Shown here: one piece after another, positions 1 through 64,000 of the stretch | Layout of the letters: each line of letters begins with the position of its first letter | How positions within the stretch are numbered: position 1 is the first letter of the stretch | Source: Lampris incognitus | Lineage: Eukaryota > Chordata > Actinopteri > Lampriformes > Lampridae | Assembly (NCBI RefSeq): GCF_029633865.1 | Contig: NC_079211.1 | Location: forward strand, 143,069,585-143,133,584 | Length of the DNA: 64,000 nucleotides | Reading direction: 5' to 3' | The notes under the pieces: model-generated | The model's database searches: none | What the model was told of the DNA's origin: nothing | What the model saw: the letters and a program-made list of their open reading frames with translations, nothing else | Translations under genes and position numbers: made by a program

Positions 1-2267
1 GTGTTTACAAACCGCAACCGACAAAATCTACTCATTGTGTCTTTAATGACCCAGTCAACTTGCAGCAAAAAAAATTGTAGTCTCAGATAATCAAGCTGGC
101 ACAGCAGCTTCCGTTTTATTAGATAAATTGATTAATTAATTAACAAATAATAAAAAAAAATTATAAGTAGGTACTGAAGTATTCACGTTTGCCAGTATGA
201 AAACACTCCATGACAGGAAATGAAGACCATCAGGCCCACTTTCATAACACACACACACACACACACAACTTCTAATTTTAATTTACACTACTCATAGGGC
301 TGTTCTTTTGCTTACAAAACTTAATAATTTTGAATGACACAAATCACAAAAAAGAAAAAAAGAAAAAAGCTGTGCAGCACTGAAAAGACATGATCATCAG
401 TCAGGGCCGTCTCAGCTCGGACCGCCGTCAGTGTGTTTTCCTTGTTGACACTGCTGTTGATATCACGCCGAGGTTGAGGACACGCACTCAAAACCAGGCG
501 TACTGCAAACAGGGACGCACATCTGTTTGCATCATCACCTCTGCAGCATCTGGCCATAGAGATTAACACTTGCCCCTAACCCCCATAATCCCCTTCAAGG
601 AATTTGTTCAAGACCAAAAAAACAAAACAAAACTGAGGCCTGTTATGCGACACCCCTGTAGAGAGACCGCCAAGCCATTATTTCCACGCTCGGAGATCTA
701 TCACCTAACAGTTGGTTTTGGTCCCAACCCTAACATGACCCCCGACCACCATTTGGTCCCATAACTGTCAAGTTGGGGGAAACAAATGCTGGTTTGTGAG
801 GCTCCTGACGAGACAAACCTGCAAACACCGCAACGTCTTTGTCAGCGGTGCGCCCTATAACCAACGCACCCCCCCAAAAAAAATCCATGCAAAATATCAA
901 AGGTTCCCTTTGTGATCATGCACGACGTCACAGTTGAGTCAAAGGAATCCCCGCTCGTTTGTGCGATCACAGACGATGCGGTTTTTGCGATCTTCGAGGG
1001 GCTATTATTGCTACTGCTGGTATTCGTCATTGACCATTCACGGGGGGGGGGGGGGCGGGCGGGGGTGGTTCCTCCTAAAAACCAATTTAATTTCGCTCTA
1101 CGAGAATGTTCTCATGTTCTGGCAGCTGAGTTGTGTCAGGGGGGTCCGGCGGGGATAAAGAAGCTTGGTCATCCCAGCTCTGTTTGCAGTGAGTCAGTCT
1201 TTGGGACGCTTCCAAGAAACTACTTCTGCTGCCAGACAGAAGGAAGTCCAAAGAGCGGCCCAGCCGACCACATTCCCTGGGCTCTCATCAGTACATGCCC
1301 ACTAAGACAACAGCACATAATTGAGGGAAGATGAAAACATCGTCACCCAACACTTGAGACACAGAACGCTTTGTCCCACTCGGCTCCCATGGAAGTGCGT
1401 GTTCGAACCCACGTCTCCCTCTCTACTTAACAGGCGGAGCACACTCATCGCTCGCCTATTGGAGGGGTGGGGTACTCGTGAATACCAAGGCCATGAAAAT
1501 ATGACAGCTGGCGTTTTAGCGCTTCACTTAATCCCATTCAAAACAACTAGTTAAGGGACTGGTGAGTCTATTTTCACCGGCCGAACCGCAGGAACGCTTT
1601 ACCGACTCCTCCCCGGGGAAACTCGGGGGGGGGGAGACTTAAGTGTCAAATCCAGACACCCGCAGACGAATTCTTAAAAAGTGGTCGGATCTCTTGAGTG
1701 TCACTGACCCGAATCAATCTGAGATTGATGTGGGTGTAAGAAGAAGAGTGATCTTACCGAGACAGAATATCATAATTTTACTTAACGCAAAACCAAAACA
1801 GAGGATGAAACACAGATTTACCCAGCTGCCGTGACCGTTATGGGGTTCGAGGCCCGGCCAGGATTCAGAGAAGCCTCGGTTCGGGGAGCCCCCCGCCCCG
1901 CCGGCCCGTTTTCACCGTCACGACGGTCAATTTATGCTCGAATGTCACATTTATGTCTGAAAACCACCGGGGAGCCGCTCGTGGTTCGCTGCCATTTAAG
2001 GCGTTTTGCAGACGCCTGAGCGAGACGGACCCTTACAGCAGCGGCTCTGCCTGAAATACAGTTTCTAAAAAAAGAGAGAGTCTCGCATTCTTTTACTTTA
2101 TACTCCAACTTCTGCACATTTGCGAGTGTGCGTTTGTCTACACACACACGCTCGTGTCGTGCATTCTGCAGGGGGTTCGCCGCCTGCTGCGGGCTGGAGG
2201 GATATGTGTGAAAAAATGAAAGCATTAATAAGGAGGTGTTGCAGAGATGGGTGTGCTGAGAGGACGG
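1..2267. other. Non-coding stretch, no gene seen
   Basis: Mostly unique AT-rich then GC-rich sequence. A (CA)n run is at 247-267 and a G-run at 1040-1057. No open frame looks coding. Confidence 0.5.
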
Positions 2268-2450
2268 AATGGGGGAACTGTGGTTGTTTGGGGAGACCGG
2301 GGCCCTGTGTGAGGGCCTGGCGGCCTGTCCAGGGTGTCTCCCCCGCCTGCCGCCAATGGCTGCTGGGATAGGCTCCAGCATCCCCGCGCGGGGCCCTGAG
2401 AGCAGGATAAGCGATAACTGATGGATGGATGGATGGATGGATGGATGGAG
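2268..2450 (+). repeat. Fish retroposon tail with (TGGA)n end
   Basis: Block GGCGGCCTGTCCAGGGTGTC, then GCTGGGATAGGCTCCAGCAT, then AGCAGGATAAGCGATAACTG, ending in (GATG)n. A second copy is at 53966-54115. Confidence 0.65.
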
Positions 2451-2975
2451 GTTGCTTTCTAAGACTGTCTTGCAAGCGAACAGCACAATCAAACGATACA
2501 GTGCTTTACTTGGTACCCTTTTAAGCAAATATAGCCCCCCAAAGTATTCAAACAATTTATAATATTCCAACATCTAATTACAAATGGGAGAATAAGCCAA
2601 AGGGGAAGGACCACGTTCAGGTCAAAGCGCTCTTCCCCAACATCCAATAAACGCCACGCCAGTTTCAGACACAGCCGATTAAACAAACTGGGGTTACTCG
2701 GCGGTTAGCTTGTTCAAACAGCCAGGCTTAAAACAAAGAAATCACCGGAAGGAAAAAAATCCCCCCACACCCACAACGGGTCGTAAAATCAAACCTCTCC
2801 GAGGCGCACTGATCCAAAGAAAACGATTATGGCAGCAGCCACGTCGCTTATAACGTAGGCTACTTCCTCACACGCCTAAAATCAAATAACACTTGCAACT
2901 TTTACTATCGCGCGTGTGCAAACCATCCCGGCTTGGACCTGATGATGCAATCATGGCTTTTTTTGTTTTTTTGGA

Positions 2976-3384
2976 TTTCCCCCCCTTTTCTCCCCCAGTT
3001 GTACCCGTCCAAATTAGCCCACTCTTCCGAGCCGGCCCGGTCGCTGCTCCACCCCCCTCTGCTGATCCGGGGAGGGCTGCAGACTACCACACGCCTCCTC
3101 CCATACATGTGGAGTCACCAGCCGCTTCTTTTCACCTGACAGTGAGGAGTTTCACCAGGGGACGTAGCGCGTGGGAGGATCCTCCATCCCCCCCCCCCCC
3201 GAACAGGTGCCCCGACCGACCAGAGGAGGCGCTAGTGCAGCGACCAGGACACACACCCACATCCGGCTTCCCACCCGCAGACACGGCACATCTATAGGGA
3301 CGCCCGACACGGGGATTCGATCCGGCGACCCCTGTGTTGGTAGCAACGCAACAGACGCTACGCTACCCGGACGCCCTCAATCAC
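2976..3384 (-). mobile_element. tRNA-headed SINE, copy 1
   Basis: Minus-orientation copy. The head at 3300-3380 contains GGATCGAATCCCC-type B-box sequence, and the body shares GAGGCGCTAGTGCAGCGACC and TGACAGTGAGGAGTTTCACC blocks with the other copies. The tail end is near 2976. Confidence 0.82.
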
Positions 3385-5360
3385 CACTCATCTTGGCGCG
3401 GTAACCCTCACACTTGAGGCCTCGGTGGACCAAGTAACGACAAGATCAGCGAGCCAGGACCGGATTCTGACTAGCGTGCCGGTTTACCAGGCGCGTCTGC
3501 AGCCACGGCCGGCCCGGAGACACGACCAAGAGTCAGACTGCCAACAAAAATAACGAAACAACGACGTAAAGCAAGGCGGTTTACCGTTTGGACAACGCCA
3601 AGAGACGTGAGGGAGCGGCCTGTGTGTGGACGCAGCACCGCAGGCGCCATGCTGGACGGTCGTGCAGAAATCTTCATTAGGTGCTGCTCATTTAAATATT
3701 TGTCTTAACTCTCATATCGACAGTTTTCCACTAGGCTATACAGTATACTACAACAGCGTCACAGAATTCCCGAAATCCAGTCATGGCTTTGGGTTTTGGT
3801 GTGCCACCTCAAGATTTTCAGTGGCCCCCATTTGCCCCCCCCCCCCCAAGAAGCATTTCTGGGGGCGCCACTGGGATGGCGGCACGACACAGGCCGGCGA
3901 GACACTGCATTTAAACATCTGCCTCCATCGGCAGGACTGCAGAGACGTTGGGGGGGGGGGTCATGCGAGAGGAGCCACAGCCAATTAGAAACAGGTAAAA
4001 TAAAACAGCCTTCTGATTCACCCCCCCCCCCCCCCCGATCACCAGCTTTGCTAACCTTATGTGAGCGACTCTCAGGGTGACAGGAGGGCTCCTTCTGGCT
4101 GGTGTGTAATGCTACTACATCGTGGGTATCCTCCCCTGCTCCCCCGGCAAGCACCGGAGGACTCAGTACGTTCACATGACGCTAGAAAACGTCGATTTAT
4201 TGCGATAGTCCGACCAAAACTGGACTTCTAAAATACGTGTAAACGCGTAACTGAAACCGAACTAAATCGAATTCCTGGAAGTCGGACTAACGCTGGCTAG
4301 ATAACGCGCTTGGGGACGGATTCGCTCCGGCACGTCGGCGTTCTGCGCATGCGCCTCAGTTCCGGCGTTCCAATCGCAACCAGCTGAAAGGGGGCATATC
4401 GCCACCTACCGTACCGGGGTGGGACATGATTCCGTCAATAACCGATTCTCCCCGGTTCTTGTGTACCGGGACAACGCGGTAGTCCAGTTACGTGGCCTCC
4501 GTAGCTCGACTTAACTGCGCACGTGTTGAGATTTTGGAGGCATACAGGTCTCCATCTCTGCGAGCCTTTGCAAGCCACGGTTACCCAGAAACCCTTTCTC
4601 TCGGAGATGTGTACGTGTGTTACGTGTGCCTTCACGGGAGCAGGGCTCCACCTTAAAGCCCGTGCAGGCCTCTCCACACAGAGATGAGTCAAATATCAAG
4701 TCAACGTACATAAACCCAGGACGATACACACACACATCATTCTGACACGGTGCTTTTCCTTTGTCGTGCAAAAGCCTGTAATTGGGGAAGAGGAATTTGG
4801 GCCGGATTTGCTCTTTTAACAGACAAATACCCTGATGTAGACTCATGCCATTTCATTTCAGCGTTTATTTTATTTCATACTTTATGGTCGTCTCTTTTTC
4901 CGGATACCGCTCCCATACCATAGGGTGGGTTAAATGCAGAGAACACATTCCCTTGTAGCCTACAATGACAAAATGAAGTTGGCTTTCTTTCTTATTATCA
5001 AGTATGGGACATAAAGGCACTATGCCGGCTGTCGCCATGAATTTCCCAATACCTTGACTTAAAAACGAAATAGATGAATAAACCTGTTCCACTCTTAGAA
5101 ATAACGTGCCACTTTAGTATGCAATAAAAACGTTTGAAAAAGGGAAGGAAAAAAAAAACAAATGAAATGCTCCATTTTTTTGCAGCCGTCACAAAAACAA
5201 CTGAGCGTGAAGAGATAGTCCAATGCCTGGGACATCAAATGCCTAAGTAAACGGGGATGAGAATATTTCACTGAACGTAAGCCGAATCAGAGGGCAAGGA
5301 CTAATGCATTACTACATGTAAGACACATTTTGCTTCTCTCATTATACAAAGACAAAGGAT
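3385..5360. other. Non-coding stretch with a possible DNA-element remnant
   Basis: C-runs at 3837-3847 and 4021-4036. 4170-4460 has GTCGATTTATTGCGATAGTCCG-like sequence similar to non-autonomous DNA elements of fish, but the ends are unclear. The rest is unique. Confidence 0.35.
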
Positions 5361-5525
5361 TCAGGCCCAAGCCAAAGCGTGGCCTGTGCCATAATTACTG
5401 TTCACTGCCATCCATGCATAAAATTCCTTAGCTATTGGAGTCTGCAGCCCAGGCCCGGTGAATTCTGCACTACCAAGGACAGGACGGTCCACCAGCACAA
5501 AGTTTTCCTCAGTGAGGGTGCAGTG
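5361..5525 (-). CDS. Candidate terminal exon of an unrecognised minus-strand gene
   Basis: After an acceptor-like TTTTACTTTCCCAG on the minus strand, 54 open codons follow (LTEENFVLVDRPVLGS, then PIAKEFYAWMAVNSNYGTGH), ending at TGA at 5361. AATAAA-like signals lie near 4863-4873 on the same strand. Composition and frame look coding, but I do not recognise the protein and no upstream exon was placed. The possible first exon at 7508 is on the same strand. Confidence 0.3.
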   Translation of the reverse strand, partial: HCTLTEENFVLVDRPVLGSAEFTGPGLQTPIAKEFYAWMAVNSNYGTGHALAWA

Positions 5526-5723
5526 CTGGGAAAGTAAAAGCCCTAAGCCTGGTTATTTGCAGAAAAAACAAAACCTTTAGGGTTTTAGAGGCCGCCTCTT
5601 CGCTTGAGTCACTGGTTTTACACCAACATGCCATGCGGTAAGCTCATACGAGTCCTGAGGCGTAACACATATTTTGAAACTAGGTGACACTGTGCCACTT
5701 TGCTGACAGTTATATCTAAAAGT

Positions 5724-6083
5724 AGGGCTTGGCAATCTATCGGTATCGTGATACGAGACTAGATATTACCTGGGATGTTGTAATATCGCGAGCTAACATA
5801 TGTGTTGTCTTTTCCTGGTTCTCAAGGCTGCATTACAGTAAAGAGATGGATGGATTGCATGCAATTTTCTGAACTTATCAGACTTTTCTAGCTGTCATTA
5901 TACGTCTCGGACCCGTTTCAGACATCATATCCACCTCACTAATGAGTGTTTATCAAAGATGTCACTGTGTAAATATCTTGTGAGACCCCCCCCATAGTCA
6001 CCTGTACGATATCGTCAAAACATCGATGGAGGTATTCGGTCTAAAATGTGGTGAATTTTGAATTGCCAATATTGCCCAGCCCC
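5724..6083. mobile_element. Non-autonomous DNA transposon remnant with GGGC...GCCC ends
   Basis: A 360-bp block beginning GGGCTTGGCAATCTATCGGT and ending GCCAATATTGCCCAGCCCC. The ends form a short inverted repeat and the interior contains TATCG-rich motifs. This matches a repeat type I recall as common in fish genomes. Confidence 0.6.
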
Positions 6084-7507
6084 ATCAAAGGCTTCAATAC
6101 CATGAATGCATACATTATCTGAGGAGATCTTCCCACTGGGCGTCAAAACTCAAATCTTGGCAGTTGTCTGTGCAGTCTCCTACACATCCAGTTTGACATT
6201 ACGTACACGGAGGGCACTGCTGGGCTTCATGAATATGCCTCTAGTGTGCCACCACACCGAGAAGTCAAACGATGCTCCCCAACCAGAGGGAAATAGTTCA
6301 GGGTAAGGCTGCATGACATTTCTCTATGGATTTACTGGTAGTTGGCATGATTATATGGCTCCTGCACCATGAGACCGTACCAGTCTTTCAGCCGAGCTGC
6401 CTGGTAAATTAAAGGCCCAAGTAGTTCTCATTTCCCATTCGGCAGTTAAGGAGAGGGCCTCCCCCCCCCTCCCCCGGTGAACTGCTACTTTCCTCAACCA
6501 TCACCACCTTCTCTCCCCGTTTTAAAGCACTACACACAGTCTTCTCCTGCAAACCCCTGGCTCTGTGACAGACCCTTCATTTAACTGTCTGTCCTATGAC
6601 TAGCCAAACAAAACAAAAACTAAATATACCAAATTTTAGCTGCAAGAATCACCCCGGCGTCCTGGTTTCACTTAAAATAACTATGGGTCAACATCTTCCA
6701 CACTGGGCCTGTGTCTGGCAACAGAGCAGCGGGGGTTTGCTGTGTCCCTTGGACAGCAGTGGCTCCTGGCCATGATGAAGACAGACGGGCAGAGTTGTTG
6801 TGTGATAAAACTCTCCTTTTCTGGTTTTACATGATGGCACGATCGCAAAAACAGACCAAGGGACGCGAGGTTCGCGAACTTGTGACTGTTATTGTGCATG
6901 TCCACAGCCAAATTCAGTGCCAAAGGTGCACGTCCATATGGAAACAGATGTGCATTGTGTTGTTAGCTCTGTTAAGGCAGTACTACAATGACCAGTGTCC
7001 GTAAGGGCGAGTGCTCGAATGAAAAAGAGAAGAAAAACAACAGTGAAACGAAGAAACCCCCGAGTTGAAATGAACTGAGCTGCAGGATGAGCACTTCCTT
7101 CCCCTGGAAAGCATTTGGGGCCTTGAACTAAACCCAGCGTCTGCCCCCCCCTCCTCCTCCTCCTCTCTGCCCCGTGCGTGGCGATAGCATCTCCGACACA
7201 GTCCGCTACTACACGCCGAGAGCTCGATATTCCCTCTTAAAAAAGGAAGAATAAAAAAAAAACCCTGAAAGGTGGAGGAGACAGTTAAACGGCCGGCAAT
7301 GCTTCCCATGATCACTGCTGGCACACACAAAAAAAAAAGTTTCACAAAAAAAATCTGTGTGGTTAATTAGATGAGCCGAAATTCGTGAATTTGCACCACT
7401 TCAAGACGGTGGCGAATCAAAAAAGGGAACGTACAGCGCGCGCGGCTGTATGTTCGAAACGGGGATGATATTAAAATCGATCAAAACGGCAACATTTTAA
7501 CACTCAC
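6084..7507. other. Non-coding stretch, possibly intronic
   Basis: Unique sequence with a pyrimidine/CTCC repeat at 7146-7165. No convincing exon. If the edges at 5361-5525 and 7508-7668 belong to one minus-strand gene, this would be intron. Confidence 0.3.
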
Positions 7508-7668
7508 CTTTGTTGAAAAACAGAGAGAGGAGGGGGGCTGCAAAACAGATGAGGAGGCGGCGGCGGCGGTGGTGGTGGTGGTGGGGAGGGGGGTTGGTTG
7601 GTTAAACTCCCGGGCTCGGGGCCGGTGAGGCGATGTTGAAAACTTTTCCCCCCAAAAACTAATACATC
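7508..7668 (-). other. Possible first (5' UTR) exon of a minus-strand gene, cut by the gap
   Basis: On the minus strand CAAAG|GTGAGTG is a near-consensus donor at the end of a GC-rich stretch with (CCG)n/(CCA)n triplets, as in many first exons. The other side runs into the assembly gap at 7669. No coding start is seen. Confidence 0.3.
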
Positions 7669-7868
7669 NNNNNNNNNNNNNNNNNNNNNNNNNNNNNNNN
7701 NNNNNNNNNNNNNNNNNNNNNNNNNNNNNNNNNNNNNNNNNNNNNNNNNNNNNNNNNNNNNNNNNNNNNNNNNNNNNNNNNNNNNNNNNNNNNNNNNNNN
7801 NNNNNNNNNNNNNNNNNNNNNNNNNNNNNNNNNNNNNNNNNNNNNNNNNNNNNNNNNNNNNNNNNNNN
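7669..7868. other. Assembly gap (about 200 N)
   Basis: A run of N. Confidence 0.99.
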
Positions 7869-8010
7869 CCTTGTCCTCAGCCTCCCTTGCTGTCTGTATC
7901 TACATTCCTATTTATTTAAGTTCATTTGCTTTAATAAAGCATTGTTCTAGCCCAGCCTGTCTCTACTGTCTGTGTTTGGGTCCTCTATTTCTGCTCCCAG
8001 CATAACACTA
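7869..8010 (+). other. Possible LTR-like or retroelement 3' end next to the gap
   Basis: A run beginning just after the assembly gap with TTTAATAAAGCATTG then TGTCTGTGTTTGGGTCCTC resembles the U5/poly(A) end of fish LTR retroelements. The other end is lost in the gap. Confidence 0.25.
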
Positions 8011-8029
8011 GCAACCATAGTCCTCTTCA

Positions 8030-10070
8030 GTTTATGAATTCTCCAATCAACGATCATTTTCATTTCTTGACGGTTACAGAAGATGTGGTTCGGGAGACTT
8101 TAATCAGTCTGAAAGATTCTTCTGCAGGTTATGATAGCATTGACAGAAAACTATTGATATCTATTAATGAGTACATTGTGAAACCTCCATCTCACATGTT
8201 CAATCTCTCATTGGAAAAGGGAATTGTACCTCTTTAATTAAAATTTCCAAGATTCCTATCTATAAAGAATGTGACTCAGCTGTTTTCAGCCATTATAGAC
8301 CCATCTCCAGTTTGCCTGCTATATCAAAAGTACTTGAAAAGCTTGTCTATCAAAGATTAATCAAACATCTTAAGTACATATTATACATACACATCAGTAT
8401 GGGGTTTAGAAACATTCCAACATATATGTCACTTAAACATCTAATGAAATATACAAAGCTAGAGACAGAAAGGAAAAACACTTGAGACTTATCCAAGGCA
8501 TTTGACACAGTTAATATTCTTCAGAAGCTTTCACATCTTGGAGTTGGAAACGATGAACTGCTCTGGTTCACCAGTTACCTTAAAGATAGACAGCAGTTTG
8601 TGTCCTATAATGGAACCAGTTCTCCTTTTCTTCCCATACTCTGTGGCGTACCACAAGGCTCAATTCTTGGGCCCTTGTTATGTTTGCTATATATTAGTGA
8701 TATTTCAGACAAGCTGTCTAAAATCTTATTTGCAGATGACACGGGTCTTCTATTCACATAAAGATCATGACACCATCATTAAGCTGTTAAATGAAGAACT
8801 TAATAAGCTGTCTATCTGGTTTGAGTCCAACAAAATATCACTTAACATTAAAAAAAAAGAAGCTTCCATCTTTTTTGGTCTTAAATCAGAGATTTTTAAC
8901 TCTGTCTAAAATTGTAATCAGTAACAGCCCCATAGCTAATGTGTTTTCTGCGCAATTCCTTGGCATTCTGCTTAATGAATCCTTATTTTGGAAACCTCAT
9001 ATCAAGGCCATAACCACGAAAATGGCGGAGTATTGATATACTGGCAAAATCCATCACTTGATAAATACTGAGGTAGCCGCTGTTATATTATTCAGTGGTT
9101 TATCTTTATACTAATTATTATAGCTTGGGCTAGTACTAATTGGGCCAAACTTGAGCCCATATACCATCTTCAGAAACGAGCACTTAGAATAAAAAAATTG
9201 TGCACATCAAAGACATTCCTCTCAGCCTCTGTTTCTTCAAATAAGTGTCCTCGGTGTTTATACCAAGTGAACCATTTCCAGATTGGTTTATTTGCTCACA
9301 GTTCCTTAAAAGGAACCCTACCCCATTTTTTCATGACATATTTGCATACAATTGTCAATTTCATACTCCACGTGTAGTTCTTCTCTCCTTAGACCTCCCT
9401 ATTCCTGTACTTCCCAATCTTGGTTTAGTATATTCTACCAAGGGTCCAAAATACGTAATTTTCTGCCTTTTGTTTTTTGAATGTCTTCACTGCAGTTTAA
9501 AAGAGCCCTGAAATCATTTCTCCTAACCAATATTTTCCATATGGTCTGCCTATATAAGCTGGGTCCATCCAATATTTTCCTTTGTCATGTAAATCTAAAG
9601 GCCTATTATGAATATCACTTGTTTTTCTTTATATATATATATGTATTTGTGCTTATTTTCTTTCTTGTCTTATAAGCCATGTCACATGAGTGAATGTTCT
9701 TAGTCTGTAGTAGTGTTTGTATATACTTGCATGTATCATGAATGAGTGTTCTTGGTGTGTGTGTATGTGTGCGTGTTGTGACTATGACTGATTCATTGTA
9801 TTTGTGTAACATGGGTGTTTATGGGATGTCTTGTTGTTGGGTGCTGTGCTGAACTGTGTCTCCGTCTCTTGCTATGTCTGGAATTATTGATATATAGTAC
9901 ATAAAAATTGTGCATACCGCATTGCTGCAACTGTTTCTTGTAGTATGCTGCCTGGAGAATGCCACTTTTAAAGCCCTTGGAGGGTTTTTAGGCAATTGTC
10001 CTTCACATTCCTTTTCAAGTTATATTGTATCTTTTTTAAATTTTCAATATGTGTAAATAAAGAAACCAAA
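8030..10070 (+). mobile_element. Decayed LINE (jockey-superfamily reverse transcriptase)
   Basis: Plus-strand frames, broken by several shifts, give reverse transcriptase landmarks in order: TEDVVRETLISLKDSSAGYD near 8070, KAFDTVN near 8500, CGVPQGSILGPLL near 8640, LFADDTGLL near 8730, LNIKKKEASIFFG near 8845, FLGILLNESLFWKPHI near 8960 and FKRALKSFLLTN near 9495. An AT-rich 3' region runs to an AATAAA at about 10056. Rex/CR1-like by its motifs; exact clade uncertain. Not functional. Confidence 0.75.
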
Positions 10071-10184
10071 CTGTGTGGAAGACCTGAAAACAGAACATTA
10101 CAATAATCAAGTCTGGATTAAACAAATGCATGTATTAGAGTCTCTGCATCAGCCATGGACAGGAAAGACCAAAATTTAGCTATA

Positions 10185-12240
10185 ATAATAATAATACATT
10201 TTATTTGTGGGCACCTTTCAGAGCACTCAAGGACACCTTACAGAACACAGTTAAAAAACAAAAACGAAAAACAAACAAGCAGCACTGTATCAGACAGCAT
10301 AAAATCAAAGCAAAGCAGGGTAGACAAAAGGTTAATACAATATATAAGTATAAAATCATCATCAGCACAAAACTCAATGAAGTGTGGCTCAGACAGACTA
10401 TACCAGCTTGAAAAGATAAATTTTGTCTTGTGGGAGGGAGTTCCATAGGCAGGGGGCATAATGACTGAAGGCTCTAGTCCCCATGGTAGTCAAGCAGGCT
10501 GATGGTGTAGTGAGTTGGAGAGCAGAAGAGGATCTGAGAGTGCGGGAGGGCATGTGGATATGAAAGAGTTCAGAAAGATATGAAGGAGCTAGATTATTAA
10601 GGGCCTTAAAGGTGAGAAGCAGGATCTTGATGTCAATACGGTATTTAACAGGGAACCAATGGAGTTGCTGAAGAACAGGAGTGATATGATCTATGGAAGG
10701 AGTTCTGGTAATGGTACGGGCAGCTGCATTATGGACAAATTGAAGTTTATGAAGACACTTGAGGGGAAGACCAAAGAGGACAGAATTACAGTAGTCAATA
10801 CGGGGTGTAACTAGGGTGTGAATGAGTATGGCGGTGCTGTTAGGTGTAAGTGACGGGCGAAGACGATTAATATTGCGTAGGTGGAAGTATGCAGACCAAG
10901 TAACATTGTTGATGTGAGCTTCAAATGATAATGTGCTGTCCAAGATGACGCCCAGACTCTTAACCTGAGGTGGTGGAGGAACTATAGAATTATCAATAGT
11001 TGGAGAAAAACTACCAGGTTTAGCCAAAGTAGATTTAGAACCTAGCAGGACCTCGGTTTTATCACTAAGTTTGAGGAAGTGGTATGAAAACCAGGATTTG
11101 AGGAAGTGGTATGAAAACCAGGTATGAAACCAGAATTTCTAAGCAGTCAGAAAGGGAAGTGGGTAGAAGAGTGGAGGTAGGCTTGGTGGATAGTTGGTGG
11201 ATAGCTATGTTACGTAAGTGAAAAAAGGCAGCTTGGGGATTTCTTTAACATGCTTATCAAAGGAATGGCTGGGATCAAACATAATACCAAGATATAACGG
11301 AGTTGTTGATTGTTATTGTTACTTGATCAAACTGGTGTCTGTGCTTAGGTCTAGGAGGACCAATGACCAGCATATGGTTTTATCCAAATTGAAAAGCAGA
11401 AAATTCAGTGACATTCAATTTTTCTCAGCAGCCAAGCAGGCCTCTAAATTAGTCATTTTTGTATGATCATCATCCCTTATAGGCACATACAGCTGAGTAT
11501 CACCAGCATAGCAACGGAAATTGCATATAATTTGGCCAAGAGGTGCAATATAAAGAGAAAAGTAGAGGGCCAAGAACTGAGCCCTGACGTACGCCATATG
11601 TAACATCAGAGAATTTTGATGTTGTAATATGGCAGACACTATGTTCTTCCAGATAAGTAGGACTTAAGCCAAGAGAGAGCTAAGCCAGAGACACCAAAAT
11701 TACAACTTATTCTGTCTAAGAGTATACAGAGATCAATGGTGTCAGAGGCTGCACTGAGGTCAAGTAGTAGAAGCACAGAAGTGGAACCAGAGTCCATAGC
11801 TAGTAGGCGATCATTCAACACTCTGGTCAGTGCAGTTTCAGTGGAGTGACAGGCCCTGAAAGCCAACTGAAAATGTTTATATAGATAGTTTTCTTCTATA
11901 TGGGTCAAAAATTGATACACAACTCTCTCTAGTACTTTAGGAAAGAACAGAAGATTAGAGACTGGTCGATAGTTATTAAGAGACCCTGGAATGAGGTGTG
12001 GTTTTTTAAGTAGAGGTTTAACAACAGCTGTCTTAAAACTGCTGGGAACAGGGCCAGTAGTAAGTGATAAATTGACAATTAGCATTGTAGGTCCCAGGAA
12101 AGGCCAGAGGTCTTTAAAAAGTTTTGCTGGTAAGGGTCAAGTAGGCAAGTAGTCGGTTTAGAAGCTGACTTGAGTTTAGTCAAAGTATCAAGAGAGATAG
12201 ACCCAAACGCTTTAACAAGGGCCATCAGTGACTCATAGTA
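10185..12240 (-). mobile_element. L2-type LINE, reverse transcriptase to 3' end, inactive
   Basis: Minus-strand frames give [20 protein letters not shown] (11950 region), [13 protein letters not shown] (11740), LYIAPLGQIICNF then CYAGDTQLYVP (11490), [16 protein letters not shown] (10930), [13 protein letters not shown] (10790), [20 protein letters not shown] (10710) and [20 protein letters not shown] (10580). The catalytic YADD box reads YAGD, so the copy cannot be active. The 3' end near 10185 is an ATAAAATGTATTATTATTAT-type tail, typical of fish L2 elements. Confidence 0.88.
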
Positions 12241-12312
12241 CACATACATACATATACATATTATATATATATATATACACATACATACATACACACACAA
12301 ACACACACAGAA

Positions 12313-12380
<68 letters not shown>
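12240..12380. repeat. Compound (CATA)n/(CA)n/(TA)n microsatellite
   Basis: CATA/CA units at 12240-12331 followed by about 24 TA units to 12379, between LINE sequence and the foldback MITE. Confidence 0.93.
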
Positions 12381-12382
<2 letters not shown>

Positions 12383-12436
12383 TTTTTTCTCGAAACCGTC
12401 AATGGTGTTCTAAGTGCTCAACTAATGAGGAGCGGA

Positions 12437-12824
12437 ATATCAACACAGATATAGGAAAAAAAGTTTTAATGCATTGCAGTACAGGCCTGTTTCATGTGTC
12501 GCGCACTCATCAGCTGCTAATGTGGTTAAACAAAGAATCATACAGTTTACATTGCATAGGCGTCATGCCCCTAGTTTCGGTTGGACAGCAACCAATCAGA
12601 TAAGTTGGCTGCTGTCCAACCGAAATTAGGGGTGTGATGCTGGACAACGTAAACTGTACTCATCTGATTGGTTGCTGTCCAACCAAAATTAGGGGCATGA
12701 CACTGGGCAATGTAAACTATGATTCTTTGTTTAACCACATTAGCAGCTGATGAGTGCGCGACGCACAAAACAGGCCCGTATTGCAATGTATTAAAACTTT
12801 TTTTCCTGTATCTGTGTTGATATA
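12437..12824. mobile_element. Foldback MITE with about 160-bp inverted arms
   Basis: The left arm (12437-12600) and right arm (12660-12824) are near-perfect inverted copies, both containing GCGCACTCATCAGCTGCTAA, TGTGGTTAAACAAAGAATCA and GGTTGGACAGCAACCAATCA in opposite orientation. No coding frame. The whole would fold into one long hairpin. Confidence 0.85.
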
Positions 12825-12828
12825 AACT

Positions 12829-13205
12829 TAGCACAAAAAGTAAGGAAATTTGTGTTTGGTAGCTTATTTCTTTGTTGTAACAATGCTTCTTGGCAATAAA
12901 TCTTATATCAGGCACCTGATTGTCAGCACTTAGGGTACTAGAAGCTCAAAACAAGAGTCAATAGCAACAGCAAAATAAGAAGCTGTTTGGCATTGGCAGA
13001 GAAGATTTGGCAAATTTTTCATGGGCACAACCCACATACTCAGCTCTGCTGCTCGTCCCACAAATGCATGTTACTTATAAATGTGGCACCGTTTAAAAGG
13101 GAAATAAACAGGCTTTCCAACGGTATAAGATTTATTGCCAAGAAGCATTGTTACAAGAAAGAAATCATCTACCAAACACAAATTTCCTTACTTTTTGTGC
13201 TACGT
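12829..13205. mobile_element. Second non-autonomous DNA element with about 85-bp inverted ends
   Basis: The left end (12829-12912) begins TAGCACAAAAAGTAAGGAAA, and the right end (13115-13205) is its inverse, ending TTCCTTACTTTTTGTGCTA. TA lies at both edges. The interior is unique and has no frame. It directly abuts the first foldback element. Confidence 0.75.
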
Positions 13206-13219
13206 ATATATATATATAT

Positions 13220-13640
13220 ATATGAATTTGGCAAGACAGGATCTGCAGGGGTAGCTGGAGTTGAAGAACTCATTTTGATTATGATTTCATCTCATCAACC
13301 TGATTGCAGAAAAAGCCTAGAAACTCGTGGACCATGAATGGTGAGCAGCTAATAGATGGCTGATTTTAAGTAAGTTTAGATACAGTGTCAAAGCAAAATC
13401 TGAGGTTATTTTTATTAACACCGATTAAGCGAGAGAGATACGCTGCTTTTGCAGCAGATAAAGCGTGTTTGTATTTCAATAAACACATGCCAAGACAGGT
13501 AAAAACCTTCCAATTTTGATTTTTGTCGTTTACGTAACGTTTACGTTTCGTCCAGTCTCCTGCAGGCCCACTTAAGAGCACGTGCCTCGTCATTCAGCCA
13601 GGGTGTAGGCCTCTTTAGTCACCTAGCTCTGGTAGTGAGA
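13220..13640 (-). mobile_element. Upstream part of the same L2-type LINE
   Basis: The minus strand encodes ALSAAKAAYLSRLIGVNKNN then FDTVSKLT, followed near 13260 by FLGFFCNQVDEMK. In L2 elements this is the linker just before the reverse transcriptase. Orientation and order continue into 12240-10185, with two foldback elements and microsatellites in between. Confidence 0.7.
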
Positions 13641-14095
13641 GGTAGTAAAATTTAAGGGGAGGATGTTGGATGTAGAATGCATATCTGCCACTGGACGCAC
13701 GTGTTAAGAGTGCTTGCTTTTCACCTAGTAGTCTTAGTAGCGAGTAAGTTTACACAATGAATTCAACATGAACATGAGATGAATTTGTTTCTGCTTGAGG
13801 AATTTTTGCACAGTACCGTGAACCTCCTGTTCAATACACCAATAAAGTTCCTTCACATAATATCAAATGTACTGGCAGCACTTCACAGCACGCCACGATT
13901 TCCAATGTATCTGCCAGTGCCGCACGAGCATTAAAGTTCCCTCTGCTGGATCAAACACACAGTCTATATCTGAAGCGCTCATATGGTCTTTGGTTTCATG
14001 TCACCCTTTGCAAATGACTGATGACTTGCTCTGAAGACATGAGTTGCAGCTTAGTATGAGAAAGAGAAGGGTCCTTTTTCAATAGGCGCTGCTCT

Positions 14096-14101
14096 TTTAT
14101 T
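14096..14101 (-). terminator. Possible polyadenylation signal for the 14386-14586 exon
   Basis: AATAAA on the minus strand downstream of the candidate terminal exon. Weak on its own. Confidence 0.25.
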
Positions 14102-14385
14102 ACGATTACAATGTTTAAAACGTATGGGCATTCACCAGAATGAGAGAACCACCTCGTTCAATTCAAAGTGTGATAGTTCAGTAAAAATACACACTTCTGT
14201 GCAGATTAAACATTGGTTACAGACCCCAAGAACAGGACAGTCTCCTTCCTCACATATACTTTTCATCATTCTTTGCCGAGGGAGCGAACAAAGATAATTT
14301 TACAGATGGTGAATTGGGTCTAGCCGCTGGAAGTGGAAGGCAGTTTCTGCCGCATAGATCCAAGACGTTCAACTCCCAAATGTCA

Positions 14386-14586
14386 TCATCTACCAACAAA
14401 AGCGAGGGTTGTGATATGTGATGTCAGGATGCTGAAGTACAAGTCTGGGATTTCGTCTCCCTGGGAATGAATTAACCGCCATACGCCTCTTTCCTGCATC
14501 ACAGTGAACTCCTCATGAATCCCCACTCGGAACTGAGACATGTCCACATCATCACAAGTCAACACTGTCCGGAGGCTACCAGGTGT
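14386..14586 (-). CDS. Candidate terminal exon of an unrecognised minus-strand gene
   Basis: The minus strand has an acceptor-like CATCAG at 14589-14587 followed by 66 open codons with coding-like composition (FRVGIHEEFTVMQERGVWRL, then GDEIPDLYFSILTSHITT) ending in TGA at 14386. An AATAAA on the same strand lies at 14096-14101, which would give a 285-nt 3' UTR. I cannot name the family and found no upstream exon. It may be a relic, perhaps linked to the coding remnant at 15087-15548 on the other strand. Confidence 0.35.
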   Translation of the reverse strand, partial: TPGSLRTVLTCDDVDMSQFRVGIHEEFTVMQERGVWRLIHSQGDEIPDLYFSILTSHITTLAFVGR

Positions 14587-15086
14587 CTGATGCTACAGCG
14601 AAGTATAAACAGCAAACTGGACCTAAACCAGAATGTTTATTTAGGTGCAAAGACCGCAACCGGTTCCCGTTGAGTTTTGGGTGGAACCATTTTTAGTTTT
14701 TTAGTTTGCACAAGCACACACACAAACAGACGAATGCAAATGGAGGCAATGAAGACAAGACTCAGACACAGCCGCATATATATTCACACAGACACACGCA
14801 CGCACAAAATACATACACTTCTGAAGAGTTCTACATATGGGTGCAGTTTAGTCTATTTCAACACTTTCATTATCAGTTTAAAATCCACTTCAAGTGAGAA
14901 AGTTCCTTGAATTGGGAGGATTCCCTCTAACAGGCGACACATATCCATTTGAGAAATACATAATTACTTTTTGTTCACTGTGTAATACGAAAAAAAAAAA
15001 TCACGATTTGTTGTTTTTGTATTCCTAAATGCTAATGTTTTGAGCTCACAGTCTTGAGGATTTTTTTTGTGTTGACCCTTGCAAAA

Positions 15087-15548
15087 ATGTCGTTTGAGCC
15101 AATGTCGTACTTTTCAAACGGTAGATACGTTGAACGCCATTTGAACTACGGCAAACTCTTGAAAGTCGAAGAAGATGAAGAGTGTGACTCTGACAACCAC
15201 ATACATACCAGGGGAAAAGCCAAGGTATTTTTATTAGGGGAAACGAGAGTAAGAGTTTAATGCACACGCACTGAACCCGACCACATCATACCGCTTCATA
15301 GCACCAGAACTTGGCGCGGCACGGAACGGCTTTGATGCAACAGATGTCATAAAACACATTTCATAGACAGTTTCGGTGTCATCCGTGCCGTTACTCTCAC
15401 TGAGGAGGCCTACCGAGCCGTGCTGCAGGCCGTGGTGGATGAAAACGTGTTAGCAATAAACAGATTCGTTACAGACATGGCAGAATCCCCAACATATGCA
15501 GATGGGTACGTTCACCTCTTGTTTCGCTTCTTCATTCTGGTCTTGTGA
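15087..15548 (+). pseudogene. Unrecognised coding remnant, frame broken
   Basis: Three consecutive stretches with coding-like composition lie on the plus strand in shifting frames. The first starts at an ATG at 15087 (MSFEPMSYFSNGRYVERHLN) and runs to about 15255. A second, in a different frame at about 15253-15362, includes ALNPTTSYRFIAPELG. A third at about 15360-15548 includes VTLTEEAYRAVLQAVVDE and INRFVTDMAES. Two shifts separate them and no splice sites are convincing at the shifts. I do not recognise the family. It could be a decayed retrocopy, a transposon gene or a viral relic, or real exons with splice sites I missed. The name and the coding status are both uncertain. Confidence 0.35.
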
Positions 15549-15730
15549 TGGAGAGTTCAGAGGACTCTAATCCAAGAAAGATGGCCTTAGACTGTTTGTA
15601 GCAACATGCAAGGGGAACGCCATTGACGCACACAGACACGCATAGGAAAAGACAAAAAAGAAGAAGAAAAAACTGCCATTAGTAAATGATTGTATTGCAC
15701 AGGGCTTATCTAAAACAAAAAAAACATGCA

Positions 15731-16180
15731 TGGGGGTGTCCATGTAGCGTAGCGGTCTATTTTGTTGCCTACCAACACGGGGATCGCCGGTTCGAATCCC
15801 CGTGTTACCTCCGGCTTGGTCGGGCGTCCCTGCAGACACAACTGGCCGTGTCTGCGGGTGGGAAGCCAGGTGTGGGTACGTGTCCTGGTCGCTGCACTAG
15901 CACCTCCTCTGGTCAGTCAGGGCGCCTGTTCAGGGGGGAAGGGGGTAACTGGGGAGAATAGCGTGATCCGTCCTGCTGGGCGAAACTCCTCACTGCCAGG
16001 GGGAAAGAAGCGGCTGGCGACTCCACATGTATCGGCGGAGGCATGTGGTAGTCTGCAGCCCTCCCTGGATCAGCAGAGGGGGTGGAGCAGCGACTGGGAC
16101 GGCTCGGAAGAGTGGGGTAATTGGCCGGATACTATCGGGAAGAAAAAGGGGGGAAAATCCCCACCCCCCCCAAAAAAAAC
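15731..16180 (+). mobile_element. tRNA-headed SINE, copy 2
   Basis: About 450 bp with the same order as copy 5: a tRNA-like head with GGTTCGAATCCCC near 15789, GTGTCTGCGGGTGGGAAGCC, GCACTAGCACCTCCTCTGG, GGCATGTGGTAGTCTGCAGC and a G/C/A-rich tail. Flanked on both sides by CATGCAT. Confidence 0.85.
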
Positions 16181-19100
16181 CATGCATCATCAATTGATAA
16201 TTAACCTTTGGCTGCAATATTAACATGGTAGCATATAACACACACAAGGGAAAGCCCAGATCAGTAAGGTGCAACACCATTTATTAAGAGAACTTTAACA
16301 GAGCGACGCCTTCCAAACTAAAGTAAGGGTTGAAGCCTTCACGGCGCTATCAGGTATATCTATTTGAACACTTGACAAAGGACGAATAAGTGAGGTCATT
16401 TACATTATTCAAGATAGGCCCGGCACTGTGCCGGCTTCAAAGACAGTTGAACCCCGACGGAGAATCGGCGGACAAAAGAGCCTAGACATGCAGTCTGCTT
16501 TAAGACGAGTTGGGGCATTTTGGATCTCTCCTCTCCGCCTTTCAGTGTAAGGAAATGTGCCGGACACTGTTAAAGCCAGGAATTGCCTCATGCAAACTCA
16601 AACCGAAGGGAGGCAAACCCAGACATCCTCAGCATGGGGACAAACCCCCGAGTCCTGCGGTGTTCAGAGTGAACACTGTGGCCCCGGGCATGCTTTGCAT
16701 GATGTTTTGCCTTGCAGTCAAAAGTGGCGTTTTATTGTCCTCCATTTTCTTGTTTACATTCCATTGTTACCGGGCAAGTACAAATACCCTTCCTGCTGCT
16801 CAGATAGTCCCTCCACTACACTGACTTGACCCAGCCCTCATCCATCCATCAGCAGTACCTCAATCTTACACAGGGCCCCCTAGCAGCTCCAGTCACTTCC
16901 CCCACCCTGTCCTTTTGACTGAACGCTGTTGTGGCTTTCCGGGCCTTTATGCAGGCTGTTGTCTGAGGCAGATTGAAGACCCTTTGTATGCATCAGCCCC
17001 TGTCCTGAGTGGCTGGGAGGAACCCGCCGGGCTCCGAGTGGAGAGACAGGAATGCGCATATGAATGGTAGTGTGCAGGGCACCTGCTGACAGAGGGACGG
17101 TATGCCTCCACAGGTCTCGGTCAATCAGCGTACTCGTCTTGTTCAAATTACATGTCCGGCGTGGCGTTCCGTTCCCCCATCCTTTACTCTAAATGAGCGT
17201 TGTCCCTGTGTGGATAGTTCACCATTTGACGTTCTCTGACAGTCCTCCGATGTGAGGGTCTAAGGACAGGACGTATTGCTGCAAAGCTCCCTGAGGCAAA
17301 TTTCTAATTTGTGATATTGGGCTCTACAAATAAAACTGACCTGACTCGACGGTTCTCAACCAAGGTAGTAGCAAAACTGGCATAGTTTTAGTGACAGAAA
17401 CTGTGAAGGATAGTTATAGTTAGATTAAACTCTGTTCTCCCGCTGGTCTATTGTAATCCTGCATATTTTTCTACTGCCATCTGGCTGAATCTCCCAGCAT
17501 AGGGCTTGCACAAGTATTTGCCCCTAGAATCCTGACTTCACGTCTAAGTCCCACCTGCCTGTACCATTTACAACCACGTGCATGAATGCAAGTTGATGGG
17601 ATGTTTGGCGACTTTCCAAAACACTGCAGCCTTTGCTGTATAGTCAATTCTTGTTTTGACCATTATTAGAAATGGCACATTTGTCGGGACGCTCACCTTA
17701 ACACAGATCAACACAGCGAAAGGGCCAAATGTAATTGGCGTATGTCTTAGAATCAGCTACAGTTTTCAACAAGAGAAGACGAAGGCCGTATGACGTCGCC
17801 ATGAATATCTCTGGCCGGTCAATATTGGTGGCAAGCTCAACTATGAGCCTTCATCAGCATGCGACTAGCAACAACTACAACTTCACGTCTGCATTTCAGG
17901 ATCGACCAATCAAGTTGCATTTTATATAGCGCTTTCCTAGCTGCAACAGGCTGACCTCTGGTAACTGTTTCTTTACCTTTTTTTTAAATTTGTGATCTAA
18001 AAATTGTCCACCGTCTTGAAAAACCCATACCACTGACAACTTTACAACCTAATTCACTCATAGATGTCAAAGACTTTGTGTTTGCGCAGCATCCGACTAC
18101 CGGAGGCATCGTCAAACCACTGACAGTTAAAACAATAAAAAAAAAAAAAGACACCATGAACCTTCGGCTAATCGACAACACCTAAACAGCAAGCAGTACA
18201 AAATAAATGTCAACAATAGGGTGCGTAACAATGTGCATAACTTAGACAGGTAGGATATAGATATTAAAGAGTAAGAATTTCAGATTTAGATATCAGTTAA
18301 TGCCAGGCAGTAATACTGACCTACTCTTGCATGACGGGAACAAGAGATGTACCATTCCAACAGATGCCTTCATTGCTCACCAGAAGAAGCTGCAAGGTTA
18401 TGCATCGTTCATCCGGACATGCTTTTGAGAAGATTACATCTCCATAATCAATACAAAGAAACTTATGAATCCCCCTCGCAGTTTAAAAGTCCAACTTCGC
18501 CATTTGTGAAAATGAATCTTGACCACCAAATATGTCCTCCGCACTGGACGCACGGCCAGAGAAGCTCCGAGGACACCTCACGCTTTGGAGATACTGAGAA
18601 GTACACCAAACAGGGCTTTCACATTCTGTGAAATACGGAGGCGTAACGATGCAAGTTTCCTATTTCAGTAAGGTGATCGAGCTCACACAAAAATGAACAT
18701 CATCTGTGGACACGATAACTGCTGAAAAACCCACACATGGGGTAGGTAGACCATGCCACTGGCCATCTCAACTAGCGAGTATGCTTTTAAACTCAGGAAA
18801 ATTTTCACACTGAGGAAATATAATAATATATTATTACTTCTGCTACAATCCAGGCAAGTGACCGCGGCGATACGGTATATCACAAAACACCCCACTAACA
18901 CGTCCTCCATGAGCAACACCGAGGTTGGAGGAGAATTTTGAGGTAAAGGGTAAAGGTGATGAAAATCATGTGGTAAGCGAAATACACCAAAAAAATGATT
19001 TGCTCGGTATGTTTTCTGGTCAAAGATTTGAAGAATACTTAGCACAAGGTCCTAACCGGTGTTACGTGAATAAAGGAGCACCCCCGATGAACCTTACAGT

Positions 19101-22100
19101 CACAAAGCTGATGGCCCAGGAGGGACGAGCTGCAGCCCTGCAGGACCGGTGGCTCTGGTCACCCGCTGACCAGGAAAGTGGAAGCGTAAGATCTCCGACA
19201 TCACTTCAATCATCAAATAACATGTTGCCTTGAAGTGGGAGAGGAACCTAAATCGGATTACGTATGATCTCTGAAAAGCAGCTCCCCAAGATTTGATTAT
19301 CTCCGTGCCCAGAAATAAATACACGCACAAAAAAACATACTCCGATGCAGATGAGAAAATATGGTCCTCCTCCATGCCAGCGGCTGGAACTCCACTCTTT
19401 AATGTATGCCCATCTGCCGGCCATTTACCCGATTACTTGAAGCTAACTCGGACGAGTCCCAGTCCACCGGAGCAGCTGGGAGACCGGGGAATGTCTCTTG
19501 TCTGGTTACAGGTGGACAGAACACAGATGATGGGGACAGACCCGTTTCTCCCTGCAAACAACCCAGTGAGAACTGCTTCTCAGCAGTGGCATGAAAACTA
19601 GGTGGAGAAAAAAAAAAAACATGGCACAAAATAAAAACAACCAGTTATCGTTCAAGCTTTTAAGATGGAGGCGTATCAGCGTTAGCACTCTCTCGAAAGG
19701 AAATACTAAACACACATCATTTAACGATTTATTAGAATTTACCCCACTCAGCAATTCTTTTAACTGAATTTTTACATAAGACAGGATGAGACATTTCCAT
19801 GATGCTTGACCCGGTCTTTATTAAAACTCTTGGCGAAAGCCTAAAACAAACCAACGAAGACAGAAAGAAGAAAAAAAAAAGTTCTAGCACCAACCTCAAA
19901 GCCTCCACAGCAGCATAGCAGTCAGACCACCGTCTATTTCTGAGGCGGACAACATCCAGTCTGGTTTAACTCGGGCTCATTATGGTGGAAGTGGGTTCCA
20001 GGGACTGGAAGTTTCATTGCTTTCCAAATAAACCTCACTAAACAGGGCTGCAAACCAAATTCCTCGTCCCGCGCGAGCCCTCGACTAAAAAAAAAAAAAA
20101 AAAAAAACAACCTCACACTGCTTGACAGCTTTCTACAGCCGGTCGCAAGAATCGCGTCATATTGGGAGAAATATAACCGTCTTGTGAAAAATGGAGCATG
20201 ACTCATGTTTTGAGGCCGGGATCGGCCAAGTATGTTTTGACACTAACACCGCTTGAGCGGCACCCTGGTTTTACAAGGAAGGGGTAAAAAAAAAAAAAGA
20301 AGAAAAAGTGAAGAGAGCTCTTAATTCTTCCCCAACAAAACGGGCCGTTTTCACCTAATACGACCCGGTTTCTGAGTGCGATGCCGATCGAGGCGCAAGC
20401 AGTTCTCAAATTCAATCCAGCTTATGAAAACATAGCAAGAAAAGGAGGACGCCTTATAAATATTCTTCTAGTTTTACTCGGTGACTCATAGGGTTTTCAT
20501 TAACTCCCCTTACTGCGAGCAAATCTAAGACATTATTTTTGATTACCTTACATAGAACCTGGCAGAGGAACAGTCAATAGCTGCTCTAATTAAATACGAT
20601 GGTCCGCGCTCCAGTCTGAAATGGCCTAAAATAGCGGATTTAAAGCAGCACGCTTTCTTTTCAACGCCGTTCTAAAAACAAAGTTATCTCTTCACCAATC
20701 ACCTCAAACTGACCACTGAAAGAAGGCCAAGCCATTACTAGCATTGATACGGCGTGCCCGAGTCAGGTGATTTACAGAGCGGCTCTTTAGCTGTAAGGAA
20801 GGGGGTTCTTGTCACTGAGTATTAACAGCTCCCTTGGCTTGGTTCTCTATGCTCTTATCCCCACCATCAACCCCCCCCCACTCCCCACCCCCCAACCCAT
20901 CTCCTTGTGCAGTGGTGTCAGCTGCAATGAGCTCCAGATGTGGCCTGGCACGCCTCCACTCGCACAACTGGATGTGGTTTGAAGGTTGCAATGGAAACGC
21001 CACCCACCAGCGGGCCCGAACCCAATGAAAGTTCCTCCGACAGCAGTTTGTGGTTTCTCTCGCGAGTCCATATTTACACCGAGTCTGTAGAGAGATAAGA
21101 GCAGCGCAGCACTGTTTGACAAATTTGGCCAAGGATGAAAGAAAATGTGTGTGTGCATCTATTTATCATTCAATTTGCTTTCGATGAGTACGCAAGATAC
21201 GGCTTTCACTCTTGTCGGCCCTTTCAGCAGTTACGGCACCAAACGCTCATTCACCGCCAGACTTCAGTCCTTTCATGCCTCTAAATATAATTACTTGTGA
21301 CTGTCTTTTGATAACCTAAGTGAGTATGAATGATCTCAGTCACACTGGTAAAACAGATGACTGACTAAAACCGAATGGCGAGAGTCCCTAGGGAATGTCT
21401 CGCTCAGTAAATGTTAAGTCAAATTCTGACATTCCGACTAATTCCTCACGTCATCTTTTTCTCCAAAATGTTTTCTAAAAAAATATTTCACAAAAACCAC
21501 GGCTGAAAAGCGACTGTTTTCATTTGCAAAACATCTCCCTCAAAAAACAACATCTCTCTCTTACGCACACACACACACACACACACATACTATGAATCAA
21601 AGACCAAACAAATTTTGAGCCAGTTTCCAGATTAATGGACCATGAGCATTTAGATGCCAGATGCCTGGGTTAACAACATTATCCTTCCAAAAATGGAACG
21701 ATTTCAAGTCAACAATCATTCGTACCCGTTTCAAAATACTGCATACACTTTTGCAGTAAGTGCGAGGAATTTTGTCATCTGGAATCGGTGAAATTGTCAT
21801 ACCTAGTGGGCGTGTTACGCTCACAGGGCAATGACTAAGACATGATTACAAGACACTATGCTTCTGCCTATGCTGGTCGCCGGCAAGAATGTGGTCTTGA
21901 GAATGGAGGTCCCTTACAAGTGCACTATATGCATGCAGGCATGTCTCTCATATTTAAAAACCAACTTGTTGACATAAAATACAAAACCCAGTACTCTAGC
22001 TTTTATATATAAAACACATTTGCTTGCCCAACCACGATCCTAGAATGTACATTAGCAAAACTACAGCTGATTGTAATGATGTTTTCACCCTTTTTACCAT

Positions 22101-22444
22101 CCATCCATCGTTTATTGTGCTGCAAGAATGTGATGTGAGCACCGTATGAGGTCAATCCAAGTGAGCTGCCAGCTTCACACATGTTCCATTATCATAGCAC
22201 CCTGGCAAATCTGCAAATAGAACTAGTCCCAAGGTGAAGTAATTGGTAATACAACGACTCCCCCTGCTGGTTCAAACATGATTTAACGTAAACAAATTTG
22301 ATTCAGACCTAGCCATCCTTCCTCATACTTAGGTTCCTTTGTAATAATGCATGTGGTGATGTTCTGTGAATTGCACTTATACACATGATTTTTAAGAAAG
22401 GCTATCTGCAAGCTTTCGAGTTACGTGCCTCGAATGCAACTTGT
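16181..22444. other. Long non-coding stretch
   Basis: Apart from the L2 tail at 17236-17346 I see no gene or clear repeat. Homopolymer A runs are at 18137-18148, 19606-19618, 20087-20107 and 20287-20298, and a CA run is at 21566-21588. Short open frames are not supported by splice sites or recognisable motifs. Confidence 0.4.
17236..17346 (+). repeat. L2 LINE 3' tail fragment
   Basis: GATGTGAGGGTCTAAGGACAG through TTGTGATATTGGGCTCTACA matches the tail of the L2 copy at 58380-58470. Confidence 0.7.
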
Positions 22445-22700
22445 CAAAGTCAAGTGTATTTGTATCGCTCAAATTCACAAAGTATTCCCAAAGGGGTTTA
22501 CAGTCAGTGCAATATTCGACACCCCCCTATCCTAAGATCCTTTACTCTGGTTGAGGAAAAACTCCACATGGAAAACCTTGTCAGGGAGAGAAAAAAAAAA
22601 TTGGGAGAAACCTCAGGAAGAGCAACCGAGGAGGGATCCTGCTTCCAGGACAGACAGACATGCAACATGTCGAATGCACAGAGCAGACAAAAGTAAAAGA
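22445..22700 (-). repeat. Antisense L2 3' UTR-like fragment
   Basis: GGGAGAAACCTCAGGAAGAG and GAGGAGGGATCCTGCTTCCA are the reverse of the L2 3' UTR block seen at 57660-57720. Confidence 0.6.
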
Positions 22701-23951
22701 ATTACGATGTACAACCAGAGCTTACACACAGAGTGTGGTAATGTAGACTACACACAGAATATAGCAAAGCAAATTTAAACATTCTGGGTTATAGAAATTG
22801 TAATGAGGGGGTGCAAAGCATATGGAGTGAATCTGGGATCACCAAAGTGGTGCCAAAACTGTGCTTCAAATGGGAAGAAAACATTTTATTTACCCATTTG
22901 AAGCTGAAAACACGTTGGTATGAACAAAGGATGGTAGAACTGATTCCCTAATTATAAATTAAGCAAAAAATGAGACATGTAAAATGGCTACTTTGAGGGA
23001 GGAAATCTATGCTTCTTCTTTCTTCCAGGGGAAATCACACAATTATGATTCAACGCCCTATGATTCACCTGCATAATATTAGAGCATCAGACACCAAGAC
23101 CCATATGACGTATGTGACACACAAGATCCAGCTTGTTAAACCAACAAATAATGAGCAGAGCACAAAGGCATCATGCTGGAATTAGCCACCGAAACTCTCT
23201 GGGTAGACTTGTGAGAAGCTGGGGCACGGCGTTCTTCTACAGCACTGCCATCTTCAGCCCCCCCCCCCCCCCACTCCACCATCACCATCCTTTTGCTGTC
23301 CGCCCCCTTTTTTTACTCCTCCCAATCTTTTTCAAATTAAAAGTAGGCGGAGACTGGCTAAAAACAAATGACAAATGTTTACTTACTCTTTTATGGTGTG
23401 CCTGTGAACGCATGTGGAATGCTATTGGTTGTCGGGCAACTAAATGAAAAAAAAAATCAGCTATTTGTGAATGAGCTCATAGAGCAACTGAAAACAGCTG
23501 ACTTGATGACCCACTTAAAAGACTGTTTATCTGTGATTAGTGTTGCCTGGTTCTGCACAGCTATCTGAAAAGATACCCTATCTATTTGGAACTTCCTTCT
23601 TAACACGGACCCTTGGTCTCCGATTTGGATGTTATTTTTACTACACGTCTAGTAAACTAAGCCAAAAGTGTAAATAGGTTAAAGATAAAGGTTAAAGATA
23701 AAGGTTTTACCAGGAAAAAAAAAAAAAACGCTGCTGATCTGGCCCCTGCTCAGTTTTTAAATGGCACACAGTTAAACCTATGGGGGGGGGGGGACACAAA
23801 GGCACATAACTGCATCTCGCTCAATTTGGGCATAATTAAGGCTAATGCAGAAAGATGCCTCTTCGGTTGATACAGTGTAATTTTTACGTCAGGTTTTACT
23901 TACTTTTTCTCGGTTGACAGAGACTTCGTAGATGCCACGTGTGTTCTTGTT
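22701..23951. other. Intergenic or ankrd39 3' UTR
   Basis: A C-run at 23260-23273, a GATAAAGGTTAAA duplication at 23683-23708 and a G-run at 23780-23791. It includes the ankrd39 3' UTR, but no poly(A) signal could be chosen. Confidence 0.35.
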
Positions 23952-25002
<1,051 letters not shown>

Positions 25003-25697
25003 CGCTGTGAAAATGAGCGAAAACTGTCTAAAATGGGCTGGGGGGGGGGGGAAAGTTAACTTAGTAAACGGTTCCGTGTTTCTTCTTCTATCGTTCTTCT
25101 TCCAGGTAGGTAAACCTTTTCCTTTAGCGCAGTGCCGCCACCTGCTGTCCTAAATCGATCACACCCGAAACGCGATGACGTCACGTCAGCGCGTCTGACG
25201 GAGACGTGGGATGAGTATTGATTTGACGATGACGCTTCGATAAAGTATTGAAGTATCATAATCTTCATCACTTATGTGTGCGTAACTCATATAACCATGT
25301 TGCCTTTATGAAAACAAGAAGTTGGACAACAAATTCACTAATGAAAGATTTCTTCTTCTTTTTTTTTCGCACGATACCAAAGTGAACTTTGAGTCCGGGC
25401 TCATTTTTTTGAAAGCTACGGGAGTCATTTCTAATACAAGCTGACACGAAAATTAATAGCATTATATATAAAAATTAAAAAAATTAAAAAAAAAAAACTC
25501 CATGGCTAACGATGGTTAACCCCGCACGTGCAGGAGAAAAAAAGCGCCCCGGCGAGTAAAACGAACGCACCCTCCCGTCCGCCGTGTAGCCGCTCGGTGC
25601 CTGCCTAGCTTGATCCGGCGAGCAAGGCGTCAGCCAGCAAGACGTTGGGTGTTTGCCGTTATCGTAATAAGCTCCACGCCTCCGACGCGCCTAAAGA
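25003..25697. promoter_or_regulatory. Shared divergent promoter region of ankrd39 and kctd9
   Basis: This is the interval between the two start codons. It is CpG-rich towards kctd9 (around 25500-25690) and near 25170-25200, with no obvious TATA box, as expected for housekeeping divergent promoters. A consensus CRE palindrome TGACGTCA lies at 25176-25183. A G-run is at 25039-25050 and an A/T-rich tract at 25460-25498. Transcription start sites cannot be placed from sequence alone, so promoter status is inferred from the head-to-head layout. Confidence 0.6.
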
Positions 25698-28600
25698 ATG
25701 AGAAGAGTTACCTTGTTTGTTAACGGGACATCGAAGAACGGCAAGGTACGTAATAAGCTAACGCTAGCTGCGGGGCTAGCGTTAGCTAGGGGTACGGACG
25801 AGTTACCCCGGGCGGCGGAATGGCTGGCATTAACCCGGGCTATTCTTCGCATGATAAGCCGGCTGGGTCGTGTTGCTCACAAAGACTCAAACTTGTTTTA
25901 AGTGAGCGTGTTTCCAATCTAACTATACGTCACCTACCTCTAAGGTCAGGCCAGCCGCCTAGTCAAGTGAGCTAAACCTTCATGTTCCAGCTAGTAGCGC
26001 GAACCCACTTTTAAAGCACTGGGTCAGAACCTGATAATGTCATAAATCCCCGATGACGTAATAACCCGATAATGTAATAAAAATCTGTCCCTTTAGTCCA
26101 TTGAAAATGCGATAAAACCTGATAATGTAATAACTTCCTGATAATGTAATAAAGTACTACTACTACTACTACTACTTTCGGCTGCTCCCGCTAGGGGGCG
26201 CCACAGCGGATCATCCGTCTCCATCTCTTCCTGTCTTCTGCGTCTTCCTCTTGTCACACCAGCCACCTGCATGTCTTCCCTCACCACATCCGTAAACCTC
26301 CTCTTTGGCCTTCCTCTTCTCCTCTTCCCTGGCAGCTCCATATTCAGCGATAATGTAATAAAGCGCACTTCCCAATAATGTCATAAACTTTTCACCGATA
26401 ATGTAATAATGTGTCACATCATCGGGGCGTTGTTACATTATCAGGTTAGCCTTCGTTTCCCTGGTCCTGATAATGTAATAATTCCCCCAATATTGTAGTA
26501 ATTTAACAGCAGACCACCCGTAAATGGATTCAAGTGGCGATACTGTTTAAGCAACGCGAGCTCGAGAGGTCTAGCGCCACCGACAGGTCCAAGTTGGACG
26601 TGCGCGAATGCTCTACTCTTCCTCAAAGCTACCGCCAAGCTACTTCCACACACGTGTTTTTTCTCAGTTGGATCATTTTATTACATTATCAGGAAGTTAT
26701 TGCATTATCAGGTTTTACTGCATTTTCAATGGCCTCAAGTGCAATTTTTTTATTACATTATCAGGGTTATTGCATTATCAGGGTTATTACATTATCGGGG
26801 ATTTATTACGTTATCGGGTTATACAGACTCCAACCAGAACCCTTTTGGTAACACCTCACAACAACAAGCTAAGGGCTGTAGCTGAAAGCATGAGTTGAAA
26901 GACCTGTTTCAGTTTATCAAGTTCAGAGATTAACAAACACACTATGTTATTCTGTCTTCTGCAGGTTGTAGCAGTATACGGGACCTTGTCTGACCTGTTA
27001 TCTGTCGCAAGCAATAAATTGTCAATAAGGGCCTCCTGTCTATACAATGGAAGAGGTGGTCTCATAGATGACATTGCCCTGATCAGGTTAGTTTGATTTG
27101 CAACTTAGCTTTTGCAGTTCTTAGTTCATACATAGCAGATTTGGACTCGACACATTTTTTTTTTTTTTGCTAATAAATTATTAAGCACATGTATTCATGT
27201 TTGTGAAATCTGATCTTTAACAGAGATGATGATGTGCTATATGTCTCAGAGGGGGATCCATTTATTGGTAAGTGCCTTCTTGATAGTTTATAATTGTCTT
27301 CTTGAGAATCATAAATTACTTCTGTCTTGTGAATACTAAATGAAAGCACATCTTAGTCACTATTTCGCCCTTGTTTTCTTAAATTCGTGTTTCAGACCCT
27401 CAGAATGAATTTAAGGTTACGTCCGAGCAGCTTGGAGCACACACAGATTGGCTGACCCTCAATATAGGTGGTCGTCTCTTCACCACCACCCGGTTAGTAC
27501 TGGCGAAATCCCTCTAGTGTGTTAACCAGTACCCTAAGTCATATGGTGAATGGACACGCCAAAGCTCTTTGTGGACAACATAGAATAGATTTCTAAGTCT
27601 GACTATTCAAATGATCTGTTTTTCTCTTTTCTGTTGTAATTTGATGACTTTTTTTTCTTTGCTCATCTGGGAGCTCATAAGAGGTTTTCATTCTTATACA
27701 CAGGAGCACTTTGGTCAGTAAGGAGCCAGAAAGTATGCTTGCGCACATGTTCCGAGAGAGGGGTGAGTTAATCGAACAGCTGGTCACCGAGACACAAATT
27801 ATTTGGTTTTGTTATTGTGAGCCATCTGTTAGAATGAGGCTTGTGAACCTCTGTCTCCACTCTAGATGTGTGGGGAAACAAACAGGATGAGCATGGGGCG
27901 TACTTAATCGACCGTAGCCCGGAATACTTCGAGCCTATCCTCAACTACTTGAGACATGGTCAGCTCATTATCAATGATGGCATCAATATAAGGGGTATGT
28001 CTGGCCTTGTTGAAGTTCTGCAGTATTTCATAATTGGTTCTAAACTTTCTGGACAGAGAATAAAGTCATCACAGTGAATGCATGAATTTGTGTTCATGCA
28101 GTTATTGGTCGTGTTGTCTACACTGTCTCCCAGGTGTCCTGGAGGAGGCTCGGTTCTTTGGAATTGAGCAGCTTGCTGAGCAGTTGGAAGCGGCAATAAG
28201 GGTAATCTGAAGCTTGGGCCATTGGTGATATGCATAAGTGATGTGATAAATTCCCAGAATTCAAACTGAATGGCTACTCATGTTCCTACTAGAATTCACA
28301 GCCACCTGATGACCACTCCCCCATTTCTCGCAAAGAGTTTGTTCGCTTCCTACTAGCTACACCCACCAAATCGGAGCTCCGTTGCCAGGTACAGCTTACA
28401 GAAGATGTCATGTTCACGAATGATGCTACATGCACCAATTACCATAATAACACCACATCGAGCAAATATTTGACACCCTCTGTTACCCTTCAGGGTCTTA
28501 ATTTCAGTGGGGCTGATCTCTCTCGACTTGACCTGCGCTACATCAACTTCAAGATGGCCAACCTCAGCCGTTGCAACCTGACACATGCCAATTTATGCTG

Positions 28601-31405
28601 CTCCAACCTTGAACGAGCTGATCTGTCTGGAGCCAACCTGGATGTAAACCTAAAAATCTCTTTCTTAAACCTCACTCAATAATATCTGAGCATGCAGCTA
28701 CTGGAGAATTCACACTTTGAAACAAAGTGGCTTTGTTTAGGGAAACGTAACTTTTGCTGCTTTTGTTAAGGCAAGTGTTTTTTAAGCGTTAGAATTGTTG
28801 ACCTCCCTGGTAGATACAATGTCCATTGTTTTTCTGTACTTAGTCTACTCACACCTCATGTCAACTCAGCATTGTAGAGAAAAGGTTATTGTATTCTTAA
28901 ACTGTACCTATTCCCCAATTGGACAAACCTGTGGTGGCACAAAACATATTTCTCCTCTCAAACTTACCCCATTCTCTTGTGTAATAACTCAGCATAGTTA
29001 TTTGTAAATATTTCAGTTATAGACAAAACAAAAGCTGACGGTTTTTCATTCGTCTGTTGAAGGGTGCTAACTTGCAAGGTGTGAAGATGCTGTGCTCCAA
29101 TGCGGAGGGGGCCTCTCTCAGAGGATGTAATTTTGAGGATCCATCTGGTCTGAAGGCCAACCTGGAGGGTAATCTAATAAACTCGTTAGCGTAGGCGTAT
29201 ATGGACCAGTGGGTGTGAGCTTGCCTGAACAAATTGTTTTCATTATCAGGGGCTAATCTGAAAGGAGTTGACATGGAGGGAAGTCAGATGACCGGCATTA
29301 ACCTGCGTGTAGCCACTCTGAAAAATGCAAAGCTGAAGAACTGCAACCTGCGGGGCGCCACTTTAGCAGGGACTGATCTCGAGGTAAATCAAGACTATTG
29401 AAAGGAATTACGTTTTCCAAATCCTCATTTAACCGGGCAAGTTCACTAAGATGACGTGCTTATTCATGGTGGCAGCCTGGGAAGCAGCTGCAAGGAATGT
29501 CAAGGATGACACCAAGTAGATTTAAATTGACTGGATTTATAAACGCCATATGATTGATTTAAAAAAAAAAACAACCTTGTAGCAAGCTGTGGCTCAGTAC
29601 CTTATGCACTTTCTTCACACAAAAAACTGAATACTGATTCAATTTAGTCTGTAATTCAATTAATTTTGGAGTTTGATGTTTATTGGAATTTAACATGGGT
29701 TTTATTCCTTCCTGGGCCATCTTTAGTTAATAATTTGGAGTCAACAGTGAATAAGATTATATCATTCATTTTTATCTGAAGATGCGGAACTTACATGAAA
29801 TTCTGAGTATGGTTGATATATGACAGTTTAAGCTTGGCTCTTTTCCACCTTCTACAATGACAAATCGCCGTGACCAGGCCCCTTCTGTGCCGGAGGCAGA
29901 GAAAAATGAACATCAGTTTAACCATATATGTGACGTGTACTTAACAACTGCCCCGTGGTATTTGTGCTTGGTGGTCATCAAACACAGTGACAGACATTAT
30001 GCGAAAAACCTCATGAAAGCAAACAAAAGTTGAATTGTGCATAAACAAATATGGTAATTTTGACAGCAATTCTTAGCAAGTGGGGCGATAGGAGTTCCTG
30101 ACATGGTAATTATGGACGGACTGAAATTTGAGGTGGTGCTCATGCAGTCTCTATCATCAAACTGCCCCAGGCAGCATGAATGCCATCTGAAAAGGGTTTA
30201 TTAGCACTACGACCAGGATTTCACTCCTACCTAAAAGGACCACGGGCAATCAAACTGACGACTGGTTTTTAAACTCTATATTCTGTCTAGATAAATACCC
30301 AATTGAGATATTAATGCATTGCATATGTTAGTATGTCTGTTAGGAAATGACTGACACCAAAATTAACATTTTAAAAACTATAATACTATTTTTAAACAGT
30401 TTAAACTTCAGAGACATGGTCAAACTTGAATAGCAGAACTGAAAAAGTGAAAATATTATCTGAAAAACCAAATGAAAACATGTACTGCTAATCTAACAAA
30501 CACAAGGCCTATAAAATGTGAAAAAGGAACTGAATGTTGTGAAGGAAATGACGCGCGCGATGACGGCCAAATTACGTTAAGACCGCTCATGGTCGTCGTA
30601 AGTAGATCTAGCATAACTTTTTTTTGTGCGATTGATCTAAAACTAATTTCAATGCAAATATATGCAATTTTAGGAACATTCAGGGAGCGGCAGGTCTGTA
30701 TCCCCCCCCCCCCCCAAATTATTGAACTTTGAAAATCCAGAACGGTCATAATGACCGTCTTGGTCGTTCTAGGGTCATTCTTGTTCAATCTGATAATTTT
30801 GGTATTCAGTTTCGATATGTTCAGTTTGCTTATATAATTTAAAAAAAAGTTTGTTTCTCTTGAAGTGGTAGCAAAGAGGATTTTCTCAAGTTATTGATAT
30901 TCCACCAAAAGTAAGAAGAACAGTGAAAGCTGGCCTCGGGTACAAAGGGAAAACTGCCTGCGATTATGTAAACAACTCTCAAAGCACTTCCCTGCAGCTT
31001 GAATAATAGATTACAAGTTAAAATTTAAGGTGGAAGGGGTTTGTAAAGATTTTTTTTTTTTTTTTGCAGTATGCACTTATTTATTAAACCGAGCCCTTAA
31101 GGAGCAGTAGTGAACCACCTCTCAAAAGATGTTTTGCACACATCACTTCAGGTGCAGTTCTGCTTTAAAACTGAGATGATGTCTGCACATATCAAAGCAG
31201 GATTGTGATACATTTGACCGCATCGCCATTTATTGATGTTTCTTTTAATCCTGGCATAATTATTTTTGTCCCTCATTTCCTCCCATAGAACTGTGACCTG
31301 TCCGGCTGTGATTTGCAAGAGGCCAACCTACGAGGGTCCAATGTGAAAGGAGCCATTTTTGAAGAAATGCTGACTCCCCTGCACATGTCTCAGAGTGTCA
31401 GATAA
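25698..31405 (+). CDS. kctd9: KCTD9, BTB/POZ and pentapeptide-repeat protein (12 coding exons)
   Basis: KCTD9 is a BTB-domain protein thought to act as a substrate adaptor for cullin-3 ubiquitin ligases; that role is family knowledge. Coding exons, read from frame and GT-AG sites: 25698-25745, 26965-27086, 27224-27267, 27396-27492, 27704-27762, 27866-27994, 28134-28201, 28293-28388, 28494-28643, 29063-29168, 29250-29383 and 31289-31405. Together they total 1122 nt and predict 373 aa. The order is an N-terminal KHA-like/ubiquitin-like region (MRRVTLFVNG start), a BTB/T1 domain (HTDWLTLNIGGRLFTTTRST through the DRSPEYFEPILNYLRHG block), then a run of A(D/N)LXX pentapeptide repeats (SGADLSRLDL, ANLCCSNLERADLSGANL), ending in HMSQSVR. 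All phases join without a stop. The start is the first ATG of the KCTD9-like frame and sits at the end of a GC-rich region. Introns are short except intron 1 (1.2 kb, foldback element) and intron 11 (1.9 kb). The human protein is of similar length (about 389 aa from memory). Confidence 0.96.
25756..25787. repeat. Perfect 13-bp hairpin at the start of kctd9 intron 1
   Basis: AGCTAACGCTAGC and GCTAGCGTTAGCT are separated by TGCGGG, starting 10 nt after the exon 1 donor. Confidence 0.8.
26029..26825. mobile_element. Foldback element built from GATAATGTAATAA repeats, in kctd9 intron 1
   Basis: Left arm 26029-26155 and right arm 26675-26825 are inverted relative to each other. Each contains several copies of a 13-17 bp unit CCTGATAATGTAATAA and a shared CCATTGAAAATGC segment. 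More copies of the unit lie at 26347-26500 in both orientations. A 3' RTE LINE fragment interrupts the left half. It lies entirely inside kctd9 intron 1. Confidence 0.75.
26156..26347 (-). mobile_element. RTE LINE 3' end fragment inside the foldback element
   Basis: (AGT)n tail at 26156-26176, then minus-strand RTE C-terminal sequence ([20 protein letters not shown], then [12 protein letters not shown]). It is the same family as the larger copy at 62151-63535. Flanked on both sides by GATAATGTAATAAAG, which reads as a 15-bp target-site duplication, although the host repeat also contains that motif. Confidence 0.8.
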
Positions 31406-32912
31406 TTCCAGTTCACTCCTGAAACTTTCAGCTGGACTCTAGCTGGCTTCTTGCTGATCCACCCCCCCCCCCCCCCCCCCCCGACACACATATACACAAC
31501 ACACACACTATCAAGCTTCCTGTACCTGTTTACAGAACAGGCAGTTGTATGCATATCCCTGGCATTCCACTTATATTAGCTTTAAATATCTTGCACTAGA
31601 GTTACCCAGGGTTGTCCATTTAAAGATTTTCCCGGTCGAATGCGTTAAAATATTAAGCCGTATCTGCATTTGGCACCAAATTAAGTAATCTTACTTATAT
31701 TTGTTTAAAAAGAAAATTGATTGCAATCTGATTTTAATTTTAATTTTTTTACATTGCATAATTTATATTCTTTTCATAGTACTTGTAGTACTTGGCACAT
31801 TACTGGGTCGGATTATTTGCGTGGTAAAGTTCAGCGTAAGTGAAATCCATTCAGCGCTGCGGAAAAGCGGATGTGGTTAAGTAACCGTGTGTCCTGTCAA
31901 GAAGTTAATTTATTTCGCCGGATACAATGTGTCGAGAGGAAGCGATGCAAGCCAAAGCCATATAGCACAGCCGAAAGCGGCTCGGCGCGCCGTTATTGCA
32001 CCGTGAAGCTATGCTGCCGAATGGATTTTAACCAACTTCAGTATGCAATACGTCATTTACAGCTGTGACTTCTTTCCTTTCCCTACTTTTGAATTCCGCT
32101 TTCCTCAAAAGCGTTTGTTTTTCACTCTGTGAATCTACCTCTTTTGTTTTTTTTTTGTTTTTTTTTTTTTACCGTGTATGACTGATCTATAAATGCATGC
32201 AGTTGACTGTGGCTGTGATAATTTAAGTGTTACTCCGTATACCCTCGTATGAGAAAATATTTGGCTTTTTTTGTTTTTGTTTTTTTGTTTTAATCGATTT
32301 GATTTCTTGACCGTTGTCTGGAAGCGTTGTTCCATGTAAAGCTGCGTACCGTTTTAATCATATGTTGGTGAACTGCTGCTTTTGCACAAATGCGTTCGAA
32401 CGTGTGACGCGTCGCACCCTCTCACCAAAAAACGCGCGGCGCTTGTGATCCGATGTAAATCACGACGGGTGCTTCCAGAACGCACGTCGGCGGCGGCGTC
32501 CGACGCGGCGTCCGGTGTCGCAATCTCGTTTCGGTTCTTACCGAAAGGGCGTGTGTGTGTGTGTGTGTGTGTGTGCATGTTTGATGCCGTATACTCGTCT
32601 TGGACTGGTGAAGCCCCCCTCCCCTCCCCTCCCCTCGCTGTAGCTCAAAAGCTTTACAGATGCAATATTGTTCCCTCAGTTTCATTGTAGGTACCCTGCC
32701 TGTGAGGATGATTGATGAAGGCAATCGTGAAAATGTATCTGGGCTCGAGTGTGGGAAATCGATGGAAGAGTTGTGCTTATTTATTTTGATACAACGTAAC
32801 GAGTTCGGTGTCGGGCAGACGTTAGTTATACGGACGTGGCGTGGCGCAGTCCTGCCCGTCTATAATTATTGCACTCGACCATGGAAATCTATTTCCATAA
32901 AGGACTGTTATA
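31406..32912 (+). other. Probable kctd9 3' UTR
   Basis: No coding frame is convincing here. The segment holds a C homopolymer at about 31461-31482, T-rich runs at 32140-32172 and 32265-32292, a CpG-rich patch near 32400-32530, a TG repeat at 32552-32574 and a CCCCT-type repeat near 32618-32635. It is read as 3' UTR because a good poly(A) signal follows at 32913. Confidence 0.45.
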
Positions 32913-32918
32913 AATAAA
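32913..32918 (+). terminator. kctd9: Probable kctd9 polyadenylation signal
   Basis: AATAAA followed within about 25 nt by a GT-rich stretch (around 32937-32950), the usual downstream element. It would give a 3' UTR of about 1.5 kb after the kctd9 stop at 31405. Confidence 0.5.
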
Positions 32919-33873
32919 CATGATAATAATTAACGTCGGTGTGTGTTGTGTCATTATTAGTTGCGTGGGTCTCAGATAATCAGGCTCTTGTCGTACACAT
33001 GGATACTGTTTGGAAGTATTTGAAAAAGGGAAGAAGGCAGCAGATAACAGGTGTTATCTGTCTGACGGCCATACATGTAAATTGCCCTACTAAGCCGGGA
33101 TACGTGTGAAAACCCCACAGTGAGCGTAATCTTGTAAGAGACTCCGCAGGTTGCGGGTATATGTGCTTTAAAATACCCCCAAAAAAAACCCTTACTAACA
33201 ACCCCCCTGTTGTGAAACTGAATGTCAAAGCTGTGGGAAATGGTCATCCTGCCCCATTCACAAAGAGCGGCAGCTCAGACAGGCGGCCTATCTGTCTGTC
33301 TGTGTGTCTGTCTGTCTCGCTGATCAATACACGCCGTCTTGGTATGTGAGCGTTGAAAATGAACTCTTGAGTTTCACAAATTTAAATCTTATCTGTAAAG
33401 AGAGAAAGTATAGGAAAAAAGAAAGATCCATGCACAGGGCTGCTGTCACTGGTGTTACGGACCGCTCCCCCGGTGGGAAGAGGGAAGTAAACAACCTCTC
33501 AGGCGCCTCCTGCGATGTAAATAGTAATGTTGCGTCTTATTTTTTATCATTTATAGGCCCCTTCTTCCGTCTGTCATTGTCAACAGTTTTGTTTATTTAT
33601 TTCCCCAGCAGATAGCTGAGGCCTCTAAAAATGGAAACGCCGCGCAGCGTCTCGGCTTGCCCCGAATACACACCTCATGTTAAACATGACAAAAAGGAAG
33701 GGATCACGCGCATATTCTGCTAACTGAAGACGTTCGTCATTCTGTTTGTTGGTATCTGCAACAGTATGTTGGGATATGTCGGCGTTTTCATTATTTACTG
33801 ATCAGATTTTCATGTATGTTTCTGTTAATTCATTGTCTCCTCACCATAACTGTTTTTTTCACACAATTTGCAT

Positions 33874-33875
<2 letters not shown>

Positions 33876-33906
<31 letters not shown>
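33876..33906. repeat. (TA)n flank, left of the Tc1 element
   Basis: About 15 TA units abutting the Tc1 left end; the tract continues at 35550-35586 on the other side. Confidence 0.93.

Positions 33907-35549
<1,643 letters not shown>

Positions 35550-35586
<37 letters not shown>
35550..35586. repeat. (TA)n flank, right of the Tc1 element
   Basis: About 18 TA units; with the left tract this shows insertion into one microsatellite. Confidence 0.93.
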
Positions 35587-35588
<2 letters not shown>

Positions 35589-37194
35589 TAGGACAGAGTC
35601 TCCAACATGCAAAATGGGAAACTCACTAAAATTCTACAGTGAAGTATCGCAGTAGCACGTCTTCATCGTACTTATTGCATCAGATGTTTGAGCACAAGTC
35701 ACAAGGTCTCTTTCCATTGATTATTCTGCAGCAACTTAAACTTCCTTATCTCGCAATATGCAACATGCAAGCAAACTTTTTAGTTGACAGGCACATTGCA
35801 TCACCCAATACACTCAATAAGCATGACTTTGAGCTAAGGTGGATTGACAGCAGACTGACACATTTAACTAGTGAGGGTCTGAAGACTTGGCCACCAGAGG
35901 GCGCTGGTGAAATACACAAATTCAAAACAGGCTCTTGCGAGGTTTTTGCCCTTTCTGGATTTGGAAGAATGAGATGAAACTTAATGGTATGAGTATTTGC
36001 TGCATGGCCTCAGTGCAAATATTACTGATAAAACGATCTCGTACCAGAAACTTGACGCTTGGTTCAAAATATGACCACAAACTGAATGGTGGCTCCTAAA
36101 CATGTGCAAATAAGGCACATTAGTATGCAGATTTTCCTTCCAACCAAACTGCTCTGCTGACATCCCTAACTGCTCTTCCTCTGACTGAAGACCACTTAAT
36201 GTCTAGGAAAGCAGCACTGGCTCTCATCTTTCCAACGAGTGTCCGTAATTCAACAACCCTCAGCTCCACTTCCTCGAGATCCCCGGCACCACCCTGAATT
36301 TTAGCGTTTGCCAGGCGCTGTAGTGCATCTAAATAGAGGTGATATCATCCTATCCTTTAGTTTGGCCGGGACAGAGGAGTATAGGGGGACGGCTCCCAAG
36401 TTGACCTGCTTCGCTTCAGCTGCACCGAACAATCGCTTTCGATCGCACAGATGTCTGCCTATTCATGGTCAGACAGGCAATATGAAATAGAATAATTGCC
36501 CAGCACATGTGCGTGTTTGCCAATATTGCATGCACTTTAAACATTCTGAATACCTCGCTGAACGCCATTCATCATGGAGGGTTGACAGTAAAACAACATG
36601 GTGTAATATCAACCGAATGGGTGGACGTGTCCTTATCTGCGGTGGAAATAGTGCTTTTCAATCTATCTGCCACTTTGCAGCTTGTCAGTAAACACACACG
36701 ACAGATAATCACTTGGACAGGCTTCGTCTTGTTGATAAAAACTGCAGCCGCTCTCGTTTAGCATAACCCGTGAAAGAAGCATTGTCTTTGACTGGGATGG
36801 ATTTGATAAAGATGTGCTTGGAAATTGTAACTGCGGACATAACACATTCGCACAAGCTCAACGCTGCCGTGAGCGACAACTTTTACCCACCCCGGTGGCT
36901 GAAGTTTTCAAATCAGGGACCCCGTGTCCGAAACGTAAAGCCTGCACGGGGCCGCCGAGTGCCATTGGCATCTCCAAAAATTAAAAATCAAAGCGGTTCA
37001 AGCTCTCATTAAGGTGGAGAGACATTTAGGTGGAGACAAGCGGGGCAGTATAGGGACATCATATAACACTCCCAACATAGCTGTTGGAGGAGCAGACCGC
37101 GTTCAGCCCGTCTTCAAGACATCTTTCAGGTCCACCCCGCATAGCGAAATCGCTGTGGCCCGGACCCGTCCCACACCCGACACTTCATCCGGCC
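35587..37194. other. Intergenic stretch
   Basis: Unique sequence with no coding frame or clear repeat. Confidence 0.4.
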
Positions 37195-37570
37195 CACATA
37201 CCGCGGGGAATGGTGGCACTTGGGCGGTCCGCCCCTGTTTTCCAGATCTGGGCCAGAACCAAGCCATAGCAATGCCGCATGTGCCACATATTTGCCAAAG
37301 GTGGCCCATATTTGTTTTGTGATATTTGGGCCATATTTACCATTTACCACACGGGCCACTTCAGGGTCACATCCAGATCACATGTTGCTCAGAGCGCCGC
37401 GTCTTTGCCAAAAAAAAGGCCCACATTTGATTCGGCATATTTGGGCCATATTTGCTATTATACATGTGGGCCACTTCAGGCCACATCCAGGGCCAGAAGA
37501 AGGCCGTCAGTGCCGCGTCGTTGCCTGAAGTGGCCCACATCCGGATGCTATCTGGGACCAGGTTTGTTTT
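37195..37570. repeat. Diverged tandem repeat of TTTGGGCCATATTTG / GGCCACTTCAGG motifs
   Basis: Two to three copies of a unit of about 100-120 bp with GGGCCATATTTRC, GTGGGCCACTTCAGG and CACATCC blocks. No coding frame holds across units. Confidence 0.65.
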
Positions 37571-38338
37571 AACTGGTCTCGATGAGACGAGTCTCAAAGT
37601 GAATGGAAGGGAAGTTTACGTCAGGGGAAGTTGACGCCTGTGCAGCTGTCAAACACAGGAGGCAAGCAAGCATCTGAATCCGAGGCCTCCGCCCAAAAAA
37701 CGTGTCGTCGTCTTATTGTGTTGTGTTATTTCTAGGATCTCTGAGGATTTTACAATCTGAGGACCGAGTCAGAAAGTCCCATATCCAAGCGAGTGGTGTT
37801 TCTATTGACCAGGGTTTCTTTTCAACCACTGACTGGATTGACCTACCCTGACCATTGATTTATTGACTGACAGTCCTCGACCGCTCGCTGTTATTTTCGT
37901 CACCTACGGTGGTCGTGTGAATTTGGTCATTGTTTAAATTAGTAAGCGTTTGGCTGCACAAAGCCAGCTGTGAGCGAGTCTGGCTCAACGAACAAAAGGA
38001 CTCGGGGGTCCAAAGTAAACCTGTTTGTCAAACAGAGTTGCCGGATACAGCCTAAATTGGATTCCCTTTAAAACTTCCCTTTTTAACAGCTCACTTCCAT
38101 CCGCTCGCTGGCTCTCTACCCTTGATAATACCCTTTTTACAAGATTACACAAGCATGCTCTCAGACTGAACAACCTTCCCTCCACTGCTTCATTGTGGAC
38201 CGGCTTCGCTGTCAGAGGGATTGATAAAGTGCCTTTAATAGGTGGTGGCCGTCAACTTAAAGGAAATCCAATGGAAACCTCCGAGGAGGCCGTAACCAGG
38301 CAACTACCGGAGCTGGCCATGGTCTCCCTCTTTTTGGT

Positions 38339-38366
38339 TACTATCTATCTATCTGTCTGTCTGTCC

Positions 38367-38445
<79 letters not shown>

Positions 38446-38505
38446 CATCTATCTATCCATCTATCTATCTAGATATCTATCTGTCTGTCTGTCCCCCCAT
38501 CCGTC
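38339..38505. repeat. (CTAT)n tetranucleotide microsatellite
   Basis: CTAT/CTGT/CCAT units over about 165 bp. Confidence 0.95.
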
Positions 38506-38638
38506 CGTCCATCCATATGAGACCTTGGAAATGAAAAGCACATTCACACACTGACAAATACAATCCTAAGGGAACACTGTCAGACACAAATTGGGGGACT
38601 GCTATTCCCGGCTGTAAAGTCTGCTTCTATTATGCAAG

Positions 38639-38640
<2 letters not shown>

Positions 38641-38703
<63 letters not shown>
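38641..38703. repeat. (TG)n microsatellite
   Basis: About 31 TG units. Confidence 0.95.
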
Positions 38704-38705
<2 letters not shown>

Positions 38706-39401
38706 TAAGGCACATGTATGGCTTTTATTAATACTATATGGAGCGAAACGAGACCCTGCAATATCACAGTAATATCCAAAGAATATGGCTGATATGGTTG
38801 GATTCATTTCCAAAAGCAAAAGCGTAGTAAACGCTAAATATTTCATTTTGAAAGATTAACTGCGCCTAACCTGGAGCTGGCCAATGAAGAGCCAAATCAA
38901 AATTCATGCCCTTATGGAGCAATTTCACAGCTGCTCAGCTCTGAATATTAAATGTTCCCTGAAAAAATAAAAAATTTAAAAAAATCAAAAATCGGTCAGC
39001 TCGGTGTGTCAGGAATCACTTGATTCCAAACGGATCCATCAGAGCAATCTAACAGAGAGATGAAGGAGCAGGAAAAGACGGAACTTGGTCAATATTTGTG
39101 TTTGGCCCCGAGGTGAGGAACCCACGTGTTCCGACGCGGTGTCACAGAGCCCGGCGCGTGTCATACCCCGATTAGAATTCAGCAAGGCGGCGCACCGACT
39201 AACCCCATCGCTAAGCCCCATGACGAAAGGTTTTGATGCCTTTCTCCATAGACCGAAGGTGCAAGGGGGGGGGAGTGTGACGTCACATGACGTCACTCAT
39301 CACAAACGACATTTACAACGAGGCCCTCGTTCCACCCCCATGCGTTGTTCTTTATTTCGCTTTTCTTTCTTTTTCTTTTTTGCTAAAGTTCTAGAACAGT
39401 G

Positions 39402-39538
39402 TGTAACTGGTTATTTTTCTTGCCCGGTGCGGGATTCGATATGGGGTGTACTGCACCACAAGGCGGCATCACTGACCGCTCGGCTAAAAGGTCAAACACG
39501 TTACTTAGGGGCTAACGTGTCTTATTACTAGTTTACAG
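39402..39538 (-). repeat. tRNA-like repeat unit, copy A
   Basis: On the minus strand it contains an A-box-like TAGCCGAGCGGTCAGTGA and a B-box-like ATCGAATCCCGC, then GGGCAAGAAAAATAACC. Homologous to copy B, in the same orientation. Probably a tRNA(Leu/Ser)-derived SINE head, not a functional tRNA. Confidence 0.6.
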
Positions 39539-39641
39539 TCGTCACCCTCTACCGGAAGCGCGCCCTCGCGCTTTATTCTTCCCGCGCTCCGAAGAGACTC
39601 CTGAGGATCTGCACACTTCCGGATCCCACCGCTGCCGCCAA

Positions 39642-39780
39642 TGTAACCGGTTATTTTCTTGCCCGGTGCGGGATTCGATACGGGGTGTACTGCACCACAA
39701 GGCGACGTCACTAACCGCTCGGCTAAAGGGTCAGACCCGCTAGTTAGGGGGCTAACGTGTCTTATTAGTAGGTTATACAG
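39642..39780 (-). repeat. tRNA-like repeat unit, copy B
   Basis: A near-identical direct copy of 39402-39538 (TAGCCGAGCGGTTAGTGA; ATCGAATCCCGC). Separated from copy A by about 103 bp of unique GC-rich sequence. Confidence 0.6.
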
Positions 39781-40017
39781 TGTTTTCTTGTGAAAGTACA
39801 GCCCCAAATCCCCCGCTTATTGAAAATGTGTTTGTTCAATATCCATCGGATCCAGAGTGCCGCCATCTTGATCTTTTATGAAGCGCTCCAGCGAGAGGCG
39901 GTCTTTGTATAATGGAGCAATCTGAGCTTTCCTTGCGATGGCGGCTGTTCTAAACCTAGAAACGGTCCCGTATCCTCGTTATTCCCTTTACACCTTCCTC
40001 AGCACGCATTTCTGAGG

Positions 40018-40278
40018 GCGCTGTTTCAATCCCCCCCTTTTTTTGCTCCCCAATTGTATCTGGCCAATTACCCCGCTCTTTTTGAGCCGTCCCGGTCGCC
40101 GCTCCGAGGGGCGTCCCAACCGACCAGAGGGGGGCGCTAGTGCGGCGGCAAACATCCACATCCGACTTCCCACCCGCAGAGGGACGCCCGACGAAGCCGG
40201 AGGTAACGAGGGGATTCGACCCCGACGGTCCCGTGTTGGTAGGCAACGGAATAGCCCGCCACGCTATCCGGACGCCGC
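40018..40278 (-). mobile_element. tRNA-headed SINE, copy 3 (internally deleted)
   Basis: Minus-orientation copy with both ends but missing the middle (the TGACAGTGAGGAGTTTCACC and GCATGTGGTAGTC blocks). Head at 40190-40278 and tail at 40018-40110. Confidence 0.75.
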
Positions 40279-42243
40279 TCTGGGCGGGACGCGATATTAT
40301 GAACCCTACATAGCCCTCGCCAAAATCCCGTACCCTGTCCCAAATCTCGCGAACGGACGCCGGATTTCCGCTGCGTTGCTAAGGAAACAATCAACTATCA
40401 ACTCGGTGCGAAGCAAAGCTAACGTTAGCTACCTTCAATTTTGTAATTTTGTATTTTTCGCAATTTTGGACAGCTGGCTGCTTTTGTAATTTTGGACTGC
40501 TGGCTGTCAACAACAGAACGGAGGTAAGTAACGTTAGTTGTCTGAAAATGAACATATATCTGATAAATAGACTTTCTCACATTTAAGAAAGCTGATCAGT
40601 AAGTTGTTACCTGTGTATAAATGTAAAAGTCATATTACTACAATATAGGAGCTCGTTTTGTTTGTAGTCATGATAAGGGGTGAAGTATCCTATGCTCAAA
40701 CGTGGAGCAAGCAAAGATTGAGTTAAAAACGTTAATGTTGATTGTGGATAACTTAGACAGGTTAAATTGTGGGTGTACAGCGTTTCCTTGATGAGCGCTA
40801 ACCCCATAACAACATATTTTCGCGTTGCTACGGTGGCGCACACGTGACAAAGCCAGAAACGGGATTTTGGCGAGGCCTATGTAGGGTTCATAATATCGCG
40901 GGCGGGACAGCCTACAGAAGGGCGGACAGGAAGTGAAATCCCGGAACTTTTCTTCTTCGCACGGTATGTGTGCCTGCGATCAAATTTACGTCTCTTTAAG
41001 CGGGAAGGAAGAAGAAGAAGAAAAAACGACAGCTTCAAACAGCAATATTTATGTTATCACATCATATATCATATAGTATTTATGAATCGGAATTTCACAG
41101 CAGACACCACGTGGTTGAAGAAATTAGCAAAGGTTTTAATTCGGTTCAATACCGTGAAGTTACTTTACAACAAGTTTCCTAGACATATTTTCAACGCCAT
41201 AAACTATAGTAATACAAGGCATACATTTATGTATTTAGTGATATATATATATTTTATATATATACATACATACATACAGTGGCCACACCCGGCACAAACA
41301 CAGTCCTTTATAACTTCTTATATTTTGTTTTATGGCACCTGATATATCATTGCTGCGTGGCACATTTTATTACAAAAAAAACCCCTCCCTGCACCCGGTA
41401 CAGTGTTCGAGCACAGGCCTTGGTCAACAGCACTCGGAGACTGTAAAGTTCTCATCCTCAGTCCTTGTCAAGTTTCCGTGGAAAATATAGTTGGCACGGA
41501 ATTTAGATGCTAAGAAATGCCAGGAATACAATGCAAGTAAATCATTCAACAATGGTCCTATTTGATGCCCGGAGCCACATATTAAATGTTCTAGTGCACT
41601 CTCCATTGGCTGTATAATAATCTACTTCTCATGTACAATCATTAATACATTACAGTTAACAAAGGCTTGTTTTTGTCAATACTTTTGACACAGGAAAGTT
41701 AAATCCCCGCAGCTCCCGATGTACCGCCGAGTACTGCCCATCTGCAGGTTCAGTCTGAGGACTTTGTGGTGAATAAGGTAAATCTGTGAAAAACACACTT
41801 GAATATTCATCCCGCTCTGGCTTCTGCATGGATGCCTATTTGCTTGAAAATGAAGTTAAACAGGAGCTGTGTTTTCCTGGATTACCTGTTTACATAATCA
41901 TTACCACACGACCACAACACATTGTCGAAAGCATTCTAGAGACTAAGATTGAAAAAGTGATTGTGTGAAGTGTCGCCAATTGCCCTACAACCTTTGCACC
42001 TTCATGTGATTATCTACTTCCTCTTTGCAATGTACTTACACTGAACAGAGGGCACTGTGCTACGCATTTTTAATTGACGGTCATTGGAAAACCGATGTTG
42101 GTTTTATAACTTTGGACGTGCCAATCTCGTTCTTGCACACAACAAAACATGAGAAGCTCTGACAGATGACCAACGGATGTAAATGGCAAGCTGAGGAAGG
42201 CCCCAAGTATACTTTCCTTTGTCCCTTACTGAAAGGTCTGGCT
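40279..42243. other. Intergenic stretch, with the NPY receptor 3' UTR at its right end
   Basis: Unique AT-rich sequence. It contains an AGCTAACGTTAGCT palindrome near 40418-40431 and a short TA/CATA repeat at 41240-41278. No gene seen. Confidence 0.4.
41366..41371 (-). terminator. Possible NPY receptor polyadenylation signal
   Basis: AATAAA on the minus strand about 870 nt beyond the receptor stop. No other support. Confidence 0.25.
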
Positions 42244-43350
42244 TTAAGTATTGATGCTCAAAGATCCTTTGCTCAAGACTGACCCCTTGGTGGCCTCTGT
42301 GCTGACAATGGAGAGGGGGAAGCTCTCGTATCTCTCCGTTGACCCCCAGCAGCGGCAGCGCATCAGGGTGGACTTGAGCTGCCTCTGGAAGTTGCTGTTG
42401 AGAAAGCCGTAGATGATGGGGTTGACGCAAGTCGAGGCCATGGCCGTGAGGTGGCAGGCTGAGAAGATGACGTCGTGCTGGCAGGACGAGATGGCCTCGT
42501 GGTTCCAGTCGAACACCGTGTTGAAGATGTTGAGAGGGAGCCAGCAGAGCGCAAACACCACCACGATGGAGCCTAGCATGGCATTGATCCTCTTGGAGCC
42601 CTTCATCTTCTTTAGGTTGGAGTCCCTGGCCCGCTCGACCATGTCCTTCCTCCTCCTGAGGCGCAGGTAGATGCGCAGGTAGCAGATCATGATCAGGGTG
42701 AGTGGGAGGAAGTACTGAAAGATGAGCAGGGAAGTGGTGTAGATTAGCCGGTTGTTATCCGAAGGCCAGTGCTCCATACAGACAACGTGGTCACTCAACG
42801 GGAGGGGGATGCTCAGGTTCTGGTAAGGCGTGTCGGTGAGGACGCTGAAGGAGAGGAAAGGCAGAGATATGAGGCACGCGACCACCCAGATGACGGCCAC
42901 AGCCAGGTAGGATTGGCCAACCACAGGCTTCCATCCAGTGGGATGGATGATCAGCTGGTAGCGCTCCAAGGCGATGAGGACGAGGGAAAAGATGGACACG
43001 GTAACCGATATACACTGGACAAAGGGGGTGAGCTTACAGAGAGCCTCGCCCAGGATCCAGTGGTCCATTAAAGTGTAGATGATGGTGACGGGCAGGCACA
43101 CAATGCACATGAGGATGTCGGAGCAGGACAGGTTGGCGATGAAGATGTTGGTGACGTTGCGCATTTCCTTCTGCCGGCTGATGACAAACACCAGGCAAGA
43201 GTTGCCAATAAGTCCCACTGCTATCACTGTACTGTAAGCGACAATCAGGAAAGTGGTGCCGCTCACCGAGGGCGCGCACACCTCCGGTAAATCCCACTCC
43301 AGCTCCTTTGACTGGGCGTGGCTGCGATTGGTTTTTGGGAGTGACTCCAT
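42244..43350 (-). CDS. npy8r: Neuropeptide Y receptor, Y1 subfamily (Y8-like; Y4 alternative)
   Basis: Single-exon rhodopsin-class GPCR of 368 aa that would bind NPY/PYY-type peptides at the cell surface and signal through Gi (family knowledge). Seven hydrophobic segments are visible. Landmarks, numbered from the Met at 43350: an N-glycosylation site NRS at 8-10, [14 protein letters not shown] entering TM2, the disulfide cysteines C105 and C191, ERY plus [11 protein letters not shown] after TM3 (diagnostic for Y1/Y4/Y6/Y8 receptors), [17 protein letters not shown] across TM6, NPIIY at 310-314, and CRC at 332-334 as a probable palmitoylation site. The tail [14 protein letters not shown] resembles Y1/Y4 tails. 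The frame is open upstream to 43479, but the Met at 43350 gives the usual family length, so I choose it. Y8 is preferred because the ancestral Y8 locus belongs to the paralogon containing human 8p21, where KCTD9 lies; that is inference. A phylogeny is needed to separate Y8a, Y8b and Y4. Confidence 0.9.
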
Positions 43351-43623
43351 GGTTGCTTCGCCGGCCTCAGTTCTCGGGGCCGCGGCGTGACTGTACGTGA
43401 CTGTAAAGGCACGAACCGAGGAAGCCTCTTGGACGAGAGGCGAAACGTCTCCACGGATATATACCAAGTCCGGTTGCACTTGATTCGACTCCTCTGGATA
43501 GGCTGCACTGTCGTGCAGCCGTTCAAACCAGCTCTAGTAGTGTGACGAACGATATGTGCTATTTTCACAGGTTTCCATCATCCCTCATTTCGAGCGGACT
43601 TAATTGAAATCTTCATTTGCTGC
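43351..43623 (-). other. 5' UTR part of the NPY receptor exon
   Basis: On the minus strand a long pyrimidine-rich tract ending CTATTTCAG precedes 43623, a strong splice-acceptor look. The receptor exon therefore probably starts at 43623 and has a 5' UTR intron, as NPY Y1-type genes often do. The open frame upstream of the chosen Met is probably untranslated. Confidence 0.45.
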
Positions 43624-45594
43624 CTGAAATAGGAACAAAACAAAAAAAACGAGTCAACTTGAGAATTTTCTTTGTTATAATTCAAGGTTTGTTAAAAAAA
43701 AAAGTTTTTAAAAATTCAATTACTTGCACGATAGCCGGGACAACTCATTTCCCCGCTCGCTGATGGCTTATTGGGAAATGAGTGAACGCAGCGCAGACTT
43801 ACAGCTGTTTAATTAGTGCAGGGTAAAAGTTATTTGCAAAATTCCTGGCACTCAATGCAGAATTATCTGCCGACGCCCTCTTGGACGTCTTCGCCGGGTC
43901 CGGTTCCGGCCGTGTAAACACTGACAATGGACCGCTTCACAAAAGAGATAACGCGGGAGGGTGGTTAATGGTGGTATGAACATATCACAAGGCTTTGACG
44001 GAGGTACAAAAAGGAGACTTTCTAGGATCTGGGATATTAGCCGTGAGAGCGAATGATGCTCTAATGGCACATCATAATGGCACATCACCGTGGTTCAAAT
44101 TTACACCACAATTGCTGTTAATGACTGGCTTCTTCAGAGACGACCCCTCCTAATGGCTGGTTTTTTTTGGGGGGGAGGAGGGGGGGTTTGCCCCATGTGA
44201 CCGTGGGGATTATATTCTTATTTTCCTCCGCAAAGACGAAAGACACCTTTCATTTTCAACGAACATCTAGCCAGCTTGTCAGACTCCCCCCGAGCACGTG
44301 GTCTTACGACCTGTTATAAAGCCAATCTGCTTGGAAAACAAAACCCCATTACACCAGGACATTAACATCAGAATTGTGTGCATATCTCTCTGGGTATGTG
44401 TGTGTGTCTGTGTGTGTGTGTGTGCAGCAATGAAAACAACGATCATTGTTTACCCCCAAGCTTATCACAACAGAAATTCGTTTTGCTGTCAAAGGAGGGA
44501 ATAGACTATTTGGGGGTGGGGGTGGGGGGGGTTGTTCAGTAGATTCAGCATTTTAGAAACAGGGGGTTATCACGGCAGATCCGGCGCGTGGCTATATCTC
44601 TTAATAACAGCGAGCACGGTTTGGTTTTAGATGCGGTGATCAGAACCAGATCCGCAGCATTCTTGGAGCGACAACAGAATTGGGGGGGAGGGGGGGAGAC
44701 GGAAACTGCTGTAAGGTTCACGGTCCAATCGGGATATGGGTTTCATAAGGTTGGCTTCTGTGTCAGCGTGGTCAGGTCTAGCTGGATTTCTATTTATTTA
44801 TTTATTTATTGGCTTTGTTATGTGGCCTGGGTGCCAGCCCTGTGCTGCAGCGACGTGTGGGCTGACCACGCAGCCCGGTCCGGAAGGGGCTCGCCCCCAC
44901 ATGTCCCCCAAAACCCACGCGGCGTTTTTGTTCTCCCCGAAGCCTCCTCGGGCAACTCGGCGTTACGCAACATTTATTCAAACGCGTGCGCCCAAACAGA
45001 CTTTGAGGAGAACAACAATGAGGAGTCCTCCCGGTTATATCCGAACCACCACACTGGGGCTATGGCTGCGCAAAGTTTCCTCTTGTCTTCTCTGAATGCC
45101 CCCCCGGTACTGACCCCTCTTCCAGATACCCCTGCGCTCACTTCCATCACGGACCCGTTGGGGGGGGGGGGTGTGAGGGGAAAACAACCGGCCGGCGCTG
45201 TGGGAGGCTGCTGCAGCCGGGAAAGGCGCCATATAGACAACGCTGCTTGACTGACTGACTGATTTCTCTGCAAAAAAGCCCTCAAAGTGCTGCGACCCCC
45301 CCCAACCCCCCCCCCACACACACACACACACATCCTCTGAAAAAGAAACAATCTAGCCAACCAAAAGTGGGAAAGTGTCACGTTTCCTGACCTGGATTAG
45401 AAACTGTTATCAAAATCCTTCCGCACGCGGGTTTCCGGAGCCGCTCGTGCGTTGCGGAGAGGTGGACTTTCTACTTGGACCAGGTAGGTGGGAAGGTAGG
45501 TGGGAAGGTAGGTGGGTAGGTAGGTAGACTCGGGAAGAGACGCTCTATTCTCCACGACGCTCCGCTGCGTGCCGGTCGGTCTCCTGCGGAGGGG
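43624..45594. other. Probable 5' UTR intron of the NPY receptor or intergenic
   Basis: G-runs at 44168-44187, 44510-44531 and 45160-45172, a TG run at 44398-44425, and a TTTA repeat at 44790-44811. The 220-aa frame at 44588-45250 has no recognisable domain and I do not call it. Confidence 0.35.
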
Positions 45595-45595
45595 A

Positions 45596-45653
<58 letters not shown>
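45595..45653. repeat. (CA)n microsatellite
   Basis: About 28 CA units; preceded at 45480-45530 by a GGTAGGTGGGAA-type short tandem repeat. Confidence 0.95.
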
Positions 45654-45655
<2 letters not shown>

Positions 45656-45891
45656 AGCCGAGACGTCTTCCCCAAGTGTGCACGCCGTCAGACCAGAACA
45701 CAGTCAATGTGCGCCATACATGATGCCCGAACCACGGTGATAAACAAACGGGTCAGCCCCACTTTTCGGCCGGGTTCTGCTGTGGGCTGCCGCCGCTCTC
45801 TCAGAACCACCCGACCCGGCGCCACGCGTCCCGCTTTATGTCATCCTTTCTTTCCTTTTGTCGTACGTAATGTAAACGTCATTCTACTCAC

Positions 45892-46030
45892 CAGAGAGCG
45901 CGAGCACCTGCCTGAAGTTCAGACGCCGGTCCGGATCTGTGCAGGCGCCGAGCGCGCGGGAGGCGTCCTGACAGGAGCGCGCGCCGTCGCGATCTGAGAT
46001 GCGCGTCTTAAAGCGACCTTTTCACTCCGG
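45892..46030 (-). other. Candidate 5' non-coding exon and promoter of the NPY receptor gene
   Basis: A donor-like CTG|GTGAGT on the minus strand lies at 45892/45891, at the edge of a CpG-rich block. Joined to the acceptor at 43623 it would give a 2.3-kb 5' UTR intron. The upstream exon end is not defined, and the link to the receptor is inferred from order and orientation only. Confidence 0.25.
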
Positions 46031-47572
46031 GCGCAAGCCGGGGATGTGACTCTGTTGTGACGCGTGTTACATAATAGGCTGCGCTTCTGGACGGCGCGCG
46101 CGCGCAGGCGCACGCGTATGCTACGCGCGCGCGCGCGCCCCGTGGGGAAATTAAGTTGTTGGAAATAATTAAGCGGCCCGCACACAATCCATTTCGTCTC
46201 CGTAGCCTCTGACACGAGGCGAGGGGCAGGAAGGGATATAAATACCGTCGAGCTGGGGGGGGGACACCCACCCGGGGGGGGCACCCACCCGCATTTCTAC
46301 ACAGCACCGAGTCCCCTGCGCGTCTGCCGCAGATGACACGGAGGCAATAAGATGGAGATGATACGCAGAAAGAAGAACGATAATATAACAAGTAACAAAC
46401 TTTACAATGTGTCTTACACACAGGATACAATAATGCACACAGCCAAGATAAACAACAGACTGATTGATTGACTGATTGATTGATTGATTGACACCATGCC
46501 AGATCCGCTCCACAAAACAGGGTAAAACACGGTCAGGATAAAGTCACAAGAGCACAATTAAAACGAAGAGAACTATCGCCCATAAAACAAGGATGATGAC
46601 GTAAACCACCAAAATAAGAAAGAAATAGACAGCAGTCTAAAATTAGGCTCTGAATGAATTGCTTTTTTTGTTGTTTTTTTTAAAGAACCTTTACACACTA
46701 ATGTTTTTTATAAAAAATTCTGCTATTCAACGGCCAGGAAAAGTGTGCTGTAAATGTCACGAGGACACGCGCGCGGCACAAGAAGTCAGAATAACAACAG
46801 CGTGAGGCCCAATAGATTCTCGGGGCGCAGGGCGTGATGGGAAACGGTCATCTGTCATCGGCGCTTCAGACGGACCTCACACACATTCGGCCGATCCGTC
46901 AGCTTGGTCTCCGGCGGAAGCCTCCGGGGGGATGCTGAAGGTCTCCTCAGCCGGCTTGTGTGTTGGAGTGGCAGTCACACACTGACAGTCTCCCCACCAG
47001 ATGGATGAAGCAGGTGCTCTGTCGGTGGCGTCCTTACATCCATTGCATAACGTCTCACTTCCACCCGCGGCACCGTTACAACCACCCCCCCCCAAAAAAA
47101 ACACGTCTGATCCCACAGACGCGTGACACTAAAAACTATTTTAAAACAGTTTTCGCACCTTTCCCACGTGCAACAGATTTATGCGCCGCTTCATCGCACA
47201 GCTTCACACCCCCCCCCCACACCCCACGCTGTCTGGAGAGGAGGCTCTTCACACACGCTGAGCGATAATAGCTCTTTGTCTGAGAGGTGGAATATTGAAA
47301 TGACCTCCCGCTGACAACAATCATCTCATTTTGTGTCATCTCGCTCGAGGCAGTTGATCCCCGGGAACATCTTCGCAGAGAAAATAGGACTGCTGAGATT
47401 GACTGCCGCTATGTGACCGCACTGCAGAGTCGGGCCACTTGCTCGCGTCCAGCTACCACTCAGCGGCTCCGTACTCGGTGTACCGTTATGCCGCTTCCCC
47501 GCGCGAGCTCCTGCGCTGTCACTCACAGCCCCTGCTGTCTTTCCCCGCACGCAGCCGGCTGCGCTGGGGAGC

Positions 47573-47882
47573 ATGGGTAGTGGGGGTAGTGAGGGTAGTG
47601 GGGGTCGTGAGGGTAGTGGGAGTAGTGGGGGTAGTGAGAGTAGCGGGGGTAGCGAGGGTAGTGGGAGTAGTTGGAGTAGCGAGGGTAGCGGGGGTAGTGG
47701 GAGTAGTGGGGGTAGTGAGGGTAGTGGGAGTCGTGGGAGTAGCGGGGGTAGTGAGGGTAGTGGGAGTAGTGGGGGTAGCGGGGGTAGTGGGGGTCGTGTG
47801 AGTAGTGGGGGTAGTGAGGGTAGTGGGAGTCGTGGGGGTAGTGGGGGTCGTGGGAGTAGTGGGGGTAGTGGGAGTCGTGGCA
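47573..47882. repeat. GGTAGTGGGAGTAGT-type minisatellite
   Basis: Tandem triplet-like units of GGT/AGT/GGG, reading as glycine-serine or valine-glycine runs in different frames. It explains the long open frames on both strands here, which are not genes. Confidence 0.88.
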
Positions 47883-48590
47883 ATGACACTTAGACGCAAA
47901 TCGAACTGAAATGTCTGGGCACTTGAACAGCGTGCACGCGGAATTGGTTTTGGGGCACCGTGGTACCCCAGCTTAGCGGGATTTATCCCTTCCAAGGTAA
48001 CAGACGCTGATGGACATAGTAGTCGTAACATCACAGCGTGGCCAGAAAAAAAGCTTATCAACTGTGGGTGGAAAAGCACCTTTTATGGAAAGGGAATGTC
48101 CATTCCGCGTGTAAACACGCGTGCGTTAAGCGAGATTCAGACATGGGAACCGTTTTGTTTTACGATAGGGAATAAGATACAGGAGGGGGCTTGGATAGTG
48201 CTCTAAACATTTCTGAAATGTTATCTTGACCTGTCACATACAACACGTAGTGGCTCTGTGATGATTTCTTTTATTTGGGAAACCATATCAAATATTTAGC
48301 TCTCGGTCCCATTCTCTGTTCAGACAAAATATTTGATGGGTGTTCGATTACTTATTTTATTTGGTAAACCTTATCCGTTGTTTAGTCGCGAATGTGTATT
48401 CTTATCTAGCCAGTACCGGACAGTGACTTGACTCAGAAATGGGCTGTGGCCCTATCCGGAGTTAGAATGATTTACATATTGCATAAGCCAGTGGTAGCAC
48501 ACCGTTTTTTAGGAATATTTTGAATAGTTTTATGCGTCACTGAAAGCCTAAATCACCAAAGTACTTTGCAGCAGAGACAATAATGTCCCT

Positions 48591-49448
48591 TAGTTGTAGA
48601 CCACCACTGTAGACCCTTAGCTATAGACCAGGGATGGCTAACCATGTGCCATGGAGAGCCATGTGTATGCAGGTTTTCATTCCAGCCGGACTCCACACCA
48701 GGTGATTTCACTGATTAGCAACCCTTCAACCAAAGAGGAAGAATGTGTCGGTGAAATCGCCTGGTGTGGAGTCCAGCTGGAATGAAAACCTGCATACACA
48801 TGGCTCTCCATGGCACATGGTTAGCCACCGCTGCTGTAGACCCTAACTGTAGATCCCTAGCTGTAGACCCCTAATTGTAAACCCCTAGCTGTAGACTCGT
48901 AGCTCTAGACCATAGTTGTAGACCCCTAGCTGTAGATCATAGTTGTAGACCCCTAGCTGTAGAGCTCTAGCTGTAGACCATAGCTGTAGACACCTAGCTG
49001 TGGACAATAGTTGTAGACCCCTAGCTGTAGGCCATAGCTGTAGACCCCTAACTGTAGACCCCTAGCTGTAGTCTCATAGCTGTAGATCATAGCTGCAGAC
49101 ACCTAGCTGTAGACCCCTAGCTATAGACTCCTAGCTATAGACTCCTAGCTGTAGACCATAGCTGTAGACTCCTAGCTGTAGATCATAGCTGTAGACTCCT
49201 AGCTGTAGATCATAGCTGTAGACTCCTGGCTGTAGACTGTAGCTGTAGACTCCTAGCTGTAGATCATAGCTGTAGACTATAGCTGTAGACTCATAGCTGT
49301 AGACTTTTAGCTGTAGACCCCTAGCTGTAGATCATAGCTGTAGACTATAGCTGTAGACCCCTAGCTATAGACTACTGGCTGTAGACCATAGCTGTAGACT
49401 CCTAGCTGTAGATCATAGCTGTAGACTCATAGCTGTAGATCATAGCTG
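48591..49448. repeat. AGCTGTAGA minisatellite
   Basis: Tandem array of a unit of about 13 bp (CCTAGCTGTAGAC, CATAGCTGTAGAT and variants), several dozen copies, interrupted near its start by the hAT-like MITE. The array resumes at 50133-50189 after an inserted block. No coding potential. Confidence 0.9.
48629..48833. mobile_element. hAT-like palindromic MITE in a minisatellite
   Basis: A 205-bp element with inverted arms: the left starts CAGGGATGGCTAACCATGTG, and the right, read in reverse, starts CAGCGGTGGCTAACCATGTG. The arms share the CTGCATACACATGGCTCTCC segment. It is flanked by CTATAGAC and CTGTAGAC, an 8-bp near-duplication as expected for hAT elements, but the surrounding repeat unit makes this ambiguous. 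Confidence 0.75.
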
Positions 49449-50132
49449 TGTGTGTGTGTGTACATACACACAGGGTGTTGTGATGCGTCTAGTGCAGCAG
49501 TGTGTAGTTGGAGGGAAGGTGCATGTGTTCTTCCAACCCGCTTGTGTCCTTCCTGCCCTTAGCTTGCTGCCGCTGGCTAGCCTTTGTGGCGAATAGGGAA
49601 GCATCCTAGCGTGTAAGCCTTCCCTTGCCAGTACATAGCCTCTCCTTCACCAAGACTCCTGCCAGGCCTCCCCGTGGCCACACATGGTAACTGGGGTCTT
49701 GCGGCCCCAAGCTAACTTGGCAGGGGATCTCGGAGCAGCAGTGGGCCCCAGAGATATGGTGTGCAGGCCCTGGCACCTATCAACCTCTGCCCCGCTGCCT
49801 TGTGGGTGAGTCTGGAAGACATAAGGCTAAGGGAGCTTACCCCAACAGAAAAGCAAGCTGTGGCGGCACGCTTCGAGGCGGTTTCCGAAAAACTGGATTT
49901 CCGGCAGCCCCCTGCAGTTGTGTGGAGGTGCCGGTCGTCTAGGGATCCCCCTTGCCATCGGAACCATCTCCTCTACAATCAAGTCATGTGGCGTTGGGAG
50001 AAGCGCACCCCCCATGCCACTTTAAAAACCATCTCTGCGCAGGTATCTTCTGCTATCTGAGTCCTCAAAGGACCCACAAATAGAAGAAGATGGTCATCAT
50101 CGGGCACGATGGACAACCAGCAAGCAAGCAAG
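49449..50132 (+). other. Unrecognised ~680-bp block inserted in the minisatellite
   Basis: It starts with a short TG repeat and ends in a repeated AGCA tail (CAGCAAGCAAGCAAG). Minisatellite units lie directly on both sides. A 99-aa frame at 49761-50060 contains ELTPTEKQAVAARFEAV and RQPPAVVWRC; I do not recognise it. The tail and the sharp junctions suggest a 5'-truncated retroposon in plus orientation, but the family is unknown to me. Confidence 0.45.
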
Positions 50133-50189
50133 ACTTTTAGCTGTAGACCCCTAGCTGTAGACTCATAGCTGTAGATCATAGCTGTAGAC
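50133..50189. repeat. AGCTGTAGA minisatellite, resumed
   Basis: Four to five further copies of the same unit as at 48591-49448, after the inserted block. Confidence 0.85.
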
Positions 50190-51216
50190 CATGATATCCA
50201 TAATTCATACTACTTGGAGAGAGGCTGCTGTTTATATTTTAAGCCCACAGTCTGGTTTTGAGTTATCTATTTGTCTTTAGGTGACCTTTCCTTTCTCAAT
50301 ATCTTTAATATCCTCTTGGTTTTGTGAAGCTTACAAGAGATTGATCGAATTAACTGTTTGAAGTAACAAAACAAAACAAAACAAAGAGCTACCGAAACAA
50401 GAAAATAAACAATGGTTTGTCGCCTATAGATACTCTATGATGTCACTTCTCAGCCATCTTGTAAATGTATGGATTTTGTGCTCTTTTGACCTGTCTGCTG
50501 TTCACCCCAAGTGCTGACTCCAACAACAATGACAACAACAACAAAAAAAACATCCAGGAATTTTGAGGCCAAGATGAATTTAAGAAACAACCGGGTCAAA
50601 GTCCAAACATAGTACACATGAAACAAAGAGCAGGCTTGTAAGTGACCTTGTGAGCAGCTCTTCTTGTCGGTCAACTACAAAATTAATTTCAAAACAAATA
50701 AAGCATAGTGATTACTTCTGCTCGTGCTCAAAGTCGTTGCCCCCGAGCATTCGTAGCTCCTCGTTTTATTCAAGGGACAAGATTGGATCTGTCCAGTTGT
50801 ATTCTGCAACAGCAGAACCCCTTATATGAACCAAAGTTGAACGGACCCTTGACACCATCTGCGCATCATGGCCCTCCCTATAAATCCCCCCAGCGCTTTA
50901 AATAACCCTGGCCAAGAACAAAGGCCGCAGTGCTGCTGGTACTCAGGATGACAAACAGCACAGATCACATCTGACATTGAGCTCGCCCTGATGCTCCTCC
51001 GTTTAAATGTGGCTTTTTTGAACGTAGGAGAAGCATCCGTCATGTTATGGGGAGCAGGAGACGGAGGCACCGAAATGATGTACATTTTTTCTGAGTTTTC
51101 TGATTGCAAGCTCTATAGAAGTCTATAGAAGTCTGTGGTCTATTGCTAGGTAAGTAGCTAGCATTAGCGATATGATTGTGTGGTAATGTGGTAGGATCTG
51201 TGTCTAACTGTATGGA

Positions 51217-51218
<2 letters not shown>

Positions 51219-51279
<61 letters not shown>
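51219..51279. repeat. (TA)n microsatellite
   Basis: About 30 TA units. Confidence 0.95.
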
Positions 51280-51282
<3 letters not shown>

Positions 51283-51613
51283 AGGCTGCCCATAAGGGGG
51301 GGGGGCTTTCTGGGGCCCAGTGGCTAGAGGAGGCCCATGAAGGCCAGTAAAAATCATGTTCAGCCTAAATATAAGCAACGATAATGGCAATAAATGTCAT
51401 TGAGCGTGAACTGGCTAAACAGATGGACTTTAAAGACGTTATAAAGGATTTTGCATCCAGTAAGACAAGGAAGATGGCTGTCTAAGAGGCAAAGATGAAG
51501 CCATGAGGCAAGAAATTGCCTTTTCTACTAAGAAATGTGTGGTGTAATTGTAGCAGTTCTTTGTTATCTTTGTTGACCTTGGTGTGTTTAAGTGCGTCAA
51601 AGAGTTCTATAAT

Positions 51614-51700
<87 letters not shown>
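51614..51700. repeat. (TG)n microsatellite
   Basis: About 42 TG units. Confidence 0.95.
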
Positions 51701-51932
51701 CTATGACTATGTAGCCCCCGTTACTGAGTAAGTCGGTCTCAGTTTACTGAGTGTTTGTATGTGTTTAGTAGGAGAGAGAGAGAGCATGCGCATGGAAAAA
51801 GAACATTTTGGGGGGGGGGGGGAGGAGTCACCTTTTCATGGTCCCATCCCTTTCTGTGAGCGGGCCTGCATACTGTGAATGAAGGCAAACTTGTTTTCAG
51901 ATATGATGAACTTGTGTTTTAGAGGTGAACTT

Positions 51933-52272
51933 GTACCCCCCCCTTTTTTTCTTCTCTCCCTGATTGTACTTAGCCAATTACCCCACTTTCTGAGCAGACT
52001 ACCACATGCCTCCTCCGATACATGAGGAGTCGCCAGCCGCTCCTTTTCACCTGACAGTGACGAGTTTCACCAGGGGACGTAGCGCATGGGGGGATCACGC
52101 TATTCCCCCCAGTTCCCCCTCCCCACGAACAGGCGCCCCGACCGACCAGAGGAGGCGCTAGTGCAGCGACCAGGACACATACCCACATCCGGCTTCCCAC
52201 CTGCAGACACGGCCAATTGTGTCTGTAGAGTCACCTGACCAAGCCGGAGGGTTTGAACCGGCGATCCCCATG
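51933..52272 (-). mobile_element. tRNA-headed SINE, copy 4 (partial)
   Basis: Minus-orientation copy sharing the GACTACCACATGCCTCCTCC, CACCTGACAGTGACGAGTTT and GAGGCGCTAGTGCAGCGACC blocks. The tRNA-like head is truncated after GGCGATCCCCATGTTG. Confidence 0.75.
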
Positions 52273-53340
52273 TTGATCGCCTAGGTGAACCTAGGGCGAA
52301 CTTGTATTTTGACGTACAGGCTGTGGCAACAGCGTTCCTCAAGTAGGACAGCGAAGAATCCATCTGTCTATCTGATGGGGGGGGGGGGAGGAACCGTAAG
52401 CTGTTTTCATGATCATGTGAACATTCAGCTTTGTTCTGGAGCTCAGCTGCCTCGCAGTACAACCTCCAGCTCCTTTAGGCCTCCTCTTCGATCCCTGGCG
52501 AGGGTCTAAGCTGCAGAAGTTTCAAGCCAGTATAAACTTTCTGCCTTCTTTATTTCCTAAGGAGCCGCGGCAGGCATGAAAAGAATCAAAGGATTCTGAA
52601 CAATTTCGCGTATTCTTTGACAGTATTTCGCTGGAAAAGAGCGCTGGGAAGCATAAACAGCTACGTGCCACAGCAGTACAACGTGAGAGCGGGCTCAAGA
52701 CGGACATTTCGTTTAGTTGTTATTCGGTGAAGTACTCTTATTCGCAGTGGGGGATGAGGGGGGGGGGGAGAGAGAGAAAGGAAGACAAAGAGATACACCT
52801 GTGACGGGGGACTTATTAAAAAACAAACTGCATCAACAGAATGAAAGGCCCTTTAAATCTCGTGTGATTAGACCTGGTGACCCTCCTCTTTTAACTCAAA
52901 TGAATGTTGCGTCTCTTTCCTGCTCCTTGAAACAACCTCAGCATTTTACGTATCTCCCGTCACTTCTGTTTGCGGCGTCGATGGCTAATTTCTGCCCGGC
53001 CCCCTTCAGCATGCGATTCTGAATTATAATATAATCCCCGGGGCGATTCATAATATGTTCACATCGATTTTATAATGCAATCACGGTGATATTGGCGAGC
53101 AACGTTAATGGAGTATGCTTCACGGTGGCATTAGTAAGGAGCTAGCAGGGCTGGGGAGGAGGGTCCGGGATTTGAAGGTATTAGGGCCTGATTGATAGAT
53201 CAAGGCTGACAGGTTTGTATTGAACCTCCTGAAGCTCCCGTCAGTTTGATTCCAGATCCACTGACACATGGCGAATATAACTAAATGCTGAATTTCGGGT
53301 CCCTCGTCACAGTTTTAGAATAGACAAATTTAAAGCTTAT
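52273..53340. other. Intergenic stretch
   Basis: G-runs at 52376-52389 and 52750-52765; otherwise unique, with no coding frame. Confidence 0.4.
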
Positions 53341-53911
53341 TGGGCGTCCGGGTGGCGTGGCGGTCTGTTCCATTGTCTACCAACACGGGGGATCGCCGGT
53401 TCGAATCCCCGCGTTATCTCCAGCTTCATCGGGCGTCCCTGCAGACACAATTGGCCGTGTCTGCGGGTGGGAAGCCGGATGCAGGTATGTGTCCTGGTCG
53501 CTGCACTAGCGCCTCCTCTGGTCAGTCGGGACACCTGTTCACGGGGGGAACTAGGGCGTCCCTAGAGACACAATTGGCCATGTCTGCAGGTGGGAAGGCG
53601 GATGTGGGTATGTGTCCTGATCGATGCACTAGCGCCTCCTCTGGTCAGTTGGGGCGCCTGTTTAGGGGGGGGAACTGGGGGGAATAGCGTGACCCTCCCA
53701 CGCGCTACGTCCCCCTGGTGAAACGCCTCACTGTCAGGTGAAAAGAAGCAGCTGGCGACTCCACGTGTCAGAGGAGGCATGTGGTAGTCTGCAGCCCTCC
53801 CCGGATCGGCAGAGGGGGTGGAGCAGCGACTGGGACAGCTCGGAAGAGTGGGGTAATTGGCCGGATACAATTGGGGAGGAAAACGGGGGGAAAATCCCCC
53901 CCCCCAAAAAA
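53341..53911 (+). mobile_element. tRNA-headed SINE, copy 5 (full length, internal duplication)
   Basis: Starts GGGCGTCCGGGTGGCGTGGC with a tRNA-like head (GGTTCGAATCCCC at about 53399-53411). It ends in a G-run then A-run. The direct repeat AAAGCTTATT flanks both ends. A segment of about 110 bp (GGGCGTCC through GGTCAGT) occurs twice, at about 53428-53530 and 53547-53650. Confidence 0.88.
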
Positions 53912-53965
53912 TGAAAGCTTATTCACTTTTGCACCTGGTGACTCGATATGAGCCTCCAGTCTAAT

Positions 53966-54115
53966 CCATCCATCATCCATATTCATTATCCAAGCCGCTT
54001 ATCCCAATCAGGGTTGCGGGGATGCTGGAGCCTATCCCAGCAGTCATTGGGCGGGAGGCGGGGAGACACTCTGGACAGGCCGCCAGGCCATCACAGGGCC
54101 GACACATGGTCCTTC
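53966..54115 (-). repeat. Second copy of the (TGGA)n-tailed retroposon end
   Basis: The reverse of the block at 2268-2450: CCATCCATCATCC tail, GGATGCTGGAGCCTATCCCA and CTGGACAGGCCGCCAGGCC. Confidence 0.65.
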
Positions 54116-54217
54116 CCATGTGCCAAGTCCACATAATAAGGAAACAAACACTTAGAGACAGGGCAAGGACATCCGTCCTCAGACGCTTTTGTGAAAGCAT
54201 TTGAAAGCTGTGTGAGC

Positions 54218-54420
54218 ACCGGGATTACAGGGCCATGTACATAAAATCCACAGTCTCTTGAAATCTCAACAGGAAATGCATGCCACACAGAACAAACCAA
54301 GCACGGCTTGACAAGTATACGTGTACATTAATCCTTATTAGGGAAACGACAACAGGCAAACGCTTCAGCGTACAACAGCAGGAGGCTATTTCCAAGGTCT
54401 CTAAAACTCCTTTGTTTACC
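54218..54420 (+). repeat. Diverged duplicate segment, copy 1
   Basis: GGATTACAGGGCCATGT, CACAGTCTC.TGAAATCTCAAC and TGACAAGTA then ATTAATCCTT occur in the same order at 60198-60392, with substitutions and small gaps. It may be an ancient repeat or a duplicated regulatory element; no frame is conserved. Confidence 0.6.
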
Positions 54421-55734
54421 GCAGCATTTGCATATTTAGCCAGTGGTGCAGACCACATCACACCCCTGAGCCCCTTGCCTTTCAAGGAGCATCTCAACCA
54501 AGTTATTAAAAGCCTCCGTGTCTCTCGTTGCAGTCACGTAATCTTTCCATTGGGGAAATGTCGTTTTTGCATGACATCTTGGTCATGTGCATTTAAAAAT
54601 GCATTTGACTTCCACAAGGCTGCCTCTCTCTGCTCGAAGAAAGGTTGCACCAGCAGTTTACAATCTCTGAATAAGCATCGAGGGCCAAGCAGGTGGAGGC
54701 ATCGCTTAAAGCGAAGCAATCACCGGCCACATTAGAAGCAAGAGAACTTGCAAATGAAAAAGAAAACTTGTTTTCCTCATAGCTTGAATTGGATGGTTTA
54801 ACTTTGTTTTCACCCCCAATGGACTTACTCAACTCCTGCTTTATTCTTGCATCCTCCACAGTAGTGCATTCTGGTTGGAGGGCTGAATATTTGTGTTGAA
54901 CCCCCATGGTATTGATCTCTCCCGGTGCTGTTTTCTTTTCTGTAACGTTCCTCTAAGCCGTGGAAAATGTCCTTATCTTTCAAAAGATGACTTTGACCCA
55001 TACCGCTGACCTCTTCCAGGGCCACAGAAAGCAACAAGGCAAAGACAACCATGACCCACGCCACTTCAGAGCGACCTTTCTTCATCTGAACGTGCAATCT
55101 TTTCCATTTAGTTCTTATTCCCCTTGCACATGGGAAAAAAATGCGTAACAATTGCAGTAAAAATCCTCTGCTCTGTTCGACAAATGTACTGTGGTGCACA
55201 GCTGTGGTTTCACAAAATGATTCATGTCTATGACAGTAATGGGATACATCAGTCCAAATCCTGACTGATCTAATAGCACGAGAGAGGGAGCGATCCCCCT
55301 TGTTTATTATGTGAAGAGAGAGAATTATGAATCATCCAGAGGCAGCCATCCTAGACCCATGGTAGCTTTCATCAAGCAGCGGCACCGTGACTTGTCATGT
55401 TGTTGGAATTTAGGACAGAGAAAAATTGATTGCACACTTTGCAATCGCCGGGCAGCCACCAAAAAAAAAAAAAAACTACACCTGCCAGGGCCACAGCTCA
55501 GTCACTGTTAAATCCAACTTTCAAATCACACAGAGAGTTTGTAAAACCGACAGGGCACAGTTTGCTGAGCACGATTATACAGTTTTCACTCGTTATAAAC
55601 AGTACAAATCTTAATTTTCACATCACATAGATGCACTCTCTGCACAAGGCCTCGGCTATAAGAACCAAAAACAAAAACAAAAAGAAAAAAAACACACGAG
55701 AAAATTCATTCAGATTAGTGATATTTGAGAATCA
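54421..55734. other. Intergenic stretch
   Basis: Unique sequence; an A-run at 55461-55475. Open frames here have no supporting motifs. Confidence 0.4.
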
Positions 55735-56100
55735 AAGAAGGTTGAATCAGTTCATCTGGATACAACGTTTGTTGACAGATACGTTTCATCACGCAACTAA
55801 GTGACATCTTCAGTCTAAACTGACTGCTGCAGATATCCCCACCCCTTACAATACAGTACAATACAGCTGCATAACGACCGAAACCAACGACCAATTTCAT
55901 ATGCAAATGTGGGTGTGACCATTAGGCCACGTGTACTATTCACAGAGGATTAGGGAATGTTGTAAAAGTACACATGGCCATTGAATCTTTAGCTAATGGT
56001 CACACCCATATTTGCATATGACACTGGTCGTTGGTTTCGATTGTCCATGCAACTGTATTGTATTGTGTTGTTTATAAGGGGTGGAGATACCCGCAGTCAG
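55735..56100. mobile_element. Foldback/DNA element remnant
   Basis: 55877-55927 and 55985-56043 form inverted arms (GACCAATTTCATATGCAAAT / ATTTGCATATGACACTGGTC). The left part (55740-55825, TTTCATCACGCAACTAAGTG in the plus direction) reappears in inverted orientation at 58975-59095. Confidence 0.6.
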
Positions 56101-56488
56101 TTTATGCTTCGTTTACACGACAACGGTCTTGCTAAAAACGGAAATGTTTTTTCCTTCGCGTTTTAAAAAAGTTCCGCGTTCAGACGACATCGTGTTGAAC
56201 ACGATCCGCATGCACACGGATCCGCAAAAAAACGACCGAAAACGCTGTAGTACGCATGCCAGGCCAGTAGTTGGCAGTGAAACTTTGTAGTAGCGAGCTC
56301 TTCCGGTGGAACGCGCGCATGCGCACAAACGCTTGCTTCTCAGCGCGGCGAGTAAACGGACGACGGCGAGTTTACGCTCGACGCGTAAACGGATTGAGAA
56401 TTTGGCGCATGTAAACGATGCGTCTCCGCTGATCACAGCAATGGTGCGGCACATCTACACAGACACCAGTTGGGTCAAGAAACGATAG

Positions 56489-58472
56489 CGATCGACAACT
56501 CTGCGGTTTCACAAAGTGTGGCAGCCAAAAAGCTTGGTGTTACGTTTGATCCCGGCCTTTCCTTTGATAAACACATTTCAAGAAATCACCAAGCTGCCCC
56601 CTTTTCACTGACGTAACATAGCTCAAATTCGGTCTTTCCTGTCCATGGCTGACGCAGAGACTCTAATACATGCATTTGTTTCATCTAGACTTGACTACTG
56701 TAATGTTGTGTTTTCAGGTCTGCCACATGCTAGAACTAAAAGTCTTAAGATGGTTCAGAATGCTGCTGCTAGAATCCGAACTAGATCTAGGAAATTTGAC
56801 CATATTACACTAATTCTTGCCTCCCTTCGTTGGCTTCCCATCCATGTTAGATCAGAATACAAGGTGCTTCTTATACACTTATAAAATCCTGAATGGGCTT
56901 GCCCCATCATACCTGTCTGATCTCCTTAAACCTTACATGCCATCTCGAGCTCTTCGTTCTCAAAATACAGGGCTCCTGTGTGTACCCAAAGTTAAAAAGA
57001 AGTCAGCAGGCGGCAGGGCCTTTTCCTATCGGGCCCTAACCTTGAGGAATAACCGGCCTGCTGCCACCAGACAACCAGAGTCTGTTGAGTCCTTTAAATC
57101 CAAACTTAAAACTAATCTTTTTGCCTTAGCTCACAATTGCTTGCCATTAAGTTGAGTGCTTCACAACCTGCACTGCATGGCGGGTCTCAATTAATTTACC
57201 AACCACTGTTGTGCCGACGAGATTATAGCGAATAGATTATGACTAATTGGTGACTTAATTGATTATGACTAGCGACTATTACAAACCGTTCTCTTCTCTC
57301 ACATATCTTTTCTCTCTCTGAATGATGCCTTCTCCTTTCTCTTTTCTGTGTGTGGATGGTGTCATGCGAGTCTCCCTTGTGTGCAGGTGCAGTCGGTTCT
57401 CCTCCCAGGTCTCCATGGTGATGGTGGTCGCCACCTGGACGCTGCTGGCATTCCCCTCATCACATTTTCTTTTTATACATCTTATAAATCCATATGTTTA
57501 TTTATTGTAACGTGACGATGCTGGTCGCGTGGCTTGGGTCCTGGGCTGCTCGGCGTCCTGCGCATCACATTCTTCACCAATTTTACAATTCCGTTATAAT
57601 TCTGTTTATCCTCTTTCAGTGTTGTGTGTTGTGTAAATTGTGTCAACACAACATCCATTGCACGTTGTCCGTCTTGGGAGAGAGATCCCTCCTCTGTTGC
57701 TCTGCCTGAGGTTTCTTCCTGGTTTTCCTCCCTGTTAAAGGTTTTTTTTAGGGAGTTGTTCCTTAACCCAGTGGTTCTCAACCTTTTTGGGGTCCTGGAC
57801 CCCCTGCGTATTTTTGATCTACCCTGAGGACCCCTCCACCTGATCTTGGGGGAGGGGGGTTGCAATTTGATAGAAACAGTAGAAACTGCATTTTAAATTG
57901 CATTATAGCATTTATTCACTCTTTGGGGCAAAAATAAGAGCTTTCAGTTGTAACTTAGATATAGTTAACAAAACAGAATTCTTATGCAGTAACTTTCAGA
58001 TATATGTAACAAAACAGAATATGTATTCAGTAACTTTCAGATATATGTAACAACACATAATATGTATTCAGTAACTTTCAGATATATGTAACAACAGAAT
58101 TTTTATGGAGTAACTTTTAACAATGCAAACGGGAGCGAGATCTCTTATTAAAATACAATGAATTACACTTGTGAAACAGATGTAATTAGAGAAAAAAGTC
58201 CTGTTACCCTTTATAGTTTAGGTAGATAAAGGCCTCAGTCACATTTGAGTAAAATAATCCTATTTCTATAAATGTCATAGGATCTTTTTTTTAAAGATAT
58301 TTTATTTTCACGGACCCCTTGCAATTACACCACGGACCACTAGGGGTCCGCGGACCCCCGGTTGAGAAACACTGCATGAGAGGGTCTAAGGACAGGGTGT
58401 TGTGTTGCTGTAAAGCCCACTGAGGCCAGTCTGTAATTTGTGATATTGGGCTACACAAATAAAATTGACTTG
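56489..58472 (+). mobile_element. L2-type LINE 3' half, split by a hAT-like element
   Basis: Plus-strand frames: KLGVTFDPGLSFDKHI near 56540, SSRLDYCNVVFSGLP near 56690, MVQNAAARIRTRSRKFDHIT near 56750, ILNGLAPSYLSDLLKPYMPS near 56890 and ESVESFKSKLKTNLFALAHN near 57085. The 3' UTR runs to the TGATATTGGGCTACACAAAT tail near 58470. Frames are shifted and 5' sequence is lacking. Confidence 0.85.
57769..58374. mobile_element. hAT-like non-autonomous transposon in the L2 tail
   Basis: Begins CAGTGGTTCTCAACCTTTTT and ends GGTTGAGAAACACTG, a classical hAT terminal inverted repeat. The interior is AT-rich and has no frame. The L2 3' UTR resumes directly after it. An exact 8-bp target duplication is not evident. 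Confidence 0.8.
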
Positions 58473-58829
58473 CCTTGACGCTTTGCTGGAGGAGCGTTAG
58501 TAAACTTAGCAGAGATAACGGCACAAACACGGCTCGGTAATCCGCCATTGTTAACGTCGTCTTCCTACTCGCGCGTGGCTATTTGACTGAAAACGTAACA
58601 CGCATGTGCGAAGTGGGGCCGTGACGTCACCGTTTTCGCCGGAACCGGTTTTGCTAGTTAACGTGGCGACGCTGGAGTTGCGTTTTCGAAAGAGGTCACT
58701 CTGGAACCCGGTCTCAAAAGTTCGCGTTTTCAGGCCCCCAAAACGCCGCTGTGGTGTGAACGAACGAACGAAACGCGACAATACTGTAACGTGCATGGAT
58801 AAGAAGACACGCTGGCCGCTGGCTGGCGG

Positions 58830-58922
58830 GTCTGACCCTTCTAGTCTAGCGGTTAGCGATGTCGGCTGCGGTGCGGGCGATACGGGTTCGCGTCCCGGCC
58901 GCGGCAGTTCCTGTGGTTGCGT
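58830..58922 (+). repeat. tRNA-like repeat, related unit
   Basis: Plus strand A-box-like TCTAGCGGTTAGCGATG and B-box GGTTCGCGTCC, preceded by GGTCTGACCCTT. It shares the start and spacing of the units at 39.4-39.8 kb. No complete cloverleaf was evident by eye. Confidence 0.5.
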
Positions 58923-58974
58923 TGTCCCCTGAATCCGCTACAATACTGTACCGTCTTTATATTGGAAACGCTGC

Positions 58975-59095
58975 AGGACATTCTACGTCTGACTGAAGAG
59001 CTCACTTAGTTGATTGATGAAACGTAGCCGTCAATAAACGTTGTGTCCAGACGAACTGGTCCAACCTCCTTCGAGTTTCTTACCTGGATTATTGA
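58975..59095. repeat. Inverted counterpart of the 55740-55825 repeat
   Basis: CACTTAGTTGATTGATGAAA and CAATAAACGTTGTGTCCAGA match the reverse of the sequence near 55745-55815. It may be the other end of one long composite element or a separate copy. Confidence 0.5.
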
Positions 59096-60197
59096 GCATG
59101 CATCAAGGTAATTGAGAAGGAATTTTCAACATTTGTTCTTCACACACCTTCTGCAGAAGATTTCTGTACAATTAGCGTCAGTATTACAGTTTCCTTACCC
59201 CATTGCCAGCCACTTTCTACCATAGGGAGCCAGTGAAGCACAGTTAGTTGGCATGGAAACCATCATGGGTGGGATGTGGGCATAATGAATGGCACCACTG
59301 GAGCACAGCTGTCCCAGACTAATCAGTTATATTGTCCTCCAGTCTGCCAGCGCCAACTCATATCAGATGCAGTGTACAGGAGCCCTGCTGTGGAGCATAG
59401 CTGCTGTGGCCTTTCAGCAACCGCTGCATCAGTCTTTTCCTTAATGGTCACTTATTGTGCACCATCTTCTCCGCCACTCACTGGCACGTCTTAATAATGG
59501 CTAGACTTTTATGACTTTGTTAGAAAGCCATCGTTTTTAGTAATGATTTTCATCTAAAGATTGTGTCTTTCGTCATTGATTTTTTTTTGGGTCTTAGTAA
59601 GTGCTGTTAGCCAACATCACCCTTTTAAAACTCATTTTGGAGTCTAGATGGACAGTTCATTTTGAAAATGCATCTCCCTTCATTCATTGTTTGTGTTTTT
59701 CTCTCTCAGCTATCCTCTTGGTATGTCGGTTGCACTGCCCTTTTCCTGATTAAAACGACGGACCGACTATTGCTAAGGTTTGGGAATGCTGTATCATTGA
59801 ATGATGACAACAGCAGGCACTCCCTGACCTTGAGGAAGAGCCAGCATAAACACACAACACAGCCTCACACTCGCACAATGGAAGCAGTGCCAACAATAAC
59901 AACATCAACGACGGCAACATGAGACGCTGCATGAATTAAAACAATAAATTAATCATTTATTGTTTGAGAGTGATGATGTGAGCAAATTGTGTGTGCGAAA
60001 AAAAATGCTGCATGTATAGCATCAGATTTATGTAGCGCTTATACTCCCATTCAGCGAGGGGGCATGCTGCCTGTCATTCTGTCAGCATTCTGCACAGACA
60101 TGAATTATTGTCGAAATGCAACGCTTGCAAATATGTGACACTTGTTTTTGAATAATTTCTGCAGAGTTGGGCAGTTATAGTACATTAACTACATTAA
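59096..60197. other. Intergenic stretch
   Basis: Unique sequence; no gene or clear repeat apart from the duplicated segment that follows. Confidence 0.4.
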
Positions 60198-60392
60198 CAG
60201 GATTACAGGGCCGTGTTTCTGAAAGTCACAGTCTCGTGAAATCTCAACAAGAAATACATGCAACAAAACAAACCGAGCATGCCTTGACAAGTATGTGTAA
60301 ATTAATCCTTTTGAGAAAAATGGCAAGCAAACACCACACCTTATAATAACAGCATGAAGCTATTTCGGTGGTCTCTAAAATTCCTGATAGTT
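60198..60392 (+). repeat. Diverged duplicate segment, copy 2
   Basis: Counterpart of 54218-54420 in the same orientation, about 6 kb away. Confidence 0.6.
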
Positions 60393-60537
60393 GTGCAGTT
60401 ACAGTACATTAACTAAACAGTGAATAATAATAATAATTTTATTTATATAGCACTTTTTAAAACACAGTTACAAAGTGCTTCACAAATAGGATAAAATAAA
60501 TACATACAAATACAAGTATACATACATACAAGTATAC

Positions 60538-60543
<6 letters not shown>

Positions 60544-60582
<39 letters not shown>
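60544..60582. repeat. (TA)n tract at the edge of the Tc1-like element
   Basis: Alternating TA preceding the left terminal repeat at 60583; a typical target for Tc1 elements. Confidence 0.93.
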
Positions 60583-60585
<3 letters not shown>

Positions 60586-60614
60586 CGATCAGCCAAAACA
60601 TTAAAACCACCCAC

Positions 60615-62054
60615 CTAATATTGTGTAGCCCCCCCGCCGCCCCGCCATGTCGCTAAAACAACTCTGACCTGTTGAGGCATGGACGCCACAAGACCTCTGA
60701 AGGTGACCTCTGCTATCTGGCACCAAGACGTTAGCAACAGATCCTTTAAGTCCTGCAGGTTGCAAGGTGGGACCTCCATGGATCAGACTTGTTTTTGCAG
60801 CACACCCCACAGATGTTTGATTGGACTGAGATCTGGGGAATTCGGAGGCCATGGCAACACCTTGAACTCTTTGTCATGTTCCTCAAACCATTCCTGAACA
60901 ATTTTTTCAGTGTGGCAGAGCGCATTATCCTGCTGAAAGAGGCCGCCACCACCAGGGAATGCTGCTGGTAGGTGGTACGTGTCAAAATAACATCCACATA
61001 AATGCCAGGACCCAAGGTTTCCCAGCAGAACATTGCCCAGAGCATCACATTGCCTCTGCCGGCTTGCCTTCTTTAGATATTGCATCCTGGTGCCATCTTT
61101 TCCCCAGATAAATGATATACATGCACCCGGCCATCCACTTGATGCAAAATAAAACATGATTCATCAGACCAGACCAACTTTTTCCACTGCTCCATGGTCC
61201 AGTTCTAACGCTCACGTGCCCATTGTAGGCACTTTCGGCAGTGGACAGGGGTCATCATGGGCACTCTGACCAGTCTGCGGCTACGCAGCCCCATACACAG
61301 CAACCTGAAATGTACTGTGTTCTGACACATGTCTATCATAGTCAGCATTAACCTTTTCAGCAATTTGAGCTACAGTTGCACTTCTGTAGGACCGGACCAA
61401 ATGGGCTGGCCTTCACTCTCCATGCACATCAATGAGCCTTGGGTGCCCATGACACTGTTGCTGGTTCACCGGTTTTCCTTCCTTGGACCACTCCCCCCCC
61501 CTTTTTTTTCTCCCCAATTATATCTGGCCAATTACCCCACTCTTCCAAGCCATCTCGGTTGCTGCTCCACCCTCTCTGCCAAGCCGGGGAGGGCTGCAGA
61601 CTCCACATGTCTTCTCCGATACATGTGGAGTTGCCAGCTGCTTCTTTTCACCTGACAGTGAGGAGTTCCGCCAGAGGGACGCAGCGCGTGGGAGGATCAC
61701 GCTATTCCCCCCCCCCCGCCCCTGAACAGGTGCCCCGACCGACTGGAGGAGGCGCTAGTGCAGCAACCAGGACACATACCCACAACTAGCTTCCCGCTTG
61801 CAGACACGGCCGATTGTGTCTGTAGGGATGCCCAACCAAGCCGGAGGTAACATGGGGAATCGAACCGGCGATACCCGTATTGGTAGGCAACGGAATAGAC
61901 CACTACGCTACCCAGACACCCCCTTGGACCACTTCACCTTTCCATACCGGGAACACCCTACAAGACCTGCCGTTTTGGAGATGCTCTGACCCAGTCCTCT
62001 AGCCATCACAATTTGGCCCTTGTTAAAGTTGTTCAGATCCTTACGCTTGCCCAT
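60615..62054 (-). pseudogene. Tc1-like transposase remnant, interrupted
   Basis: The N-terminal part begins [20 protein letters not shown] near 62054 and runs to the SINE insertion. After the SINE, the catalytic part continues with LFQQDNALCHTEKIVQEWF and LPWPPNSPDLSPIKHLW. The final catalytic glutamate position (usually NPIE) reads SPIK, and there are frame breaks, so this copy is dead. It ends TQY followed by TAG at 60615. Confidence 0.85.
61490..61921 (-). mobile_element. tRNA-headed SINE, copy 6
   Basis: Minus-orientation copy of the recurring SINE. The tRNA-like head at 61840-61921 contains the B-box GGTTCGATTCCCC. The body contains the shared GAGGCGCTAGTGCAGC block and a G-rich/poly-A tail end at 61490. 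It is flanked by CTTGGACCACT on both sides, a target-site duplication in the host Tc1 element. Confidence 0.85.
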
Positions 62055-62150
62055 TTTTCCTGCTTCCAACACATCAACTTCAAGAACTGACTGTTCACGT
62101 GCTGCTAAATATATACTACGCCTTGATAGGTGCCACTGTAATGAGATAAT

Positions 62151-63535
62151 CAGTCTACTACTACTACTACTACTACTACTTTTGGCTGCTGCCGTTAGGG
62201 GGCGCCACAGCGGATCATCCGTTTCCATCTCTTTCTGTCCTCTGCATCTTCCTCTGTCACACCAGCCACCTTGCATGTCCTCCCTCACCACAGCCTCCTC
62301 TTTGGCCTTCCTCTTCTCCTCTGCTCTGGCAGCTCCATATTCAGCGTCCTTCTCCCAATATACCAGCATCTCTCCTCCACACATGTCCAAACCATCTCAA
62401 TCTTGTCTCTCTTGCTTTGTCTCCAAACAGTCCAACCTGAGCGGTCCCTCTAATATACTTGTTCCTAATCCTGTCCTTCTTCGTCACTTCCAATGAAAAT
62501 CTTAGCATCTTCAACTCTGCCACCTCCAACTCCACCTCCCGACTTTTCGTCAGTGCCACTGTCTCCAAACCATATAACATAGCTGGTCTCACAACCATCT
62601 TGTAAACCTTCCCTTTAACTCTTGCTGGTACCCTTCTGTCGCAAATCACTCCTGACACTCTTCTCCACCCCTCTTCCGCACTCCCCGTTACTTCCAACAG
62701 TTGACCCCAAGTATTTAAAATCTTGCGCCTTGCATCCTGACCATTCCACTGTCCTCCCTCTCATTCATGCATATGTATTCCGTCTTGCTCCGACTGACTT
62801 TCATTCCTCTTCTGTCTAGTGCACACCTCCACCTCTCCAGACTCTCCTCAACCTGCACCCTACTCTCACTACAGATCACAATGTCATTCACGAACATCAT
62901 AGTCCACAGAGACTCCTGCCTGATCTCACCCATCAACCTGTCCATCACCACTGCAAACATTAAAGGGCTCAGAGCCGATCCTTGATGTAATCCCACCTCC
63001 ACCTCGAACCCATCTGTCATTCCAACCGCACACCTCACCACTGTCACACTTCCCTCATACATACTATACTGCACCACTCCTACATACTTCTCTGCCACGC
63101 CTGACTTCCTCATACAATTTCACACCTCTTCTCTCGGCACTCTGTCATATGCTTTCTCTAAACCCACAAAGACACAATGTAACTCCTTCTGGCCTTCTCT
63201 GTACTTCTCCATCAATATTCTCAAAGCAAACATCACATCTGTGGTGCTCTTTCGTGGCATGAAACCACACTGCTGCTCGCTAATCATTGCCTCCCCTCTT
63301 CACTTAGCTTCCACTACTCTCTCCCATATCTTCACGCTGTGGCTGATCAACTTTATACCTCTATAGTTGCTACAGCTCTGCACATCGCCCTTATTCTTGA
63401 AAATCTGTACCAGTAAAATTCTTCTCCACTCCTCAGGCATCCTCTCACGTTCCAAGATTGTGTTAAACAATTTAAAAATTCCACTGCCATCTCTCCTAAA
63501 CACCTCCATGCCTCCACAGGTATGTCACAGGTATG
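62151..63535 (-). mobile_element. RTE-type LINE fragment (reverse transcriptase, 5' truncated)
   Basis: Minus-strand blocks read as RTE reverse transcriptase. NYRGIKLISH is near 63350. CAVGMTDGFEVEVGLHQGSA and LSPLMFAVVMDRL lie in 62715-63113, and RGMKVSRSKTEY follows. The YADD box is degraded (MMFVNDIVI). The C-terminal part ([13 protein letters not shown] near 62390, then the [14 protein letters not shown]-like end) precedes an (AGT)n 3' tail at 62157-62180. A duplicated ATAATCA-type target site flanks it. Frames are broken in several places. Confidence 0.85.
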
Positions 63536-63608
63536 TAACGAGATAATCAATAATCAATGTTATTCACTTACCTGTCAGTGGTTTTAATGTTTTGGCTGAT
63601 TGGTATAC

Positions 63609-63673
63609 ATATGTACATACATACATACATACATACATACATACATACATACATACATACATACATACATACA

Positions 63674-63702
<29 letters not shown>
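63609..63702. repeat. (CATA)n microsatellite
   Basis: About 23 CATA units just right of the Tc1-like element. Confidence 0.95.
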
Positions 63703-63705
<3 letters not shown>

Positions 63706-63714
63706 CACATATAT

Positions 63715-64000
63715 GCGTGATACATTTATGCATGATTAATCTGATGGAATGAGGAAGGCTCTTCCAGAGTTTGGGAGCTACAACAGCAAAAACACGGCCA
63801 CCTCTGGATTTTATATAAGAATGGGGAACAGATAAAAGGCCTTGATCAGATAATCTGAGTGGCCAATAGCTCAAATAGGGGCTTAACAACTCTGCTATTT
63901 ATGCAGGGGCCAGGCCATGCAAGGCTTTTAATGTAGTTAGTAAAATTTTAAATCAGTCCTGTGTTTTACTGGAAGCCAATGAAGGGAGGCAAGAATTGGG
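63715..64000 (-). mobile_element. L2-type LINE fragment, reverse transcriptase C-terminus (runs off the window)
   Basis: The minus strand encodes LASLHWLP-like sequence at the window edge, then LLSPYLSYWPLRLSDQGLLS and VVAPKLWKSLPHSIRLI, matching the end of L2 ORF2. It continues beyond 64000. Confidence 0.7.

Follow-up and report, generated by a model that had tools for sequence, protein, structure and literature searches.

A foldback-armed element in intron 1 of a kctd9-like gene is very probably an old deletion derivative of a Ginger-like DNA transposon

The described systems closest to the element analyzed here are DNA transposons with a retroviral-type integrase and foldback elements of other superfamilies. 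Ginger1 transposons have TGTNR ends, a Gypsy-type DDE integrase with YPYY, H2C2 and GPY/F motifs, a C-terminal OTU or Ulp1 domain (OTU in several families), long inverted repeats, and target duplications of 4 bp (CCGG or CCGT); their short non-autonomous relatives share these ends (Bao, Kapitonov and Jurka 2010, PMC2836005). Ginger2 elements have TG..CA ends, an integrase core with an H2C2 finger and neither GPY/F nor YPYY, an AT-rich RTATAY target and, in metazoan members, 4-bp duplications, with no OTU domain described in the Ginger2 section of that paper; the Dictyostelium elements TDD-4 and TDD-5 make 5-bp duplications (PMC2836005). The duplications of IS481EU are about 4, 15 or 25 bp (PMC10045372). 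The vertebrate genes GIN1 and GIN2, the latter present in fishes, also come from integrase-type DNA transposons (PMC3424704), but they are domesticated genes that keep an HHCC finger, in contrast to the mobile multicopy families described below. In zebrafish, 6053 Ginger fragments (0.04%) are on record (PMC4746887), and Ginger-class repeats are thus annotated in teleosts. Relics have been recorded in frog and coelacanth, and Ginger is not mentioned in the passages of PMC7599744. Because of these records the class is not claimed as new to fishes, and because of the zebrafish fragments a named fish relative may already exist in Repbase or Dfam. Foldback arms are reported to have evolved more than once, in separate lineages and mainly in Mutator (PMC4079207). 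Two Drosophila elements, Tetris (PMC4079207) and Galileo (PMC3573991), have long, internally repetitive inverted arms of variable length and deletion derivatives consisting mainly of arms, Galileo being a foldback element of the P superfamily (PMC3573991), and some foldback elements, e.g. Tetris, have no known transposase (PMC4079207, PMC3573991).

The present element lies in the first intron of a kctd9-like gene within the window, which is the whole stretch of 64,000 nucleotides of Lampris incognitus DNA that was analyzed. The features of the locus are as follows.

25698-25745, plus strand: coding part of exon 1 of the kctd9-like gene
25746..26964, plus strand: intron 1 of the kctd9-like gene, 1219 bp, splice sites picked by eye
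26965-27086, plus strand: exon 2 of the kctd9-like gene
26023..26825, no strand assigned: non-autonomous foldback-armed transposon copy, putatively Ginger-like, ends placed by comparison with 39 loci
26023..26154, plus strand: left terminal arm with five iterons in plus orientation (26033, 26052, 26068, 26121, 26140), from motif matches and arm pairing
26140-26154: end of the left arm, first copy of the 15-bp duplication made by a LINE
26155..26348, minus strand: later insertion, a 194-bp 3' LINE fragment with a (GTA)n tail at 26155-26176, from the LINE match and the 15-bp duplication
26349..26363, plus strand: second 15-bp copy, GATAATGTAATAAAG, of the duplication made by the LINE, read from the sequence
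26364..26499, no strand assigned: left subterminal part, its iterons pointing both ways (26374 plus, 26397 plus, 26430 minus, 26469 plus), from motif matches
26500..26676, no strand assigned: core nearly or entirely free of iterons, sharing with the left part its origin in one end of the 5-kb element, by match to long copies
26677..26825, minus strand: right terminal arm with six iterons in minus orientation (26678, 26697, 26750, 26767, 26784, 26803), from motif matches

The name kctd9 was given to the host gene in the initial annotation; it has been tested solely by the KHA domain in the first 71 residues of the gene product (E 1e-19), with which it is consistent. The element was also said there to make up much of intron 1, and it indeed occupies 803 of the 1219 bp, two thirds of the intron, with the predicted exon 1 donor 277 bp and the exon 2 acceptor 139 bp outside it. 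For kctd9, the window copy appears to be ordinary intronic transposon debris, and no finding of the analysis points to a role in that gene.

The iterated inverted arms proposed in the initial annotation are borne out. The motif GATAATGTAATAA occurs 18 times in the 64-kb window when up to two mismatches are allowed, compared with 2.05 expected for the whole window, and 16 of these sites fall inside 26033-26815; none of 100 shuffles attains 18. The arms pair with 84% complementarity over 100 nt (26065-26164 with 26666-26765) and 88% over 40 nt (26028-26067 with 26781-26820). Comparison with 39 other loci places the bounds at 26023-26825, 803 bp including the LINE insert, so that of the span first proposed (26029..26825) the right end stands and the element is slightly longer on the left. 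The whole span had been taken as one element, and here the LINE fragment has to be set outside the element proper. This fragment is bracketed by the 15-bp sequence GATAATGTAATAAAG at 26140-26154 and 26349-26363 and matches, at 95.6% identity across 183 bp, a LINE within another locus, L050 (4548-4729 of that locus), which bears an RVT_1 domain (E 9.1e-34). It is a later addition to the window copy. An Rfam search of 25500-27500 gave no match.

The window copy belongs to a dispersed family (family A). It has at least 308 matches in its own genome (the best 40 of 2353 candidates being scored), and the terminal 24-mer of the family has 211 matches on one strand and 213 on the other genome-wide when one mismatch is allowed, compared with 0 for the reversed control. 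Copies start with TGTAGAACCTGATAATGTAATAA and finish with its reverse complement. A total of 57 loci was examined, 39 from matches to the window copy and 18 from end pairs among the first 100 places of the terminal 24-mer, and both ends are present in 56. A perfect 5-bp direct duplication flanks 43 of these 56 copies, a figure favored by the choice, where one locus offered several ends, of the pair with the best 5-bp match; 4 of 5 positions agree in 5/56 and three or fewer in 8/56. With a fixed choice of the first and last end, 30/39 agree at 4 or more of the 5 positions, the window copy (0 of 5) being counted. When the left flank of one copy is paired with the right flank of another, the 5 bp agree in 15/3080 cases. 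Perfect duplications of 2, 4, 6, 8 or 9 bp were found in 0/56, and those of 3 bp and 7 bp once each. The target is 67% GC, compared with 46% in the flanks, and loosely follows RGSCY. Two of the loci, L024 and L038, have common flanks and are therefore not independent insertions. For the window copy itself, no target duplication could be recognized at its ends (0 of 5 positions). The last bases of its termini, GTCAGAACC..GGTTATACA, are changed relative to the family termini TGTAGAACC..GGTTCTACA.

Unoccupied relatives of the target repeats contain the 5 bp once, with a gapless junction. Such empty sites were seen for L040 (against L025 and L027), for a small copy in L052 (compared with the LINE of L050 and with a related stretch at window 62543-62986) and for L061 (compared with L063, which is 76% identical and gapped nine bases downstream), and the agreement is less exact for L010 against L013; the comparison covers six of eight chosen flank pairs, L010/L036 and L013/window being left out. 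Copies with the same termini, defined ends TGTA..TACA, duplications and empty sites together bear out the initial proposal of a mobile element with foldback arms, for which a search for further copies and their alignment had been suggested; neither a lack of copies sharing these termini nor a mere local tandem expansion was found. The window stretch 62543-62986 is a 77% relative of the LINE that hosts a member of this family in L052. A dispersed repeat found next to the L013 copy also occurs four times in the window (53694-53911, 15962-16179, 2973-3178 and 61506-61695; 83.6-87.8% identity). At 583-940 of L059 lies a short copy, with left flank CTGATAATGT and duplication AATGT, whose target seems to have been an iteron in a different copy.

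The family ends recur on four long copies, each flanked by a perfect 5-bp duplication.

L048, 1001-5989: long copy, duplication AGGCA
L049, 1001-6054: long copy, duplication AGGTG
L050, 1001-9085: long copy enlarged by a LINE, duplication GGGAG
L052, 877-5734: long copy, duplication AGGCC

The element is about 5 kb long, and its arms are inverted repeats of about 378 bp with about 90% identity. The internal frames match the DDE integrase profile rve (E 8.1e-11 in L050 and 6.8e-9 in L049), with an acidic triad spaced D-62-D-34-E, and the closest solved structure is the PFV (foamy-virus) integrase (E 1.6e-15), Ty3 giving 1.7e-8. Downstream of the integrase lies an OTU cysteine protease domain (E 8.6e-8 in L049 and 2.5e-7 in L048; in L050, E 0.0049, under the Pfam cut-off), for which the search of solved structures gave a best E of 0.11, not significant. 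Weak matches in the profile scans were PAH (E 0.0054) and DUF7019. An F-box suspected by eye in the C-terminal part has no Pfam support and was rejected. As they stand, the frames have three stops in L049 and one in L050, and L048 changes frame, so none of the four long copies counts as demonstrably functional. A protein search of the genome returned, among the best 99 of 17669 candidates, at least 16 matches with 87% identity or more at 13 places, the others being 39-62% identical. On the minus strand at 126-1208 of L049, an adjoining open frame finishes with a Gypsy-like integrase piece (rve_3, E 8e-5), only the terminal part of such an enzyme, and L049 is therefore probably inserted into an LTR retrotransposon.

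The short copies are internal-deletion derivatives of this 5-kb element, formed by a single deletion with a 3-4 bp overlap at the junction. A majority consensus of 17 short copies (573 bp; the copies are 96.5-99.1% identical to it) corresponds at 1-442 to one end of the long copies (97.7-99.5%) and at about 440-573, some 134 bp, to the other (96.3-99.2%). In the window element, positions 327-654 match one long-copy end and 651/652-777 the other, with the deletion junction at 26673-26676; sharing this junction, the window copy belongs to the same deletion lineage. Other short sizes, e.g. 292-403 bp, indicate that further deletions have happened. The divergence of the 17 copies from their consensus, 0.9-3.5%, suggests rather recent movement. 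The window copy is more diverged than these 17, with 93.4% identity to the consensus over 453 bp and 92.4% over 131 bp (K80 0.068; 27 transitions and 10 transversions in 572 columns), and by alignment its right arm contains one additional iteron that the consensus lacks. The arrays differ in length from copy to copy in general, L016 having many minus-strand iterons. A short copy in L031 (995-2711) has head-to-tail repeats of an approximately 191-bp unit within its arms, possibly the start of a satellite.

A second family in the same genome, of which four copies were fetched, has an integrase about 50% identical to that of family A. Its copy L076 has an 838-aa open frame with rve (E 1.3e-9) and OTU (E 9.9e-6) domains. 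The ends are TGTAGCGCCGCATTATGTAATAA, the inverted arms measure 568-578 bp (87-96%), and the terminal sequence has 129 and 133 matches in the genome, with 0 for the control. Among 25 end pairs formed from the first 100 of the 262 terminal places, the 5-bp duplication is perfect in 20 and agrees at 4 of 5 positions in the other 5 (control 3/600), and duplications of 3, 4, 6, 7 or 8 bp were found in 0/25. No perfect duplication flanks L076, and L077 is a compound copy. Over their outermost 23 bp, the two families are alike at 18 positions; with the first five bases set aside, 13 of 18 agree, a score attained by 9 of 100000 shuffles. The family A iteron CCTGATAATGTAATAA, with up to four mismatches, has 8, 6 and 7 sites in the first 260 bp of the three second-family copies examined (3/3), compared with 0.08-0.12 expected and 0 in mid-element stretches. 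The part of the iteron common to both families is the inner half, ATGTAATAA, and the outer half differs. One iteron list was made with a pattern fixing the last seven letters, which are conserved there by construction; the cross-family test had no fixed letters. In G000, many near-identical integrase fragments are closely spaced on two contigs, C18 (approximately 0.32-1.79 Mb) and C30 (approximately 0.14-1.79 Mb), covering query positions 8-259 at 55-56% identity with two TAA, as if a second-family copy had been amplified within a larger repeat unit.

With the shared ends, the 5-bp duplications, the empty sites, the deletion origin and the domains of the long copies, the window feature is very probably an old non-autonomous copy of an integrase-type (Ginger-like) cut-and-paste DNA transposon, a deletion derivative mobilized in trans. 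The full element of about 5 kb, with inverted arms of about 378 bp made of 16-19-bp iterons, encodes a protein in which an OTU cysteine protease comes after a retroviral-type DDE integrase. A single internal deletion left 442 bp plus 134 bp, and the resulting form of about 573 bp has spread, presumably moved in trans. The integrase may bind the iterons as repeated subterminal sites and pair the arms, cut at TGTA..TACA and join the ends with a 5-bp stagger to GC-rich (RGSCY-like) target DNA, and the OTU domain may aid transposition. The window copy would have entered intron 1, decayed and then received the LINE fragment. A foldback transposon or an array of protein-binding sites had originally been offered as alternatives; the copies, ends, duplications and empty sites establish the transposon, and both may hold, since the repeated 16-letter motif probably marks binding sites of the mover enzyme. 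Such recognition by the integrase would fit the finding that two families whose transposases have diverged still share an iteron that is conserved in part.

The alternative that survives best concerns the iterons only: replication slippage in the AT-rich arms could have produced them, and chance, not a function as transposase sites, could have kept them. The widely varying array length and the local amplification in L016 and L031 agree with this, and slippage or unequal exchange, by which the arrays may lengthen and shorten, would account for that variation. We nevertheless regard chance by-products as rather unlikely. Galileo offers a parallel in its subterminal tandem repeats, which have been proposed as secondary transposase sites (PMC3573991). 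A related iteron recurs in the arms, and not in the middle, of a second family whose integrase is only about half identical, and the similarity of the outermost 23 bp of the two families (18/23; 13/18 past the first five, 9 of 100000 shuffles) also argues against chance.

For each of the other alternatives the probability is very low. Transib duplications are GC-rich and 5 bp long. The 5-bp duplications of hAT5 elements (PMC12730594) would likewise suit a non-autonomous element of one of these other superfamilies. This origin is nonetheless very improbable, as an integrase-OTU frame lies between such ends in the long copies and in the second family; neither a hAT domain nor the RAG1-like transposase of Transib was found in the scanned ORFs of a long copy, where only rve and OTU were detected, and the ends are TG..CA here as against mostly CA..TG in the group containing Transib (PMC12730594). 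Similarly small is the chance that a host array of protein-binding sites was selected at kctd9: a dense iterated motif does lie near a first exon, but the same structure occurs at hundreds of places, and the window copy, at a K80 of 0.068, is more diverged than the 17 consensus copies. A classical Mutator-lineage Foldback transposon, with tandem-repeat arms and a Mutator-type transposase, and an LTR retrotransposon relic are both already disfavored. The former is scarcely credible; its arms would likewise be short direct units in inverted orientation, and foldback elements are reported to be mostly of the Mutator superfamily (PMC4079207), but the duplications are 5 bp long here, with 8 bp in 0/56 and 9 bp in 0/56, in contrast to 8-10 bp for Tetris (PMC4079207). 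The four long copies with the same ends have an integrase-OTU frame instead. TG..CA ends with 5-bp duplications are also typical of LTR elements. A solo LTR or TRIM relic, for which the TGTNR ends as in Gypsy (PMC2836005), the 5-bp duplication and the retroviral-type integrase could be cited, is just as remote, because the terminal repeats are inverted and not direct, and reverse transcriptase, RNase H and protease domains are absent from the nine L049 ORFs and pieces scanned, the RVT_1 in L050 being that of the inserted LINE.

Compared with the described systems, the Ginger-like transposon proposed here resembles Ginger1 in its TGTAG ends in both families, which agree with TGTNR, in its Gypsy/retrovirus-type DDE core (rve in L049, L050 and L076), in the C-terminal OTU domain (L048, L049 and L076; L050 below the cut-off), in the long inverted repeats and in the short non-autonomous relatives with the same ends. 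It differs in the 5-bp GC-rich, RGSCY-like duplication, perfect 4-bp duplications such as CCGG or CCGT/ACGG being found in 0/56 and 0/25, and in having foldback arms made of iterons; none of the words iteron, subterminal and tandem appears in the Ginger paper (PMC2836005). The literal YPYY, H2C2 and GPY/F patterns are absent from the L049, L050 and L076 proteins scanned; degenerate forms may exist, as may an upstream exon, and no zinc-finger profile is among the Pfam hits of the integrase proteins. Agreement of ends, core and OTU domain, set against the duplication and motifs, is the reason for the name Ginger-like and not Ginger1. With Ginger2 and the TDD elements the families share TG..CA ends, the integrase core, the absence of GPY/F and YPYY (as literal patterns) and, for TDD-4 and TDD-5, the 5-bp duplication length; of their target properties this length alone agrees, the target being 67% GC and not AT-rich RTATAY, and the H2C2 finger of those elements was likewise not found as a literal pattern. 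Like Tetris and Galileo, the families have long inverted arms of short direct units parted by a middle domain, but they differ from them in the duplications (8-10 bp in Tetris, 7 bp in Galileo) and in having an integrase in place of a Mutator or P superfamily transposase (PMC4079207, PMC3573991). Judged from its sequence, the element is thus best described as a foldback architecture on a Ginger-like, retroviral-integrase-type DNA transposon, neither classical Ginger1 nor Mutator-type Foldback.

Literature searches with the letters of the iteron and ends gave no transposon paper by title and abstract, those on teleost foldback or subterminal repeats gave a giant-transposon review only, and those on fish Ginger with Gypsy integrase, OTU and target duplication gave Bao et al. 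only. As far as these searches show, the present case adds an integrase-type lineage to the foldback-armed elements, and the likely mover of these elements is identified as one of retroviral-integrase type. Two families with a common plan and part of the iteron in one genome make the use of many binding sites per end by integrase-type transposases testable. A bolder and somewhat doubtful proposal is that the two families form a separate fish lineage of integrase-OTU DNA transposons outside Ginger1 and Ginger2, with a 5-bp RGSCY-like target, loss of the zinc finger and GPY/F, and foldback-arm iterons acting as repeated transposase binding sites. Such a lineage would be one more in which foldback arms arose, and if only the outer half of the iteron changes and the inner half is kept, the sequence could reveal how ends are recognized.

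The window contains further repeats of other kinds. A minisatellite at 48833-49449 has approximately 44 copies of the 14-bp unit GCTGTAGACCCCTA, and a second at 47575-47880 consists of 18-bp units (GGGTAGTGGGGGTAGTGG). At 53431-53680, a 123-bp unit is duplicated in tandem with 87% matches.
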